This document shows positions 1 to 62,311 of a stretch of DNA of 62,311 nt, piece by piece. The notes under the pieces were generated by a model. That model saw only the letters and a list, made by a program, of their open reading frames with translations. It was not told the DNA's origin and did no database searches. The stretch lies in assembly GCA_020436935.1 (NCBI GenBank), contig JAGQWX010000029.1:1-62311 (forward strand), written 5' to 3'. Position 1 is the first letter of the stretch. The number at the start of each line of letters is the position of its first letter. Source of the DNA: Saprospiraceae bacterium. GTDB taxonomy: Bacteria; Bacteroidota; Bacteroidia; Chitinophagales; Saprospiraceae. Both the position numbers and the translations under genes were made by a program.

Positions 1-45
1 CAACTTTTGTTTTCCTTTCTACTATCTATTCGCTGGGACTTTCAG

Positions 46-80
46 AAAAAAAAGGTAGTATGACATGATCAAACTACCTT
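46..80 (-). terminator. Rho-independent terminator of the TPR gene
   Basis: Read on the minus strand, an 8-bp stem (AAGGTAGT / ACTACCTT, arms at 52-59 and 73-80) runs into eight T residues (A-run 46-53 on the plus strand). It lies about 30 bases after the stop codon of the minus-strand TPR gene. Confidence 0.75.
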
Positions 81-111
81 CCAAATATATTCTTAGAAAA
101 TTATCGTCCGA

Positions 112-861
112 TTATTTTTCCAATCTTGCCATCAATTTTTCAGCTTCTTCTGATTCGATGGACAACGGGTATTCGTTTATGATTTTCTGAAGGGTAGCCA
201 GCGCGCCTTCTGTATCGTTTTGCTTAAATTGCAACATGGCGAGTTTGTTCAGGTAATATGGAGTAATAACCTCATTTGGATTTTCACCTGCAGCCTTTTT
301 GTACATGCTTGCTGCCTGATCAAAGTCACCTGTTTCAGCATAAGCATCTCCCAATGCACCGAACTTCATAGCAGGTGTGATGTCATCTTTTGGTGAGTAG
401 TCATTAAGATATTCAATTGCGGATTCAAACTTGCCAAGATTCAGGTAAGAGATACCGGCGTAATATTTTGCAGTATTCGCCGTATTGGTACCACTATAGT
501 TGTCTATGATGTCCAAAAAACCTTCAAATCCTCCTCCAGGGTTTTCCAATGCCAATGAAAAAGAATCTCTGGCAAACTGCTGTTCCGCTTGATAAATGGC
601 CTCAACTGCTGCTTTTTCCTTTGGTTCAAGGAAGATATATTTGTAAATAAAATAACCTCCAACAAGCAATGCCAATCCCCCAATGACTGAAAGGATTACG
701 GTCTGATGCTTTTCGTAAAAGTCTTGTGCGTTGTGGGTTACCTCAGCAAGATCGATGATTTCGTCATCTTCACTGGACTGCCCTCCACCCGGAGCAACGT
801 TTCTTCCTCTCACATTCTGGGCTTGAGCCTGCTTATTAAACTGATAAAATCTTTTTGCCAT
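112..861 (-). CDS. Membrane-anchored tetratricopeptide repeat protein (YfgM-like)
   Basis: The 249-residue protein has a charged, Gln-rich cytoplasmic N-terminus, one transmembrane helix at about residues 54-75 and a periplasmic part with TPR-type helix pairs (about 120-245, with YAGISYLNLGKFESAIEYL and AGENPNEVITPYYLNKLA-like units). The layout matches YfgM/TPR_21 proteins, which act with the Sec translocon or periplasmic chaperones in other bacteria; that role is inferred here. The ATG start at 861 lies 28 bases after a TAnnTTTG box, and a terminator follows the stop, so it is probably a single-gene transcript. No catalytic motif is present. Confidence 0.8.
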   Translation of the reverse strand: MAKRFYQFNKQAQAQNVRGRNVAPGGGQSSEDDEIIDLAEVTHNAQDFYEKHQTVILSVIGGLALLVGGYFIYKYIFLEPKEKAAVEAIYQAEQQFARDSFSLALENPGGGFEGFLDIIDNYSGTNTANTAKYYAGISYLNLGKFESAIEYLNDYSPKDDITPAMKFGALGDAYAETGDFDQAASMYKKAAGENPNEVITPYYLNKLAMLQFKQNDTEGALATLQKIINEYPLSIESEEAEKLMARLEK

Positions 862-888
862 TACTTATGCGTATTTTGAAAAACTGCG

Positions 889-896
889 CAAAATTA
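889..896 (-). promoter_or_regulatory. Putative -7 box (TAATTTTG)
   Basis: Matches the Bacteroidota -7 consensus TAnnTTTG on the minus strand, 28 bases upstream of the TPR gene's ATG. No clear -33 TTTG was found at the usual distance. Confidence 0.5.
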
Positions 897-1022
897 AAAA
901 ATATAACCATATATAATATATTAAATTGAAATATTTGAAAAGTGTACCACAGTTCCCCCTGATTTTAGAGTGGATTTGTCCTGTTTTTTCTTCAAATTCA
1001 CAATTCTGCAATCACTTTCGCT

Positions 1023-1059
1023 AAAAAAAAAGGCATGTTCAGATATTCCCGAACATGCC
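1023..1059 (-). terminator. Rho-independent terminator of the small lipoprotein gene
   Basis: A perfect 9-bp stem (GGCATGTTC / GAACATGCC, arms 1032-1040 and 1051-1059) is followed on the minus strand by a run of nine T residues. It sits just after the stop codon at 1081. Confidence 0.85.
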
Positions 1060-1080
1060 CAAATTCCAACTACAATTATG

Positions 1081-1623
1081 TTATTTGATTTTTACCTGAC
1101 CTATTTCAAGGTCTTCTAAAGGGAAATCTTCAGCTGTGTAATTGTTGCAATCTCTGGGTGTACGATAAAGGAATGAATAGGAGATTTGATCCAATGGGTC
1201 TTTTGAAGAGGTACCATTGTCAACAACTGCGGTCATCGCGTAGCGTCCGGTTACATCTTCTCCATTGCGGGTTCCGGACTTTACTACGCCGTAAATGACA
1301 GCTGAGTTACCAATAAGGTTTGCGCATGTAATATCAACGTGGACACCTTTTGTTCCTTCGTTGGTATTGCCATCTGTCCATTGACCGGAGACTGATTCAT
1401 CAGCTCTTATTACGGCAGTCAAAGAAAAATTTTTGTCACAGCCAGCCGGGTACCCTAAAGCTGCGCAAATATCATTACCTCCTACGCTGATGTGATGGAT
1501 GACAGGATTACCTGCTCTTTCAGATAAATCTGAACCAGCTGTCCCGTAGGTGCTTATTTCCTCTTTTGAACAAGCAGTAAATAAAAGTCCGGCAAATGCG
1601 AATAAAACCAATGATTTCAACAT
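1081..1623 (-). CDS. Hypothetical secreted lipoprotein
   Basis: I read this as 180 residues from ATG 1623. Upstream in-frame codons would only add a non-signal extension, whereas this start gives an ideal lipoprotein signal: positively charged MLK, hydrophobic core, lipobox FTAC with the lipidated Cys at about residue 18, then SKEE. The mature part is about 160 residues with several Cys and no family I recognise. A strong terminator follows. It is expected at the outer or inner membrane; no function is assigned. Confidence 0.65.
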   Translation of the reverse strand: MLKSLVLFAFAGLLFTACSKEEISTYGTAGSDLSERAGNPVIHHISVGGNDICAALGYPAGCDKNFSLTAVIRADESVSGQWTDGNTNEGTKGVHVDITCANLIGNSAVIYGVVKSGTRNGEDVTGRYAMTAVVDNGTSSKDPLDQISYSFLYRTPRDCNNYTAEDFPLEDLEIGQVKIK

Positions 1624-1924
1624 GATGATGTTTTTAAATTGAATAAAACGAATGCTAAACAAAGACGCAGGCTCTGGTAGAATTGAGTATTTTTTTATTG
1701 AATACCTTTTAATACTAAAGACAACGTTTATTAGATTGGTACATAGCAAAATGACTTGATAACCCGTTTAAGGCTTGTTTTTTGAATATTAATCCCATAC
1801 TTAAGATTTCACCATCAATTTTTGAGGTTTCAGCCGTAAGAAGTCATTGAATTGATAAGAAAATAGTGCTGAATAAAATTTGAAACTCTAACTTTGTAGC
1901 AACTAAATATTTGAAAAGACCCGA
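1624..1924. other. Intergenic region between divergent genes
   Basis: About 300 AT-rich bases separate the minus-strand lipoprotein from the plus-strand serine hydrolase. The only element I can name is the -7 box at 1889-1896. No RNA gene or repeat is visible. Confidence 0.5.
1889..1896 (+). promoter_or_regulatory. Putative -7 box (TAACTTTG)
   Basis: Matches TAnnTTTG, 28 bases before the ATG of the serine hydrolase. The -33 element is not convincing. Confidence 0.5.
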
Positions 1925-3037
1925 ATGCTATCAATGCAGATTTCTAAGACTCATATCATCTTCATGCTGCTCTTTTCTATAGTAACAGGAGCTATGGGCC
2001 AAAGCAAAAAATCGAATCTTAGGAATCAAGTTGAGAAAATCATCAAATTCGATAGCAAGGTAGATATGGCTTCTACTCCCGCATTTCTTCTAACTGTGAT
2101 TGATGGATCTTACAGCGAAACCATATTTTTTCAAAACGACCAGGATTTGGGCAAAAACGGTTTTTATCTGGATGAACAATCTGTATTTGAATTGGGCTCA
2201 ATATCCAAAACAATCACGGCCTATATGTTTCTTAAAATGGTAGAGCAGGGAATATTGACCAGGGAACAGAGCATCAATGAGTTACTGCCTGAAGAGTACA
2301 GAAACCAAAGGTTGAAAGACTACACCATAATGGACATATTTACATTGAATAGTCCATTGCCTAATGTGTTTCAGGGAATGGGTTTTTATGAGTCAGATGC
2401 AACCAATCCTTATGAATTGCTGACTAAAGAGGACCTATTAAATTTGTATAAATCCTATTTTCCTGAGCATACCGGAAAAAACCCGAGCTATGGAGATATT
2501 GACTTTGCCCTACTTGAGGTTGTGATGGAAAATGCCAGCAATATGGAATATGATCAATTGCTGAATAAATACATTAATGTGCCTTTGGGGACAGGATTTT
2601 TTACGACATCTTATGAAAAGAAAGACGATGTTGTTGTTAAAGGCATCAATAGGAGCGGGGTAGAAGGAGAGGGCTATCAGTTCAAATCTTTTGCAGGCTC
2701 AGCAGGGGTTAAAGGCAACATGGGCGATTTAAAAAAGCTCGTTGAACATTGGTTAAAGGACCAAAAAATTGGTGTAGATAAAACTGTTTTTAAAGCTTTA
2801 CCAGCTACCTGGACAACTAAGCTCAGAGCCAAAGATGGTTTTTATGTTCTTGATGTAGGTCGTGGTCAATTTCCTTTTGTCTCGAATGGGCTTACCAACA
2901 TCCATCACAGCTTTATTGGATTTTTGCCAAAAACGAATACAGCAGTCATTTGTCTTTCGGCTTCCGGAACAAGTACGCAGGATCTTTCGTTGCTTGTACT
3001 CAGAATGATCAACAATAATTGGAGAAGAAAACGATAA
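1925..3037 (+). CDS. Secreted serine hydrolase, beta-lactamase/class C-like, with degenerate motifs
   Basis: The 370-residue protein has a signal peptide (about 1-25, ending near AMGQ) and the penicillin-binding/class C beta-lactamase fold. The SxxK motif is intact (SISK, residues 92-95). The second motif is YGD (189-191) instead of YxN. The usual C-terminal HTG/KTG box is replaced by HHSFIGF (about 327-333). The family covers esterases, D-aminopeptidases and penicillin-binding proteins; the altered motifs make ordinary beta-lactamase activity unlikely, and it could be inactive. It is followed after 6 bases by the SUI1-like gene, so the two are probably co-transcribed. Confidence 0.75.
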   Translation: MLSMQISKTHIIFMLLFSIVTGAMGQSKKSNLRNQVEKIIKFDSKVDMASTPAFLLTVIDGSYSETIFFQNDQDLGKNGFYLDEQSVFELGSISKTITAYMFLKMVEQGILTREQSINELLPEEYRNQRLKDYTIMDIFTLNSPLPNVFQGMGFYESDATNPYELLTKEDLLNLYKSYFPEHTGKNPSYGDIDFALLEVVMENASNMEYDQLLNKYINVPLGTGFFTTSYEKKDDVVVKGINRSGVEGEGYQFKSFAGSAGVKGNMGDLKKLVEHWLKDQKIGVDKTVFKALPATWTTKLRAKDGFYVLDVGRGQFPFVSNGLTNIHHSFIGFLPKTNTAVICLSASGTSTQDLSLLVLRMINNNWRRKR

Positions 3038-3043
3038 AAATTT

Positions 3044-3397
3044 ATGGCAGAGAAACCTAAAAACAGTCTGGATTGGGAACAATTCAGAGCATTGGGAAAT
3101 CCGGAAAATGCCCCGGAAGAAGAAGATGAGCAACCTGTTACAAAGGGTTTGGGTAAATTCCAGGTAAGGGTCCATTATGAGAGAAAGGGCAGAGGTGGCA
3201 AGGAAGCTGTGATCATCAGAGGGATAGAGATGCCAGACAGTTTTCTGAGCGAAGTGTGTAAGAAAATAAAGTCAAAGCTTGGAATAGGAGGAAATGCAAA
3301 GGATGGTGAGATTGTGCTTCAGGGAAGTCAGCGAGATAAAATTATAGCGCTGCTGAAAGAACAAGGGTTTTCTAATGTAAAACCCGCAGGGGGATAA
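3044..3397 (+). CDS. eIF1/SUI1-family translation factor-like protein (YciH type)
   Basis: The 117-residue protein has an acidic, unstructured N-terminus (about 1-45) and a C-terminal SUI1 domain (about 48-115) with the typical basic RKGRGGKE stretch and the pattern KIKSKLGIGG-x-AKDGEIVLQG. Bacterial members (YciH) are linked to initiation fidelity or stress regulation of translation. The start lies 6 bases after the serine hydrolase stop, and a strong hairpin terminator follows, so this is the last gene of a two-gene unit. Confidence 0.9.
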   Translation: MAEKPKNSLDWEQFRALGNPENAPEEEDEQPVTKGLGKFQVRVHYERKGRGGKEAVIIRGIEMPDSFLSEVCKKIKSKLGIGGNAKDGEIVLQGSQRDKIIALLKEQGFSNVKPAGG

Positions 3398-3400
3398 AAA

Positions 3401-3426
3401 AAATAAGCCCGCATTCGGGCTTATTT
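3401..3426 (+). terminator. Rho-independent terminator
   Basis: A perfect 11-bp stem (AAATAAGCCCG / CGGGCTTATTT) with a CATT loop lies directly after the SUI1-like gene. The terminal U-rich part is contained in the stem and the TTATTTG that follows. Confidence 0.85.
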
Positions 3427-3554
3427 GCTGGTTTAGCAATTGCAGTTCTATTCGTAAATTATAAAGCAATTACTATGCCAAAAAGAGAAAGTTTCTTTAA
3501 GAAATTTGATCTTATTTATTTTTAGATTGTTGGTATTAAATATTTATTGAAACT

Positions 3555-4748
3555 ATGACAACTCAAGATCAGGATAAAATTGCTCCCATTTGGACCAGTA
3601 ATGAAAATATCAAAACGATATATTCCAAAGTGTTAGGTGGGCAGAGGATAAGTTTTGAAGATGGTATTTATTTGTATGAGCATGGAAAATTATCTGAGCT
3701 TGGACATATGGCTGATATAGTGAGGAGGCGAAAACATGGAGACAACACCTACTTCAACCGAAATTTCCACATAGAGCCTACAAATGTTTGCATATATACT
3801 TGTTCATTCTGTTCTTACAGCAGGCTAATCAAGAAAAGAGAAGAGGGCTGGGAATACAGTATGGATGATATGCTCAATATAGTCAAAACCTTTGATGATA
3901 AGCCTGTTACTGAAGTTCACATCGTTGGAGGTGTCTTGCCTCAATATGACGTCAAATTCTATGCAGAACTGTTCAGATCCATCAAGGCGCACCGTCCCGA
4001 CCTGCACATCAAGGCATTGACGCCAGTCGAATTTCACTATATTTTCAAAAAGGACAAGGTCAGCTATGAAGAAGGGCTCAGGATTCTGAAAGAGGCGGGT
4101 CTTGACTCAATACCCGGAGGTGGTGCAGAAATTTTCGATGAAGAAGTTCGCAAGCAGATTGCAGCAGATAAATGCAATTCCCAACAATGGCTGGAATTAC
4201 ATAAGATATGGCATCAGATGGGTGGAAGGTCCAATGCTACGATGTTATATGGGCATATCGAAAGTTTTGAGCACCGTGTAGATCATATGGAAAGGTTGAG
4301 AAAGCTTCAGGATGAAACAGGCGGCTTTCAAACATTTATACCTTTGAAATTCAGGAATCAGGACAATGAAATGTCCCATCTTCCGGAAGTGAGTCTCATG
4401 GAGGATTTGAGAAATTATGCCATATCGAGGATTTACCTCGACAATTTTGACCACATCAAGGCATATTGGCCTATGATAGGTAGGGATGCAGCTCAGATGA
4501 GTTTGTCATTTGGTGTGGATGACATCGATGGAACAATTGATGATACTACCAAGATTTATTCTATGGCTGGCAGCGAAGAGCAAAACCCGGCACTCAGCAC
4601 GAGGGAATTGGTCAATCTTATCAAAGCAGTTCATAAAAAACCCATTGAACGAGATACGCTTTATAACGTGATCAAGGATTACACCAATGAAACATTCCCG
4701 GAGGATGAGCAATTTGTAGGATACCTCTCACTGCCGATATTAAATTAG
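3555..4748 (+). CDS. mqnE: Aminofutalosine synthase (radical SAM, futalosine menaquinone pathway)
   Basis: The 397-residue protein is a radical SAM enzyme with the 4Fe-4S motif CxxxCxxC at C79, C83 and C86, in the context HIEPTNVC-x3-CSFCSY. The C-terminal HIKAYWPMIGRDAAQMSLSFG-type block and the DDIDGT segment are typical of MqnE, which joins 3-enolpyruvoyl-benzoate to adenosine to give aminofutalosine. MqnC and the cofactor F0 enzyme CofH are the alternatives; length and C-terminal motifs favour MqnE. It implies menaquinone synthesis by the futalosine route. No other mqn gene lies nearby, as is common when the pathway is scattered. Confidence 0.88.
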   Translation: MTTQDQDKIAPIWTSNENIKTIYSKVLGGQRISFEDGIYLYEHGKLSELGHMADIVRRRKHGDNTYFNRNFHIEPTNVCIYTCSFCSYSRLIKKREEGWEYSMDDMLNIVKTFDDKPVTEVHIVGGVLPQYDVKFYAELFRSIKAHRPDLHIKALTPVEFHYIFKKDKVSYEEGLRILKEAGLDSIPGGGAEIFDEEVRKQIAADKCNSQQWLELHKIWHQMGGRSNATMLYGHIESFEHRVDHMERLRKLQDETGGFQTFIPLKFRNQDNEMSHLPEVSLMEDLRNYAISRIYLDNFDHIKAYWPMIGRDAAQMSLSFGVDDIDGTIDDTTKIYSMAGSEEQNPALSTRELVNLIKAVHKKPIERDTLYNVIKDYTNETFPEDEQFVGYLSLPILN

Positions 4749-4791
4749 AGCGCTTTGGTCGATGCGATTTACATTGCAGCCGGGAATGATA

Positions 4792-4799
4792 TAACTTTG
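4792..4799 (+). promoter_or_regulatory. Putative -7 box (TAACTTTG)
   Basis: Matches TAnnTTTG, 21 bases before the ATG at 4821 of the arrestin-like gene. It supports a separate promoter after mqnE. Confidence 0.45.
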
Positions 4800-4820
4800 G
4801 GGTAATTAAAATTGCAGAGA

Positions 4821-5285
4821 ATGTTTGGAGAAATAAAGAAGATGCTTGGCATCGAAGACATCAGGATCAATATTGAGATACCAGAGAAAGTCAAAGCAAG
4901 TTCCGGTATCATTAATGGCAAAGTCATTGTGACCAGTCTGAGAGACAGCAGTCTTGACCATATAGAGGTGAAGCTGATTGAAAAATACAGCCGGGGAAGG
5001 AAGGAAAACAAATTGGTTGACGAATACACATGTGGGACAATAGTTTTGGACACCACACTTGATGTCAAAAAACAAGATGTGATCGAGATACCTTTTGAGT
5101 TGCCATTTACTATATTTCAATCAGAAATGGACAAAGTTGAAGCTGGTAATTTTCTAGCAGGAGGATTTATAAAACTGGCTAAAAAAATAAAAGGTGTCAG
5201 CTCGTCTTTTAGAGTTGAAGCTACTGCGCACGTGCACGGCACTAAACTTTCGCCATTTGTTAAAAAGGACATAACGATTTTGTGA
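4821..5285 (+). CDS. Arrestin-like Spo0M-family protein
   Basis: I prefer ATG 4821 (154 residues) to an in-frame TTG three codons upstream. The sequence resembles the arrestin-like fold of Spo0M (SpoOM family): an N-terminal amphipathic helix, then beta-rich segments with the pattern KVKASSGIINGKVIVTSLRDSSLDH and an EIPFELPF block. Spo0M influences sporulation and cytoskeletal or membrane processes in Bacillus; its role in a non-sporulating Bacteroidota is unknown. It has no signal peptide, so it is cytoplasmic. It stands alone between mqnE and a DinB-like gene. Confidence 0.7.
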   Translation: MFGEIKKMLGIEDIRINIEIPEKVKASSGIINGKVIVTSLRDSSLDHIEVKLIEKYSRGRKENKLVDEYTCGTIVLDTTLDVKKQDVIEIPFELPFTIFQSEMDKVEAGNFLAGGFIKLAKKIKGVSSSFRVEATAHVHGTKLSPFVKKDITIL

Positions 5286-5423
5286 TGTTTGTTTCTATAG
5301 CCAAAATGGTCATATATTGCAGAGGTGTATGTTCGGCAAGCCATTCATCATATTCAGGCTTGCACGCTTTTTAACCAAACTGGCGAACCACCACCGGGTA
5401 AGGCCAGGTGAACCAAACCTATA

Positions 5424-5996
5424 ATGGAACAAAATTTAGGTAAAAATTTTTTAGAAAGTGCTGTAAAACAGTTCACTTACTATAGAATGTTGGGAGATAA
5501 AACTTTTGAACAGGTTTCCGAAGAAGCGTTGTTCTTTAAACCAGATCCGGGAAGCAATTCTATCTCTATCATCGTAAGGCATCTCAGTGGAAATATGTTG
5601 TCAAGATGGACAAATTTCCTTATCGAAGACGGAGAGAAAACCTGGCGAAAAAGAGATCAGGAATTTGAAGAAGGTTATAAAACCAAAGAAGAAGTAGTTG
5701 AAGCCTGGAATAAGGGTTGGGATTGTCTGATGTTGGCGCTTGATTCCTTAAAACCAGAAGATCTGCTTAGCATAACTTATATCAGAAATCAGGGTCATAC
5801 TGTGTTGGAAGCGATCAACAGGCAATTGGCCCACTATTCATACCATATTGGACAAATACTGTACATTGGCAAGATGTACAACAAGTCAGATTGGAAATCG
5901 CTGTCTATACCCAAAGGTAAAACCCTTGGATTTAATACAGAGATGTTTTCAAAACCCAAAGAGATCAAACATTACATCGACGATGAATTGATCTGA
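5424..5996 (+). CDS. DinB-superfamily protein (DUF1572 type)
   Basis: The 190-residue protein is all-helical with a likely metal-binding His triad: H53 (IIVRHLSGN), H137 and H141 (QLAHYSYHIGQ). That spacing and the SISIIVRHLSGNM block match DUF1572/DinB-like four-helix bundles. DinB relatives include thiol-dependent S-transferases and enzymes using bacillithiol or mycothiol. A YpdA-type bacillithiol reductase is present elsewhere in the window, so bacillithiol use is a reasonable guess only. It is convergent with the DUF2911 gene, with 14 bases between stops. Confidence 0.78.
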   Translation: MEQNLGKNFLESAVKQFTYYRMLGDKTFEQVSEEALFFKPDPGSNSISIIVRHLSGNMLSRWTNFLIEDGEKTWRKRDQEFEEGYKTKEEVVEAWNKGWDCLMLALDSLKPEDLLSITYIRNQGHTVLEAINRQLAHYSYHIGQILYIGKMYNKSDWKSLSIPKGKTLGFNTEMFSKPKEIKHYIDDELI

Positions 5997-6010
5997 CACA
6001 GTTTAGACGA

Positions 6011-7123
6011 CTATCTTGGCAATAATTTACCCTGTTTGAGTTGCTCAATGTCTCTTTTAAGCGCATTCCTATTCAGGTCGTCAGGTGCCATTTCAAGTGA
6101 CTTTTCAGCAAACTCCAAAGCTTTTTTAGCGTCACCTTTGGCATTGTAAGCCCTCATCATCCCAACAGTTGTTGGCCATTGACCTTTTTGTTGTATATAA
6201 TTTCTATTCAAAATTTCAAACGCCTCATCAATTTTTGATTGTGCTATCAATCTTCTGCCGTATTGGTGAAGCTCAATAGGCGAGGCAATCGCCAAGCCTT
6301 CCTCCATCACTTTTTTTGCTTCAGCAGACTGCCCAAGTTTTTCCATGATTTGTGCTTTTGTCCCCAAAGCACTGAAGCTTTTCTGTGCACCCAGGCTAGG
6401 ATTGGTCGCCATAGTAATCCACGAAAGTGCCTGCTCAAGATTGACATTATTATTGAGACACCAGGTGGCAGCCGCAACCAGACTTGGTGGGTCAAAACCA
6501 AGTTCGCCAGTCATTTCTGATTTGATATGGCCTAAAATTACTTTTTTGCTATCTATTCCAATGCTCATGGGTATGCTCCAATGCTCCCAGTTCAAAGTCA
6601 GGTCTATACCATCTGGAGTTTGATTTGAAAAAACATACTCCAGTCGTTCCACCATGGGTTGGTCTTTTATAATTTTGGTTTTGACTCTGAGAACATCGAG
6701 ACTTTTATCATAAAAATACGAGCCCCATGCTGAAGTGTTTTTGTTGAAAATCAATTCTGCTCCTGTTTCCTGCAGTTCGATGAAGAAGGCATATGAGCCA
6801 GCCTTGAGAAGGGATCCATTGATGGTGACATCTTCACTGAATGAGATAGTGGTACATTCATCAGCGCCAGCCCTCCAAGGCGATTCAACGTCGGAACCAT
6901 AACCCAATACCTGGGTTCCAAAATAGGCTATATCTGTTCCCCAAATCTTACCTTCTCTGCCTTTTACTCCTGGTGCATTCCATTTGACCTCAATGTCTAC
7001 ACCGGAGACTTCTCTTCCTGCCGAGCATCTGAAGTTGGTATTTAGTGGTATACGTAATGCTTGTCCCTGGAGCACAAAACCTAAACCAATCAATAATAAT
7101 GTAAAAGATTTTTTGAACGACAT
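6011..7123 (-). CDS. DUF2911 domain protein with C-terminal TPR
   Basis: The 370-residue protein has a signal peptide (1-22), a DUF2911 domain (about 28-180, with the hallmark AGSYAFFIE, GSYFYD and VERLEYVF segments) and helical TPR repeats (about 245-360, ending MAPDDLNRNALKRDIEQLKQG). DUF2911 proteins are common periplasmic proteins in Bacteroidota and have no established function. The domain order is the usual one for long family members. It is transcribed alone and converges on the DinB-like gene. Confidence 0.82.
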   Translation of the reverse strand: MSFKKSFTLLLIGLGFVLQGQALRIPLNTNFRCSAGREVSGVDIEVKWNAPGVKGREGKIWGTDIAYFGTQVLGYGSDVESPWRAGADECTTISFSEDVTINGSLLKAGSYAFFIELQETGAELIFNKNTSAWGSYFYDKSLDVLRVKTKIIKDQPMVERLEYVFSNQTPDGIDLTLNWEHWSIPMSIGIDSKKVILGHIKSEMTGELGFDPPSLVAAATWCLNNNVNLEQALSWITMATNPSLGAQKSFSALGTKAQIMEKLGQSAEAKKVMEEGLAIASPIELHQYGRRLIAQSKIDEAFEILNRNYIQQKGQWPTTVGMMRAYNAKGDAKKALEFAEKSLEMAPDDLNRNALKRDIEQLKQGKLLPR

Positions 7124-7339
7124 GGTCTTTTAATTTTAGGTGAGTTTAATTCCCAATCGTAGAAGGATTTGACTTTAAAATGATTGAAACCTTTGGCATT
7201 TTTCCGGTCAAACCTATGGTTAGATGGTTATTTCTTGTGAATGTAGCCAAAGCTTTAATTCAAACCCTCAATTTTCGACAAAATTGAAAATTTTGCAAAC
7301 GAGTTGGTGATATTACACGTCTAAGAAATAAAAAGACAA

Positions 7340-7786
7340 ATGAAATCTATACCATATCTTCTCACTTTTTTGCTTGCTTTGGCTTTTTATTCTTGTGACA
7401 GAGAATTTTCGGATAGAAACCTCTCCGACGACTTAATATTTGGAATTCATTCTCCTTTTTGCAGAGACAATTGCACCAACTTTTATTTTTATTCCGACGG
7501 CAAAGTCTACAAACAGGCCGGACCTGAACAATTTCCCGATAGCGTAGAATTTGAAACTGTTGAGGTAGCACCTTCCAAAGCCAATTCCATCATTGATGTA
7601 CTGGAGGATATGCCTGAAGGACTTTTCAATGAGGACGGTTTTTTGGGGTGTCCCGGATGTGCAGATGAGCCATATTTGTATGTGAAGGAAGGGCAGAAGG
7701 TGGTCAAAATTGATTTGGATGCCAATAGTGTGCCTGAAAAAATAAGCATCTGGGCGAGTCAGCTTACTGAGGCCATTAATCTATAA
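7340..7786 (+). CDS. Hypothetical lipoprotein
   Basis: The 148-residue protein has a lipoprotein signal (hydrophobic LLTFLLALAF, lipobox FYSC, Cys at about 19). The mature part carries two Cys pairs (CRDNC and CPGCADE), suggesting disulfides or a bound ligand. Its general shape, a compact domain of about 120 residues with a YLYVKEGQKV strand, resembles small Bacteroidota lipoproteins with no assigned role. I do not recognise a family. Confidence 0.6.
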   Translation: MKSIPYLLTFLLALAFYSCDREFSDRNLSDDLIFGIHSPFCRDNCTNFYFYSDGKVYKQAGPEQFPDSVEFETVEVAPSKANSIIDVLEDMPEGLFNEDGFLGCPGCADEPYLYVKEGQKVVKIDLDANSVPEKISIWASQLTEAINL

Positions 7787-7835
7787 GAGATATAAATCCA
7801 TAAGCAATTCTCAGACATCAAAGACCTGTAAGGCA

Positions 7836-7843
7836 TATCTTTG
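7836..7843 (+). promoter_or_regulatory. Putative -7 box (TATCTTTG)
   Basis: Matches TAnnTTTG, 11 bases before the ATG of the thiamine-binding gene. If used, the leader would be very short. Confidence 0.4.
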
Positions 7844-7854
7844 ATAAAAAAATC

Positions 7855-8163
7855 ATGTCAAATAGCATCAAGAAAAATGTAAATCTTTCCATTCAAATGA
7901 TACCCATCAATACAAAAAAGGCTTACGATGGGGTAGATGCAGCCATTGCTGTCATTCAGCATTCAGGTTATAAGCATGAGGTGCAAGCATTTTCGACCAT
8001 TATTGAAGGGCCTTTTGATGAGTTACTTGAATTGATTGGGAGGGTAAAGTCAGCAGTTTTTGAGGTGGATGATGTAAAAGAAATCATCATCAATTTACAA
8101 TTTCATATGAAGAAGAATGTTGACGTAAGATTTGAAGAAAAGACAGATAAGTTTAAAAAGTGA
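7855..8163 (+). CDS. Thiamine-binding protein (UPF0045/MTH1187 family)
   Basis: The 102-residue protein matches the MTH1187/YkoF-like family: a single ferredoxin-like domain with LSIQMIPINT at the N-terminus, a central GYKHEVQAFSTIIEGPFDELLELI block and a C-terminal VDDVKEIIINLQF strand. Members bind thiamine or hydroxymethylpyrimidine-type ligands and form tetramers. No thiamine transport or synthesis gene, and no TPP riboswitch, is visible next to it. A bidirectional hairpin follows the stop. Confidence 0.82.
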   Translation: MSNSIKKNVNLSIQMIPINTKKAYDGVDAAIAVIQHSGYKHEVQAFSTIIEGPFDELLELIGRVKSAVFEVDDVKEIIINLQFHMKKNVDVRFEEKTDKFKK

Positions 8164-8183
8164 TTTTGCACTTAGGTAAAATA

Positions 8184-8217
8184 CAAAAGCCGTTCTGATC
8201 ACTCAAAACGGCTTTTG
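8184..8217 (+). terminator. Bidirectional terminator between convergent genes
   Basis: An 11-bp stem (CAAAAGCCGTT / AACGGCTTTTG, arms 8184-8194 and 8207-8217) lies between the thiamine-binding gene and the convergent M48 protease gene. It has T-rich ends in both directions. Confidence 0.75.
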
Positions 8218-8240
8218 TTGTATAATAACCCTATCATTTA

Positions 8241-9701
8241 CTATTTTCTATCTTCAAGAATTTTGAAGAGCATTCCCGACTCTACAACGTCTGAAAGTTC
8301 CATTCCGTTCAAAATGGCCAGGTCTTCATATTTTGAAGATGGCATGCCAAATTCTTTCAGGGCGTCCTGGAGAGAAGATCTGCGTTTAGCTGTTACGATC
8401 TTCACGCGAGTTGGCAGCTTATTGATTTTTGAGGCATCATTCAAAGATTTGAAGCTCGTCATTGTATTTCTAAATGCACCTGAGTAGCTATCAAATGTCT
8501 TTTTGTAACTGAGACCCGTGAATTTGTAGATGGCGTTATTGTATTTGATCAAATACACCAAAGCCCTGATTGGGTCGCCGGTCTGCCCGGTTGCCTGGTC
8601 CTGTGGAACTACATCTCCAAGAATTGCCAGAGCAGGTAATCCATTCACTGTTGTATTCGCTGATTCAATGACGTTTAAGCCATTTCTCTCAATTACGTTT
8701 TGCCCTGCGGCGTTTAGATCAGAACCTTGTTCCAATTCCAACATCATTACGGCATTGTTGTCCTTTGGAGCCATTTGGACAGCAGATGGTGTATTGGCAG
8801 TCTGCCAACCTCCGGGAACTGCAAACATAAATCTCATTTCCGGGTGGTAGAAAACATTATTTTCGAAATACCCCTGCCTTGGATCATCCCCATAAATGAT
8901 GCCGTTGATCTTTGTCAGGTACTCATTTCTCTTCACTTTTAACTGATCTGCAGTTAAACCCTTGGAAGCCAGAACGACATCAGTATACTCGTTGACTTTT
9001 GTGTACCTGTTTCCCGGGTCAGGGTGTGTGGATAAAAAGGTTGGAATAGAACCACCTTCTCCGCTGAGCTTTTGAAGAGTTTTGAAAAACCCTGCCATGT
9101 AGTGTGAATTATAGCCAATGGTCGTGGAATATTCTACGCCCAGTTTATCTGATTGTGATTCGTTGTCTCTTGAATATTTCAATAGCAAAACACTGGCAGC
9201 ATTGCTGGCAAGATCAGCGTATTGTCTGAATTGCTCGGAAGCAATCATACCTCCTATGAGCAGGAGTTGAGAAAACAGTTGTTTTGTCTGAATATCGTTG
9301 GCGTGCCTTGCAGTAATATGTCCTATTTCATGACCCAAAACGCCGGCAAATTCTGCTTCATTGTTGAAGTGTGCCATAATGCCTCTGGTGAAATATACAT
9401 AACCTCCGGGGACGGCAAATGCGTTAACCACGGGTGAGTCAACTATTTTAAACTCATAACCCAGGTTGGGCCTGTGTGAAATAGCTGCCATTTCCTGTCC
9501 TTTCTGTGTGATGAATGCCTGGAGGTCTTTGTCTTCATATATACCATAGGTGGCTATTATTTGAGGATCGCTCTCTGCCCCAATTTGTTTTTCCTGTTCT
9601 TCCGACATCAAACTGATTTCTCTCTTTCCAGTGACAGGATTCCTGGCACAAGAATTCAAAAAGATGATGGTTAGAAGGAGATAAAAAATTCTGTTATTCA
9701 T
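8241..9701 (-). CDS. M48-family metalloprotease lipoprotein
   Basis: The 486-residue protein has a lipoprotein signal (lipobox LNSC, Cys 18) and a peptidase M48 domain. Zinc ligands are H124 and H128 in HEIGH; the downstream ESQSD segment (181-185) supplies the third ligand. The SHRPNLGYEF, NAFAVPGGYVYFTRG and STHPDPGNR blocks match the BepA/LoiP-type envelope proteases that handle outer-membrane protein quality control. The C-terminal half (about 290-486) is a beta-rich extension ending in a short LysM-like segment (about 445-485), as in many Bacteroidota homologues. It is transcribed alone. Confidence 0.85.
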   Translation of the reverse strand: MNNRIFYLLLTIIFLNSCARNPVTGKREISLMSEEQEKQIGAESDPQIIATYGIYEDKDLQAFITQKGQEMAAISHRPNLGYEFKIVDSPVVNAFAVPGGYVYFTRGIMAHFNNEAEFAGVLGHEIGHITARHANDIQTKQLFSQLLLIGGMIASEQFRQYADLASNAASVLLLKYSRDNESQSDKLGVEYSTTIGYNSHYMAGFFKTLQKLSGEGGSIPTFLSTHPDPGNRYTKVNEYTDVVLASKGLTADQLKVKRNEYLTKINGIIYGDDPRQGYFENNVFYHPEMRFMFAVPGGWQTANTPSAVQMAPKDNNAVMMLELEQGSDLNAAGQNVIERNGLNVIESANTTVNGLPALAILGDVVPQDQATGQTGDPIRALVYLIKYNNAIYKFTGLSYKKTFDSYSGAFRNTMTSFKSLNDASKINKLPTRVKIVTAKRRSSLQDALKEFGMPSSKYEDLAILNGMELSDVVESGMLFKILEDRK

Positions 9702-9905
9702 GGTTGATTCTTTAGTCTTTGTAATTTCAATGCTATAATTTGAACGAAAATATCATATTCTTTTGATGTCTTAAACAAGCACTATGTTCAATTCAAATGA
9801 CTATTTGTTTTGACATCTTCAAAATAATTCAATTTTACATATAAGATAATCGAATATTTATCGCCCATTGTTCATAATTGAATCAATTTCAAGGAGAGAT
9901 AAGTT

Positions 9906-11243
9906 CTAAAATGACTTAACATGCCACTTTTTGGACTTGAGGTAGACAAATGAAAATAAGAGAATTGCACCCCAGTAAATAAACTCTCCCGACCAAGCCC
10001 AATAGAGATTCAGATTGTATACTTTCAATACAAAAAACTCAAAGACCAGGTAAATTCCTGTAGCTATTGCCTGCAATATTAAAGCTTTGCGGGTATGCCC
10101 AGTACCTATGATTCCATTCAAATAAATTGATCCTATGCCAAACATGAATAAAATAGGAATTAACAGCAAAAGTAATCCCTGGGATTGAGAGATAATGTCA
10201 TCTTCCGCACCTCCGTATAAAGGATAGAGAAATATGTTTGGGAGTACAAGTACGGGTACTGAAATTAGCATGGTTGAAGCCAGATTCAGCCAATTGGTTT
10301 TATGTGTGATGGGAAGTACAGCTTGTCTTTTTTGCCTTCCAATAAAAATGGAGACCAGGGTATTTATACCTGTAGAAAACCCCCACGTTGGTATTGATAG
10401 TATGAGGTACACATTTCTGATGAGGTTGGATACTTTAAGATCAGCACTGCTGTTGTTTTCAATCCATGTAAAAAACACAAAATATGCTCCTAAGCCAAGA
10501 AAAGACTGGGCCACCATCGGGAAAGAAATGTTGAAGCTGTTTTTGAATAATTTGAGCTCCAGCTTTTTAAAACTGAGTAGGTCAAAGCTTCTGTTCACCT
10601 TGTCGAAAAACATATAGATGATGAAAGCGATAAATGCTATAACTTCAGAGAGGGTAGAAGCGATAGCGGCACCGCTTATTCCCATTGGATTGAAACCCCA
10701 ATGACCAAAAATCAAAACATAATTCAGAACAATGTTGCTAATGGTTAATATAGCGGTGTCAATCACTATGAATCGCGTATGGGTCACCGCGTTGTACAAT
10801 GCAATGATGGAGACTCCGGTAAAGCTGAAAAACAAGCCATAGCTCCGCAACTGGATGTAGTCGAGGCACAACTTTAGGATCTCAGGATCATTGATCAAAG
10901 ACCTGAAAAATGGCTCACTTAGATATTGAATAAATAAAAAGAGCAGCAAGGCCAAAATCAATTCATACGCTACCAGGCTCTGAAAGTATGATCCTATGGC
11001 AGAATGGTCGCGTTCTCCGTATTTTCGGGCAATCAGTATCTGTCCTCCTCTTGAAAAACCATAACCTATCGCAATAATAATGAGGTAAAAAGCACCTATC
11101 AAACCAATAGCTGCAAAATCAACAGTATCGTAATGGTAAAGAAAAATGTTGTCACTCAAGACTATGATGTTCTGGGCAGCACTTCCGATCATTATAGGAA
11201 GTGAGATCTTCAGAATGTGTCCATAAGAGGTTTTGATATTCAT
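9906..11243 (-). CDS. MATE-family efflux transporter
   Basis: I use ATG 11243 (445 residues) rather than a TTG three codons upstream. The protein is strongly hydrophobic with about 12 transmembrane helices in two homologous halves. The MATE pattern is visible (PIMIGSAAQNIIVLSDNIFL at the N-terminus, GFSRGGQILIARKYGE after helix 2 and SIPTWGFSTGINTLVSIFIG in the second half). These proteins export cationic drugs or metabolites using H+ or Na+ gradients; the substrate cannot be told. A -33/-7 promoter pair lies immediately upstream. Confidence 0.88.
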   Translation of the reverse strand: MNIKTSYGHILKISLPIMIGSAAQNIIVLSDNIFLYHYDTVDFAAIGLIGAFYLIIIAIGYGFSRGGQILIARKYGERDHSAIGSYFQSLVAYELILALLLFLFIQYLSEPFFRSLINDPEILKLCLDYIQLRSYGLFFSFTGVSIIALYNAVTHTRFIVIDTAILTISNIVLNYVLIFGHWGFNPMGISGAAIASTLSEVIAFIAFIIYMFFDKVNRSFDLLSFKKLELKLFKNSFNISFPMVAQSFLGLGAYFVFFTWIENNSSADLKVSNLIRNVYLILSIPTWGFSTGINTLVSIFIGRQKRQAVLPITHKTNWLNLASTMLISVPVLVLPNIFLYPLYGGAEDDIISQSQGLLLLLIPILFMFGIGSIYLNGIIGTGHTRKALILQAIATGIYLVFEFFVLKVYNLNLYWAWSGEFIYWGAILLFSFVYLKSKKWHVKSF

Positions 11244-11249
11244 AAAAAA

Positions 11250-11282
11250 CAAATATAACCTTCTCCATGATATTTAAACAAA
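11250..11282 (-). promoter_or_regulatory. Promoter with both -33 (TTTG) and -7 (TATATTTG) elements
   Basis: On the minus strand, TTTG (plus 11279-11282), a 21-base spacer and TATATTTG (plus 11250-11257) match the Bacteroidota promoter. The -7 box ends only 6 bases before the MATE gene's ATG, so transcription would start at or very near the start codon. Confidence 0.5.
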
Positions 11283-11353
11283 ATAAGCTTAAATGTGGTG
11301 CGGTTTACAATTAAAAGTCTCAAATTAGTGGCATCAATTTACATCCAATTTTG

Positions 11354-13426
11354 ATGTGCAAGAACAATAAATGGTTCATAATTTTTTTGCTCATGTTTGT
11401 CATGGCTTTTAAGTCATTTGGCCAAACCGATTCAATTGGACCAATTGTTGAGCGCATCCTTGAATTCTATTTGGAAAACAATGAAATAGAAGACTTCGAC
11501 AATAATACTGCATTTGAGCGATTGTATGATTTTGGTGAAAATCCTCTAAACCTCAACAAAGCTACAGCTGCCGACTTCCAGGAATTGTTCTTCCTGACCC
11601 CTGTGGAAATTCAGGCCATCATCGATCACCGCAATACTTATGGCGACTTTTTAGCTGTAGAGGAATTGCAGACGGTGGATGCCTTGGGCATTACAACCGC
11701 AAGGATGATGCTGCCTTTTTGTATGGTTGGTGAACGTGGAAATTTTTCAGGTTTTCGGGAAATCATTGCTGCAGGTAAGTCGCAACTTTTTCTAAAATAT
11801 AAGAGGACGCTGGAGGATAAGGCAGGATATCTGCCCAACAGCAATGGTGAAACAAGATATCTGGGAGATCCCAATTATGGATATATCAGGTATAGATTCA
11901 ACAGCGGAAGAAGGCTTAAGGCTGGATTTACTGCCGAGAAAGACGCAGGAGAGCAGTTCTTTGGCGAAAAAAGCAAGTACGGTTTTGATTTTTATTCTGC
12001 CTATGTCTACGCAGAAAAATTGACACCCTGGTTGGAACAACTTTCTTTAGGCGATTATACCATGAGCATGGGACAGGGGCTCATCCTACATAATGGATTT
12101 GGCTATGGTAAAAGTGCTTTTGTCACCTCTTTCAAGAAAAACAATCAACACCTCCGACAATACAGCTCAGTAAATGAAAACTTGTATTTCAGAGGGGCAG
12201 GGGCTACGGTAAAGATTTTTGATCAGCTCAGACTCACACTTGCCTATAGTTATAAAAAAATTGACGGTTCTATTAATCTGGATACCATAGACAATTCTGA
12301 ACCGGAAGCATTTTTTAGCTCTTTGCTTCAGGGCGGACTGCACAGAACAAGCCGGGAATTGGAGAACAAAGGCTCTATCACTCAACAAAATATAGGTGGT
12401 GTGCTTGAATACAGATACAAAGGGGTGAAATTGGGACTTAATCACCTGCAGTACTACTTTAGTTCACCATTACTGCGAGACCCTGTTCCATATCGTCGTT
12501 TTTACTTCAATGGGGATAGGCTGGTTAATACAAGTTTTGACTATGATTATACCTATAAAAATCTAAACATTTTTGGTGAATTGGCCATGAGTGATAATGG
12601 TGGCAAGGCGATGAGCCACAATGCTTTGATCGCCTTGAGCAGGAGGGCTGATGTTGCAGTGAATTACAGGAAGTTTGACAAAGATTACCAGGTTTTGGAG
12701 GCGAATGCTTTTTCAGAAGGAAGCCTGCCCATTGATGAACAGGCTTTGTACATCGGAGCCGAAATACGTCCTAACAATGAATGGAAACTTAGTGCCTATC
12801 AGGACATCTGGAAGCACGAGTGGTTGCGATACAGGGTAGATGCACCAAGTGCAGGGAAGGAATTCCTTGCGAGAATAGAATACACTAAGAAGAGGAAATT
12901 CAATGCTTATGTCATGTACAGGTATGAACAAAAGCAGCGGAATTCTTCTTTAAATACAGAAAAAATTGACCCACTGACCGATTTTACAGTTCAAAAGTTA
13001 AGGGTTCATTTTTCACAGAAGGTCAATAAAGATCTGGAATTTAAAGCCAGGGCTGAAGTATCTCAAGCCAATTCTGACAACAAAGGCACTCAAGGTAACC
13101 TTTTGTTTTTTGACGTATTATACAAACCAATCGGCAGGTCATTTGATGTTATTGGAAGATATGCCATGTTTGATGCCAATGGTTTTGATTCCAGGGTGTA
13201 CATGTATGAAAATGATTTGCTTTACGAGTACAGCATTCCGTTTTTTCAAAACAAGGGCAGGAGGTTTTATCTGATTTATCGTCAGAGCCTCGCCCGGGGA
13301 CTTACACTTGAAACCAAGTTTTCGCAAACCATCTATCAGGACATTGATGAAATCAGTTCGGGTACAGAATTGATCTCGGGTCCGTCTAAAACTGATTTCA
13401 AAGTGCAATTGCGCTGGAGTTTCTAG
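11354..13426 (+). CDS. Helix-hairpin-helix protein with outer-membrane beta-barrel-like C-terminus
   Basis: I use ATG 11354 (690 residues); the codon before it is TTG. After a signal peptide (about 1-24, ending FGQ), there is a helix-hairpin-helix region (about 65-125, with LNLNKATAADFQEL and the GDFLAVEELQTV turn), as in ComEA-like domains. The rest (about 140-690) is rich in alternating beta-strands with aromatic ends and finishes in VQLRWSF, an outer-membrane barrel-type terminus. This architecture is common in Bacteroidota and has no proven function. The 3' end overlaps the convergent arginine deiminase gene by 4 bases. Confidence 0.75.
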   Translation: MCKNNKWFIIFLLMFVMAFKSFGQTDSIGPIVERILEFYLENNEIEDFDNNTAFERLYDFGENPLNLNKATAADFQELFFLTPVEIQAIIDHRNTYGDFLAVEELQTVDALGITTARMMLPFCMVGERGNFSGFREIIAAGKSQLFLKYKRTLEDKAGYLPNSNGETRYLGDPNYGYIRYRFNSGRRLKAGFTAEKDAGEQFFGEKSKYGFDFYSAYVYAEKLTPWLEQLSLGDYTMSMGQGLILHNGFGYGKSAFVTSFKKNNQHLRQYSSVNENLYFRGAGATVKIFDQLRLTLAYSYKKIDGSINLDTIDNSEPEAFFSSLLQGGLHRTSRELENKGSITQQNIGGVLEYRYKGVKLGLNHLQYYFSSPLLRDPVPYRRFYFNGDRLVNTSFDYDYTYKNLNIFGELAMSDNGGKAMSHNALIALSRRADVAVNYRKFDKDYQVLEANAFSEGSLPIDEQALYIGAEIRPNNEWKLSAYQDIWKHEWLRYRVDAPSAGKEFLARIEYTKKRKFNAYVMYRYEQKQRNSSLNTEKIDPLTDFTVQKLRVHFSQKVNKDLEFKARAEVSQANSDNKGTQGNLLFFDVLYKPIGRSFDVIGRYAMFDANGFDSRVYMYENDLLYEYSIPFFQNKGRRFYLIYRQSLARGLTLETKFSQTIYQDIDEISSGTELISGPSKTDFKVQLRWSF

Positions 13427-14679
13427 ATCTGATCCCGGATCAACGGGCAGGTCATACAGTGGGAGCCTCCTCTGGCTCTTGACAGTTCACTGCTGGGTAT
13501 GGTGATGATGGTATTTTTGATCATGTCAGGAGTCATGGCGCCGTCTTCAAGTATTTCCAGCAATGCCTCTGCTCCGATGATGTTGTACCCTGCATTTCTG
13601 AAAGCTTGTTCAGTCCTTGGATTTCGGTCATAAGAAATGGCGACTCCCGGTTTTATGGTGACCAGGTTACATCCGTCTGTCCATTGTTCTCTTTCCTGAT
13701 AGGGCGATATGCCGTTACCGCTGAATATAAAATTGGCATCAGGATTGATTTCTGTGAGAATGAAAGATTTTACGCTGTCAAAAATCTTAATGCTGCCATC
13801 TTTAGAATATACTTCCACATTGGAACTGTTGCCATCAAAAATAATGGGCTTGAAGCAGACAAAGTCTTTTTCTGATATCCTGGTGAATAGTGTGTCTATG
13901 TGCATGTATGACCGGTCGTCAGGAATATTGATGCGCACCACATTGTCGATGATGTTGTGTTTGAAAAGATAATCGCGGATCAGTTTGATGGCGTGACCGC
14001 TGGTGCGTTCTGAGGAGCCGATCAGCAGATAATGTTCGTTGATGATCATGACATCTCCCCCTTCGACATTTACCTTTTCGCCATTTCTTGAAGGTGGGAA
14101 TTCGTCCACATTGTTGAGGTCTATGATTTTATTGTCGTTGGAGGTTGCATTGAAAAATGGATGATGCTGGAAAATAAATCGAGTCAGCAAGTTTTCCCTA
14201 AAACGGGCTTGTTTTGCGGCCTTGGTTACTATCACATGATCATTGACACCGACGGCTATGTCTCTTGTGAATATAAAGTTTGGAATAGGGTCAAAAAATA
14301 TGAAATCATCTTCACTCTGGTAACCTGTGACAAGGACCTTGGTCAAGGTATCGTTGTCCATGGCAGATAAAATGCGATAATAGTCGCCAGGGAGCTCCTC
14401 ATAATCGATCACATCAAGGATGAGTTTCTCTCTGGATTCCCCTCCTGTTTCAAGACAATTGTATAAGAGATCCTCTACCTCAAGAACGTTTTGTTTGCCG
14501 ATCATGGCAGACAAAACATTGGTGAATATCTTGTGTTCTTCAATCATCTGCGGGAGGTAGACGATGTCATCAAACAACAATTCGGTAGCTCTTTTCGGGG
14601 TGATGCGTGCTATGCCTTTATCTGGTCTGTGCACAAGGACTTTACGCAATTGGCCTATCTCAGAATTTACTGCGATCAT
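13423..14679 (-). CDS. Arginine deiminase family protein
   Basis: The 418-residue protein has the full arginine deiminase catalytic set: D140 (FTRD), E206 (NVEGGD), H260 and D262 (MHIDTLF) and the nucleophile C408 in GGSHCMTCP. The family hydrolyses arginine to citrulline and ammonia. No ornithine carbamoyltransferase, carbamate kinase or arginine/ornithine antiporter lies nearby, so the role as a classical ATP-yielding pathway is unproven; arginine catabolism or acid defence are possible. A kinase-fold-like gene lies upstream on the same strand with a 49-base gap, so they are likely co-transcribed. Confidence 0.85.
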   Translation of the reverse strand: MIAVNSEIGQLRKVLVHRPDKGIARITPKRATELLFDDIVYLPQMIEEHKIFTNVLSAMIGKQNVLEVEDLLYNCLETGGESREKLILDVIDYEELPGDYYRILSAMDNDTLTKVLVTGYQSEDDFIFFDPIPNFIFTRDIAVGVNDHVIVTKAAKQARFRENLLTRFIFQHHPFFNATSNDNKIIDLNNVDEFPPSRNGEKVNVEGGDVMIINEHYLLIGSSERTSGHAIKLIRDYLFKHNIIDNVVRINIPDDRSYMHIDTLFTRISEKDFVCFKPIIFDGNSSNVEVYSKDGSIKIFDSVKSFILTEINPDANFIFSGNGISPYQEREQWTDGCNLVTIKPGVAISYDRNPRTEQAFRNAGYNIIGAEALLEILEDGAMTPDMIKNTIITIPSSELSRARGGSHCMTCPLIRDQI

Positions 14680-14728
14680 AAGTGCTTCAATTTGGTTGGT
14701 AGAAAAATTTGAATTTCAGACAGCAAAG

Positions 14729-15778
14729 TTAATTGACTCCCTGAATGAATTCTTTCTGGAGGAGCAATTTAATATTTGTTCTTACCAATTGGCCCATGTT
14801 TTCACAACTGTTGAATGCCTCGTATTTGTGGTGTGTTGCCAATTCACTACGGAGTTGTTCGATCTTGTCCTGAAAGCTGAGCTGGTCTTTTTCCATCAGA
14901 TCGAGTAAAGCTTCCAGCTTAGCCATGGATTCTTTTGCTCTTCTGGCTATATTGGTATGCTCTTCGTGCTGGTATTGTTTGACAGTCTCGTGTGTGAGGT
15001 ATTTCAATCCGAGCAGGATGATGGCATTGTTCTCTTTGAAGTATTGGGGCAGGTAAAAAGTCTTCCTGGATTCAAAACTTTGCTGGTCAAAGTCAATGGC
15101 CCTTATCCTGTATTGCATGCCTTCAATGTCAGGCGTGATATCCACGATGTAATTGTAGGAACGCATATCTCCCAATAATCTGATAAAACATCTTTCATTG
15201 AATTTGATGAATTCTTTTGCAATCCTGATTTGGTCAAATTTTGAGACATTCAAGTTATTCTCAGTAAAAACATCTCCTGGAATTCCTGCGATATGTTCCT
15301 CAATCAAAGTTTTTTCATTGAGCAAATAAGTAACTCTGTTGGGAGACAATATGTCTTCCAGCTCAAGTCCGTAGACCCTGGAGGCATCTACTTTTTTGAT
15401 GTAAAAATGATCATAATTGTCGTTGAACTTATTGATAATTCTTATCCTATAAGGATTGGTATTCCCAAATCGACAGAAATCTATTCGACTGACACTCAGG
15501 TGTTTGATCATGTCCAGATTGCCATCGTACTTCAATACTGCGTATATCACACAGAGGTTATAATGGATGTCTTCAAGTTCGTAATCATGGTAATAAATGG
15601 TCTCCCAGAAAGTATCATTTCCATTTCTGTCCAAAAGCGGTATTCTCGCCATTGACCTGCCCATGTCATCGTACTGCAGCGGCAAGTCGGTCAATCTGCC
15701 GTAATGCTTGAGGTATTTTAATAGGTCCGCGCTGATGGGGAAGGCAGGTTTTTTCCTTGAAGGTTTATTGAGTTGCAT
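14729..15778 (-). CDS. Uncharacterised protein with protein-kinase-like fold features
   Basis: I do not know this 349-residue protein as a named family. Its middle reads like an APH/HipA-type kinase: FYIKKVD (K128/K129, as a beta-3 lysine), a hinge-like LIEEHIAGIPGDVF (158-171), a catalytic-loop-like GDMRSYNYIVD (D204, N209) and a metal-binding-loop-like AIDFD (D229, D231). The N-terminus (1-110) and helical C-terminus (260-349) are unassigned. There is no signal peptide, so it is cytoplasmic. It precedes arginine deiminase by 49 bases, and both probably use the promoter at 15799. Kinase activity is an inference from motifs only. Confidence 0.55.
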   Translation of the reverse strand: MQLNKPSRKKPAFPISADLLKYLKHYGRLTDLPLQYDDMGRSMARIPLLDRNGNDTFWETIYYHDYELEDIHYNLCVIYAVLKYDGNLDMIKHLSVSRIDFCRFGNTNPYRIRIINKFNDNYDHFYIKKVDASRVYGLELEDILSPNRVTYLLNEKTLIEEHIAGIPGDVFTENNLNVSKFDQIRIAKEFIKFNERCFIRLLGDMRSYNYIVDITPDIEGMQYRIRAIDFDQQSFESRKTFYLPQYFKENNAIILLGLKYLTHETVKQYQHEEHTNIARRAKESMAKLEALLDLMEKDQLSFQDKIEQLRSELATHHKYEAFNSCENMGQLVRTNIKLLLQKEFIQGVN

Positions 15779-15798
15779 GCAAAATGATCACTTTGTTA

Positions 15799-15806
15799 CA
15801 AATGTA
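15799..15806 (-). promoter_or_regulatory. Putative -7 box (TACATTTG)
   Basis: Matches TAnnTTTG on the minus strand, 21 bases upstream of the kinase-like gene's ATG. It would drive the kinase-like and arginine deiminase pair. Confidence 0.5.
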
Positions 15807-15900
15807 AAATAAAATATCAGAGGTTTTGGTGTTGATCTTTCATTGATTGTCCTCATGGCAATAATTGATTTTGATATATGCCCTGTCTTGTAAAATTGTT

Positions 15901-15908
15901 TATGTTTG
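15901..15908 (+). promoter_or_regulatory. Putative -7 box (TATGTTTG)
   Basis: Matches TAnnTTTG, 17 bases before the ATG of the CBS-domain gene. Confidence 0.45.
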
Positions 15909-15925
15909 TTTTATAATTTTCCAAA

Positions 15926-16393
15926 ATGAAGAATGCTGCGCATAAGCTCAATCAATACAAAGTAAAAGAAGTCATGAGTAAAAATGTGGTCTCGGTCGGG
16001 AAGGATACCATACTCGTTGACCTGGAAGCTGTATTTGATAAACACAAAGTACACCATCTGCCTGTTCTGGACGAGCAAGGTAAGGTGATTGGTATAGTCA
16101 GTCAATCCGATATGTTGCTTATCAAAGAATGGGGGACAGATTCAAAGGCCAAAGGCATTGATGCTCGTAACAGTATACTTCTAAGAAGTAATTTGGTTTC
16201 GGATATTATGACTTCAGAACCTTTGACAATCGGCGAAGAAGAAAGAATTGGCAAAGCTGTAGAAATTTTCTTAGAAAACAACTTTAAATGCCTACCAGTA
16301 GTCAATGACAACAATATGCTTTGTGGAATCATCACCACATATGATTTACTTGTTCTTGCGTACACTGACTTTAATACCACATTAATCGACTAG
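15926..16393 (+). CDS. CBS-domain pair protein
   Basis: The 155-residue protein consists of two CBS motifs (about 12-68 and 86-150). Each has the usual pattern: VKEVMSKNVVSV...HHLPVLDEQGKVIGIVSQSDML and VSDIMTSEPLTI...KCLPVVNDNNMLCGIITTYDLL. CBS pairs (Bateman modules) bind adenine nucleotides and report energy state. No effector domain is attached, so it is probably a stand-alone sensor acting in trans. The LOG-family gene starts 4 bases after its stop. Confidence 0.9.
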   Translation: MKNAAHKLNQYKVKEVMSKNVVSVGKDTILVDLEAVFDKHKVHHLPVLDEQGKVIGIVSQSDMLLIKEWGTDSKAKGIDARNSILLRSNLVSDIMTSEPLTIGEEERIGKAVEIFLENNFKCLPVVNDNNMLCGIITTYDLLVLAYTDFNTTLID

Positions 16394-16397
16394 GATT

Positions 16398-17150
16398 TTG
16401 ACAGAAATTATAAGATCGAAGACCCTTCCTACAGGAAAGCCAATTATTGATCAGAACACCGAATTTTTAGATGGCCCCAACAGTCGGGGTAAGGAATTAT
16501 CTATGGTCTTCAAGACTGGGATGCAACTGATAAAGGGATTCAGAAAGTTACACTTTGTAGGACCATGCATCTCTGTATTTGGTTCTGCGAGATTCAAAGA
16601 AGATCACCCCGATTATCAATTGGCAATGGCATGCGGAAAAGCAATTGCAGCTATGGGCTTGACGACTATGACAGGCGGTGGCCCTGGTGTCATGGAGGCT
16701 GCAAACCGTGGCGCATTCGAAAATGGAGGCAGATCAGTAGGTTGCACCATAAAACTACCACATGAGCAGGTGACCAACCCATACATGCACGATTATGTTG
16801 ATGTAGAATTCTTCTTTGTGAGAAAGGTTCTTTTGGTCAAATATTCTTATGCTTTTGTTGTTTTACCAGGAGGTTTTGGTACACTTGACGAACTCTTTGA
16901 AACCTTGACCCTCATCCAGACCGGATTTCTGCACAGTTTCCCTTTGGTGATCATGGGGACAGATTATTATGAAGAGATCAATCAATTTATTGACAAAATG
17001 ATTGTCAATGGTACGATTTCGTCGAATGACAGAAAACTGGTTTTATTTACAGATAGCATTGAAGAAATGACCGACCACATCAGTAAATACATTTCCACAA
17101 ATTATAAAGTCAGCAAAAAACCAACTCGTTGGTGGTTACTTGGTGAATGA
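16398..17150 (+). CDS. LOG-family nucleoside 5'-monophosphate phosphoribohydrolase
   Basis: The 250-residue protein has the Rossmann-type lysine decarboxylase-like/LOG fold with both signatures: GGGPGVMEAANRGAF and PGGFGTLDELFE. LOG enzymes release the base from nucleoside monophosphates, including cytokinin precursors; bacterial homologues are often purine-specific. There is no in-frame ATG before the conserved GPNSRGKEL segment, so the start is most likely TTG 16398, with a weak AGGA just ahead. It is coupled to the CBS gene and overlaps the convergent DUF5683 gene by 15 bases. Confidence 0.85.
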   Translation: MTEIIRSKTLPTGKPIIDQNTEFLDGPNSRGKELSMVFKTGMQLIKGFRKLHFVGPCISVFGSARFKEDHPDYQLAMACGKAIAAMGLTTMTGGGPGVMEAANRGAFENGGRSVGCTIKLPHEQVTNPYMHDYVDVEFFFVRKVLLVKYSYAFVVLPGGFGTLDELFETLTLIQTGFLHSFPLVIMGTDYYEEINQFIDKMIVNGTISSNDRKLVLFTDSIEEMTDHISKYISTNYKVSKKPTRWWLLGE

Positions 17151-17735
17151 AAAGCTGGACAAAGGAATAGAAACGCTGATGATATTTGATACCGGGACAG
17201 TCTGCAATTCAGGAGGTCCGAGAGACAGGTCTTGTGAGATATCAAACTCAATCAAATGTCGGTCTACAAAGGCGTCAAATACTGTGACCAGATGGGCTAT
17301 CCCAAAATACAACCAGGCGTACTCATATTTTTGTCGGTAAGCAGATCTTAGAGGTGCGACATCCGAAGCAGAAAAAAAGTCAGGATGACTGCCTCCACCG
17401 GCTAAGGTTTTATAAATGTTGTCGTATTTTTTGTATAAAGTTTGATTGAAGTATACATTGTAATATGCTACTCCATCGATGCCAATGGCTAGCGGAACCT
17501 TCCACCATTTTTTATTATAGGCCTGGCCCCCCCCGGGTATTACCAGACTGTACAACGCAGCTCTCCCAGGCTTACCACGAAACAGCGTAAAAAAGGTGTT
17601 GCTCTTTTTGGTGGTGTCCGAAACACTGATGGTGTCACTGGCCGTGGTAATATTCTGGCTCCATGCACCAATTGCACTGAAACCTATGAACATTAAAATC
17701 ATTATACCTCTATTCAGCCAATTCAACCTTTCCAA
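17136..17735 (-). CDS. DUF5683 membrane protein, ParAB-linked
   Basis: The protein is 199 residues from TTG 17735, or 188 from ATG 17702; the TTG start supplies the positively charged n-region (residues 1-11) that the signal peptide would otherwise lack. After the signal it has the DUF5683 pattern RAALYSLVIPGGGQAYNKKWWKVP and a hydrophobic helix. This family regularly sits behind parB in Bacteroidota and has no known function. The IPGGG codons contain a run of eight G residues (plus-strand C-run 17527-17534), a possible slippage site. Confidence 0.8.
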   Translation of the reverse strand: MERLNWLNRGIMILMFIGFSAIGAWSQNITTASDTISVSDTTKKSNTFFTLFRGKPGRAALYSLVIPGGGQAYNKKWWKVPLAIGIDGVAYYNVYFNQTLYKKYDNIYKTLAGGGSHPDFFSASDVAPLRSAYRQKYEYAWLYFGIAHLVTVFDAFVDRHLIEFDISQDLSLGPPELQTVPVSNIISVSIPLSSFSFTK

Positions 17736-17780
17736 TATTTGTGGTTTGCTTTCAAAAAACGAAACAAGAAGAGAAAATGG

Positions 17781-18698
17781 TTAGTCTTCCAACTCTTTTA
17801 ACAAATCATAAATACTGTTGAACTCTACATCTGAAGAAAATGGTATTTGCACCATTCCTTTTCCTTTGGCATCTCTTTTTATAGAAATTTTGACGCCCAT
17901 GATTTTGCTGAGTTCCTTGGTTATTCTGTTGATTTCGTTATCTCTGGGTAGTTCCTGAATTTTTTCCTGACCAGACTTAGAATTCGTGCTGTCCTTGACC
18001 AATTGCTCGAGCTGACGCACGGATAAATGATCTGAAACTGCTTTTTTGTACAAATGGAGCTGGCGTACCATATCATCTATGCCAGCCAAAGACCTTGCAT
18101 GACCCATTGAAAACTCCCCTGATTTTATACCTGTCTGGATTTCAGGAGGCAGTTTGAGCAATCTTACATAATTGGTTACAGTAGATCTGTTTTTTCCAAC
18201 TCTGTCAGCCAGGGCTTCATGGGTTAAAGCGCATTCATCCATTAGGCGCTGGTAGGAGATGGCAATTTCTATGGCGTTGAGGTCTGCTCTTTGAATGTTC
18301 TCGATGAGGGCCATTTCGAGCATTTCCTGATCATTGGCCACTCTGACGTAGGCAGGAACTTCTTTGAGTCCGGCCATTTTTGACGCCCTCCATCTGCGCT
18401 CACCACTGATGATCTGGTATTTGCTGTCGCCCATTGCCCTTACGGTTACAGGCTGAATCAAACCATGAACTTTTATGCTTTTTGCCAGGTCCATGAGTGC
18501 TTCATTATCAAATTCAATCCTGGGCTGAAATGGATTGACTTCAATTTCTTCCACGGGTATCGCTGACGTGGTGCTGGTCAGGGTTTTGACCATTTCTTTT
18601 TTGGTTTCTACGTTGTTGGTTTGCTCAATATTGGAGAGCAGGGCTCTGAGGCCTTTACCCAATTCTTTTTTCTTATTATTCGGCGGTGTCATCTTCAT
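17781..18698 (-). CDS. parB: Chromosome partitioning protein ParB
   Basis: The 305-residue protein has the ParB/Spo0J order: a basic N-terminal GKGLRALL segment, the CTPase/ParB box with GERRWRASKMAGL, a central helix-turn-helix (about 150-210) and a C-terminal dimerisation part. It binds parS sites and spreads on DNA near the origin. It overlaps parA by 23 bases. I found no parS-like palindrome in the window by eye. Confidence 0.95.
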   Translation of the reverse strand: MKMTPPNNKKKELGKGLRALLSNIEQTNNVETKKEMVKTLTSTTSAIPVEEIEVNPFQPRIEFDNEALMDLAKSIKVHGLIQPVTVRAMGDSKYQIISGERRWRASKMAGLKEVPAYVRVANDQEMLEMALIENIQRADLNAIEIAISYQRLMDECALTHEALADRVGKNRSTVTNYVRLLKLPPEIQTGIKSGEFSMGHARSLAGIDDMVRQLHLYKKAVSDHLSVRQLEQLVKDSTNSKSGQEKIQELPRDNEINRITKELSKIMGVKISIKRDAKGKGMVQIPFSSDVEFNSIYDLLKELED

Positions 18699-19491
18699 CG
18701 GTTGTTTGCAAGCTGTACTGTACGTCGCTTCCGTTGTTTTTCAAAAATTCGAGTGCAAGGTTAAGGAAATTGATGGCTCCTTTGCTAGCGGCATCGTAAA
18801 CAATGACAGGTTGGCCCAGACTAGGTGCTTCACCTACCTTGCTGTTTCTGTGAATGATGGTATCGAAAATCCGGTCAGTAACGATGTTTTTCACTTCTTC
18901 GATGACCATGTTTGCCATGCGCAGTCGCTTGTCGTACATAGACATAACTATACCTTCTATTTCCAGGTCCGGATTGAGGTTGCTTTTTACAAGATTGATG
19001 GTGTTTTTCAATTTTCCATAACCTTCCAATGAAAAGAACTCACACTGGACCGGTATTAAAACTGCATCGGCTGCAGTAAGCGCGTTTACAGTGATCAAGC
19101 CAAGAGATGGCAGACAATCAATAAAAATGTAGTCATAATCGTCTTTGATGCTAGAAAGCATTTCCCTCATCTTATACTCTCTCTTTTCGAAATCTACCAT
19201 TTCAATCTCAGCCCCAACGAGGTTGATACTGGAAGGAATGAGTGAAAGATTCGCAGTGTTTGTAGCCATAATGGCTGATTTTGGGTCGGCACCGTGGACG
19301 AGGCATTCGTAGGTGTCCACTTCCACCGTTGATGCATCGATGCCCACACCGCTCGTGGCGTTGGCCTGAGGATCACTGTCTACAAGCAATACTTTTTTAT
19401 CAAGTATGGCAATAGACGCAGCTAAATTGATGGAGGTTGTTGTTTTGCCAACCCCTCCTTTTTGATTTGCAATTGCAATAATTTTTCCCAT
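18676..19491 (-). CDS. parA: Chromosome partitioning ATPase ParA (Soj)
   Basis: The 271-residue protein is a deviant Walker A ATPase: KGGVGKTT at residues 11-18, the switch segment DSDPQANAT and Walker B IDCLPSLG. It works with ParB to segregate the replication origin. The short N-terminus, without a DNA-binding extension, indicates the chromosomal Soj type. It is preceded by the UPF0173 gene (9-base gap) and overlaps parB, so this is one minus-strand operon. Confidence 0.95.
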   Translation of the reverse strand: MGKIIAIANQKGGVGKTTTSINLAASIAILDKKVLLVDSDPQANATSGVGIDASTVEVDTYECLVHGADPKSAIMATNTANLSLIPSSINLVGAEIEMVDFEKREYKMREMLSSIKDDYDYIFIDCLPSLGLITVNALTAADAVLIPVQCEFFSLEGYGKLKNTINLVKSNLNPDLEIEGIVMSMYDKRLRMANMVIEEVKNIVTDRIFDTIIHRNSKVGEAPSLGQPVIVYDAASKGAINFLNLALEFLKNNGSDVQYSLQTTDEDDTAE

Positions 19492-19500
19492 ATAATATTT

Positions 19501-20181
19501 CTAGATGGCAATGTCTTCGCCAATGAGGGGCAAAATTATGGATTTATTTTGATCTTTGAATGCTTTAGTTACAAGGTCATGGTCAATTTTGATGGGCGGG
19601 AAGGTGTCGAAATGACATCCTATGATCCTGTTGCACTCAATTAAGTCGCTGGCAATCAATGCATCTTCGTAGCCCATGGTGAAGTTGTCACCAACAGGTA
19701 ATATGGCTGCATCCAATTTTGGACAAGTCTTTGGTATCAGCTGCATGTCCAGGGTTAAAGCTGTGTCACCGGCTATGTAAATACAAGCTTCTTCATTCCA
19801 GAGAACAAAACCACCCGCAGGTCCTCCATGACTTCCGTCAGGCAAAACACTGGAATGCAGAGCCTGGACATATTTAACCGTTCCAAATGGGAATTTATAT
19901 TTTCCACCTAAATTCATACCGTGGGCTTTTAGTCCCTTTTTTTCATACCAGCCCGCCACTTCATAACTTGAAATTACCGTAGATCCGGCTTGTTTACCAA
20001 TAGTCTCCGCATCTGCAACGTGGTCGTAATGTCCATGAGTGAGTAAAATGTAATCCGGCTTCAGAGCATTGATATCTATTCCTGAAGCCATTGGGTTTGG
20101 AGAAATCATGGGGTCGATCAAAAGCTGTTTTCCCAAAGTTTCGATCAGAAAGCATGATTGGCCAAAAAAAGTCAATTTCAT
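19501..20181 (-). CDS. UPF0173 metal-dependent hydrolase (MBL fold)
   Basis: The 226-residue protein has the metallo-beta-lactamase fold: the metal motif HGHYDH after LLT, the GDTAL loop with a further ligand Asp, and a C-terminal CHFDTFPPI with His. It matches the UPF0173/YtkL family, whose members are poorly characterised hydrolases. It heads the parA-parB-DUF5683 operon, with 9 bases between it and parA, though a partition role is not implied. Confidence 0.9.
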   Translation of the reverse strand: MKLTFFGQSCFLIETLGKQLLIDPMISPNPMASGIDINALKPDYILLTHGHYDHVADAETIGKQAGSTVISSYEVAGWYEKKGLKAHGMNLGGKYKFPFGTVKYVQALHSSVLPDGSHGGPAGGFVLWNEEACIYIAGDTALTLDMQLIPKTCPKLDAAILPVGDNFTMGYEDALIASDLIECNRIIGCHFDTFPPIKIDHDLVTKAFKDQNKSIILPLIGEDIAI

Positions 20182-20549
20182 AGTTTGTTTGTTTAATGTT
20201 TGTTAGGTAACAAATTGAAAATTAAGAAGCTATGCAAATTTGGATGAGAGTTATATCCTGGCACGCTATAAACACAACAGCAAATAACGGATAAAGATTC
20301 ATAAACCTTTTGGTTGATTTGGAGTTAATGGTGAGATATTTGATTTCTTTTGTATACTAATCGGAAAATAGGATTGATCATTTTAATTGTGAAAACAAAA
20401 AATCAAAGTTCAAGGCAGAAAACGCAGACGGAGTGGGTACTCCGGCGAGGCTTTCTAACGCAGTCCCTACACTGTGTAGGGATTGGTAACAATTAAGTGA
20501 TTAAATCTATTTCCGATTTGTATAGCTTATTCATTATCCCGATATTTAT
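20182..20549. other. Intergenic region with two small hairpins
   Basis: This 368-base region separates divergent genes. It is AT-rich except for about 20420-20490, which is GC-richer and folds into two small hairpins: CGGAGT-GGGT-ACTCCG (20429-20444) and TCCCTACAC-T-GTGTAGGGA (20464-20482). The word AACGCAG occurs twice around the first. Neither is followed by a T-run, so they are not standard terminators. A short non-coding RNA, a REP-like element or an operator is possible. Confidence 0.4.
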
Positions 20550-21095
20550 ATGATATTAGTATTAAGTGCGACCAACAGGCCAGCCAGCAGAACGAGACTG
20601 ATAGCAGACGTAGTTTTTAATTATCTTAAAGCAGTTTATCCAGGTGATGTTCATTTTTATTCCTTAGAAGATTTGCCTTCAGATCTTTTGTCCAGGACCA
20701 TGTTTGAGAAAAATTACCTCCATCCTGAGCTGGTAAAAATCCAGGATGAGATGATGATTCCTTCAAAAAACTGGATGATCATCAGTCCGGAGTACAATGG
20801 AAGTTTCCCTGGCGCTTTCAAATTGTTTATTGATGCAGTTTCAAACAGAAAATATAAGGAAACATTCAATGGGCGAAAAGCAGGCTTGATAGGTGTAGCT
20901 TCAGGAAGGGCAGGGAACCTTCGTGGAATGGACCATATGACCGGTTTTTTAAACTATCTAAGTGTCACTGTATATCCTGATAAACTTCCTGTATCGAGTA
21001 TTGAGCAACAAATCAATGAAGGTGTTGTAAATGAAAATACACAAAGTCTGATCCATAGCTTCGTGGATAAATATCTGGAATGGCAGAAATCTTGA
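20550..21095 (+). CDS. NAD(P)H-dependent FMN reductase family protein
   Basis: The 181-residue protein has the flavodoxin-like fold of the FMN_red family: a phosphate-binding N-terminal loop SATNRPASRTR and the flavin-contact block SPEYNGSFPGAFKLFIDAVS. Family members reduce FMN, quinones, azo dyes or chromate with NAD(P)H. It lies 42 bases upstream of the substrate-binding protein on the same strand and may open the plus-strand gene run to 26.1 kb. Confidence 0.88.
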   Translation: MILVLSATNRPASRTRLIADVVFNYLKAVYPGDVHFYSLEDLPSDLLSRTMFEKNYLHPELVKIQDEMMIPSKNWMIISPEYNGSFPGAFKLFIDAVSNRKYKETFNGRKAGLIGVASGRAGNLRGMDHMTGFLNYLSVTVYPDKLPVSSIEQQINEGVVNENTQSLIHSFVDKYLEWQKS

Positions 21096-21137
21096 TTCCA
21101 AAATTTTGATTGATGTAGGAAAAATTAATTTTACATC

Positions 21138-22760
21138 ATGAAAAGGATTTTCTCCTACCTGACGGCCTCTCTCATCATCGGACTGATTTTTATTACCTGC
21201 AAGCCAGGTGAAGAAATTGATCAATCTTTGGTATTCAAATACAACCAACCCAATATTGTAACTTCTCTTGATCCCGCTTTTGCGAAGAGCCAAAACAACA
21301 TGTGGGTAATGAATCATGTCTACAATACTCTTGTGACATTGGATGACTCCTTAAAAGTGATTCCGGGACTCGCCAAATCGTGGAATATATCAGAAGACGG
21401 CAAGACCTATACCTTCCATCTGAGGACCGATGTTTTTTTTCATAAAGATTCTTGTTTTAAAACCGTAACCAAGACCCGAAAGCTTACTGCAGAAGATGTT
21501 TCCTATAGCTTTTCGAGGTTGATCGATAATAGTGTCAATTCACCTGGCTCCTGGATATTTAAAGAAAAGGTAACGGGAGCTGAAGCATTTCAGGCGCTTG
21601 ACGATTCTACTTTCAGAATTGAGCTGGCCTCCCCGTTTGTACCAACGATGGGTATGCTGACCATGCAATACTGTAGCATTGTGCCAAAAGAGGCAGTCGA
21701 TTTTTATGGTAAGGATATCCGCTTGCGCATGGTTGGAACTGGCCCCTACAAGCAAAAAAGGTGGATAGAAAACCAAAATCTGTTTTTGGAGATCAATGAA
21801 GATTATTTCGATAAAAGTTATTTCTCATCACATCCACCACGCTATATCAAGACATCCTTTATCCCTGATAAACAGATCGCTGTGCTGGAACTCTTAAAGG
21901 GTAACCTCGACCTTGTCTCAGGATTGGAGAGCTCCTTTGCCAACGAATTGCTGGATACAGAAGGTAAATTGAGGGCGGATAAAGCAGATAAAATTGTGTA
22001 CGTACGCACCCCCTTTCTGAATACTGAATACATAGGCATCAATCAGAAACTGGCAAAAGAACATCCTGCATTGCAACACAAAAAATTTCGTCAGGCTTTG
22101 AACTGGGCATTGGACAGGAAACTGATGCTGGAATCTTTGAGAAATGGAGTTGGTCAATCTGCGACTGCCGGATTCACTCCAAAAGGCCTTCCATCATTTG
22201 ATGACACAGAGACTCCTGGTTATCATTATGATGTTGAAAAGGCGAGGGATTTGATCAAGGAAGTCGGCCTGGATTTGACTAAAATTCCACCGATAGTCAT
22301 CAATACAAATGCGGAATACATGGACCTGGCTACGTTTGTTGCAAGGCAATGGGAAGTAATAGGTGTAAAAACCACCATTGAACTGATGGATACAGGTATA
22401 CTTCGTGAAGGAATGCGCAATTCCAAACTGCTGACCTTCAGAGCTTCCTGGATTGCAGATTATCCAGATGCAGAGAGTTACTTCACCGTGTTTTATTCAA
22501 AAAATCCGGCTCCACCCAACTATACCAATTTTTCAAATGCCCAATTTGATAGGATTTACGAGCTAGCTATAAAGGAGACTGACGATGAAAAGCGGTATGA
22601 ATTGTACCATCAATTGGAAAGAATTTTGATAGATGAGGCTCCTGTAATTTTTCTATTTTATGACGAATCTTCAATATTTCATTCAGTAAAACTTAAAGGT
22701 TATACGAATAATGGTTTGAATATGTTGAATTTATGGAGCTTATATAAAGTTGAAGAATGA
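21138..22760 (+). CDS. ABC transporter substrate-binding lipoprotein (family 5, peptide/nickel type)
   Basis: The 540-residue protein has a lipoprotein signal (lipobox FITC, Cys 21) and the SBP family 5 fold seen in OppA/DppA: the N-terminal TSLDPAFAK segment, LAKSWNISEDGKTYTFHLR and the central RQALNWALDRK block. It would deliver oligopeptides or a similar ligand to an ABC importer. No permease or ATPase gene is adjacent, so it either serves a transporter encoded elsewhere or acts otherwise. Its stop overlaps the start of the RdgB fusion (ATGA), indicating translational coupling. Confidence 0.88.
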   Translation: MKRIFSYLTASLIIGLIFITCKPGEEIDQSLVFKYNQPNIVTSLDPAFAKSQNNMWVMNHVYNTLVTLDDSLKVIPGLAKSWNISEDGKTYTFHLRTDVFFHKDSCFKTVTKTRKLTAEDVSYSFSRLIDNSVNSPGSWIFKEKVTGAEAFQALDDSTFRIELASPFVPTMGMLTMQYCSIVPKEAVDFYGKDIRLRMVGTGPYKQKRWIENQNLFLEINEDYFDKSYFSSHPPRYIKTSFIPDKQIAVLELLKGNLDLVSGLESSFANELLDTEGKLRADKADKIVYVRTPFLNTEYIGINQKLAKEHPALQHKKFRQALNWALDRKLMLESLRNGVGQSATAGFTPKGLPSFDDTETPGYHYDVEKARDLIKEVGLDLTKIPPIVINTNAEYMDLATFVARQWEVIGVKTTIELMDTGILREGMRNSKLLTFRASWIADYPDAESYFTVFYSKNPAPPNYTNFSNAQFDRIYELAIKETDDEKRYELYHQLERILIDEAPVIFLFYDESSIFHSVKLKGYTNNGLNMLNLWSLYKVEE

Positions 22761-23998
22761 TGAATAGAGAACTAATAGCCGCCACAGGAAGTGTCCATAA
22801 AGTGAAAGAAATTTCAGCCATGCTGCCATCAAACTGGACGCTCAAATCGCTCAAAGACATTGGTTTTGAGGGAGATATCATAGAAGATGGTGCCACCTTG
22901 GAAGAAAATGCATTGATCAAGGCTCGTCACATTCACGCATTGTTGGATAAGGATGTATTTGCCGAGGATACCGGGCTGGAGGTCGAAGCACTGGATGGAA
23001 GGCCGGGCGTCCATACCGCAAGATATGCGGGAGATGACAGGAATGATGAGAAGAACATAGCTTTGGTTTTACAAAATCTGCAAGGCAAACAAAACCGCAA
23101 AGCACGATTTAGGACTGTGATTGCTTTGATTCAGAACAATATAGAATACTTGTTTGAAGGAATTGTTGAAGGAAGTATTGGCGCAAAACCAAGCGGAACC
23201 GGGGGATTTGGCTACGATCCAATTTTCATTCCTGAAGGGTTTTCAGAAAGTTTTGGTGTCTTGGGTGATGAAATCAAAAACACCATATCCCATAGAGCCA
23301 GGGCCGTCTCCAAATTGGTCACATTTCTTAAGAATGGTACTAAAGGGCAAGATCAACAAGGTGTCAAGTTATCATACGACGCAATGGCTGATGAATATAC
23401 AAGACAATTGAAGGACGAATTGGATCATAAACATCTGGACCGCATTCTTCTCAAAGCTTTTGCACATGAGTATAAAGACAAAGGTCTTATGATAGATTTG
23501 GGCTGTGGGCCGGGCCAGACTTCATATTTTTTGAGCAATTGTGGCGTGAGAAATTTGACTGGAATCGACCTTGCTCCTCAAATGATTGATAATGCAAAAA
23601 CGCTCTTTCCAGGAATCAATTTCCTGGCGGGAGATATGCTGGATCTTCCATATTTGGATGAAACGGTTGGTTCTGCCATCGCGTTTTACGCAATTGTCAA
23701 TTTTGATATAAATGGTGTGTCACTTGTTTTGAAGGAGGCTTTTCGAGCGCTAAAGAATGGGGGTGAATTTTTGTTTAGTTTTCATATTGGTGAGGGAGTT
23801 AAACATATGGAAACCATGATGGGGACGTCTGTCGACATAGATTTTTACTTTTTTGATTCAGACACTGTCAAAGATCTGGCAGTGAATGCCGGTTTTACAG
23901 TGGTAGATATTATTGAGAGATATCCCTATAAAGATGTTGAATATCAAGGGAAAAGAGCCTACTTCTGGCTAAAAAAGGATGAGAATAATTTATCTTAA
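22757..23998 (+). CDS. Fusion of RdgB/HAM1 (XTP/dITP diphosphatase) and a class I SAM methyltransferase
   Basis: The 413-residue protein joins two enzymes in one frame. Residues 1-192 are an RdgB/HAM1 domain that hydrolyses non-canonical purine NTPs, with EDTGLEVEALDGRPGVHTARYAG, SGTGGFGYDPIF and ISHRARA; the usual TxNxxK motif reads TGSVHK, so the Asn is Ser12. Residues 205-413 form a class I methyltransferase, with Y-D-x-MADEYT, motif I at 246-253 (IDLGCGPG) and LAPQMIDNAK. The linker is only about 12 residues. Ordinary RdgB proteins end at about 195 residues. The start overlaps the stop of the upstream gene. The methyltransferase substrate is unknown. Confidence 0.85.
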   Translation: MMNRELIAATGSVHKVKEISAMLPSNWTLKSLKDIGFEGDIIEDGATLEENALIKARHIHALLDKDVFAEDTGLEVEALDGRPGVHTARYAGDDRNDEKNIALVLQNLQGKQNRKARFRTVIALIQNNIEYLFEGIVEGSIGAKPSGTGGFGYDPIFIPEGFSESFGVLGDEIKNTISHRARAVSKLVTFLKNGTKGQDQQGVKLSYDAMADEYTRQLKDELDHKHLDRILLKAFAHEYKDKGLMIDLGCGPGQTSYFLSNCGVRNLTGIDLAPQMIDNAKTLFPGINFLAGDMLDLPYLDETVGSAIAFYAIVNFDINGVSLVLKEAFRALKNGGEFLFSFHIGEGVKHMETMMGTSVDIDFYFFDSDTVKDLAVNAGFTVVDIIERYPYKDVEYQGKRAYFWLKKDENNLS

Positions 23999-24016
23999 AT
24001 AGAAATTAATGAGGGC

Positions 24017-24985
24017 ATGATCGATGTAGCTATAATTGGGGGAGGACCAACAGGAATAAACTGTGCCATCAGAGCCAAAAAAGAAGGTTTGACAGCAGTA
24101 ATCTTTGAAAAGGGCTTGCTGGTAAACTCTGTATTTCATTTTCCAAGCAATATGACCTTTTTCTCTACATCGTTGAAGCTTGAAATTGGAGACATACCTT
24201 TCATTTCTCACAATGATAAACCAACAAGATCTGAAGCACTGGAATACTACCGCCGACTGGTGGATTATTACAAGCTGGACATCAGGTATCGAAACAGGGT
24301 TGAATCAGTTGAAAAAAAAGAGGACGCGTTTACCATTCATACCAGTAAAGGGGTCTTTCATGCAAAAAAAGTCATTGTATGTACAGGCTTCTATGATACT
24401 CCAAGGAAATTGAATATTCCCGGAGAAGAATTGAGTAAAGTAAAACATTACTACGATGAAGTCCACCACTACATAGGTCAAAAAGTGGTGGTCATTGGAG
24501 GAGCCAACAGTGCTTGTGATGTTGCCCTGGAAACCTGGAGCAAAGGTGCTGAGGTGACCATGGTGGTGCGTGAAAAGGAGTTGTACCAGAATGTAAAATA
24601 CTGGATACTTCCCAATGTGGAAAACAGGATCAAGGAAGGGTCGATACAGGCCTATTTTGAAAGCGAAGTTAAAGAGATTAAACAAGACAGTGTGGTCATT
24701 ACAACCCCGGACGGATTGATGGAAATTGAAAACGACTATGTTCTTGCTATGACAGGCTATAAACCAGACTATGGATTTCTGGAGGCATGCGGTATTGAAT
24801 TTACTGATGACGAGACCAGGCGTCCTATATTGAACGATGAGACCTTAGAGTCCAATGTTGAAGGGTTGTACCTTGCGGGCGTAGTAAATGGAGGTCTGGA
24901 GACCAACAAACTTTTCATCGAAAATACCAGGCACCATCCGGATCTGATATTCAATCACATAAAGCAAAGCCATGCAGAAGTTTGA
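24017..24985 (+). CDS. ypdA: YpdA-type putative bacillithiol disulfide reductase
   Basis: The 322-residue protein is a flavin-dependent pyridine nucleotide oxidoreductase, with an FAD-binding GGGPTGINC (8-16) and a NAD(P)H-binding VVIGGANSACDVA (about 156-168). The SNMTFFSTSLKLEIGDIPF block is characteristic of the YpdA/Bdr family, which recycles oxidised bacillithiol; it lacks the CxxC of thioredoxin reductases. This suggests a bacillithiol-using cell. It follows the fusion gene by 18 bases and overlaps anmK by 14 bases. Confidence 0.88.
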   Translation: MIDVAIIGGGPTGINCAIRAKKEGLTAVIFEKGLLVNSVFHFPSNMTFFSTSLKLEIGDIPFISHNDKPTRSEALEYYRRLVDYYKLDIRYRNRVESVEKKEDAFTIHTSKGVFHAKKVIVCTGFYDTPRKLNIPGEELSKVKHYYDEVHHYIGQKVVVIGGANSACDVALETWSKGAEVTMVVREKELYQNVKYWILPNVENRIKEGSIQAYFESEVKEIKQDSVVITTPDGLMEIENDYVLAMTGYKPDYGFLEACGIEFTDDETRRPILNDETLESNVEGLYLAGVVNGGLETNKLFIENTRHHPDLIFNHIKQSHAEV

Positions 24986-26135
24986 GCAATTATATCAATT
25001 GTCACAACAGTCTGACCGAACCATCATTGGTTTGATGTCCGGGACATCTTGTGATGGGTTGGATGTAGGCATATTCAGGTTTTCAGGCTTTGGCAGAGAT
25101 ACCAGGTTTGAAACCATCTATTTCGAAACTGTTCCCATGCCTTTGGCTTTGAAAAAAGACATATTAAGTGTTTTAGGTGTAAAGCAGGTAGATCTCCAGC
25201 AGCTTACCATTTTAAACGAAGCTTTCGGGCTGTTCACAGCACATTCGGTGAATGAGGTATTAAAGAAGGCAAATTTGTCAGCAAAAGATATCGACTGCAT
25301 TGCAAGTCACGGACAAACTGTTTTTCATGCTCCCAAAAGCCTTCACCAACAGGTTGCATACCCCAATGCGACGCTACAAATTGGAGATGGAGATCACATA
25401 GCAAAACACACCGGAATATTGACCTTTAGCGATTTCAGGCAAAAACACATCGCATTCGGAGGTGAAGGTGCGCCACTTGCGCCCTATGCCGACTTTGCAC
25501 TTTTTTCTTCACCGGATGAGGGTAGGGTGCTGCTCAACATAGGTGGCATTTCCAACCTGACTACCCTGGACAAGACATCAAGTCCCATTGCCAGCGATGT
25601 AGGCCCGGGAAATACGATTCTAAATGCAATCGCTAGAAAGTATTTTCAGCAGGAATTCGACCAGGGTGGAGCAATAGCAAAACAGGGAAGGGTAATAGAC
25701 GCAGCTTTAAATACCATGCTGGATGAGCCGTTTTTTAAAGCTACAATGCCCAAAAGCACTGGTCAGGAGATTTTTAACCTGGATTGGTTTTTATCCTTTT
25801 TTGGTGAAGCAAAAGTCCAGCCTGAAGATTTGATGGCGACCGCAGCACAGTTGACCGTGCGATGTATTGCTGATGCCATAGAATTGAGCGGGATGAACAA
25901 TGGTGCAGTTTATGTGAGTGGCGGTGGCATTCACAATAAATATCTGATCGACGGACTCAGAATGGCATTGCCTGATTGGAAAATTAAGGCTTTTGCTGCA
26001 TTGGGCATTTCATCAGATGCAAAAGAAGCTCTCGTTTTTGCCTACCTGGCCAACGAAAATTTTAATCCAAATCCAGTAGAATACCCATGGGAACCTTCGT
26101 TGCTTACAATGGGTAAACTTTCGTTTCCTTACTGA
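24972..26135 (+). CDS. anmK: Anhydro-N-acetylmuramic acid kinase
   Basis: The 387-residue protein has the AnmK signature at the N-terminus (IGLMSGTSCDGLD), the conserved ASHGQT and LNIGGISN blocks and the DVGPGNTILN segment. AnmK opens 1,6-anhydroMurNAc and phosphorylates it to MurNAc-6-P in cell-wall recycling. It overlaps ypdA by 14 bases (translational coupling) and the convergent DJ-1/ThuA gene by 7 bases. NagA at 40.1 kb could act downstream on the GlcNAc-6-P branch. Confidence 0.95.
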   Translation: MQKFEQLYQLSQQSDRTIIGLMSGTSCDGLDVGIFRFSGFGRDTRFETIYFETVPMPLALKKDILSVLGVKQVDLQQLTILNEAFGLFTAHSVNEVLKKANLSAKDIDCIASHGQTVFHAPKSLHQQVAYPNATLQIGDGDHIAKHTGILTFSDFRQKHIAFGGEGAPLAPYADFALFSSPDEGRVLLNIGGISNLTTLDKTSSPIASDVGPGNTILNAIARKYFQQEFDQGGAIAKQGRVIDAALNTMLDEPFFKATMPKSTGQEIFNLDWFLSFFGEAKVQPEDLMATAAQLTVRCIADAIELSGMNNGAVYVSGGGIHNKYLIDGLRMALPDWKIKAFAALGISSDAKEALVFAYLANENFNPNPVEYPWEPSLLTMGKLSFPY

Positions 26136-28120
26136 TGGGTAACGTTCAATACAGTATTGGAAGGAATCAATAGGCTGTTGAGCGCCCCAAGGTATAAACT
26201 GTTGACTTCCAAAATGTTGTTCTGGGGAAGTTGAACCTCAATCGGCATTTCCTTATCGATAATTACATCATGGCATGGCGTAGGCATGGATCCGCCTTCC
26301 CAATTTAATTCTCCGGTCCACGCACCTCCTGAGTTTGCGGTCCAGTGTTTATTCGGATAATCAATTTTTACTTTTGAACCTGCCCAATAAGTCGCATTGC
26401 GTATGAACTGAGCATATGGATTGGGCAATCTGAAATTGGCCTTTCTTTCCCCGGATTGAGCAAAGACAATTTTCCCGATGCTCTCATCAGCAGGATTGGA
26501 TGAAAACAATCTCGTAAAACCCTGAACGTGCTGATGTGGGCTTCCGCTTCCGAAAGAAGCATTTCCATTTGAGAATAAAGGTGTAATTTGGTTAACTCCT
26601 GTTCCAAAAGTTGCTTCAGGACGAAATTGCAAATTTGCATACAACTCATCGAATATCGTGAAATATCTGTAACGACTTAAACTGAGATTAGCACCTGGTT
26701 TCAAAGGATTTGATATATCCCAAACACCAGGGGCAGTTGAAGAATTGGTGTAGTTGATGCCATATGTCGTAGTAAAGTGGCCATAATTAGTACTGTAATA
26801 ATTGATATTGGTGAGAGAAGGACTCCATCCTGCTAGCGCCGACACTGCCTGGAATAGGGTGTCTACAATTCCAAATTTATTGGTGTCAAATAAGCCATGA
26901 TGGAGACTGACAACTCCACCACCATAATCTGCATATTTCACCAGCGCACTTTTAAATGGATTGGAAACCTGTGTCGCCCAATGTTTGAAGAATACAATCA
27001 CGTCATATTGCGCCAGATATTTGATGATTTCACATTCGTTGTTTTGGTTGAAAGCATAACTATTGCTTGCATTGACGATAAGGTTGACATCGGATACCTG
27101 AAACACAAAGTCATCAAATTGAGAGTTGGCTTTGAGTAAACTGTCCAGATTTAGGTAATCTGCGGGAATGGATTCTCCGGTCATGCCGTGATTGCATGGA
27201 ATATCCCCACCGGCACAATTGGTAGCTCCTCCGTGCACCAACAAAACAGAAATTGTGTCTTTGAGGTCATTACCGGGATACGTCCGGAGTACATTGATCA
27301 GTGTTTTGGCAGTGTGTGCTACTGTATATGGATGCCAGTCTCTGCTTGTGCCCAGTCGATTTTGACCCAAACCAAAGTCTTCGAAGCCAGAAGTAGGGCT
27401 TGAAAGCACAACGGGGTCGTTTGCCAGATAACTAATGCCAAGATTATTCATGTAAATTGCAGTATTGCCGTCGGGAAAGCCTGTTGCTTCCTGGCCGGCT
27501 AAGATGCTGATGCCCAAATTGTCGAAGCCTTGACCATTCGTTCCTGATACCCTCCAGAAAGCTGGCAGACTAGCGCCATGGCATTGTGCAATGACTGGTT
27601 TCCCCGATTCAAGGGCTTCCTCAGCCAGTTGGTTGAGTTTTTCTGCGCTAGCCTGGATGGTTCCAGATGGTAATTCTCTTTGTGAAGGATATGATCCGTC
27701 AATTCTGTAATCAATGCTACCTGTACCTCCTGCAATCACCATTGCCTTATATGCATCCAGGTTTTGCAGGTCATTGATACTTCCATTCAATGGGATGCCG
27801 GGATTTGGAAATAAAGTATCTGCATCCGACCAGGGCGTGTCAAACATGGTCAGGTACTGGTCTTTAAAACTTTGATAATAATTGGCATAGCCTTGAGCAG
27901 AAAAGTTCCCAACCATATAAGTGGTTGCGTATCCATTTGTAGCGCTTCTGACATCTACAAAATATCCTGCAGCTGTGAGGGCTTTGTACATGACGACATA
28001 TTCTGTATAATATGTCTGGTCATACGAAACAAATAACAATATCGAATCTTGTTGGGCCTTAGAGATTAAAGCTGACATGGTGAGCAGGGTGGTAATCAGC
28101 CAGATTTTAATTTTTTTCAT
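26129..28120 (-). CDS. Secreted tandem DJ-1/PfpI-like and ThuA-like protein
   Basis: The real start is ATG 28120 (663 residues), which begins a signal peptide (MKKIKIWLITTLL, cleavage near SKAQ). Residues about 20-290 resemble a DJ-1/PfpI domain with a nucleophile-elbow-like AQCHGAS. Residues about 295-590 resemble a ThuA (glutamine amidotransferase-like) domain with VVFFKHWAT-type and GGGVVSLHHG segments. The last about 70 residues (NSGGAWTGELNW onward) look like the start of a beta-helical wall-type domain but stop abruptly at NVTHQ, without a T9SS domain. The stop overlaps anmK, so the C-terminus may have been lost. Function unknown. Confidence 0.65.
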   Translation of the reverse strand: MKKIKIWLITTLLTMSALISKAQQDSILLFVSYDQTYYTEYVVMYKALTAAGYFVDVRSATNGYATTYMVGNFSAQGYANYYQSFKDQYLTMFDTPWSDADTLFPNPGIPLNGSINDLQNLDAYKAMVIAGGTGSIDYRIDGSYPSQRELPSGTIQASAEKLNQLAEEALESGKPVIAQCHGASLPAFWRVSGTNGQGFDNLGISILAGQEATGFPDGNTAIYMNNLGISYLANDPVVLSSPTSGFEDFGLGQNRLGTSRDWHPYTVAHTAKTLINVLRTYPGNDLKDTISVLLVHGGATNCAGGDIPCNHGMTGESIPADYLNLDSLLKANSQFDDFVFQVSDVNLIVNASNSYAFNQNNECEIIKYLAQYDVIVFFKHWATQVSNPFKSALVKYADYGGGVVSLHHGLFDTNKFGIVDTLFQAVSALAGWSPSLTNINYYSTNYGHFTTTYGINYTNSSTAPGVWDISNPLKPGANLSLSRYRYFTIFDELYANLQFRPEATFGTGVNQITPLFSNGNASFGSGSPHQHVQGFTRLFSSNPADESIGKIVFAQSGERKANFRLPNPYAQFIRNATYWAGSKVKIDYPNKHWTANSGGAWTGELNWEGGSMPTPCHDVIIDKEMPIEVQLPQNNILEVNSLYLGALNSLLIPSNTVLNVTHQ

Positions 28121-28402
28121 GTGGTAGAAATTTGGTTCAATTGGAGTGTTTGTCAATCACAAATATCAAATAAAAAGCCAAAGCCTCATAATTCATATAA
28201 ATATTCAAAAATTAACATTCTAGGCAAACATTTCCTATACATCGGGTTCCTCATCTGTCGCTGGTTAGTTTCTTTATTGAGTTCTATCCACCATTCAACC
28301 TTAAATTTCAGTCTAGAAATGGCCAAATCTATTGACGTTTGGTATATCTTGGCGTAGAATTCAAATTGATATTTCTTCGAAGAAAATTTAAAAAGCTTAA
28401 AA

Positions 28403-29470
28403 ATGAAAACGTACTCCAAAATAGCGGGTATTGGAAAATACTTGCCATCCTATGTAATGACCAATAATGAATTGACAAATTATATGGACACCTCCGATGA
28501 ATGGATTCAGGAGAGGACGGGGATAAAGGAAAGAAGGTATGCAAAAAAGCATGAAGAAACCACGACTACGATGGGGGCCGAAGCTTCAAAAAAAGCCATT
28601 GAAAGTGCTGGTATCAGTAAGGAAGACATAGATTTTATCATTTTTGCAACACTTAGCCCGGATTATTATTTTCCTGGATGTGGAGTCTTGTTGCAGCGGG
28701 AATTGGGAATTACCAAATCGGAGTGTGCTGCACTGGATATCAGAAACCAATGCAGTGGTTTTGTCTATGGACTGAGTGTTGCTGACCAGTTCATCAAAAC
28801 GGGCATGTACAAAAACATTTTGCTCGTTGGTGCAGAAATGCACAGCATGGGCTTGGATTATTCTACAGAAGGCCGTACTGTGACAGTAATATTTGGCGAC
28901 GGTGCCGGTGCCGTTATTTTACAACCGACAAATGATGAAAACGAGGGCATTCTCACCACGCACTTGCATTCAGATGGAACCCATGCAGAAGAACTTGCTA
29001 TGATCAGCCCCGGATCACACGGAGGAAAACACCTTGGGAAAGACAAATTTGGGTTTGAGGAAACAGGAAATCCCGGCGATATTTTCGTAACACAGAAAAT
29101 GTTGGATGATGGACTGCTATTTCCCAACATGAATGGGCAGCTCGTCTTCAAAACCGCGGTAACTAAATTCCCCGAAGTCATCCAGGAAGCACTTCAGAAA
29201 ACCGGGAAATCTCCCTCAGAAATAGATATGTTTATTCCACATCAGGCCAATTTAAGGATCGCCTCATTCGTGCAAAAACAATTGGGCTTGAGTGATGATA
29301 AAGTTTACAACAACATTCAAAAATATGGAAACACCACTGCGGCCTCCATACCAATAGCTTTGTGCGAAGCTTATGAGCTTGGAAAAGTAAAAAAGGGAGA
29401 CCTGGTATGCCTTGCAGCCTTTGGTAGTGGCTTTACCTGGGGGAGTGCGTTATTGAATTGGGCAATATGA
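28403..29470 (+). CDS. 3-oxoacyl-ACP synthase III (KAS III/FabH family)
   Basis: The 355-residue protein has the KAS III catalytic triad: C117 (RNQCSGF), H280 (IPHQAN) and N310 (YGNTTAAS), together with the MDTSDEWIQERTGIKERR N-terminal block. It initiates fatty acid elongation or a related acyl condensation. It is about 25 residues longer than typical FabH, because of an insertion at about 195-245 (SPGSHGGKH to GQLVF), so it may be a paralogue with its own acyl preference, for example for branched starters or special lipids. It has its own transcript; no fab genes are adjacent. Confidence 0.88.
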   Translation: MKTYSKIAGIGKYLPSYVMTNNELTNYMDTSDEWIQERTGIKERRYAKKHEETTTTMGAEASKKAIESAGISKEDIDFIIFATLSPDYYFPGCGVLLQRELGITKSECAALDIRNQCSGFVYGLSVADQFIKTGMYKNILLVGAEMHSMGLDYSTEGRTVTVIFGDGAGAVILQPTNDENEGILTTHLHSDGTHAEELAMISPGSHGGKHLGKDKFGFEETGNPGDIFVTQKMLDDGLLFPNMNGQLVFKTAVTKFPEVIQEALQKTGKSPSEIDMFIPHQANLRIASFVQKQLGLSDDKVYNNIQKYGNTTAASIPIALCEAYELGKVKKGDLVCLAAFGSGFTWGSALLNWAI

Positions 29471-29515
29471 TGTTTTTCTTAAAATTTGTTTAACAAAATA
29501 TATTTTAGAATTACA

Positions 29516-29523
29516 TATCTTTG
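29516..29523 (+). promoter_or_regulatory. Putative -7 box (TATCTTTG)
   Basis: Matches TAnnTTTG, 24 bases before the ATG of the thioredoxin-family gene. Confidence 0.5.
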
Positions 29524-29546
29524 TTTCAAGTAAAAGATTATACATT

Positions 29547-30089
29547 ATGAATAAAATCTATATGACTTTATTGTTTGCCTTTTTTATGGTCGTTGTACAT
29601 TCTTACGCGCAAGATCAAATGGTGGCAGGTAACCAGGAAAGTATCACATGGTACAGCTGGGAAGAAGGTGTTGATTTGGTGAAAAAAACCAATAAAAAAA
29701 TGTTCATCGATGTTTATACAGACTGGTGTGGTTGGTGTAAAAAAATGGACGCAACAACTTTCCAGGATCCCGAGGTCGTAAAGTATATGAATGAAAACTT
29801 TGTTGCTGTCAAATTTGATGCAGAGCAAGACAAAGAGATTGTTTTTGACAACTATACTTACAAACTCATACCTGGAGGCAGGAAAGGTACTCACGAGCTT
29901 GCCTTGAGCCTTTTGAAAGGAAGGGCTGGATATCCCTCATTTGTAATGATGGACGAAGGATTGAGAAGAATTAGGGTGACACCTGGATACAAAGTTCCTG
30001 ATCAAATGCTTACAGAACTAAAATTTGCAAAAGAAGAAGCTTATAAAAAAGTTGCTTTCGAGACATATGCTTCATCCGGAGGCATGTAA
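29547..30089 (+). CDS. Periplasmic thioredoxin-family protein
   Basis: The 180-residue protein has a signal peptide (about 1-21, ending YAQ) and a thioredoxin-like domain with active site C61-G-W-C64 in DVYTDWCGWCKKMD and a TTFQDPEVVKYMNENFVAVKFD segment, typical of the thioredoxin_7/DUF255-like group. It should act as a thiol reductase or disulfide handling protein in the periplasm. A strong terminator follows the stop. Confidence 0.88.
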   Translation: MNKIYMTLLFAFFMVVVHSYAQDQMVAGNQESITWYSWEEGVDLVKKTNKKMFIDVYTDWCGWCKKMDATTFQDPEVVKYMNENFVAVKFDAEQDKEIVFDNYTYKLIPGGRKGTHELALSLLKGRAGYPSFVMMDEGLRRIRVTPGYKVPDQMLTELKFAKEEAYKKVAFETYASSGGM

Positions 30090-30110
30090 TCACGAAATAC
30101 TTATAAAATA

Positions 30111-30148
30111 AAAAAGCCTTAGCATTATTGATTTGCTAAGGCTTTTTT
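30111..30148 (+). terminator. Terminator between convergent genes (thioredoxin and cupin)
   Basis: A 14-bp stem (AAAAAGCCTTAGCA / TGCTAAGGCTTTTT, arms 30111-30124 and 30134-30147) ends in T6 on the plus strand. The symmetrical A/T ends allow use in both directions. Confidence 0.88.
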
Positions 30149-30175
30149 ATTTAAGCTCCGGCTTCAGCAATGAAA

Positions 30176-30502
30176 TTATAGAAAATCTTTTCTTAAAGGA
30201 TGGAAAACATCAACAAGCTCTCCATCTTCTATGCATAATGCCCCATGTTCCACCATAGATGGAACGAAATATACATCACCTGCTTGAAGTCTTTGTGTTG
30301 TACCATCAATGGTAATGTCAAAAACACCTTTAGAGACATAACTCGCTTGGGTGTGGATGTGATGGTGCGATGCTCCTATGGCCCCGGATTTCATTTCTAC
30401 CTTCACAATCATCATTTCCTCATTAAAGGCCATAATTTTTCTTCTAATATTACCTCCCAGGTCCGACCATTCTATTGAGGCATCTTGAATTAAAGTTTCC
30501 AT
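30176..30502 (-). CDS. Small cupin-domain protein
   Basis: The protein is 108 residues from ATG 30502; an upstream GTG would add four residues. It is a single cupin barrel with the metal motif SHHHIHTQASYVSKG (His cluster at about 45-49) and the second motif GDVYFVPSMVEHG. Such stand-alone cupins are dioxygenases, isomerases or small-molecule binding proteins; nothing here identifies the ligand. It converges on the thioredoxin gene and is probably transcribed alone. Confidence 0.85.
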   Translation of the reverse strand: METLIQDASIEWSDLGGNIRRKIMAFNEEMMIVKVEMKSGAIGASHHHIHTQASYVSKGVFDITIDGTTQRLQAGDVYFVPSMVEHGALCIEDGELVDVFHPLRKDFL

Positions 30503-30565
30503 TGGATGTAGCACTTATTTATTTAACAGGCACTAAACTAATAAATTCTTGTATGGGTATATAAG

Positions 30566-30600
30566 AAAAAAAATAGCGGGTGCCAATGGACAACCCGCTA
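30566..30600 (-). terminator. Rho-independent terminator of the choice-of-anchor A gene
   Basis: On the minus strand an 8-bp stem (TAGCGGGT / ACCCGCTA, arms 30574-30581 and 30593-30600) is followed by eight T residues. It lies 26 bases after the stop codon at 30626. Confidence 0.85.
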
Positions 30601-30625
30601 TCATCACAGTTCTAATAAGTAATCT

Positions 30626-33600
30626 TTAATATGATGTTACCATGATTTTTTCATAAAATAATTCGCCTCCGAATTTGTACTCCATGATGTAGATACCTGA
30701 TTCCATCTTTCCGAGTTCAATGGTTGTGCTGTTGTTTGCTCCTGTGCTTGTTTTCTGCAGTAATTTACCTGTTAGATCCATAATTTTGATGAAGCTATTG
30801 TCGTCCGTGCCCTGGACATATAATACATCCTGAACCGGATTTGGATAAAAGGTGATTTGTCTGTTTCCTTTAAAATTGGCAATGGCATATTTGCTTTGCT
30901 TCTGTTTCAAATCCAGATCTACCATATTCAAATAATAATAGTTCTCCCCCTGATAAGGAGATGCATCAAAAAACTGATATATGGACCCACTTCCCTTTGA
31001 AGGTATCTCTGCTATTTTTTTGAAAACTTTCCCATTGGCTGAATTATAAAGCTCAAAGTGAGAAAAGTTTTTCTCTTCTCCAGACTGCCATTTTACTGAC
31101 ACACCTTTAATTCCGGGAGTGGCGCCAAAACCACGAAGGTCTATTGGAACAACTTGGGCCTGCTCAACAAAATTGTTTTCAATGTCAGCCTCACCAATCA
31201 GCAGTCTTACAAAAACGGTATCGTTTACCATGACATCACCATCCATAGGGTCTCCGTCAGGGTCTTCGTCTTCATCCATCAGACTGTCGTATCCGTTTGG
31301 CTGGGTTTGTACAAGAATATAATTTCCAGGCGGTAAAAAATTGAATTCAAAGTAACCGTTGTTGTCGGTAAACTTCTCAGCAACATAATCAAGATTTTCG
31401 GTCAAAAGGGTGATTTTTACTCCTTCCAATGGAGTATCGCCAATTCCATTGTTGTCAGTATCAACCTTGACGTATCCACTGATAGAGCAATTCCTGATGA
31501 ATAGCCCTCCGGTCAGGATTTGGGTATTTTGGCATTTTGCAGGATCATTGGGAACATACTTTAAAATGATGGTGTAAGTTTGACCGGAAGTCAAACCTGC
31601 TGTGGTTGGATTGATTGATGTGATGTCTCTTAATGTATCGCCGGGCCCTCTGACAAAAGAGTAATAAACTGTGCCTCCTGAAGTACCGGAAAGATTTCCT
31701 TGTGGTAAATTGAAATCATAGTTACCATAACAAATCGTGTCTACCAAGTCCCCAGAAATTGGTATTTCAGGATAATAGCAATAATTGGCAATTGAAAGTG
31801 TTTTTCCGGTAACATCCTGTTGCAGCGTCACTGAGTAACCCAGGCTGTCGATGTGGAGAAATTCATAATCATAATGAGCTTCTCCATTCACGGCAGGTTG
31901 TTCAACCAAATAAGTGCCTAAAGGCACAGGAATAGGGGATGCAGGGTTGGCGGGGCTGCTTAATAAAAACATACCGGTTTGTGCGATAATTTTCCAGCCG
32001 TAGCCTGGTGTTGCATCAACAAATACAATTTCATCAAATCGGCCGTTGTAAGCATTGGTCGCATCATTACGACAAATACATGGGTCACCGATTTCACCGG
32101 TTGGTTCAAAATACCAGCCAACGTCCCAGGTAAGATCATTTTCGCCAGCTGATAGGGTAGTGGTAGCAGATTTAAGTGTATTTTTATCTATGTCAGAATC
32201 ACTGGCATCGCCAGGACTGGCTATATTTGATTTGGCTAGTTGCATTTTGGAATTTGGATGACTGGCCTTAATGTAATAATCATCTGGTGTCAAATTGTCA
32301 AATAAATAATAGCCATTCGCGTCAGTAGATTTTGTGCCAACGAGACTACCTCCACTTGTATAAAGGGAGATCGTGACATTTGCTGCAGGAGTTTCACCAA
32401 TATCCTGAAGCCCATTGTTGTTGATGTCATACCAGGAGTAATTACCAAGACTGGCTTGGCAGGGATTACATGTTGGACCTGTACTCTCTCCAGTTTGACA
32501 ACAGGTACCTGATTTGGCTGCAAACTCTATAGGACCTGTTGAAAGTTTGGAATTTGTTATGTATGTAAAAGTTTTACATGTGCCTTTTGTAACTCCAGTA
32601 TCCCATTTAAGACCGTAAATTCCACATGTTGGATCCGTATTTATGCTCCACCCTGTATAATTTGACCCATTGATTAAGACCTTTTTAATATCAGCAGAAG
32701 TGATACAATTGGGCAAACCAATTGTGAAATGGCTAAGATCTTTTGCACTGCTTTGCTGGCATACTTGATAAGAAAATGTGTCGACACACCCTGATCCTAA
32801 AAATGTGACATCTGTTACAGGAGCACAACATGGCGATAAATTACCTTCGAAAGTAGCGATATGAATCTCTCCACCTGTATGTATAAATGAATTTGCAATT
32901 ACCTGACCCTCGATGTTAGATGAATTGGTCTTATTTATATCAGCCTGAGGAGCAAGCAAACTACCTTCCAATGTAGCTCCAGATATGTTCAAAGAACTGG
33001 CTTCAAAAAAATTCCAAAGAATATATTTTGCTTCATTTCTGCCAATTCCCGAAAGGTTTGGAACATTAAAATTCCCATTCCCGCTTACATTTATAATTAA
33101 AGGTTTGTCTGGGCTTGGAGCAGTTTGAAAAGTAATGGTCTGAATAGAGTTAAGGTGGGAGAGTGATACATTCCAAATGTTGGATCCGCTGGCAAGTGTG
33201 ATTTTAGGATTCGTACTGCCTGGATCAAAGCCAGGGTTAACAGTATTGCCACATCCGGCATACAGCAATGAGCTTGAAATAAGGTTGCTAAATGCTCCCG
33301 AAAAGGAAAAAATATTCTTACCGCCAAGATTGTTGGCTGATTGTGAAGTATTGTTAATTTGCCAAATGAGAGTGTTTCCCCCCGTTTGCACCTTCACATT
33401 ACTACCGTCCTGATTGAAACTTAAGTTGTTCGTTGTCCCAATTTTTACGAGGGGGGCATTAGTAGGTGTATTAATGTTCGATTGAAACATTCCTGAAGTT
33501 CTTGATACTCCTCCACCAACTATCATCCTGTATTTTGAACTACCGATGAAAACATACGCGTCTCCTCCCGTACTGCCGCCAACATTTTGGCCTCCACCTT

Positions 33601-33769
33601 CAATCTGGAAATTCCCTCCAATCCCTATAGAGCCTTCGATGTCACCACTATTGATGGTGAAGTTTTGTCTGACCAATAAATTAAAGCCGATAGAGGCTTC
33701 CAATGGATTTTGAGCATACGAAATTTGTAAACCCAAAATACACAAAATGAATAGAACTGCTTTTTTCAT
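30626..33769 (-). CDS. T9SS-secreted surface protein: choice-of-anchor A, SdrD-like repeats, type A sorting domain
   Basis: The 1047-residue protein has a signal peptide (1-19), a choice-of-anchor A domain (about 22-305), and Cys-rich segments. Two SdrD B-like carboxypeptidase-regulatory domains follow: one at about 440-550 (GNYSWYDINNNGLQD...GYYLFDNLTPDDYYI), one at about 755-865 (SGYVKVDTDNNGIGDTPLEGV). It ends in a T9SS type A domain (about 970-1047, YPNPVQDVLYVQG...ESGIYIMEYKFGG). It is expected on the cell surface as an adhesin-like or structural protein. A terminator follows; the upstream 458 bases hold inverted repeats. Confidence 0.88.
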   Translation of the reverse strand: MKKAVLFILCILGLQISYAQNPLEASIGFNLLVRQNFTINSGDIEGSIGIGGNFQIEGGGQNVGGSTGGDAYVFIGSSKYRMIVGGGVSRTSGMFQSNINTPTNAPLVKIGTTNNLSFNQDGSNVKVQTGGNTLIWQINNTSQSANNLGGKNIFSFSGAFSNLISSSLLYAGCGNTVNPGFDPGSTNPKITLASGSNIWNVSLSHLNSIQTITFQTAPSPDKPLIINVSGNGNFNVPNLSGIGRNEAKYILWNFFEASSLNISGATLEGSLLAPQADINKTNSSNIEGQVIANSFIHTGGEIHIATFEGNLSPCCAPVTDVTFLGSGCVDTFSYQVCQQSSAKDLSHFTIGLPNCITSADIKKVLINGSNYTGWSINTDPTCGIYGLKWDTGVTKGTCKTFTYITNSKLSTGPIEFAAKSGTCCQTGESTGPTCNPCQASLGNYSWYDINNNGLQDIGETPAANVTISLYTSGGSLVGTKSTDANGYYLFDNLTPDDYYIKASHPNSKMQLAKSNIASPGDASDSDIDKNTLKSATTTLSAGENDLTWDVGWYFEPTGEIGDPCICRNDATNAYNGRFDEIVFVDATPGYGWKIIAQTGMFLLSSPANPASPIPVPLGTYLVEQPAVNGEAHYDYEFLHIDSLGYSVTLQQDVTGKTLSIANYCYYPEIPISGDLVDTICYGNYDFNLPQGNLSGTSGGTVYYSFVRGPGDTLRDITSINPTTAGLTSGQTYTIILKYVPNDPAKCQNTQILTGGLFIRNCSISGYVKVDTDNNGIGDTPLEGVKITLLTENLDYVAEKFTDNNGYFEFNFLPPGNYILVQTQPNGYDSLMDEDEDPDGDPMDGDVMVNDTVFVRLLIGEADIENNFVEQAQVVPIDLRGFGATPGIKGVSVKWQSGEEKNFSHFELYNSANGKVFKKIAEIPSKGSGSIYQFFDASPYQGENYYYLNMVDLDLKQKQSKYAIANFKGNRQITFYPNPVQDVLYVQGTDDNSFIKIMDLTGKLLQKTSTGANNSTTIELGKMESGIYIMEYKFGGELFYEKIMVTSY

Positions 33770-34227
33770 GTATATGGAATTAATTATTACTAATCTTCCT
33801 TAAAAAAGCAATAAATGATATTCTGTATAATGAATATTATACTTGTGTAGGGAGCATACTTTTGGATACTGCTCTATACTCTGAATACAACTACTGCAAT
33901 TGCTCTTTGGGTGTTATGCCTGCTAATATAAAGTTAATTAAGGGAAAACGCATAGAAAAAATACGATTTGTTTATCTGTCGCTACATCGAAATGTAGATA
34001 GATATATTAGGTATTAATGCCCAAAATGAATGCAAATCTTCAATACACAACTTTATATTGTACAAAATTAAAATATATATTTTGCTAAATAAAAGTAGAT
34101 TAGAAATTACATGTCGATTGTGTATCTGAAGAATCTGAATAGCTGAAACGCTTTGATCCTGAAGTAAAATTTCTTTAAAGAAAATACAAAAAAAAAGAGC
34201 TAAATCTATTGATCTAACTCTTTTTTG
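33770..34227. other. Intergenic region with inverted repeats and a tRNA terminator
   Basis: This AT-rich stretch of 458 bases contains three palindromes: GTATAAT-GAAT-ATTATAC (33825-33842), CTACAT-CGAA-ATGTAG (33982-33997) and TTTCTTTAAAGAAA (34170-34183). The first is 56 bases upstream of the choice-of-anchor A start, where an operator could sit. A TAATTTTG (-7-like, minus strand) lies at 34063-34070. The tRNA-Glu terminator occupies 34191-34226. No open reading frame looks real. Confidence 0.45.
34191..34226 (-). terminator. Terminator of tRNA-Glu
   Basis: On the minus strand, directly after the tRNA, a long stem (AAAAAAGAG / CTCTTTTTT, arms 34218-34226 and 34191-34199) with a paired inner part (TTAGATC / GATTTAG, two G-U pairs) ends in T8. 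It is a strong intrinsic terminator. Confidence 0.88.
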
Positions 34228-34299
34228 CAGCCCGTAGGGGAATCGAACCCCTGCTACCAGAATGAAAATCTGGCGTCCTAACCCCTAGACGAACGGGCC
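34228..34299 (-). tRNA. tRNA-Glu (anticodon TTC)
   Basis: A 72-nt cloverleaf on the minus strand: acceptor GGCCCGT / ACGGGCT with a terminal G-U pair, D-arm with GTCTAGGGGTTAGGAC, anticodon stem CCAGA/TCTGG enclosing TTTTCAT (anticodon TTC), T-arm AGGGG-TTCGATTC-CCCT and discriminator G73. CCA is not encoded (GCA follows the acceptor). It lies just downstream of dapB on the same strand and is followed by its own terminator. Confidence 0.97.
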
Positions 34300-34435
34300 T
34301 TATTTCATTTAGCGATGCAAAGATAGAAACATATTTGAAACTCAAAATAGTTTCGAAAAAAAAATATTTAATAAATTGAAATTATTGTCATATGGCATTG
34401 ACAATCAATAAAATAAAATTTTCTTTTTTATTAAA

Positions 34436-35158
34436 TTATAGTTTTAAAACATCTTTCATTGTGAAAATACCTTTTCTGATACTGATATATTCTGCTGCCA
34501 AAACAGCGCCAAGAGCAAATCCATGCCTGGTTTTCGCTGTATGTATGATCTCAATGGTATCAACATCTGATGAATATTTCACACTGTGTGTTCCTGGATA
34601 CGGGTCAATTCGTTTTGAATGTATGTTTAATTCTTCCGGGGTATATTCAGTTTTATCGCTGACCCACCTTTCCTTAGAAGTCAAATGTTGTAATACACCC
34701 TCTGCTAGGGTAATGGCAGTTCCGCTTGGAGCATCTAACTTTGCAGTATGGTGAATTTCTTCCATACTCACATCATAGCTGTCTCCATAAGGAGCCATAA
34801 TTTCAGCCAATTTTTCATTAAGGGCAAAAAATAGATTTACGCCAAGACTAAAATTACTCGCATAAATAAAGGATCCATTTCTTGATTGCACGAGTTGGTC
34901 AATTTCAACCTTTTTATCCAACCAACCAGTTGAACCACTGACAATCGGACAACCCCACAATATGGATTGCTTGATATTATGATAGGCCGATTCCGGGGAA
35001 GTGAACTCAATAGCAACATCTGCTTTTCTTAGATTTACCTCAGAGAAATCCTCCGTATTTTCGATTGAGACTTTTAGAACAATTTCATGGCCGCGTTCAG
35101 TGGCTATGTGTTCTATCATTTGGCCCATTTTACCGTATCCGATCAGTGCTATTTTCAT
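34436..35158 (-). CDS. dapB: 4-hydroxy-tetrahydrodipicolinate reductase
   Basis: The 240-residue protein has the NAD(P)H-binding N-terminus GYGKMG and the family signature EEIHHTAKLDAPSGTA with catalytic His and Lys. It catalyses the second committed step of lysine/diaminopimelate synthesis. It is the last gene of the miaB to dapB operon, 10 bases after the choice-of-anchor B gene. In many Bacteroidota dapB follows parAB-DUF5683; here that cluster is 15 kb away and dapB has been rejoined to the lptE region. Confidence 0.95.
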   Translation of the reverse strand: MKIALIGYGKMGQMIEHIATERGHEIVLKVSIENTEDFSEVNLRKADVAIEFTSPESAYHNIKQSILWGCPIVSGSTGWLDKKVEIDQLVQSRNGSFIYASNFSLGVNLFFALNEKLAEIMAPYGDSYDVSMEEIHHTAKLDAPSGTAITLAEGVLQHLTSKERWVSDKTEYTPEELNIHSKRIDPYPGTHSVKYSSDVDTIEIIHTAKTRHGFALGAVLAAEYISIRKGIFTMKDVLKL

Positions 35159-35168
35159 ACAGTGACTG

Positions 35169-36764
35169 TTATTGCTTAATGAATGTTTTAACTATTTGAT
35201 ATTTTTCTCCGTCAACCCTAAGTACTAAGTAATAACTACCTGGTGTAAGGGCACGAACATCGAGACTACCATTGTCCAGTAATCTGCCGGATGTAATTTT
35301 TTGTCCAGTTCTGTCAAACAAGTCAAAGGAGAACTTTTTATTTTCCAGACTACTCACGATGAGTTCGTGTTGTGCAGGATTGGGGTACAACAGGATTTCG
35401 TCAGTGATTTGATCTTCAATACCAGTAGAAATCCTTGTGAATGTATAATTAAGTTCAGCAGTGCTACCAGACTCGAGTGCAATGCTTACTGTATCTGAGC
35501 CAAATTCAGGATGTGAGAAAACAATCTTGTAGTCAACATTTGGAGTTAAACCTATTTTATAACTCCCATCATTACCGAATCTTTCAATGTCTGTATCCAA
35601 TACTTTGATCATGCTTCCTTTGAGCGTGTCAATGACACCATTCGTGTTGACCAGGGTAGTTCCTGATAAATAGGCACCCTTTACATAGCTTGGTTGAAAC
35701 ACGAATAGTCCATTATTGATATCACTGACCAGCAATAAGCCTGATGGAAGATATGGATACGCACCCCAATCACCTAAAAACAGAGATCCAGATGCCGGCA
35801 ATGCTGTTGTATAGGTGTCATAACTGCCGACCTTGATGATATTGGCAGGATCAGAAACATCATTGATGATAACACCGTCCGTATACCAGCTGGTAATGGC
35901 AAAATCACCTAAAATGTGCGTGTTATGAGGAATCACTCGCGTATTACCAGGGTTGGTTTTATAGCGATCCAGAAATTTTATATTGCTAACATCGCTGATG
36001 TCGTAAGATTCCAAAAATCCAGAGGCAACTTCATCAGTGGTAAAGAGTGTTTTTCCGTCTGGAGAAGCCCATGCATTATGTGTAAAATTTCGACCGGAAC
36101 GGCCTCTGCCGATTTCAAGGGGATTGGATTTGTCGGTAACATCATATATTCCAAAGCCTGAACTAAGCTCTGAGCTAAACAATGTGTCATTCCTGACAAA
36201 TGCGTCATGTGAGTAAAACTCGTTGGTCGCACTCATGTAAACCGGATTGTTCGGATCTTGATTCAGGTCTAATATCATCACACCTCTCTTGCTGATGTTA
36301 TGACCTGATATATAAGCAAATCCTTTATTGTCAATAAAGAGATTATGGGCCCTTAAAAAACGGGCATTTGACCCACCAATGTTGAGTGTTGGTTTCCATT
36401 GTGTATGAGAAAATGTATCGGGAGCATTGGTAACATCTATAATGGTAAGGCCAAATGTATCCTGGTCGTGTGTAATGTAAAGATGATTGTTCCAATACTT
36501 GATATCCCGCCAAACTGAACGCGCTCCCCGAGCACTATATATGAGATGGATGTCAGATGTATCCTTAAGGCTATAAATTCTGGTTTCGCTTCGGGTACCT
36601 ATTACAGCATATTCATTGCCGTTTTTATCAACAAAGCCCCAGATATCGTTGCAATCTTCCTCAATATCCTCATGGTAAACGAGATTGATATTTGAGTTTT
36701 GAGCGAATAGCGAATAGTTTGCGAGCAAGAGTAAATAGCAAATTAAGTTTTTGAAATCCATCAT
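35169..36764 (-). CDS. Choice-of-anchor B protein with T9SS type A sorting domain
   Basis: The 531-residue protein has a signal peptide (1-21, ending FAQ) and a beta-propeller made of LVIVD-type repeats (about 30-365), including LTIIDVTNAPD, YDVTDKSNPLE, YDISDVSNIK and INDVSDPANI. A short beta-rich domain and a C-terminal T9SS type A domain (about 455-531, with LYPNPAQHELIVSS and a final YQIVKTFIKQ) follow. It is predicted surface-exposed; the propeller probably mediates binding. It lies 6 bases after lptE and 10 before dapB, which is unusual company for a secreted protein. Confidence 0.88.
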   Translation of the reverse strand: MMDFKNLICYLLLLANYSLFAQNSNINLVYHEDIEEDCNDIWGFVDKNGNEYAVIGTRSETRIYSLKDTSDIHLIYSARGARSVWRDIKYWNNHLYITHDQDTFGLTIIDVTNAPDTFSHTQWKPTLNIGGSNARFLRAHNLFIDNKGFAYISGHNISKRGVMILDLNQDPNNPVYMSATNEFYSHDAFVRNDTLFSSELSSGFGIYDVTDKSNPLEIGRGRSGRNFTHNAWASPDGKTLFTTDEVASGFLESYDISDVSNIKFLDRYKTNPGNTRVIPHNTHILGDFAITSWYTDGVIINDVSDPANIIKVGSYDTYTTALPASGSLFLGDWGAYPYLPSGLLLVSDINNGLFVFQPSYVKGAYLSGTTLVNTNGVIDTLKGSMIKVLDTDIERFGNDGSYKIGLTPNVDYKIVFSHPEFGSDTVSIALESGSTAELNYTFTRISTGIEDQITDEILLYPNPAQHELIVSSLENKKFSFDLFDRTGQKITSGRLLDNGSLDVRALTPGSYYLVLRVDGEKYQIVKTFIKQ

Positions 36765-36770
36765 AGTGTT

Positions 36771-37277
36771 TTACCAGGTTGTAAATGTATCGTTGAAAAT
36801 TCTTTCTGTTATTTGGGCAAAAATTTTGGTAATGAGATCATCCTGAACATTGGACAGATCCTCATCGCCAGGATAAGTTTGAAAAAAACTAAAGTTTTTG
36901 GTATAGTTGGCTTTTTCGTCCTTATTATTTTCATAAACTACATTGACCGTGATCTCGAGTTTATTTAGTGCGACAGTGTTGCCTTCCTGAGGAGCTTCGG
37001 CAGAAATATTATAAGAGACGACGTCTCCGCTGAACAAAATGTCCGGATCAATTTCCTGATATTTCAACCTGGATTCATTTCTGATTTTTGTTCTCAGAGC
37101 TTCGGCAAACCTGACTTCAATATCAGTTGGTGCGGCAAGCGTTTTGTTCTTGAAATCTGAAACATAAAATGTTGTAATCTCGGGTGGAATGGAGATACCT
37201 TTAAAACTATAACAAACGCATGAACTAAATGTAGTGATCACAGCAAGCAATAAACAAAAATGCCAGATTTTACCCAT
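36771..37277 (-). CDS. lptE: LPS-assembly lipoprotein LptE family
   Basis: The protein is 168 residues from ATG 37277. A longer in-frame version runs into the preceding sigma-54 gene and lacks a signal. The chosen start gives a lipoprotein signal (lipobox FSSC, Cys 20) and the Bacteroidota LptE pattern: CYSFKGISIPPEITTFYVSDFKN, an NESRLKY block and the DLITKIFAQITERIFNDTF C-terminal helix. LptE plugs the LptD barrel that inserts LPS into the outer membrane. The position after the sigma-54 activator is the standard one in the phylum. Confidence 0.85.
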   Translation of the reverse strand: MGKIWHFCLLLAVITTFSSCVCYSFKGISIPPEITTFYVSDFKNKTLAAPTDIEVRFAEALRTKIRNESRLKYQEIDPDILFSGDVVSYNISAEAPQEGNTVALNKLEITVNVVYENNKDEKANYTKNFSFFQTYPGDEDLSNVQDDLITKIFAQITERIFNDTFTTW

Positions 37278-37290
37278 AATACTCAAATGG

Positions 37291-38574
37291 TTATTCTTCA
37301 ATATCGTACTGCTTGATTTTTCTGTATAACGTTCTTTCACTGATGCCAAGTTCATCTGCCGCATCCTTCCTTTTTCCACCGTATTTTTTCAATGCTTTTT
37401 TGATCATGCTTTTCTCCATGTCTTCAAGCGAGAGATTTTCTTCTACTACTTCTGTCTGATGATACTTGTCAACCGCGGACTGATCGAGAATGATGGGTTT
37501 ATTTGCAGACATATCTGTTGGCATATCAAAATCATCGTGGTCATCTAAACTATTGGAGCCATAATACTTGTCCAGGGGACTTTTAGTTTCGGGCGCTGCA
37601 ACCAATTGCCTGACATCCCTAGGATCAGGAACAGATAAGTTGTTGGATTTTATAAGGTTGTAAACCAGTCCTTTAAGGTCATTAAGATCTGATTTCATAT
37701 CCAGAAGGAACTTGTAGAGAATTTCCCTTTCATGGAAGTTCTCAGATTCCTTACCATTGTTTTGAATGGACGCAGGTAAATTTCTCTTTTCAAGTTGGGG
37801 CGCTATTTGCACTAGAGTTTCAACAGTGATGTTTTTGTTTTCTGATAAAACAGAAAGTTGTTCCACCAGATTTTTCAATTCACGAATATTTCCCGGCCAT
37901 CGGTAGTTTTCCATCATTACTCTTGCATAATCGTCCAGTTCTATGCTTTCAGTCTTATATTTTTCTGCAAAATCAACCGCAAACTTCCGAAAAAGCATGT
38001 AAATATCTTCTCTGCGCTCATGCAATGCAGGAACAATAATCGGAACGGTATTGAGCCTATAATACAAATCTTCTCTAAACTTACCTTTTTTGATTTGTTT
38101 TTCAAGATCAATATTCGTGGCTGCTATGACCCTTACGTCAGTATTGAGAACTTTGGATGATCCAACCCTGAGAAACTCTCCTGATTCTAATACCCTCAAC
38201 AAATAAGATTGGGTATCAAGCGGCATTTCCCCAATTTCATCCAGGAATATGGTGCCGCCATTGACTGTTTCAAAGTATCCTTTTCGTTCTGCCATTGCCC
38301 CCGTAAACGATCCTTTTTCGTGACCAAACAATTCTGAATTGATGGTTCCTTCTGGAATGGCTCCACAGTTGATGGCAATAAAATTGTTGTGCTTCCTTTT
38401 GCTGAGGTCGTGAATGACCCTGCTGAATACTTCTTTACCGACTCCGCTTTCACCTCTGATAAGTACAGTCAGATCTGTATTGGCCACTCTGATAGCAGTG
38501 CTCAAGGCCCTGTCTATGCCTTCACTTCGTCCAATGATGCCAAATCGTTGTTTTACAGATTGAATGCTCGTCAT
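37291..38574 (-). CDS. Sigma-54-dependent transcriptional activator without receiver domain
   Basis: The 427-residue protein is an AAA+ enhancer-binding protein: Walker A GESGVGKE (41-48), the sigma-54 contact loop GSFTGA (88-93; canonical form is GAFTGA), Walker B GTIFLDEIGEM, the R-finger region and a Fis-type helix-turn-helix at the C-terminus (about 385-425). It has no N-terminal receiver or sensor domain, so the signal must come from elsewhere. Gaps of 13 bases to miaB and to lptE place it inside the operon, the usual arrangement in Bacteroidota. Confidence 0.9.
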   Translation of the reverse strand: MTSIQSVKQRFGIIGRSEGIDRALSTAIRVANTDLTVLIRGESGVGKEVFSRVIHDLSKRKHNNFIAINCGAIPEGTINSELFGHEKGSFTGAMAERKGYFETVNGGTIFLDEIGEMPLDTQSYLLRVLESGEFLRVGSSKVLNTDVRVIAATNIDLEKQIKKGKFREDLYYRLNTVPIIVPALHERREDIYMLFRKFAVDFAEKYKTESIELDDYARVMMENYRWPGNIRELKNLVEQLSVLSENKNITVETLVQIAPQLEKRNLPASIQNNGKESENFHEREILYKFLLDMKSDLNDLKGLVYNLIKSNNLSVPDPRDVRQLVAAPETKSPLDKYYGSNSLDDHDDFDMPTDMSANKPIILDQSAVDKYHQTEVVEENLSLEDMEKSMIKKALKKYGGKRKDAADELGISERTLYRKIKQYDIEE

Positions 38575-38587
38575 AGGTGATAAAAAT

Positions 38588-40021
38588 TTAAAGGGTAACC
38601 AAATCGCCCAGTAAAGTTGCGCTGTTGGCGTCTCTTACCTTCACATATACATAATCACCAGGTTTGTGACTGCCTGATTTGGGAAATACAATCATTTTGT
38701 TTTGTGAATTTCTTCCTTTCCATTCCTCGCTGGACTTTCTGGAGTCACCTTCAATCAAGACTTTGAATGTTTTTCCGATATCCGCAAGATTGTGCTGCAA
38801 AGAGACTCTGTTTTGAATGGCAATGATTTCATTGAGCCTTTCCTTCTTAATCTCCAGGGGTACATCATCGACCAATTTTTTGGCGGCTGGTGTTCCTGGT
38901 CTTTCAGAATAATAAAACATATAAGACATGCTGTATCTGGCCCATTCAATCATCGAACAACTGTCCTTGTGTTCTTCGTCTGTTTCAGTACAAAATCCGG
39001 CGATGATGTCAGAGCTGATCGCACAATCTGGCATAATCCTATATATGGCTTCCACTCGGTTTTGGTACCATTCCCGGTCATAGGTTCTATTCATCAGATC
39101 AAGAATTCTGCTGTTTCCGCTTTGCACCGGTAAGTGAATGTATTTGCAAATGTTTTCATAGGCTGCCATTGTATGCAATACTTCATCTGTGATGTCCTTG
39201 GGGTGTGAAGTAGAAAACCTTACCCGTAAATCCGAATTTACTTCTGCCACTTCCTTCAGGAGCTGAGCAAAATTGACGACTGAATTTGTTTCAGGATTTG
39301 TCCATTTATAAGAGTCAACATTTTGCCCCAGTAAGGTTACTTCACGGTATCCTTTTTCAAACAGATGCTGTGCTTCTGATATAATTGAAAATGCATCCCG
39401 GCTCCTTTCCCTTCCACGTGTAAACGGCACAACACAGAACGAACACATGTTATCGCAGCCTCTCATGATGGAGATAAATGCAGAAACGCCATTGCTGTCC
39501 AACCTCAGTGGAGATATGTCAGCATAGGTTTCCTCTCTTGATAAAAAGACGTTGATGCCTTTTTCTCCGTCATCCGCAGTTTGTACCAGTGACGGCAAAT
39601 CCCTGTAAGCATCGGGCCCTACGACAAGGTCCACTAACTTTTCCTCTTCTAAGAATTTAGCTTTGAGGCGTTCCGCCATACAACCAAGTACGCCGATCAA
39701 CATGCCGGGGTTTTTGGTTTTGAGCTGATTGAAGACCTGCAACCTTTTTCTTACAGTCTCCTCAGCCTTCTCTCTGATGGAGCAAGTATTGACCAAAACC
39801 AGATCAGCTGATTCCATGATTCTTGTAGGTGCAAATCCAACTTCAGATAAAATGGATGCTACAATCTCAGAATCACTGAAATTCATCTGGCAGCCGTAAC
39901 TTTCGATATAAAATTTTCTTTTCCCGTCGGCATGGATATCCTCAAAAAAGATGGCTTCACCCTGACGGTTTTCATCTATCTCTTTTCTGATACCCGGCAG
40001 GGTAGGATTATTATCGTACAT
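38588..40021 (-). CDS. miaB: tRNA-2-methylthio-N6-dimethylallyladenosine synthase
   Basis: The 477-residue protein has the three MiaB regions: an N-terminal UPF0004 domain with [13 protein letters not shown], a radical SAM motif CxxxCxxC ([22 protein letters not shown]) and a C-terminal TRAM domain (about 415-475). It methylthiolates i6A37 in tRNAs that read UNN codons. It is the first gene of the operon, with a -7 box 26 bases upstream of the ATG. Confidence 0.95.
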
Positions 40022-40047
40022 TAAAATCTAAGTTTCTTTTGAGGCGG

Positions 40048-40055
40048 CAAATGTA
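40048..40055 (-). promoter_or_regulatory. Putative -7 box (TACATTTG)
   Basis: Matches TAnnTTTG on the minus strand, 26 bases upstream of the miaB ATG. A TTTG lies 24 bases further up (40080-40083), slightly beyond the usual -33 spacing. Confidence 0.5.
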
Positions 40056-40111
40056 CAATAAATATAAAGATATATATGACAAAATGTCACATCCTTGTGT
40101 TAATCTTTTCT

Positions 40112-41209
40112 TTATTCCACCACATGAACTCCTTGGAATCCCTCTTCAAATGCGGTGAATATGGCAGGAAAACCTACACCAATGCTGGATATCTTATTGT
40201 GCATACCTATTGCTCTTGCGGGCCTTACAGTCACCATGCTGATGACTTCGCTAGTTGAAGCGCCGAAAATGCTTTGCGCTGTTTGCATGGCTTCCGGCAT
40301 GGAAATGGCTGCTCCCGCGAGGGTGTTTTTGCGGTTGATGTAAGCTCCATTTACCAGTTGAGCATCAAAATTTTCCCACTGAAAACTAGTTTTTTTTCTA
40401 CCGAGGAATAGTGCATCAGTGATTAATAGGATTGAGGAAGGATTAACCTTGTAGGCGAGTCTGGCCATTTCAAGGCTCAAATGAAGCCCGTCCAGAATAA
40501 TTGGATTATATACATTTTCTCTCAACAATGCTGCCAGTGCAAGTCCCGGTTCTCTGTGGTGAAGCCCGGACATGGCATTGTACAAATGAGTTGTTAACCT
40601 GACACCAAGATCAAATGCATGGTTGGCTTGCTCAAAACTTGCGTTGGAATGTCCAATAGAAACGTTTATTCCTTCACGCATCAGGTAATTGATCTGATTA
40701 TCATGGAAGAGCTCAGGTGCCAAAGTCCATATTTTTATGACATCTCTACCTGCCTCAACGATATTTTTCAATTCTTCATCAGAAGGATTTCGAACATATT
40801 CCGCAGGATGAGCTCCTCGTTTTTCAAAGCTGATAAAAGGCCCTTCAAGATGTAGACCCAATATGCCGGAAGATGTTTTTTTAGACTTATATTCTGAGCT
40901 TACCTGGAGTCCTTTGATGATTTGTGATTGGGCAGAAGTAATTAAGGCAGGCATACAATAATATGCTCCTGTTTCCTTGCTGGCAGTTTCGATATCTTCC
41001 AGAGCTGCATGATCGACACAAGAAGTGAAATAATGATCATAACCTCCATTCAGGTGAATATCAATAAAAGCCGGAGCCAAATTTTCAAAGTCAAACGGAC
41101 CCGAAGTATCTTCTATGCTGACAATTTTACCATCCTGAAAACCGACGGTCTTGTTGAGCAAATGGCTTTCTCCGGTATATAAATTTCTCGTGCTTATTTT
41201 TTTGATCAT
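40112..41209 (-). CDS. nagA: N-acetylglucosamine-6-phosphate deacetylase
   Basis: The 365-residue protein has the NagA amidohydrolase layout: APAFIDIHLNGGYDH near the N-terminus, the metal-ligand Glu in LHLEGPF, His in SIGHSNAS, His in THLYNAMSGLHHREPG and the catalytic Asp in LITDALFLG. It deacetylates GlcNAc-6-P to GlcN-6-P for use in glycolysis or wall synthesis. Together with AnmK at 25 kb it suggests recycling of cell-wall amino sugars. No nagB is present; the gene stands alone behind its own -7 box. Confidence 0.93.
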   Translation of the reverse strand: MIKKISTRNLYTGESHLLNKTVGFQDGKIVSIEDTSGPFDFENLAPAFIDIHLNGGYDHYFTSCVDHAALEDIETASKETGAYYCMPALITSAQSQIIKGLQVSSEYKSKKTSSGILGLHLEGPFISFEKRGAHPAEYVRNPSDEELKNIVEAGRDVIKIWTLAPELFHDNQINYLMREGINVSIGHSNASFEQANHAFDLGVRLTTHLYNAMSGLHHREPGLALAALLRENVYNPIILDGLHLSLEMARLAYKVNPSSILLITDALFLGRKKTSFQWENFDAQLVNGAYINRKNTLAGAAISMPEAMQTAQSIFGASTSEVISMVTVRPARAIGMHNKISSIGVGFPAIFTAFEEGFQGVHVVE

Positions 41210-41241
41210 GCAATTGAAATGGTAAAATATCTGAATGCCCG

Positions 41242-41249
41242 CAAATATA
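41242..41249 (-). promoter_or_regulatory. Putative -7 box (TATATTTG)
   Basis: Matches TAnnTTTG on the minus strand, 33 bases upstream of the nagA ATG. Confidence 0.5.
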
Positions 41250-41383
41250 ACATTTGTATCGCCCGTATTTATCTATGGGAAATTGACTTTCAACAAAATC
41301 GGGTAAGAATAAATAGTGTGCTTTTTCAGTTCAACTGCTTTGTTCTAAAATCGCAAAATTTTAGGGAAAGGGCAATTTTTTGA

Positions 41384-41391
41384 TATCTTTG
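41384..41391 (+). promoter_or_regulatory. Putative -7 box (TATCTTTG)
   Basis: Matches TAnnTTTG, 21 bases before the ATG of the SDR gene; it would drive the lipid-type gene cluster from 41412. Confidence 0.5.
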
Positions 41392-41411
41392 AGCCTGCTT
41401 ATTTAGGGTAT

Positions 41412-42209
41412 ATGTATGGAAACTTTTTTACCGGCAAGACTGTATGGCTTACCGGCGCATCTTCTGGTATTGGGAAAGCACTCGCTGTTGAGTTGTCAAG
41501 AGCAGGCGCCGTACTGATTACCACTTCCAGAAACGCTCAACAGTTAGAAGCAATGAGAGCCATGCTTCCTTTTCCTGAAAAGTGTCATATTTTTCCAGCT
41601 GATTTGGGTGACGAACAGCAGGTCAAAGCCGTGGCTGAAGAGGTAAAAAGCCGACACTCTGTCGACATCTTGTTCCTCAATGCCGGTATCTCCCAAAGAA
41701 GCCTGGCGAAGGACACTCCTGTTGATGTGGACAGAAAGCTAATGGAGGTCAATTTTTTCTCATCAGTAATACTTTCAAAGTCTTTACTGCCGGACATGTT
41801 AGAAAAGAAGTCAGGGCATTTTGCTGTTATTAGTAGTGTTACCGGGCACATCGGTGCACCTTTCAGATCGGGTTATGCAGCCTCAAAACACGCCATTCAC
41901 GGATTTTTTGAAAGTCTTTGGGCTGAGAATGCCAATGCTGGAATAGACATCAGCATCATCAGTCCGGGATACATCCATACCAATATCTCGGTCAATGCTT
42001 TGACCGCAGATGGAACACCTCAAAATTCCATGGATGAAAATACCGGTAAGGGCATGTCTCCGGAAGAAATGGCCCAAAAAGTATTGAAAGGAATTTCAAA
42101 AAAGAAGAAAGAAATTTATGTCGGCGGAAAAGAAATCCTGGGGATTTATCTCAAGCGTTTCATCCCGGCATTGTATTATAGAATCATTAGAAATTATAAG
42201 AAACCATGA
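41412..42209 (+). CDS. SDR-family oxidoreductase, candidate 3-keto-lipid reductase
   Basis: The 265-residue classical short-chain dehydrogenase has the cofactor motif TGASSGIG (14-21), NAG (90-92), the catalytic Ser in VISSVTG and Y155-x3-K159 in YAASK. Its sequence is of the DHRS7-like type. The next gene overlaps by 4 bases (ATGA) and encodes an alpha-oxoamine synthase, so reduction of the 3-keto long-chain base made by that enzyme is a plausible role, as in sphingolipid or sulfonolipid synthesis. This is an inference from context. Confidence 0.85.
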   Translation: MYGNFFTGKTVWLTGASSGIGKALAVELSRAGAVLITTSRNAQQLEAMRAMLPFPEKCHIFPADLGDEQQVKAVAEEVKSRHSVDILFLNAGISQRSLAKDTPVDVDRKLMEVNFFSSVILSKSLLPDMLEKKSGHFAVISSVTGHIGAPFRSGYAASKHAIHGFFESLWAENANAGIDISIISPGYIHTNISVNALTADGTPQNSMDENTGKGMSPEEMAQKVLKGISKKKKEIYVGGKEILGIYLKRFIPALYYRIIRNYKKP

Positions 42210-43456
42210 GTGATATTTTTGAAAGAATCAGGCATAACATGGGGCCATTGGGTCAATATGCTGATGCTGCTGAGGGGTATTATATTTTCCCTAAACTTGA
42301 GGGAGAGCTGGGCAACAGAATGATGTTCCATGGAAAGGAAGTCATCATGTGGTCTATCAATGATTATCTTGGATTGGCCAACCATCCGGAGGTAAGAAAA
42401 GTAGATGGTGAAGTATTCGGGCAATATGGTCTGGCATACCCGATGGGAGCCAGAATGATGAGTGGCAATACTGATGCGCATGATGCTCTGGAAAAAGATT
42501 TGGCTTCATTTGTTCAGAAAGAACAGGCTCTTTTAGTCAATTTCGGTTACCAGGGTATGGTATCTGCCATCGATTGTCTGCTCAGCAGGAGGGATGTAGT
42601 GGTGTATGATGCTGATTGTCATGCTTGTATAGTTGATGGCCTCAGACTTCACGCCGGCAAACGTTTTTCATATAAACACAATGACGTTGCCAGTCTGGAA
42701 AAACATCTTCAAAACGCACAAAAAATTGCGAACGAAGCAGGCGGCGGCGTACTTGTCATTACTGAAGGTGTATTTGGAATGCAGGGCGAACAGGGTAAAC
42801 TTGCTGAAATTGTAAGACTCAAGCAAGACTATAATTTCAGACTATTGGTAGACGATGCTCACGGTTTTGGAACTCTTGGAAAGACAGGTGCGGGTGCTGG
42901 TGAGGAGCAAGGAGTACAAGATCAGATAGATATTTACTTCTCAACTTTTGCTAAGTCTATGGGAAGCATTGGTGCTTTCTTCGCAGGAGATTTTGACATC
43001 ATGCGATACCTCAAGTACAATATGCGCTCACAGATATTTGCAAAGTCAATGCCTATTGGTCAGGTGCTTGCCAACCACAAAAGGTTGATTTTGCTCAAGT
43101 CTCATCCAGAAATGAAGGACAGGCTTTGGAGAAACGTAAACTATTTGCAGGAGGGTTTAAGAGAAGCCGGTTTTGATATAGGCAACACCAACAGCTGTGT
43201 CACTCCGGTCTTTATGCATGGAACGGTAGAAGAGGCAACTGCTCTGGTACAGGATTTGAGAGAGGCTTACCACATATTTTGCTCTATAGTCGTATATCCG
43301 GTTATTCCCAAAGGTAAAATTCTGCTTCGCCTCATTCCGACAGCAAGTCACGAAATAGAAGATATTGAAATTACCATAAAAGCCTTCCTGGAAGTGAAAG
43401 ATAAATTGAAATCAGGAGCTTATCAAAGATCAGAAATCATCATTCCAGAAAAATAA
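42206..43456 (+). CDS. PLP-dependent alpha-oxoamine synthase (serine palmitoyltransferase/KBL-like)
   Basis: The 416-residue fold-type I enzyme has the PLP lysine K250 (STFAKSMGSIG), the PLP-ring aspartate in LLVDDAHGFGTLGKTGAG and the N-terminal NDYLGLANHPEV motif. Alpha-oxoamine synthases condense an amino acid with an acyl thioester: serine (sphingolipid), cysteate (sulfonolipid/capnine), alanine (biotin) or glycine (aminoacetone). The sequence is distant from biotin and KBL enzymes and sits with an SDR, which favours long-chain base synthesis. It is co-translated with the SDR and followed by a VOC gene. Confidence 0.8.
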   Translation: MSDIFERIRHNMGPLGQYADAAEGYYIFPKLEGELGNRMMFHGKEVIMWSINDYLGLANHPEVRKVDGEVFGQYGLAYPMGARMMSGNTDAHDALEKDLASFVQKEQALLVNFGYQGMVSAIDCLLSRRDVVVYDADCHACIVDGLRLHAGKRFSYKHNDVASLEKHLQNAQKIANEAGGGVLVITEGVFGMQGEQGKLAEIVRLKQDYNFRLLVDDAHGFGTLGKTGAGAGEEQGVQDQIDIYFSTFAKSMGSIGAFFAGDFDIMRYLKYNMRSQIFAKSMPIGQVLANHKRLILLKSHPEMKDRLWRNVNYLQEGLREAGFDIGNTNSCVTPVFMHGTVEEATALVQDLREAYHIFCSIVVYPVIPKGKILLRLIPTASHEIEDIEITIKAFLEVKDKLKSGAYQRSEIIIPEK

Positions 43457-43462
43457 TTGGTT

Positions 43463-44521
43463 ATGTCTTATCAGATTTGTGGAATCCAGCAGGTTGGATT
43501 AGGTAATAAAGATGTCCATGCGACCTGGAAATTCTATAGAAAAAACCTGGGCATGGATATGCCGATTTTTGATGAAGAAGCAAAGGCCGGGCTCATGTTG
43601 CCATATACAAATGGCCAGGTGCTCAGCAGACATGCAATTCTGGCATTAAACTTCCAGGGTGGTGGAGGACTTGAAATTTGGCAACACAAAGAGCATATAC
43701 CCCAGGATCCATCTTTTGTGCCAGAGCTGGGAGATACAGGTATATATATACTTAAGTTTAAAGCCAAGGACATTGACAAACTCTACCATCAGTTGAAAAG
43801 CAATGGTGTCCATATGCTCAGCAACCTTACTTCAACTCCCAATTGGCTCAAGCATTTCTATTTTGAGGATGATGCGAAAAACATTATTGAAGCTGTTGAA
43901 GCCTATGACTGGTATGCAGATGTAGGTTTGGCCTCCGGGGGAGTTTATGGCTGTACAATTGGTGTTTCAGACATGGACGTTTCTCTCAATTTTTACGCAG
44001 ACATATTGGGATACGATCACATCATATTTGATGAGACATCCACCTTCCAGGATTTTTCTACACTACCAGGCGGAAATGGAAAATTCAGAAGAGTGATTCT
44101 TGGACACAGCAAAAACCGAAAAGGACCTTTTGCAGATTTGTTGGGGTCAAGCCAAATAGAATTGGTGCAAAAGCTCGAAGGAAGTCCTAGAAAAATATAT
44201 GCTGACAGGTTATGGGGTGATCCAGGATTCATTCATTTGTGTTTCGACATTATTGGTATGGATGACCTCAAACAAAAATGTCTTGAAGCTGGCCATCCAT
44301 TCACGATAGATAGCGACGGTAGCTTTGATATGGGAGAAGCGGCAGGAAGATTTTGTTATATCGAAGATCCTGATGGTACATTGATTGAATTTGTTGAAAC
44401 TCATAAAGTGCCAATACTTAAAAAGCTCAACTGGTACCTCAATCTCAAAAACAGACCAAGAGACAAGTCCTTGCCCAGATGGATGCTTAAAGCCATGTCC
44501 TGGACAAGAATAAAGGATTGA
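43463..44521 (+). CDS. Double-domain VOC-family protein
   Basis: I use ATG 43463 (352 residues); an in-frame TTG lies two codons earlier. The protein contains two vicinal-oxygen-chelate domains (about 5-145 and 158-320), each with the beta-alpha-beta-beta-beta pattern: CGIQQVGLGNKDVHATWKFY and CTIGVSDMDVSLNFYADILGY. Members include glyoxalases and extradiol dioxygenases; potential metal ligands (His, Glu near IEFVETH) are present in the second half. It follows the oxoamine synthase by 6 bases. Function in this cluster is unknown. Confidence 0.8.
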   Translation: MSYQICGIQQVGLGNKDVHATWKFYRKNLGMDMPIFDEEAKAGLMLPYTNGQVLSRHAILALNFQGGGGLEIWQHKEHIPQDPSFVPELGDTGIYILKFKAKDIDKLYHQLKSNGVHMLSNLTSTPNWLKHFYFEDDAKNIIEAVEAYDWYADVGLASGGVYGCTIGVSDMDVSLNFYADILGYDHIIFDETSTFQDFSTLPGGNGKFRRVILGHSKNRKGPFADLLGSSQIELVQKLEGSPRKIYADRLWGDPGFIHLCFDIIGMDDLKQKCLEAGHPFTIDSDGSFDMGEAAGRFCYIEDPDGTLIEFVETHKVPILKKLNWYLNLKNRPRDKSLPRWMLKAMSWTRIKD

Positions 44522-44541
44522 TCATTTTTAAAGTTATTACG

Positions 44542-45192
44542 ATGAAACGCCACATTATTTTAATGTTGTTTGTATTCTCTTTTGTTCTTGGATTTGGGCA
44601 AGATAAATATCCGTTTGCAGAAGAAATAGCAAAGTTTGAAATGCTGGATAAGCAACAAATGCCTCCAAAAAACCCAATTGTTTTTGTGGGGAGTTCATCT
44701 ATCAGAAAGTGGACAGAGCTGGAGAAAACCTATCCGGGTTTTCCAATATTAAACAGAGGATTTGGTGGGTCAAATTTTAAGGATTTGATACATTATGCTG
44801 ACCAGACTATGTTTAAATACAAACCCTCAAAAATATTCATCTACGAAGGGGACAACGATCTTGCACAAGGGGATAGCCCTGAATTGGTTTTCGAAAACCT
44901 GCTAAAAACAATGAAAATGATCAGGAATGAGCTGGGTGATGTACCTGTTGTGATCATTTCTCCAAAGCCCAGTATTGCAAGATGGAAACTGAAGAAAGAG
45001 TACGAAACCGTCAATGCTTACTTTGAAGCATATGCCGGGTATCACGACAATGTCGAATTCGTTGACGTTTGGTCGCCATTATTGGATGAAAGTGGTATGG
45101 TACTGCAGGATATATTTGTTGAAGACAATCTCCATATGAATGACAAAGGTTATGCCATATGGAGGAAGACAATAATGCCTTTTCTGGATTAA
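44542..45192 (+). CDS. Secreted SGNH/GDSL-family hydrolase
   Basis: I use ATG 44542 (216 residues), which begins a signal peptide (MKRHIILMLFVFSFVLGFGQ); an upstream TTG would add non-signal residues. SGNH blocks are visible: the nucleophile in VFVGSSSIRKW, Gly in NRGFGGSNF, Asn in YEGDNDLAQG and the catalytic Asp-His in EDNLHMND. It should act as a periplasmic or surface esterase, possibly on lipids or polysaccharide acetyl groups. It lies 20 bases after the VOC gene. Confidence 0.85.
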   Translation: MKRHIILMLFVFSFVLGFGQDKYPFAEEIAKFEMLDKQQMPPKNPIVFVGSSSIRKWTELEKTYPGFPILNRGFGGSNFKDLIHYADQTMFKYKPSKIFIYEGDNDLAQGDSPELVFENLLKTMKMIRNELGDVPVVIISPKPSIARWKLKKEYETVNAYFEAYAGYHDNVEFVDVWSPLLDESGMVLQDIFVEDNLHMNDKGYAIWRKTIMPFLD

Positions 45193-45269
45193 TTGTTGCT
45201 GGCAATTTCACTCTGAATTGTCGTTGAATTGTATATTGGTGTTGAAATTCAACAAAAGCACATATACCA

Positions 45270-46601
45270 ATGGTCAATTCTAAAAAGCTTGCTTATTGTA
45301 CCCTCACCGTTGCACTTTCGGGGTTTTTATTTGGCTTTGATACTGTAGTTATTTCGGGCGCTAACCAGCCCATCAAAGAACTATGGCAAACGGGTCCAAT
45401 ATTCCATGGGTTTTTTATAATGTCTATGGCCCTTTGGGGTACTGTATTTGGAGCCTTGCTTGGTGGAATTCCCACGGACAGGTTGGGTAGGAAAAAGACC
45501 CTCATCATTTTGGGTATACTTTATGCGCTTTCGGCAGTTTGGTCAGCTCTGGCTACTGATCCTTATTCGTTCTCGATCGCCAGATTTATTGGTGGCCTGG
45601 GGGTAGGGGCTTCTGCCATAACCGCCCCTGCTTACATTTCAGAAATATCACCTGCAATAAAGCGGGGTAAAATGGTCGCCTGGTATCAGTTTATGATTGT
45701 CTTTGGGATTCTGATTGCTTTCTTAAGCAATTACTTACTTAAAGGTGTTAGTGGGGCCAATGATTGGCGATGGATGGTGGGAGTTGAAGCAATTCCGGCA
45801 TTATTCTTCACGATCTCGATTTTGTTTGTTCCCGAAAGCCCCAGATGGTTGTTGGTCAATAAGCAAGACGAAGCCGGAGCTAAAAAAATAATGGGGGAGT
45901 TGGGTTTGGATCATTCTGATTTAGAATTAAATACAGTAGCATCCGAAAGAAAAGAAAATCTTTGGTCTGGCAAATACAAAAAGCCTATCATTCTGGCTTT
46001 TTTAATCGCTTTTTTCAATCAGCTTTCAGGTATCAATTTTGTATTGTACTATGCACCGGAAATTTTGGAAAGAGCCGGACTTGCAGCAAAAGAATCTCTA
46101 TTCAGTTCTGTTTCCATTGGCTTTGTGAACCTGATTTTTACGATCATAGGAATGAACCTTATAGATAAGTTTGGCCGTAGAACATTGATCATTATTGGTT
46201 CTTTTGGTTATATCATCAGTTTATCGATGGTTGCATTTGGCTTTTATTCGGGACAGGGGGCAAACTTCATGCTTGCATTCATCTGTTTGTTTATAGGTTC
46301 ACACGCAGTAGGGCAGGGTGCGGTGATTTGGGTTTATATTTCCGAAATTTTCCCCAATCAGGTGAGAGCAGCCGGGCAAACCATTGGGGTAGGCACGCAT
46401 TGGGTTTTTGCAGCGTTGATAACACTACTTACCCCCGTATTTCTTGACGCAAACACAGGTATTTTTAAAGAAAATCCATGGCCGATTTTTGTGTTTTTTG
46501 CAGCTTTTATGGGCTTACAACTGATTTTCGGATGGTTCTACATGCCGGAGACAAAAGGCAAGACTCTGGAGGAAGTGGAACAGTCTTTGATTGCGGGATA
46601 A
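45270..46601 (+). CDS. MFS sugar porter family transporter
   Basis: The 443-residue protein has 12 predicted transmembrane helices and the sugar porter signatures: GRKKT after helix 2, R-x-GG-LGVGA in helix 4, PESPRWL after helix 6, NQLSGINFVLYYAPEI in helix 7 and PETKGKTLEEVE at the C-terminus. Homologues import xylose, glucose or other hexoses by proton symport. It lies 77 bases after the SGNH gene and may belong to the same transcript; a sugar link with nagA or anmK is only possible. Confidence 0.92.
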   Translation: MVNSKKLAYCTLTVALSGFLFGFDTVVISGANQPIKELWQTGPIFHGFFIMSMALWGTVFGALLGGIPTDRLGRKKTLIILGILYALSAVWSALATDPYSFSIARFIGGLGVGASAITAPAYISEISPAIKRGKMVAWYQFMIVFGILIAFLSNYLLKGVSGANDWRWMVGVEAIPALFFTISILFVPESPRWLLVNKQDEAGAKKIMGELGLDHSDLELNTVASERKENLWSGKYKKPIILAFLIAFFNQLSGINFVLYYAPEILERAGLAAKESLFSSVSIGFVNLIFTIIGMNLIDKFGRRTLIIIGSFGYIISLSMVAFGFYSGQGANFMLAFICLFIGSHAVGQGAVIWVYISEIFPNQVRAAGQTIGVGTHWVFAALITLLTPVFLDANTGIFKENPWPIFVFFAAFMGLQLIFGWFYMPETKGKTLEEVEQSLIAG

Positions 46602-46636
46602 AAAAATGGTCTTTGCCCGCCCCTGAGCAAAGACCA
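46601..46636 (-). terminator. Rho-independent terminator of the B12-riboswitch gene
   Basis: On the minus strand a perfect 10-bp stem (TGGTCTTTGC / GCAAAGACCA, arms 46607-46616 and 46627-46636) is followed by six T residues. It ends the DUF4465 transcript and directly abuts the sugar porter stop. Confidence 0.88.
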
Positions 46637-46662
46637 CACTAAACGGATTTCAAGTCCAGGAA

Positions 46663-47628
46663 TCAATTCCTTATGAACTTATCGACAAATATACCTTGTG
46701 AAGAGTAAATTTTTGAAAAATAGACCCCCGTTTTTAAATTTGAAACGACAATTTGAACAGTTCCTTTACCAAGGACCTGTACAAGTTTGCCGCTTTGATC
46801 ATAAATTTCAACTTTTTCTATTCCATAATTTTGGTTTGCAAGAATGAGCTTGTCAGTGCTGGGGTTCGGATAAAAATGAACTGGCCTTTCTGAAGCGTTA
46901 CCCTTTGTTGATGTAGTAAATTCATAGCTGACATCATCTATGCAGAAATAGGCAGGTGTATTCATGCCAAACGCACCGTTGTCACTTGAGCTCAGCACAA
47001 AACTTAAACTGTCTATAACGCCAAACTCAAGTGGAATGAATTTCCAATCCTTCAGAATAAAATCTTCACTAGCGACCGCGGATCTGAAATCGGCCAAATA
47101 CACCTCCACTTCCTGATCCAGTGGTTTTCCGTCTTTTATAGCCCCTATGGTCAACTTGAAAAAATCAGGTTCTGATCCTGATATCCCACCAAATTTTTTG
47201 GCAAAGGCATCTCCGCTTTCCATGCTTCTGTAGGCGTAAGTAGAATTGGATATATGGATACCTGTTATACTTATGTCTTTATTGTCAATTGCCATGTAGT
47301 TCTTTCCTCCTGCAACATACGCAACTGCAAAAGTAGTCGACAGGTGGCCACGCCCGGCAATTGAACTCAGGTCGTTGGTAAAGCCTGCTGTAACAGAGTC
47401 TGTTTTGCTCGAGATCGCCCATCCACTCCATGCGCCCCACATTTCATTGTATTCATTGTTGAATTTGAAAAATGATTCCTGAAAAAAGCCTTCAGTGCCG
47501 CTATCGATCAAGGCAGTATCCTTTGGTAAATTAAAGCCTTCAAAGGACATTACATTTTGGCCCAAAAGCTGTACCTGACCCAAAATGGTCAAACACAAAA
47601 AGAGATAAAGAACTGTAAGTTTAGGCAT
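46663..47628 (-). CDS. DUF4465 protein with T9SS type A sorting domain, under cobalamin riboswitch control
   Basis: The real start is ATG 47628 (321 residues), opening a signal peptide (MPKLTVLYLFLCLTILG, cleavage near LLGQ). The body (about 25-240) fits DUF4465: NEYNEMWGAWSGWAISSKTDSVTAGFTNDLSSIAGRG-type blocks and a YFCIDDVSYE strand. Residues about 248-321 are a T9SS type A domain (FYPNPSTDKLIL...SNLKTGVYFSKIYSS). A cobalamin riboswitch lies in the leader and a terminator follows, so this gene is the only target. A surface protein for binding or scavenging corrinoids is the simplest reading; the ligand is not shown. Confidence 0.82.
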   Translation of the reverse strand: MPKLTVLYLFLCLTILGQVQLLGQNVMSFEGFNLPKDTALIDSGTEGFFQESFFKFNNEYNEMWGAWSGWAISSKTDSVTAGFTNDLSSIAGRGHLSTTFAVAYVAGGKNYMAIDNKDISITGIHISNSTYAYRSMESGDAFAKKFGGISGSEPDFFKLTIGAIKDGKPLDQEVEVYLADFRSAVASEDFILKDWKFIPLEFGVIDSLSFVLSSSDNGAFGMNTPAYFCIDDVSYEFTTSTKGNASERPVHFYPNPSTDKLILANQNYGIEKVEIYDQSGKLVQVLGKGTVQIVVSNLKTGVYFSKIYSSQGIFVDKFIRN

Positions 47629-47687
47629 AAACTCAATTTGCCGGAGTGGCACAATAGATCAAGGGCGTGTTTAAATACACCATTTGC

Positions 47688-47707
47688 TTAATCCATAACC
47701 TTCCTCC
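47688..47707 (-). promoter_or_regulatory. Strong Shine-Dalgarno with two-codon ORF in the riboswitch leader
   Basis: On the minus strand GGAGGAAGG is followed at 6 bases by ATG GAT TAA (ATG at 47696-47694, stop at 47690-47688). It lies between the riboswitch and the DUF4465 start and is out of frame with that gene. Such a strong Shine-Dalgarno is rare in this phylum. Confidence 0.45.
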
Positions 47708-47734
47708 GAGATTAAAAAATAAATATTAAGTCTG

Positions 47735-47893
47735 GCAAATGGCAGGTCTTCTGGCTCGTCTCCATTTTGACGCCTTCCCGGTATAGCCAGTGGCATAGTG
47801 TCAAAACGTTGTTTTTTAAGACTTACAGCAGCGGGGACTGCTCCGGTTTTTCACCGGATTCCCTTTTAATTCGGAATAATCCGAAACCAATTT
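47735..47893 (-). promoter_or_regulatory. Cobalamin (B12) riboswitch
   Basis: On the minus strand the conserved elements occur in order: hairpin TTCGGA-TTAT-TCCGAA, AAAAGGGAAT, stem CCGGTG/ACCGG, CAGTCCCCGCTGCTGTAAG, GCCACTGG, CCGGGAAGGCG and the 3' B12 box AGCCAGAAGACCTGCC (plus 47741-47756). This is the full core of a class I cobalamin riboswitch. It precedes the DUF4465 start by about 107 bases and begins about 25 bases after the stop of the upstream outer-membrane-like gene. High adenosyl- or methylcobalamin should switch the gene off. Confidence 0.95.
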
Positions 47894-47917
47894 ACAGCGG
47901 TAAAAATAAGAGAATAT

Positions 47918-48565
47918 TTATCGTCTGACTTGTTTTTGAAATGAAAATTGCAAGCCAGCCTTTATTTGATTCAATGTGGATGTGGGGCTGAGCAATAGAT
48001 CTTCATTAAGGACTCCGGTTCCAAATACAAAACCAATGAATGGCTGAACAGCTATGATTTTACCCAATGGTATTTTGACTCCAGCCTGGGCATCTACCAG
48101 GAGCTGAGATTGTCTTGAATGCGTGCTTTGTTGAAATGAATTATAGCTGGCTCCCAAAGATAGATTAAAACCTCTTGAGAATAAATTGCCTTCTTGATAG
48201 AAGGAAGGACAATCGCAATCGCCTTCCATATTGAATGGGAAAAATCTTAAACCCAAACCTGCCATTAGATTTGAAAACTTATAATAAGAAACGGGACTTG
48301 AACTTGTCGAAAATCCTGCAAACCCGTAATAATACATTTGCCTTTCTTTGTCAGGCTGTATAAAGTATCTTAGACCCAAACCATACGATGGAGCACTATT
48401 ATACAAAGTTGAAATACCGTTCACATCGTTTATGACCTTATTGTTCCAGTTGATGTAATCGTTATTTTCATACCGTGCTTCAACTTCGATTTGACCAAAG
48501 TTTGGAATGGCTAAAGAGGTAAATAGAAAGAAGAATATGTATGTAGCATATCGAGAAGCCATCAT
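47918..48565 (-). CDS. Hypothetical outer-membrane beta-barrel-like protein
   Basis: The 215-residue protein has a signal peptide (about 1-24, ending NFGQ) and an amphipathic beta-strand pattern typical of an 8- to 10-stranded outer-membrane barrel (SYGLGLRYFIQPD, LMAGLGLRFFPF, NLSLGASYNSF, VQPFIGFVFGTG). A CDC motif at about 117-119 lies in a loop. It ends AGLQFSFQKQVRR, with an aromatic near the C-terminus. No family is recognised. It lies immediately upstream of the cobalamin riboswitch on the same strand, so readthrough into the B12-controlled gene is possible. Confidence 0.6.
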   Translation of the reverse strand: MMASRYATYIFFFLFTSLAIPNFGQIEVEARYENNDYINWNNKVINDVNGISTLYNSAPSYGLGLRYFIQPDKERQMYYYGFAGFSTSSSPVSYYKFSNLMAGLGLRFFPFNMEGDCDCPSFYQEGNLFSRGFNLSLGASYNSFQQSTHSRQSQLLVDAQAGVKIPLGKIIAVQPFIGFVFGTGVLNEDLLLSPTSTLNQIKAGLQFSFQKQVRR

Positions 48566-48599
48566 TGAGTTTATGTTAAGCTATTTATTAACGGAATAT

Positions 48600-49124
48600 C
48601 TACTTTTGAAAATATCTTTCATGCAAAATTCTTTTGTGGTATATCTGATGGCCAATGATTTGAAAACCAAGTGCTGGAGCGGTGATTGGATTTCCATTTG
48701 CATTGCCTACCCTTAATAAGTCTTCCTCAGACATAGATTCAAAGAGTTTAATCACCGACTGCCTAACCAGCTGATGTTCTTCTAAAAGATCTTCAAGAAA
48801 GCGCTCATTTGCGTGATGGTGACTTGCAAGCACATCCTGATCATATCCAGGCAAGACAGTAGTATCACCTCTCGAAATTCTCAAAGCCCTGTAAGATTGA
48901 ACTCTGTCATTATCAGTGAGGTGTTGAATCACTTCTTTAACCGTCCACTTTCCCGGGGCATAAGCAAAATCCTCAAACTCCTTTACCAAGGCGATTTCTT
49001 CCTCTGTAAATATAGGTGTGTGTAATCTGAAGGCATCCATGAGGGAAAGGTCCTCTACCAGCAGAATATATCTGTCAAAAAATGCTGGCATAGGATCGAT
49101 GTCAGAAGTATAAAATTTCCACAT
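48600..49124 (-). CDS. DinB-family protein
   Basis: The 174-residue protein is a helical DinB bundle with a likely metal triad H68 (WTVKEVIQHLTD), H159 and H163 (IIGHQIYHKRIL). The family includes thiol S-transferases that use bacillithiol or mycothiol, and nucleases are not indicated. It is distinct from the DUF1572-type protein at 5.4 kb. A -7 box lies 20 bases upstream. It precedes the outer-membrane-like gene by 34 bases on the same strand. Confidence 0.85.
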   Translation of the reverse strand: MWKFYTSDIDPMPAFFDRYILLVEDLSLMDAFRLHTPIFTEEEIALVKEFEDFAYAPGKWTVKEVIQHLTDNDRVQSYRALRISRGDTTVLPGYDQDVLASHHHANERFLEDLLEEHQLVRQSVIKLFESMSEEDLLRVGNANGNPITAPALGFQIIGHQIYHKRILHERYFQK

Positions 49125-49609
49125 AATGTTTAAATATTAAAAAACAAATATAAGCCTCTATAGATATATAATAATATGAAAACCAGATATTTTTATATTT
49201 TCCTTCATGACATATTATTAAATTATTTGATAAGTAATATCCATTAAAAGGAAATTTAATATGATAATATGAACAAATATCGAAAAAAATAAATATAAAA
49301 TTTTGCATCAGCCAGATTCTAAAATTAGAAGGTATATGACTAATTTAGCCTTACTTTTCTAATTCAAAGGCAACTCACCATGAGATTACTATAGTCGGCG
49401 CACTATGGCTAAGATGAAATTTTGGTGGTTGGAATGTCCTGTGAATACTCCAAATTTCTATTGCAAATAGTTGATCGATTTTTTTAAAGTAAGGATATAT
49501 TAAAAATTAGCACAATTTTTGATTTATTCTTATATGAACATTTTATAACCAGAGATTGATTGATTCTTGAAGGTTTTAGAACCGGAGAGAAAATAGAAAA
49601 TTTATAACC
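49125..49609. other. Intergenic region, AT-rich
   Basis: The 485 bases hold the DinB promoter box at 49145-49152, a perfect palindrome TTCTAA-AA-TTAGAA at 49317-49330 and no recognisable RNA gene or reading frame. The region separates divergent genes and must contain the promoter of the PorP-PorE-T9SS unit, for which I see no exact TAnnTTTG close to 49610. Confidence 0.45.
49145..49152 (-). promoter_or_regulatory. Putative -7 box (TATATTTG)
   Basis: Matches TAnnTTTG on the minus strand, 20 bases upstream of the DinB-family ATG. Confidence 0.5.
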
Positions 49610-50629
49610 TTGAACAGAAGCTATACTAAAACTCATTTTATCCAGATTATCCTGTTGTTCATAGGGTTATCTCTTGCCGGTCAGGACCTGCATTATTCGC
49701 AGTTCTATAATTCCCCCCAAAACCTTAATCCGGCTTTAACAGGGATTTTTAATGGGTCCCAGCGATATAACCTTTCAATGAGGGATCAGTGGAGATTTGT
49801 TCCTGTCCCCTGGTTTACTTTCTCAGGAGCTTTTGATAAAAATATATTGCCAGTTGGAAAAGACCATTTTTATGGATGGGGTATCAACTTTAACTACGAT
49901 AAGCAAGGAGATTCAAGATTAGTGCTTGCAGCCCTAAATTTAAGTGGATCAATCTCCAAAGAATTGAACAAACGCAACATCATTACAGGTGGGGCGCTTT
50001 TGGGTTTTGCCAGAAGGGGTTTTAATACTTCGGACCTCACTTGGGACAAACAATGGGACGGAAGGGCTTTTAACCCTGATCTTGGTTCAAACGAACAATT
50101 TGATTTGGAAGCCGTCACCTTCCTTGAATCGTCGCTGGGTGCAAATTACAGATGGCAAAAAAACTCAAGAACAAAAATAGATCTGGGAGTTGGGGCTTTT
50201 CATTTGCTACAACCCAAAACCAGCTTTTATAATACGCCGGACAAAAAACTTCCGACGCATTTCACATTTACACTTTTAGGTAATTTTAAATTGGCCAACG
50301 CTCTTGATATTCAGGTAAATGCACTTCATCAATTGCAATCTGCATACAACGAGACCTTATTTGGTGCAATGGCAAAAATTTATGTAAACCAAAAAAGAGG
50401 TAAAGAAGCCCAACTGCACATAGGCTCAGGATACAGAACGGCAGGTTCATTCATTCCTACTATTGCTATTCAGTGGAATCAGTGGTATGCAAGTTTTAGT
50501 TATGATGTCGATAATACAGATATCAACAATGCGATAAACAGTAAACGTGGAGGACCCGAGATCCACGTGACTTATATATTTAATAAGGTAAGACCTCTTG
50601 AAGAGAGAAAAACTTGCCCTATCTATTAA
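49610..50629 (+). CDS. PorP/SprF-family T9SS outer-membrane protein
   Basis: The 339-residue protein has a signal peptide (about 1-25, ending LAGQ) followed by the family hallmark DLHYSQFYNSPQNLNPALTGIF and a 14-strand barrel-type pattern. PorP/SprF proteins pair with T9SS substrates of the type B class and help attach or export them. No ATG precedes the signal peptide, so the start is probably TTG 49610. It is the first of three genes with PorE-like and type B partners, 18 bases ahead of the next. Confidence 0.9.
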   Translation: MNRSYTKTHFIQIILLFIGLSLAGQDLHYSQFYNSPQNLNPALTGIFNGSQRYNLSMRDQWRFVPVPWFTFSGAFDKNILPVGKDHFYGWGINFNYDKQGDSRLVLAALNLSGSISKELNKRNIITGGALLGFARRGFNTSDLTWDKQWDGRAFNPDLGSNEQFDLEAVTFLESSLGANYRWQKNSRTKIDLGVGAFHLLQPKTSFYNTPDKKLPTHFTFTLLGNFKLANALDIQVNALHQLQSAYNETLFGAMAKIYVNQKRGKEAQLHIGSGYRTAGSFIPTIAIQWNQWYASFSYDVDNTDINNAINSKRGGPEIHVTYIFNKVRPLEERKTCPIY

Positions 50630-50647
50630 TAACCGAAGATCGATTTA

Positions 50648-53038
50648 ATGACAAGAATAGTTTACATACTGCTCATTTTATTCTGGAGTCAGGTAGGCTT
50701 GTTCGGACAAACCAAAGCACAATTTGTGGATGCTGCAGAGAAAGCATTCTCAGATAAAAATTATTATGCTGCTTTGGTTTATTTCAACGAGGTGCTTGAT
50801 TTTGATAAGAATGATACAAATGCCTTGTTGAAGTCCGCGCAGGCAGCGCAGGAATTCAATTCGTATCAGTTGGCCATCCAGAGATATGAATATCTTTTGG
50901 ATACCCTTGAATACGACGAAGACAAATCGATCTATTTTAGATTGGGAGAATTGTACCAACGAATAGGGGAATATGAAAAGTCAGGAGATTACTACGATAT
51001 GTATCTGTCACAGTACAGCGATGACAACGATTATTTTACGCAAAAAGCAAGAGTTGAAAAAGTTGCAGTAGATTGGGCAAGACTCAAGTCTTCAGAACCA
51101 GACCCCAACGTAGTCATCAGTAGGCTTGAAAGTGAAGTAAATAGCAATGATTCGGATTTTGGACCTATGGTTAAGGATAGTAATCTTGTTTTTTCTTCCA
51201 TGCGTTTTAAAGAAACAAAGTCTAAGTATAAGCCACCGAGGCAGATATCTAAAATCATGCAGGATAAGGATGGAGTGGTAGGTGTTATGGATGAAAAATT
51301 AAATGACACAGATCTTTCTCTTGGCAATACTGCTCTTGCTTCCGACAATAAGACCATTTACTTTACAAAATGTGAGTATGTTGAGCCGCAAAAGCTGAGA
51401 TGCGACCTATACAAAGGTGTGCTCAACGAGAATGAAATGGTGGAGGAAATTGTTATGTTGCCCAATACCATTAATGATACAACCTATACCACCACACAAC
51501 CCTCGATTGGTAAGCTCAACGGCGATGAAAGAGAAGTCTTGTTTTTCTCTTCAGACAGAATTGGGGGAAAGGGGAAGTTAGACATTTGGTACTCCTTTAT
51601 CAATGGTGATGGCTCTTTTGAATCCCCTGTGAATCTTGCTGCCATCAATACTTCAGAGGACGAAATCACTCCTTTTTTCCACAATGAAACTAAAAATATA
51701 TTTTTCAGTTCCAATGGAAAGCAAGGTTTTGGGGGCTATGATATTTATCAGGCTGTATTTGTTGGTGATAGCATTGCAGATATATTTCACCTGGATGCTC
51801 CCACAAATTCAAGCTATCATGACATTTACTACACCTTGTCACCTGACCAACGAAAAGCATATTTTTCTACCAATAGAGAAGGAGCACTCTACGTCGATGA
51901 ATATTTAAAGTCTTGCTGCTTTGATATTTTCGAGGCAAACATCACACCTGTAGATATCAAGTTGAGGGCGCTTACTTATGATAAGAATACGGCTCTTGAT
52001 CTTATTGGAGCCAGGGTTACGTTATTGGATATGACTACAGGCGAAGTAATTGCTGTAATTACTAACGATACAAGTAATGTGTTTTTATTCCCTTTGGAGA
52101 AAGGAAAACAATACATGGTAAAAGCAGAAAAACTTGGCTACAAACCAGATTCTGTCAGTTTTACAACTTTCGATATTAAAGAATCTGGAGAGATTGTCAA
52201 GAAGTTATTCCTTGAGCCTGATATCATTAAATTGGATGTATTCACTTTTGATGATGATACCAAACTTGCTTTGGAGGGAGCAACAGTTATTCTTGAAAAC
52301 CTCACAGACCCTGTCAAACCACAGGAACTCAAATTCAATGAATTGAGTAATGACTTCCATTTCCTCGTAGAAAGAGGTAAAACTTACCGCATTACTGCCA
52401 AAAGGGACGGATATACGACAACGTCCGATATGATTGATTCCCGCGGTCTTGACAATACTATCAAAAAAGATCTGTTCCTTAAGCCGCTCAATCTCGCAGC
52501 CTACATTCCACTGGCACTTTACTTTGATAATGACGAACCAGATCCGGATAAGAAGACAACTGAAACCAATAAAAGGTACAATGATTTGTACAACAATTAT
52601 TACAAGCGCAGAAATACCTTCGCTTCCAGAAATGGATCCAGAACAGAAACCATCGAGTTTTTTGAAAATGACGTGAAAGGTGGACATGATAAGCTTCAGA
52701 AATTTATGGAAGGCTTGCTCAAAGAACTGGAAGCCGGCCAACAGATCGAAATTACAATGAAAGGTTTCGCCTCTCCAAGATATGATGTTAAATACAACCT
52801 GGTACTTGCCCAAAGAAGGGTCATGAGTATTATTAATGAGATGAAAAGATATGGTGGAGGCAAACTTGGAAGTTATATCAACTCCAATAGACTCATCATT
52901 AATCAAATTTCGTATGGGGAAGAATTATCTCCATCGGAGATTGATGACAGACTAAGGAATGAAAAAGGATCCATTTACAGCATAGGTGCCTCCAGAGAAC
53001 GTAAGGTTGAGGTTATAAGTATCAAAGCAAAATTATAA
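50648..53038 (+). CDS. PorE-like OmpA-family protein (TPR, beta-propeller, carboxypeptidase-regulatory, OmpA domains)
   Basis: The 796-residue protein has a signal peptide (about 1-21), TPR repeats (about 25-130), a WD40/PD40-like propeller (about 165-430), two carboxypeptidase-regulatory-like segments (about 440-530 and 535-610) and an OmpA-like peptidoglycan-binding domain (about 620-796, with YNLVLAQRRVMSIINEMKRYGG). This order matches PorE, the T9SS periplasmic component thought to link the machinery to peptidoglycan. There is an insertion in the OmpA domain (EPDPDKKTTET...YYKRRNTF). It sits between the PorP/SprF gene and the giant T9SS type B gene. Confidence 0.85.
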   Translation: MTRIVYILLILFWSQVGLFGQTKAQFVDAAEKAFSDKNYYAALVYFNEVLDFDKNDTNALLKSAQAAQEFNSYQLAIQRYEYLLDTLEYDEDKSIYFRLGELYQRIGEYEKSGDYYDMYLSQYSDDNDYFTQKARVEKVAVDWARLKSSEPDPNVVISRLESEVNSNDSDFGPMVKDSNLVFSSMRFKETKSKYKPPRQISKIMQDKDGVVGVMDEKLNDTDLSLGNTALASDNKTIYFTKCEYVEPQKLRCDLYKGVLNENEMVEEIVMLPNTINDTTYTTTQPSIGKLNGDEREVLFFSSDRIGGKGKLDIWYSFINGDGSFESPVNLAAINTSEDEITPFFHNETKNIFFSSNGKQGFGGYDIYQAVFVGDSIADIFHLDAPTNSSYHDIYYTLSPDQRKAYFSTNREGALYVDEYLKSCCFDIFEANITPVDIKLRALTYDKNTALDLIGARVTLLDMTTGEVIAVITNDTSNVFLFPLEKGKQYMVKAEKLGYKPDSVSFTTFDIKESGEIVKKLFLEPDIIKLDVFTFDDDTKLALEGATVILENLTDPVKPQELKFNELSNDFHFLVERGKTYRITAKRDGYTTTSDMIDSRGLDNTIKKDLFLKPLNLAAYIPLALYFDNDEPDPDKKTTETNKRYNDLYNNYYKRRNTFASRNGSRTETIEFFENDVKGGHDKLQKFMEGLLKELEAGQQIEITMKGFASPRYDVKYNLVLAQRRVMSIINEMKRYGGGKLGSYINSNRLIINQISYGEELSPSEIDDRLRNEKGSIYSIGASRERKVEVISIKAKL

Positions 53039-53044
53039 CCACAA

Positions 53045-56000
53045 ATGAAACTGAACATGAACAATAGATATAGCATATTGAGAATATTCTTCCTTGCCGT
53101 AACGCTGTTTTTTGGTATTACAGAAATCAACGCAACGCATATTGTAGGCGGTGAAATTACCTATAAATACCTCGGCAAGGATACTTTTGAAATAACACTG
53201 ACAGTAAGACGGGACTGCGAACTTGGCGCGGATGATGCCCAGTTTGATGACCCTGCCCACATCAGCTTTTATGACGGATTAACCAGAAGAGTACGCATCG
53301 ATATTGGAGATTTGGGACTTGTAAGAGTTCCATATTCAGATGATGACACACTCAACACTTTCATAAGGAGCGAATGTGGCTTTGAAGGAAAGCAGGTCTG
53401 TGTACACGAAACGAAATATAAAACGAAGGTACGATTGCCTTATACGACAAGAGGATTTTATGTAGTTTATGAGAGGTGCTGTCGAAACAGTTCGTTAAAT
53501 AACATCTTAGATCCTTTGGAGGCTGGTAGCACTTATAGCGTAAGAATTGACAGAGTACCTGAAAATCAAACCAACTCCTCACCTGTATTTACACAATGGC
53601 CTGATATATATATATGTAAAGATAGGCCACTTAATTTTGACCACAGCGCCGTGGATATTGATGGGGACTCATTGGTATACAAATTATGGAATCCATTCTA
53701 CGGAAGATCAATAGAATCACCTGCATTAACACAACCATATTCCAGGCTTCCTGAATTTAGGCCAGTCCAGTTTCTGGATGGATACGGTGTCAATAACTTT
53801 TTTGGTGGCGATACTTTGAAGATTAATCCTAGAACCGGTGTGTTAACTGGAACTCCTAATATGGTTGGTCAATTTTTGGTAGGAGTTGAAGTTCAGGAAT
53901 TTAGAGAGGGAAAATATTTAGGATCTGTGTACCGGGATTTTCAGTATAATGTAAGAATCTGCGCACAACCACCGGTTGCTGATTTTGAATTTCCAAATGA
54001 TTGTAAAAGCCTGACCGTTGCTTTTGAAAACAAATCAACAGGAGCTGGCAGATACGAGTGGAACTTCAATTATCCTGGAAGTGATTCGACATTTTTCTCC
54101 AAAGACTCGAGCCCTGTATTTACCTTCCCTCAATCAGGAGTTTATCAGGTGCAACTCACTACCATAAGAGGCACTGACGAATGTCGCAATACTGTTATCA
54201 GACAAGTACCGGTTTTTGACATTGATTATCTTGCAGACTTCGATTATGCAGCTGAAGACTGCGGAGTAAGTGACTCAATTACCATTCGCCTTCTAGACAA
54301 GTCTTCAATAAGCGACAATCAGTTCACCACTCAGACTGTTAATTGGGTGGTAACCCAAAATGGAGTTACAAGAATTTATTCAGGACTTGAGGTAAGTCTA
54401 AAAGTGAGCAATAGTGGAAATATTCAGGTGAATCAAAACGTCATTGCAAATAACTTATGTACATCATCCATTTCAAAAACAATTTCAGTCGATGACCTCG
54501 TTGTTATGGCAGATTTTGATCTCACTAATGTAAGCTGTGATGATGATGAAACAGTAACGATTGCACTTGAAGACAAATCTATATACAGAGGTAGTAACGA
54601 TTTGGTTGAAAGTAGAACCTGGTTGGTGACAACTGATGGAGGAGATAGTTTTTCTTCCACAGAAAAAATGTATATGGTCACAGTTCCACGATCAGGAATT
54701 ACCATTCAATTGATTGCAATTGCAAATGGTTGTGCAGATACTTTGGTACAAGTGATTCCTGCGTCAGAACTTTTTCCCAAAATTGATTTTAAGACAGCAC
54801 TGGACGAATGTAGAGATTCCAGTGTGTTGATCAGATTTGTTCCTTCCATTACAAATATGTCTGAATCTGTCACCATCACCAGTCTCGTTTGGGAAGTGAA
54901 TAGTCAGATATCAACAGGTGACTCAATTATGGTTGAATTATTTGGTAATGATGTTGTATCAATCAGTTTGAAAGCCACTTTGAGCAATGGATGCGAAATA
55001 AATACCAGTAAGGCATTTACAGGTGCAGTTTTCAGGCCTTTTGCAAATATTTCTGTAAATGCAATTGAATGTCCGAGTGAAGATAGTGTTACGTATGAAG
55101 CGGTATATCAGGGTTCTCTTGGGTACACAGCAATTACTTGGATGGTCGGATTGTCGTCAAACCCAACAGCACTTACAGGACCTAGTGTGACCTTTACCAT
55201 ACCAAAAGACAGCGCATATTATGCAAGTACTACTGGAATCTACGTCAAAGGTTGTGATGCAACAGCTATAAAAACAGGTGCTGGTAATTTTGCAAAAATT
55301 AATTTTATTGCCAATCCTCTTGAGCTTTGTGTTGGCGAGCAGTCAAAAATAGTGGCAAATCCCAATCCGGCTTTCACATACATATGGTCACCAACTTCAG
55401 GCTTAGATCTTACCCAGCCTTTTGATCCCGTAGTTACAGGCATTGAGAATACCACTTATAGTGTAACTGTTTCTGATGGCATTTGTAGTGTGACGGGTCA
55501 GCTGCAGGTAAATGTAAGTGACTCATTGAGGTTGGCCATTTTTGGAGACAGCATTGCATGTGATGGAAATTATACACTTTATGCAACAGGCGGGAAGGGG
55601 AAAGGCCAGTATATTTGGTCTTTGTCTCCAGGGTTTGAGGAAATTATTGCTACCGGTGATACGATTTCGTTTAATTCAAATGCACGTACTTCAACGGTTT
55701 ATGTTACAATCATGTCTGAAGTCTGCAAAGTTAGACCAGGTTCTATCGTGTTGAATAACGGTAATCCATTTGTTGTGAAGGACAGTATTGATATTTACTG
55801 TCCGGGAGATACCTTTAGTTATGCTTTAACCAGCGGCGATGGTGGCGAATTCACTATTATATGGGAAGCAGATGCTCATATCATTTCCAGTCTCAGTTCA
55901 AGTAGGATTCAGATTGCTACTTCCCTGGAGGATTCTTCTCCAATTTTTCTTTATTTCACGGCAAGTAATGCGATAGGATGTGTATTCAGAGACAGTATTA

Positions 56001-59000
56001 TACTTACACCAAACGTGAGACCCGTTCTTGATTTCACCTACACCAGAAATAATTGTGAAACTACTGAGGCCTGTTTTACATTAGTGGGCGACGAAAACAT
56101 AACAAACTTCTTATGGGATTTTGGAATGGCGGGAGACGATGATGTTTCTACCGACAGAAATCCTTGTTTCGTTTATCCTGCATTTGGAACTTACACAGTT
56201 ACTTTATCAAGCAATCAGGAAGTTTGCGGGTTTACAACGGTTGTAAAGACCATCAACGTCAGCAATCAGCTGGATATCATTGCTCAAGATGATGCCTTTG
56301 TCTGTTTGGGAGATACTGCATTTTTAAGGGTGGTTTCAAGTCTGCCAGAAATGAGTATTACGTGGTTGGACAGTGCTGGCAATATCTTAACTACAGGAAA
56401 TGAATATAACTTTGTACCGGTATCTGATGTTAAGCTATTTCTCAAAGCCGTAGATGCAGGAGGATGCGAATACACAGACTCACTTAATATCATCATTAAT
56501 AAAGATTTTCCTCCTGTGATCAATGGAGGTGAATTTAGGGTATGTATTGGAGATTCAGCCGCTTTAAGTGTGTTTGAAGGTGATTTGAGCTCCTATGAGA
56601 TAGTATGGATGGCAAGCCCATATATATCCGGTGCACTTGAGACGGGAAGTCCATTCATCAATATTACTGAAGACTCACCGTCAGATATATACCTTGCATA
56701 TGTTATTGTAAATAAAGATGGATGTACCAGTCAGGGACAAATACACTTGTTGGTAAATCCAAAAAATGTAATTGACTTCACTTTTTCTAAGCCTGACTGT
56801 AATGGTAATGAAGTATGCTTCCGCATCATTGGGGACTATACCGATCAAGTGACTTGGGACTTTGGAAATGGATCGGTTTTAACAGGAACGATTCAGCAAT
56901 GTTTTACCTATGCTGAAGCAGGCGTATACAGCGTTACAGCAAAAAGCAATACAAATTTCTGCGGCTTCGATGACATCACCAAAACCGTAATTATCGGCAA
57001 TCAGATAGATTTGATAGGAGCTGATGAAGTTTTGTTGTGTTCTGATGATACAGCAACAATCAGCGTAAAATCCAATCTTCAGGGATTAACCATAATTTAT
57101 CTTGATGAACAAGGGAATGTTTTGGCCAACGGTCCTGTATATACATTTATTCCAACCGCAGATACTAAATTGATATTAAAGGCAACTGATTTGGCAATGT
57201 GTGAGTTTTTTGATACGGTAGCTGTGAAATTGAATAACAACTTCCCAATGCTATCCGTCGAAGGGCCTTTCATTGTTTGCGAAGGCGATACTGCAACATT
57301 GCCAGCCTTTAATCAGGATGTTACAGGATTCAATATTACATGGAACCAAAACCAGTACATTATAGGTAATCTAAATGTTGCAAACCCTTTGGTGGGATTC
57401 GGAGGGGCAGCTGCAGGTGATGTAACACTCAATTTTACAGTGATCAACGCAGATGGGTGCATTCAGCAAGGTGCTGCACCTTTGGTTATAAGAACTAAAC
57501 CGACAGGAGATTTCAGCATTGTTGTTGATAATTGTGAAGACAGAAGAGTCTGTTTTACAACGGATATAGACGAAAGAGTAGGCATTAAATGGAATTTTGG
57601 AAACACCAATGCCGACAATGACACTTCACTCAACAGCAGCGTTTGTTATTCTTATCCAGGAGCAGGCACTTACAACGTGAGCCTCGAAACTACTGGAGAT
57701 TTTTGTACACTTCCATTGATTGAAAAGCCATTTACTTTGTATGATCTGGATGAAATAGTCACACCAAACATCGCCAATGTTTGCTTGCGAGATTCTTTCC
57801 AGACTGTGGTTTTGGACGGAGTGCCAACCGACTTTAACATTCAATGGTTTGATGGAAATACCCAGATCGCAGCAGGAAGGGAAATTTCATTCCAGGTTTT
57901 GGGAAGTAAAATGCTGACTGTGGTAGCTACAGATCCTAATGGTTGTACCTATACGGACAGCATCATGTTGATTGGAATAAATGAGTTTCCTCAACTCGAA
58001 TACATCAACATTTTCCCTGCATGTCTTGGGGATACGGTAAGTTTATCACTCATCAACACCAACCCCAATCATACCATTACCATTCTTTGGGATGAGGATC
58101 CACATTTTGTTGGAAGAAGGGATGTTCTGAATCCAATGGTAGGCATTGAGAATGATGAAATGGAACCATTCTATTTGTACTTCACTGCAAGTACACAATT
58201 TGGATGTACCTTAAGAGATTCTATTTATTTCACGCCGGGTACTCCAAACGTGGTGAGCATCGATCATGCGGCCAAAGACTGTAACAATTATGAAGTTTGC
58301 TTTAGTATTGTTGGAGATTATCAGGGACTTGTATTATGGAATTTTGGTGATCCAAATAAACCGAGTGGAAATGTAGCAGGTAAGGAAGCTTGTTTTATAT
58401 ATTCAGGTCCGGGAACATACACAGTTACAATTACAAACATTTCTGCATTTTGTGCTTTCAAACCTACCACCAAAACAATCACTCTAAGAGATGGACTGGT
58501 AATATTTGAAGATGATACCCGCACCATCTGCAAAGGAGAGTCTAATCAGTTGACCGCGCCTCCAACAGTTGGAAATTTCAGATATGAGTGGTTTGACCTA
58601 CAGGGCAATTCTTTGGGAGTAAACAGGCCAATAAACGTTGCAGGTGATCAAGATAAGAGCATAAGAATTTTGGTAACCGATGACAACGGTTGTCCATTCG
58701 ATGATACTTTGTCTCTGGATGTTTTTGATCCGCAATATACCATCAACATGCCTGAAGTTTATTGTCAGGATGTGGAGGCCCAGGTCGAAATCAGTTTCAC
58801 AGGAAACTCAGTTGATGATTATAATTATAGCTGGACACCAGTAAGTGCAATTGTTTCAGGAGCCAATACGCACAATCCAATCATTGACGTTACCAATGCC
58901 AGCACCCTATTTGTCATTATTGAACATAAGACCAATGGGTGTTTGCTAAGAGATACTGTGAATGTAGTACCATTTACATTTACAATTTCTGCACAGGCTT

Positions 59001-59488
59001 CACCTGATACCGTCGTTGACCTCAATGAAGAGGTAACACTTTCTGTGGTTAATCCTCAAAATGGGTGGACATATTTATGGAGCAATGGGGTAACAAGCCA
59101 AAGCCAGACCGTGATTGCTGAAGAAAATGCGACTTATACAGTAACTGTGACTGATGCAAATGGGTGTACCGCAGAAACTCAGGTCAGTATACGGGTAAAT
59201 CCTCCTGATTGTGAAGAAGATGTTTACATACCAACTGCTTTCTCGCCAAATCAAGATGGAAACAACGATGTGCTCTTTGTTAGATCAAATTACATTGAGG
59301 AAATGGAGTTGATCATCTTCAACAGATGGGGCCAGGAAGTATTCACAAGTACAAGCGTAAACAATGGCTGGGACGGCACTTTCAAAGGTAAAGAATTATC
59401 CCCCGATGCATTTGCTTACTATCTGAGGGCTAAATGTGTCGATGGAAATACGATTACCAGAAAAGGAAATATATCTTTGCTCCGATAA
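53045..59488 (+). CDS. Giant T9SS type B surface protein with PKD/Ig-like super-repeats
   Basis: The 2147-residue protein has a signal peptide (about 1-30), a conserved N-terminal domain starting ATHIVGGEITYKYLG (about 31-305) and PKD/Ig-like domains throughout. Four super-repeats of about 245 residues cover residues about 996-1980. It ends in a gliding-motility-type T9SS type B domain (about 2058-2147: YIPTAFSPNQDGNNDVLFV, LIIFNRWGQEVF, NNGWDGTFKGK). Such proteins are adhesins like SprB, exported with a PorP/SprF partner; its upstream neighbours are exactly these. The gene begins 7 bases after the PorE-like stop, so the three are one operon. Confidence 0.9.
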   Translation: MKLNMNNRYSILRIFFLAVTLFFGITEINATHIVGGEITYKYLGKDTFEITLTVRRDCELGADDAQFDDPAHISFYDGLTRRVRIDIGDLGLVRVPYSDDDTLNTFIRSECGFEGKQVCVHETKYKTKVRLPYTTRGFYVVYERCCRNSSLNNILDPLEAGSTYSVRIDRVPENQTNSSPVFTQWPDIYICKDRPLNFDHSAVDIDGDSLVYKLWNPFYGRSIESPALTQPYSRLPEFRPVQFLDGYGVNNFFGGDTLKINPRTGVLTGTPNMVGQFLVGVEVQEFREGKYLGSVYRDFQYNVRICAQPPVADFEFPNDCKSLTVAFENKSTGAGRYEWNFNYPGSDSTFFSKDSSPVFTFPQSGVYQVQLTTIRGTDECRNTVIRQVPVFDIDYLADFDYAAEDCGVSDSITIRLLDKSSISDNQFTTQTVNWVVTQNGVTRIYSGLEVSLKVSNSGNIQVNQNVIANNLCTSSISKTISVDDLVVMADFDLTNVSCDDDETVTIALEDKSIYRGSNDLVESRTWLVTTDGGDSFSSTEKMYMVTVPRSGITIQLIAIANGCADTLVQVIPASELFPKIDFKTALDECRDSSVLIRFVPSITNMSESVTITSLVWEVNSQISTGDSIMVELFGNDVVSISLKATLSNGCEINTSKAFTGAVFRPFANISVNAIECPSEDSVTYEAVYQGSLGYTAITWMVGLSSNPTALTGPSVTFTIPKDSAYYASTTGIYVKGCDATAIKTGAGNFAKINFIANPLELCVGEQSKIVANPNPAFTYIWSPTSGLDLTQPFDPVVTGIENTTYSVTVSDGICSVTGQLQVNVSDSLRLAIFGDSIACDGNYTLYATGGKGKGQYIWSLSPGFEEIIATGDTISFNSNARTSTVYVTIMSEVCKVRPGSIVLNNGNPFVVKDSIDIYCPGDTFSYALTSGDGGEFTIIWEADAHIISSLSSSRIQIATSLEDSSPIFLYFTASNAIGCVFRDSIILTPNVRPVLDFTYTRNNCETTEACFTLVGDENITNFLWDFGMAGDDDVSTDRNPCFVYPAFGTYTVTLSSNQEVCGFTTVVKTINVSNQLDIIAQDDAFVCLGDTAFLRVVSSLPEMSITWLDSAGNILTTGNEYNFVPVSDVKLFLKAVDAGGCEYTDSLNIIINKDFPPVINGGEFRVCIGDSAALSVFEGDLSSYEIVWMASPYISGALETGSPFINITEDSPSDIYLAYVIVNKDGCTSQGQIHLLVNPKNVIDFTFSKPDCNGNEVCFRIIGDYTDQVTWDFGNGSVLTGTIQQCFTYAEAGVYSVTAKSNTNFCGFDDITKTVIIGNQIDLIGADEVLLCSDDTATISVKSNLQGLTIIYLDEQGNVLANGPVYTFIPTADTKLILKATDLAMCEFFDTVAVKLNNNFPMLSVEGPFIVCEGDTATLPAFNQDVTGFNITWNQNQYIIGNLNVANPLVGFGGAAAGDVTLNFTVINADGCIQQGAAPLVIRTKPTGDFSIVVDNCEDRRVCFTTDIDERVGIKWNFGNTNADNDTSLNSSVCYSYPGAGTYNVSLETTGDFCTLPLIEKPFTLYDLDEIVTPNIANVCLRDSFQTVVLDGVPTDFNIQWFDGNTQIAAGREISFQVLGSKMLTVVATDPNGCTYTDSIMLIGINEFPQLEYINIFPACLGDTVSLSLINTNPNHTITILWDEDPHFVGRRDVLNPMVGIENDEMEPFYLYFTASTQFGCTLRDSIYFTPGTPNVVSIDHAAKDCNNYEVCFSIVGDYQGLVLWNFGDPNKPSGNVAGKEACFIYSGPGTYTVTITNISAFCAFKPTTKTITLRDGLVIFEDDTRTICKGESNQLTAPPTVGNFRYEWFDLQGNSLGVNRPINVAGDQDKSIRILVTDDNGCPFDDTLSLDVFDPQYTINMPEVYCQDVEAQVEISFTGNSVDDYNYSWTPVSAIVSGANTHNPIIDVTNASTLFVIIEHKTNGCLLRDTVNVVPFTFTISAQASPDTVVDLNEEVTLSVVNPQNGWTYLWSNGVTSQSQTVIAEENATYTVTVTDANGCTAETQVSIRVNPPDCEEDVYIPTAFSPNQDGNNDVLFVRSNYIEEMELIIFNRWGQEVFTSTSVNNGWDGTFKGKELSPDAFAYYLRAKCVDGNTITRKGNISLLR
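56030..56769 (+). repeat. Super-repeat 1 of the giant T9SS protein
   Basis: About 740 bp coding for a PKD domain (DFTYTRNNCET...ACFTLVGD, WDFG, CFVYPAFGTYTVTL) followed by two Ig-like domains (VCLGDTAFL and VCIGDSAALSVF). It begins the clearest series of four similar units; DNA identity is low and protein identity modest. Confidence 0.75.
56774..57508 (+). repeat. Super-repeat 2
   Basis: The same PKD-Ig-Ig order: DFTFSKPDCNGNEVCFRIIGDY, WDFGNG, CFTYAEAGVYSVT, then LLCSDDTATI and IVCEGDTATLPAF. Confidence 0.75.
57509..58249 (+). repeat. Super-repeat 3
   Basis: The same order: DFSIVVDNCEDRRVCFTTDI, WNFGNT, CYSYPGAGTYNVSL, then NVCLRDSFQTV and PACLGDTVSLSLI. Confidence 0.75.
58250..58980 (+). 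repeat. Super-repeat 4
   Basis: The same order, more diverged: SIDHAAKDCNNYEVCFSIVGDY, WNFGDP, CFIYSGPGTYTVTI, then TICKGESNQLTAPP and VYCQDVEAQVEISF. Confidence 0.7.
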
Positions 59489-59504
59489 TTCGGAAATAGC
59501 ATTG

Positions 59505-60773
59505 ATGGAAAAATTACTTGTTTTTAAGTTTGGCGGAGCATGTCTGAAAAATGTTGAGCATATCCGCAACGCAGCAAATATTCTTAAAAATTTCAAAGGA
59601 CAAAGGATTTTACTGGTAGTTTCTGCTATCGATAAAACCACCAATGCGCTTGAAAGAGTTGTTAACTCTTTTTTCGCAGGCGACTCAAATGCCTCCGGTT
59701 ACATCGAAGAAATCAAACATCAACATGTAACACTTGCTCATGAACTGGGCATTATAGATCCATTCGCCATCAATGAAATCGAAGACTCTTTTATAGATGC
59801 AATTTGGTTGCTCGAAGACGAAATACATGATGCTTATGAATATGTTTATGATCAGGTTGTATCAATTGGTGAGCTTGTGTCAAGCAGATTGGTGGTTCAA
59901 TTTTTCAAAAACGAAGGATTGGATGTCCAATGGCTTGATGTAAGAGATGTGGTTAAAACCAACGAAGATTATAAAAATGCCACAATAGACTGGGAGGCGA
60001 CGCAGGAAGGCGCAGATAAAATTATTTCAAGAGCTTTTGAAAGTTCTGAAATTGTAGTTACTCAAGGTTTTATCGGGTCTACCAGAGAAAACAATACGAC
60101 GACGCTCGGAAGAGAAGGCTCTGACTATACAGCATCTGTTTTGGCTTATTGCCTGGATGCAGCCTCAGTTCACGTTTGGAAAGACGTAGAAGGAATCATG
60201 ACCGGTGATCCTAAGTCTTATGAACAAGCATCACTTATAGGAGAATTGTCATTCGATGAAGCCATAGAAATGTGCTACTTCGGTGCAAAAGTTTTGCACC
60301 CTAAGACCATCAAGCCCATTCAAAATAAAGGCATTCCGCTTTATGTCAGGCCATTTTTTAATGTCGAAAATTCAGGGACTTTTATCTCAGACAAACAAGA
60401 TATTGCTTATCTGCCAATCGTCATCAAAGAAGAAAATCAGGCATTGGTAGAAGTAGGGGAGAGAGATTTTTCGTTCATTGCAGAAAATCACCTGAGTGAA
60501 ATATTTGCTATACTTTCTGAACTGAAAATCAAAGTTTACATCATGCGAAATACAGCCATCAGCTTTGTTTTTTCCACCAAAGATGATGAGCTTAAACTTC
60601 AAAAATTAGAGGCAAGATTAGGGGCAAGCTATAATGTAAAATATCGCAGAAACTTGACTTTGTTGACAATCCGTCATGGGTCCATGGACGATGTGAAGAA
60701 GATTTCAGGCCAGTCCCAATTTTTGTTTGAGGAAGTTTACGGAGAGACCATCCAGGTGGTTTATCAATCCTAG
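59505..60773 (+). CDS. Aspartate kinase, monofunctional
   Basis: The protein is 422 residues from ATG 59505; the upstream in-frame extension overlaps the giant gene. It has the catalytic KFGGACLKN (KFGG conserved, following TS replaced by AC), LGREGSDYTASVLAY, VWKDVEGIMTGDPK and a C-terminal ACT-type regulatory region (about 305-420). It phosphorylates aspartate for lysine, threonine and methionine synthesis, and can feed dapB. The gene follows the giant gene by 16 bases and converges on xseB, with 12 bases between stops. Confidence 0.92.
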   Translation: MEKLLVFKFGGACLKNVEHIRNAANILKNFKGQRILLVVSAIDKTTNALERVVNSFFAGDSNASGYIEEIKHQHVTLAHELGIIDPFAINEIEDSFIDAIWLLEDEIHDAYEYVYDQVVSIGELVSSRLVVQFFKNEGLDVQWLDVRDVVKTNEDYKNATIDWEATQEGADKIISRAFESSEIVVTQGFIGSTRENNTTTLGREGSDYTASVLAYCLDAASVHVWKDVEGIMTGDPKSYEQASLIGELSFDEAIEMCYFGAKVLHPKTIKPIQNKGIPLYVRPFFNVENSGTFISDKQDIAYLPIVIKEENQALVEVGERDFSFIAENHLSEIFAILSELKIKVYIMRNTAISFVFSTKDDELKLQKLEARLGASYNVKYRRNLTLLTIRHGSMDDVKKISGQSQFLFEEVYGETIQVVYQS

Positions 60774-60785
60774 TTGCTTAAGACA

Positions 60786-60974
60786 TCATTCCTCCAGACT
60801 CTCAATTGAAGCTTCTACCTGGCGTAATTTTGTTCTGCAAATTTCTATCAATTGTTTTGCACGCTTGATTTGATCTGCAAGCTGATCTATACCAGTCTGA
60901 TCTGTCTGAATAAGATGAAGAATTTGCTTTAATTCGTTTTGTGCTTGTTCGTAAGTCAGTTCTTTTTTAGCCAT
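60786..60974 (-). CDS. xseB: Exodeoxyribonuclease VII small subunit
   Basis: The 62-residue protein fits XseB: an N-terminal TYEQAQNELKQIL helix and a coiled-coil C-terminal part with KRAKQLIEICRTKLRQVE. It binds the large subunit to form the single-strand-specific exonuclease VII. It lies 6 bases after xseA. Confidence 0.93.
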   Translation of the reverse strand: MAKKELTYEQAQNELKQILHLIQTDQTGIDQLADQIKRAKQLIEICRTKLRQVEASIESLEE

Positions 60975-60980
60975 TTTGAT

Positions 60981-62225
60981 TTAATTTACTTCTACGGATC
61001 CGTCAGAAAATATGATGGTTGCCTTTTGTCCAATTTCAAATTTTTCTGCAGATTTTATTAAGCTTTGGTTTTGTCTGACCATTGCATATCCTTTTTTCAA
61101 TAACTGAATAGGGTCAGAAAATTCGGTGATGGTCGTTGCCTGATCCAGAAAACTCAATTCGTGTTTGATTTTGTACGCAGCAGAGGTTTTGAGCATATAT
61201 TCAAAGTTTTCCAGACTTTGATGGTGGAGTCTTATTTTATCCCCAGGCAGGTTTATGAGTATTTTTGCCGCTGTTTCCAGTTCGCTTTTTAGTCTTTCTA
61301 TAGTGAACTTTCCATGAGCTTCAATTTGATGGAAGACTTCCTGAATTTCTGCTTCAAACTCTAAAGCGGTATCAACAATCATAGCTGCACAAGCGGTTGG
61401 AGTTTTCAATGAGACACAGGCTGTCATGTCGGCAATCGATTCGTCAATCTCATGACCTATTCCAGTGATCACGGGCAATCGGGCCGTTGATATTTTATAA
61501 CCGATATTGAAATTATCAAAAAATGAAAGGTCCATTTTTGATCCACCACCTCTGATGATAACGACAACATCATAATCTTTGAAAGAAGCATTGATTGAAT
61601 CCAAAGCCTGACAAACGTCTCTTTCTGTGTTTTGCCCTTGCATGGAAGACTGGAAAAGAGTTACCTTAAAGGCATAGCCAAATTGATTGCCATTCAGTTG
61701 ACTCATAAAATCAGCGTAACCTGCAGCTTTATCTGATGAAATCAAAGCAATTCTCTGAATGACGGTAGGTAAGGAGAGTGTCTTATTGAGTCCCCACACC
61801 TCTTCTTTTTTGAGTCTTTCTATGATATTTTGCCTGGCCAGTTCCAACTTACCCACTGTATAGGTTGGATCAATGTCTTCAATGACTAGCTTGTATCCAT
61901 ATCGCTCATTAAAATCAACCTTAACTTTGACTTTTATGTCAATACCTGGTTGAAGTAAAGACGTAGACATAGCTCCCAGTTTGGACCTGATGAAAAGAAA
62001 TGATTTGTACCAGATTACAGCACTAGCCTGTGCTATGACTTCGTCGCGATCATCCTGTTCCACAAGATCAAGGTAATAGTTGCCGCGAACTTCTTTTATC
62101 TGAGCTATCTCACAACTGATCCAGATGGGTTCCGGAAAATTGAGGGCAAAAACTCGCCTTACATATTCATTGAGCTCAAAAAGAGAAGCTGATTCCAAGA
62201 TTTGATTTTTTGCGAAAATAGACAA
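60981..62225 (-). CDS. xseA: Exodeoxyribonuclease VII large subunit
   Basis: The 414-residue protein has the N-terminal OB-fold (LFELNEYVRRVFALNFPEPIWISCEIAQIKEVRGNYYLDLVE), the conserved GGGSKMDLSFFDNFN nuclease block, GIGHEIDESIADMTACVSLKTPTACAAMIV and a C-terminal helical part that binds XseB. No in-frame ATG precedes the OB-fold before an upstream stop at 62244-62246; the nearest ATG (62227-62229) is out of frame, so the start is likely TTG 62225. xseA and xseB form an operon. Confidence 0.92.
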   Translation of the reverse strand: MSIFAKNQILESASLFELNEYVRRVFALNFPEPIWISCEIAQIKEVRGNYYLDLVEQDDRDEVIAQASAVIWYKSFLFIRSKLGAMSTSLLQPGIDIKVKVKVDFNERYGYKLVIEDIDPTYTVGKLELARQNIIERLKKEEVWGLNKTLSLPTVIQRIALISSDKAAGYADFMSQLNGNQFGYAFKVTLFQSSMQGQNTERDVCQALDSINASFKDYDVVVIIRGGGSKMDLSFFDNFNIGYKISTARLPVITGIGHEIDESIADMTACVSLKTPTACAAMIVDTALEFEAEIQEVFHQIEAHGKFTIERLKSELETAAKILINLPGDKIRLHHQSLENFEYMLKTSAAYKIKHELSFLDQATTITEFSDPIQLLKKGYAMVRQNQSLIKSAEKFEIGQKATIIFSDGSVEVN

Positions 62226-62311
62226 ACATATGCCAAATAAAACCTAAATGGTTCAGGGAAACACCAACAGCCATGAAAGTCGGTTAAAAGACGTTCTCTA
62301 AGTAACAATAA

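Follow-up and report, generated by a model that had tools for sequence, protein, structure and literature searches.

Within the window, the 62,311-nucleotide contig of a Saprospiraceae bacterium analysed here, a cobalamin riboswitch precedes one gene, which encodes a protein with a DUF4465 domain and a type IX (T9SS) sorting tail. We think it highly likely that this is a B12-repressed gene for a BtuJ-type B12 binder, carried by T9SS across the outer membrane and handing B12 to BtuB. Because a B12-sensing riboswitch is joined to the gene of a predicted exported protein of a B12-binding family, the cell very probably sends out a B12 catcher when B12 is low. The proposed chain runs thus: at low intracellular B12, the riboswitch would leave the gene on; the protein would be made with a Sec signal peptide; its C-terminal tail would lead it out through the SprA translocon; once exported, it may stay on the surface or be released; the jellyroll's loop pocket would grip cobalamin through contacts that include Tyr131 and Tyr227; and finally cobalamin would be passed to BtuB, which is encoded elsewhere without a riboswitch. 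The riboswitch, gene layout, fold, pocket tyrosines, T9SS tail, SprA, unlinked btuB, and association in relatives were all computed; the features on the contig are collected in Table 1.

Table 1. Features of the riboswitch-controlled unit, in window positions.
Feature	Positions	Strand	Basis
Cobalamin riboswitch aptamer, RF00174	47724..47906	-	cmscan; whole, from P1 to B12 box
Hairpin, CGGAGGA loop, 6 bp, just 3' of B12 box	47696..47714	-	leader comparison
Gene for predicted exported DUF4465 protein (BtuJ-like), 321 aa; ATG at 47628, stop ending at 46663	46663..47628	-	ORF, Pfam, NCBIfam, AlphaFold2
Predicted signal peptide, residues 1-23; predicted mature start Gln24	47560..47628	-	helix in model, loose lipobox pattern, alignment column
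DUF4465 beta-jellyroll domain, predicted to bind B12	46930..47442	-	PF14717, Foldseek
Tyr131 codon, equivalent of BtuJ1 Tyr146 (DE-loop helix, B12 contact in BtuJ1)	47236..47238	-	phmmer alignment to 9fct
Tyr227 codon, NTPAYF motif, equivalent of BtuJ1 Tyr245 (HI loop, B12 contact in BtuJ1)	46948..46950	-	phmmer alignment to 9fct
T9SS type A C-terminal sorting domain	46672..46872	-	PF18962, TIGR04183, model
Intrinsic terminator, 13-bp hairpin then T run	46600..46637	-	fold, -20.5 kcal/mol

A sequence-only reading had recognized the full core of a cobalamin riboswitch, as far as the B12 box, on the minus strand. The Rfam scan bears this out: RF00174 matched over its whole model (1-189 of 189) at 121.7 bits (gathering threshold 31.5) and an E-value of 5.1e-30. 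The span then given, 46601-47893, had the riboswitch in place, but its upper limit missed 13 riboswitch bases. A model of our own, made from 33 related riboswitches, returned 132.3 bits, a match by construction since the window riboswitch is one of the 33; at 14 of the 26 predicted pairs of the 33-row alignment, one or more rows carried a compensatory change. When the assembly was scanned with RF00174, the window riboswitch was the sole match found. The single riboswitch and the single DUF4465 match in these 5.8 Mb adjoin each other and run in the same direction, so their pairing is not a matter of chance.

The hairpin that follows the B12 box is presumed to be the expression platform, P13/L13-like. 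Hairpins with a loop starting in CGG were present in 63 of 71 leaders (the window's counted), as compared to 4.9 expected in shuffles that preserve single-base composition only; the stem in the window leader is unlike the common one. The fold of a single leader was set aside as evidence for mechanism. A mini-ORF in the leader (ATG GAT TAA after GGAGG, 47707-47688) was rejected as a candidate: its GGAGG sits in the loop of this recurrent hairpin and was therefore read as part of the riboswitch. A short ORF occupies the same position in locus L163 too.

The earlier call of a single 321-residue gene behind the riboswitch also stands. The downstream gene (45270-46601, plus strand) is convergent and the upstream gene (47918-48565, minus strand) stops 11 bases short of the riboswitch model, so the unit holds one gene, closed, as had been proposed, by an intrinsic terminator. 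The promoter pattern TTG-spacer-TAnnTTTG was not matched in 47600-48600, where a lone TAnnTTTG occurs at 48162; the short distance from the upstream stop and the missing promoter match count against the preferred explanation. For a neighbouring T9SS protein family (A6), a known fold was rejected (moderate model, pLDDT 77.2; TM by query length at most 0.24 among the 50 PDB matches listed).

That neither btuB nor btuF adjoins the gene had been noted from the letters and was found again: neither was detected by Pfam among four neighbour genes, and the btuB profile had no match on the window contig. This absence is an exception, because btuB is the usual neighbour of DUF4465 genes. Our sample of the host order consisted of 298 genomes from a larger group, 77 with a DUF4465 gene and 221 without a match; partial matches, which were pieces of counted genes or contig-end scraps, were excluded from the 80 genes. 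Of these 80, 71 had a riboswitch upstream and 67 had btuB no more than 8 kb away, in each case on the strand of the DUF4465 gene; a link of homologues to B12 riboswitches or B12 genes had been set beforehand as a test of the capture reading, and these counts bear it out. In 29 of the 30 other sampled Saprospiraceae genomes with the gene, btuB directly precedes it. These tallies, and that of T9SS tails given below, are new for DUF4465 in the host order. Riboswitches were present in 261 of the 298 genomes; given the 221 without DUF4465, most cobalamin riboswitches in the sample serve genomes that lack the family.

Among the nine order-sample genes without a riboswitch, L047, L052, L055, and L082 are close to the end of a contig or fragment, and L106, L109, and L110 encode divergent lipoproteins, with riboswitches elsewhere in their genomes. 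L036 and L062 have both room and btuB; neither gave a riboswitch match, even when Rfam was run with E-values as high as 5 (L149, L150). A second set, of 80 named loci, is the best 80 of at least 555 confirmed candidates; the ranking followed similarity to the window protein and so favours members with a T9SS tail. The set overlaps the order sample (L165, a riboswitch-btuB-DUF4465 operon of Portibacter marinus, is G031, L170 is G286, L241 is G294, and L163 lies within G298). Here a riboswitch was found in 75 loci, three of the matches being cut by the contig start (L181, L213, L224). Of the others, L182, L218, L226, and L232 have little upstream sequence, and L166 has room upstream and no riboswitch that we could find.

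The btuB gene of the host genome lies inside another contig, of 178 kb (G000:C126:128425-130224), and scored 456.5 bits vs at most 61.4 for the genome's eight other matches. No riboswitch was detected near it in a 17.8-kb locus (L143); a diverged riboswitch before it was likewise rejected, as none appeared either in a scan of every Rfam family (E up to 5) or in one with model R1 (E up to 10). Since btuB is elsewhere and without a riboswitch, the sole B12 riboswitch found in the assembly is predicted to control the capture protein alone. A 1267-aa open frame is inferred to be MetH from its size and its match to the B12-binding domain PF02310. No MetE exceeded the cut-off in the host genome (the MetE-like match of a 366-aa frame reached 47.7 bits vs a cut-off of 929.95), and CbiC was not found there. 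The MetH-size frame, together with the lack of a MetE above the cut-off and of CbiC in the genome, suggests that the organism probably needs outside B12. BtuG was not found in the host genome at E 1e-8. Both this and a btuB partner that is unlinked and has no detected riboswitch, unlike in most relatives, weigh against the preferred explanation.

The uncoupling from btuB bears on where the protein acts. Freed into the medium or onto vesicles, it could be an untethered B12 scavenger, a protein cobalophore, much as the vesicle-borne BtuJ of Bacteroides thetaiotaomicron has been proposed to act like a siderophore (PMC12751083). We consider this unlikely, if still worth attention: the btuB neighbour in 67 of 80 relatives argues for a cell-surface partner.

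Export itself is predicted from the tail. The DUF4465 body and T9SS type A sorting domain named in the sequence-only reading both exceeded their curated cut-offs: about 152.6-154.3 bits for PF14717 (cut-off 25), 48 bits for PF18962 Por_Secre_tail (cut-off 27), and 46.6 bits for TIGR04183 (cut-off 23). Among structures of T9SS complexes, the modelled tail matches bound C-terminal domains (CTDs; 8gl6_D, E 7.7e-4; 8gl8_D, 8.6e-4; 8glk_D, 1.1e-3), and a profile search found SprA in the host genome at 1989.5 bits. In our alignment of DUF4465 proteins from the host order (A2, 78 proteins; L053 and L098, cut by contig ends, were left out), Pfam detected a T9SS tail in 70, and the remaining 8 match the lipobox. 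Pfam is an independent test for these 78, our own tail model having been built from the same kinds of tails, but not for the 80 named loci. The exclusion between lipobox and tail is near-complete rather than absolute, since the loose lipobox pattern also matches three of the 70 tailed proteins (L067, L071, L084); it does not match the window protein. Gln occupies the Gln24 column in 71 of 78 rows, and a Q-rule for the mature N-terminus after the signal peptide has been described in Bacteroidetes (PMC5837995).

The main account of the family, in its available text, speaks of lipoproteins and periplasmic targeting signals only (PMC13398666), and a search of its main text for T9SS, type IX, and sorting domain returned nothing; the predicted T9SS export of DUF4465 proteins appears to be new here. 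The targeting signals assigned there to the non-lipoprotein members would suit a periplasmic B12 carrier with a vestigial tail. For the window protein this is improbable: the tail passes both curated cut-offs, matches CTDs from T9SS complexes, and is kept in 70 of 78 rows, and the host genome has SprA.

The prediction that the exported protein binds B12 draws on family and fold. Protein queries covered 46663-47625 (320 aa, the full protein without residue 1), and the AlphaFold2 model of residues 2-321 had a mean pLDDT of 93.2. The nine best Foldseek matches in the PDB were all DUF4465 (TM by target length 0.57-0.79), among them B12-bound 9hmu (E 8.7e-16), 9qpm, 9fct, and 9i2l, and the model has the augmented jellyroll predicted for a member of the DUF4465/BtuJ family. 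Y146 and Y245 are named as B12-contacting in BtuJ1 (PMC13398666); of 78 rows, 68 hold Tyr in the Tyr131 column, while the Tyr227 column has 69 Tyr and 9 Phe. The sequence-only reading had suggested a tie between DUF4465 and B12 binding, and such a tie is on record: eight divergent members of the BtuJ family, with identities down to 16%, bind B12, six of the eight having been chosen for good expression (PMC13398666). Corrinoid capture, which that reading had proposed by parallel with BtuG and BtuH, is supported by the family and by the riboswitch and btuB associations; the parallel needs amending, as the relatives are BtuJ1 and BtuJ2, not BtuH. By that kinship, capture by this domain is the expected, already known function of the family and would not be a new one. 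The jellyroll might bind another ligand, the riboswitch being a mere regulatory tie to B12 shortage: B12 binding by this member is predicted from sequence and model, the N-terminal loops vary across the family (PMC13398666), and the branch leading to the window protein is long. Against the eight reported binders, the retained pocket tyrosines, and the company of btuB across the order, we find this very improbable.

The one-gene layout recurs in L163, the closest relative among the matches listed, where the upstream neighbours are those of the window. In the tree, L163 pairs with the window protein (support 99/96; the bootstrap had not settled), whose branch is 0.91 changes per column vs 0.35 for L163 and a median of 0.29; relaxed constraint is possible given this long branch. 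The long branch, the lack of a DUF4465 match in a genome of the same genus (G176), and the lack of a clear btuB in L163's genome as far as it is assembled (best match 66.8 bits) stand against the explanation that we prefer. It is hardly credible that the one-gene layout is spurious, an adjoining btuB having been lost from view because the assembly is fragmented (181 contigs, 97.4% complete): some 14.4 kb of the 62-kb contig separate the unit from the closer contig end, a terminator and a convergent gene follow it, L163 has the same upstream neighbours and layout, and btuB lies inside another contig.

A further reading we offer tentatively, as something possible rather than probable: a secreted protein cobalophore, acting on its own without BtuG, may feed an unregulated BtuB, B12 control having passed in this lineage from the transporter to the catcher through the sole cobalamin riboswitch found in the genome. 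The sampled DUF4465 proteins of the order would then mostly be T9SS cargo, by a surface-delivery route left out of the published account. The DUF4465 family is known; the predicted type IX export and the position as the only B12-switched gene found in the genome appear to be new, both being absent from the accounts of the family cited here. A BtuJ-type domain, under the same kind of riboswitch, would travel the type IX route in most of the order's DUF4465 proteins, with lipobox and T9SS tail nearly replacing each other; about a quarter of the order's sampled genomes carry the gene. If this is true, B12 capture is a regulated T9SS job, and the reading of non-lipoprotein members as periplasmic would be corrected. 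The one-gene case splits capture from transport and makes a capture role without co-regulated BtuB or BtuG directly testable.

The best match among solved structures is D5EK51 of Coraliomargarita akajimensis (PDB 9HMU, a B12-bound crystal; sequence E 7.9e-27, fold E 8.7e-16), which comes from a distant organism and is matched over the domain, not over the T9SS tail of the window protein. Fluviicola taffensis belongs to the Bacteroidota outside the gut genera. Its DUF4465 protein, Fluta (F2I9N3), binds B12, and the family has been extended to other phyla (PMC13398666). BtuH2 of B. thetaiotaomicron is an accessory B12-binding protein of B12 uptake, with a fold described as having no known structural homologues in a text whose available part does not name DUF4465 (PMC8941943); membership of the window protein in BtuH was rejected, no BtuH chain being among its 7 sequence matches or 14 fold matches at E of at most 0.001. 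In gut Bacteroides, BtuJ, BtuH, and BtuG carry lipid anchors (PMC8941943, PMC12751083). With BtuJ1 and BtuJ2 of B. thetaiotaomicron (DUF4465, IPR027828) the window protein shares domain, predicted fold, and the two B12 tyrosines, and its gene shares predicted cobalamin riboswitch control; whereas the BtuJ proteins are lipoproteins encoded in btu operons (PMC12751083), the window protein has a predicted leader of the signal-peptidase-I type and a T9SS tail, and its gene stands alone behind the riboswitch.

The sequence-only reading had described a cobalamin riboswitch followed by a one-gene transcript, whose 321-residue product carries a signal peptide, a DUF4465 domain and a T9SS type A tail, closed by a terminator. 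RF00174 matched the riboswitch completely; the domain and tail were recovered with Pfam and TIGR04183, and the terminator as a hairpin. The start codon lies 95 bases downstream of the riboswitch; past the hairpin lies a convergent MFS gene. With the chain from residue 2 onward as query, as in all protein analyses, Pfam scored the DUF4465 domain at 152.6 bits and the tail at 48 bits (46.6 bits with TIGR04183). Judging from the sequence, signal peptide cleavage would leave Gln24 as the first mature residue; that column is Q in 71 of the 78 DUF4465 proteins aligned from the order sample, and a Q-rule for mature N-termini in Bacteroidetes has been described (PMC5837995). Two more window proteins bear T9SS-type tails.

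Coordinates of the features in the window and in fetched loci (L-numbers)
Feature	Position	Strand	Evidence
Cobalamin riboswitch, complete	47906-47724	-	RF00174, 121.7 bits, E 5.1e-30
DUF4465 gene, 321 aa	ATG 47628, ends 46663	-	Open frame
Terminator hairpin, 13 bp plus T run	46637-46600	-	3' of DUF4465 gene
Protein with T9SS-type tail	30626-33769	-	Own tail model, 43.3 bits
Protein with T9SS-type tail	35169-36764	-	Own tail model, 34.1 bits
btuB of the window genome	L143:7962-9806		btuB profile of 27 relatives, 456.5 bits
Member of the A6 family	L040:4426-5442	-
Tandem DUF4465 pair, genome G163	L080:7788-10793
PhoX-like gene, genome G294	L081:9037-10959
Three Flavo-1 RNA matches, genome G116	L148:2094-2202, 5778-5866, 8549-8659		Sub-gathering, 39.3-41.8 bits against 42

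DUF4465 is the BtuJ family. A link between this domain and B12, suggested in the sequence-only reading, is now confirmed in print: B12 binding has been reported for eight divergent members, one from Fluviicola taffensis, and 9HMU is a B12-bound DUF4465 crystal structure (PMC13398666). Among solved structures, the window protein matched six distinct sequences at E 1e-5 or better, all DUF4465 by their entry titles and two of them BtuJ1. The AlphaFold2 model (mean pLDDT 93.2) found DUF4465 chains as its top nine PDB matches, followed at lower rank by T9SS C-terminal domains from T9SS complexes. In the alignment with BtuJ1, Tyr131 and Tyr227 correspond to Y146 and Y245, the two conserved B12-binding tyrosines (PMC13398666); Tyr occupies the first of these columns in 68 and the second in 69 of 78 rows. 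The suggested comparison with BtuH did not hold: BtuH belongs to a different family, and no chain of that name was among the 7 sequence matches or the 14 fold matches at E 0.001 or better. The observation is real and well explained; on sequence and model, the predicted function is that of a known B12-binding family.

Across the order, DUF4465 was found in 77 of 298 sampled genomes and RF00174 in 261, including 73 of the 77. The question of whether related genes also follow cobalamin riboswitches was answered affirmatively: among 80 DUF4465 genes taken from the fetched loci, 71 had a same-strand riboswitch upstream within 8 kb, 67 had btuB on their own strand within that distance, and 61 had both. 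Two layouts were common, riboswitch-btuB-DUF4465 and riboswitch-DUF4465-btuB-btuG, the latter with btuB and btuG in either order and often with a T9SS protein of about 335 residues before them. Both btuB-like proteins tested matched the TonB plug domain, with TonB-B12 as best NCBIfam model (66.4 and 70.1 bits, far under the 599.7 cut-off). The btuG-like proteins match DUF5074, and the one compared with the PDB matched chains deposited under the titles putative surface layer or YncE family protein (best 3e-40), which correspond to BtuG. Of the 30 other sampled genomes of the window's own family that carry DUF4465, 29 have btuB immediately before it (counting G256, though its btuB is cut by the fragment); the exception is G294, where a PhoX-like gene, also T9SS-tailed, follows the riboswitch-DUF4465 unit. 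In G163, each of two tandem DUF4465 genes has its own cobalamin riboswitch.

The uncharacterised T9SS-tailed family of about 335 residues (A6; motifs FAVFENGF, EVSSDG and NLAGKY) occurs near DUF4465 in B12 riboswitch operons. Counting the tabulated locus, it was present at 47 loci, with 27 from the set of 80 named L033-L112 and 20 from the 80 closest named loci, L163-L242; these two sets may overlap. One member scanned had the tail as its sole Pfam domain, only tail matches among solved structures and no convincing fold match. The family is a candidate for a new B12 uptake component.

The assembly to which the window belongs spans 5.8 Mb in 181 contigs, at 97.4% completeness, and holds a single DUF4465 gene and a single RF00174 match, adjoining one another. 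Its one clear btuB is on another contig, the eight other profile matches scoring 61.4 bits or less, and no cobalamin riboswitch was detected in the surrounding 17.8 kb. BtuG was not found at E 1e-8; six other genomes searched had one each. A MetH-size open frame (1267 residues) with a B12-binding domain was present, MetE gave nothing above cut-off (one weak partial match), CbiC was absent from the matches in all eight genomes searched, and SprA was present; the cell is therefore, by gene content, probably dependent on outside B12 and able to export T9SS cargo.

The closest relative among the matches listed, L163 (46% identity), shares the upstream neighbours and one-gene unit, and pairs with the window protein in the tree (99/96 support). 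The window protein sits on a long branch (0.91; L163 has 0.35, and the median is 0.29). In the possibly incomplete L163 genome, the search gave no clear btuB (best 66.8 bits). G176, of the window's genus, has riboswitch-btuB-btuG and no DUF4465 match. G294, G217, G034 and G243, and perhaps G116 (short contig), likewise carry riboswitch-DUF4465 units that lack a same-strand btuB within 8 kb; looser cases are G191, with a 491-aa gene between, and G110, with btuB on the other strand, while the G121 and G160 units are cut. In the first five genomes the best btuB match lies elsewhere, and our riboswitch model R1, built from 33 related riboswitches, found none in those btuB loci, where the highest-scoring chance matches reached 9.5 and 6.8 bits at E 1.4 and 7.5. 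The G116 btuB locus also has three matches to the Flavo-1 RNA family that fall slightly short of its gathering score. G217, G034 and G243 have three RF00174 matches each, and therefore the capture gene is not the sole switched gene there. Since split cases occur in several genomes and none groups with the window-L163 pair in the tree, btuB was probably lost from behind the switch, and the catcher kept, more than once.

A hairpin with a CGG-starting loop follows the B12 box in 63 of 71 leaders (4.9 expected from shuffling), the window's having a different stem of 6 bp, and for 14 of 26 pairs in the aptamer alignment of 33 leaders, one or more rows show a compensatory change. These features speak for a working switch of the type found before btuB. 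By analogy with B. thetaiotaomicron, where repression by B12 has been reported (PMC8941943), the window gene would be repressed by B12. Most likely, low B12 would turn the gene on, the protein would leave by Sec and then T9SS, capture cobalamin on or near the surface and hand it to BtuB. The protein may be tethered or released; a released form is plausible by analogy, because BtuJ on B. thetaiotaomicron vesicles has been proposed to act like a siderophore (PMC12751083).

Of the 78 order-sample proteins, 70 carry the T9SS tail by Pfam; the eight tailless ones all match a loose lipobox pattern (as do three tailed ones) and end 4-7 residues past the domain. Among the 80 closest named loci, the best of at least 555 confirmed candidates, our tail model matched all 80 and the riboswitch model 75; their titles name Saprospiraceae, Chitinophagales, Bacteroidales, Flavobacteriales and others. 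The main text of PMC13398666, which predicts more than 70% of the family to be lipoproteins and the rest to carry periplasmic targeting signals, does not mention T9SS, type IX or a sorting domain. Among the papers listed from open-access literature, whose reach excludes most subscription papers, non-lipoprotein members were not found described as T9SS cargo; the sole paper joining type IX secretion and a cobalamin riboswitch places the latter before a TonB-dependent transporter (PMC9723704). The new parts, as predicted from sequence, are the delivery of a B12-binding domain by T9SS and a B12 regulon of a single gene.
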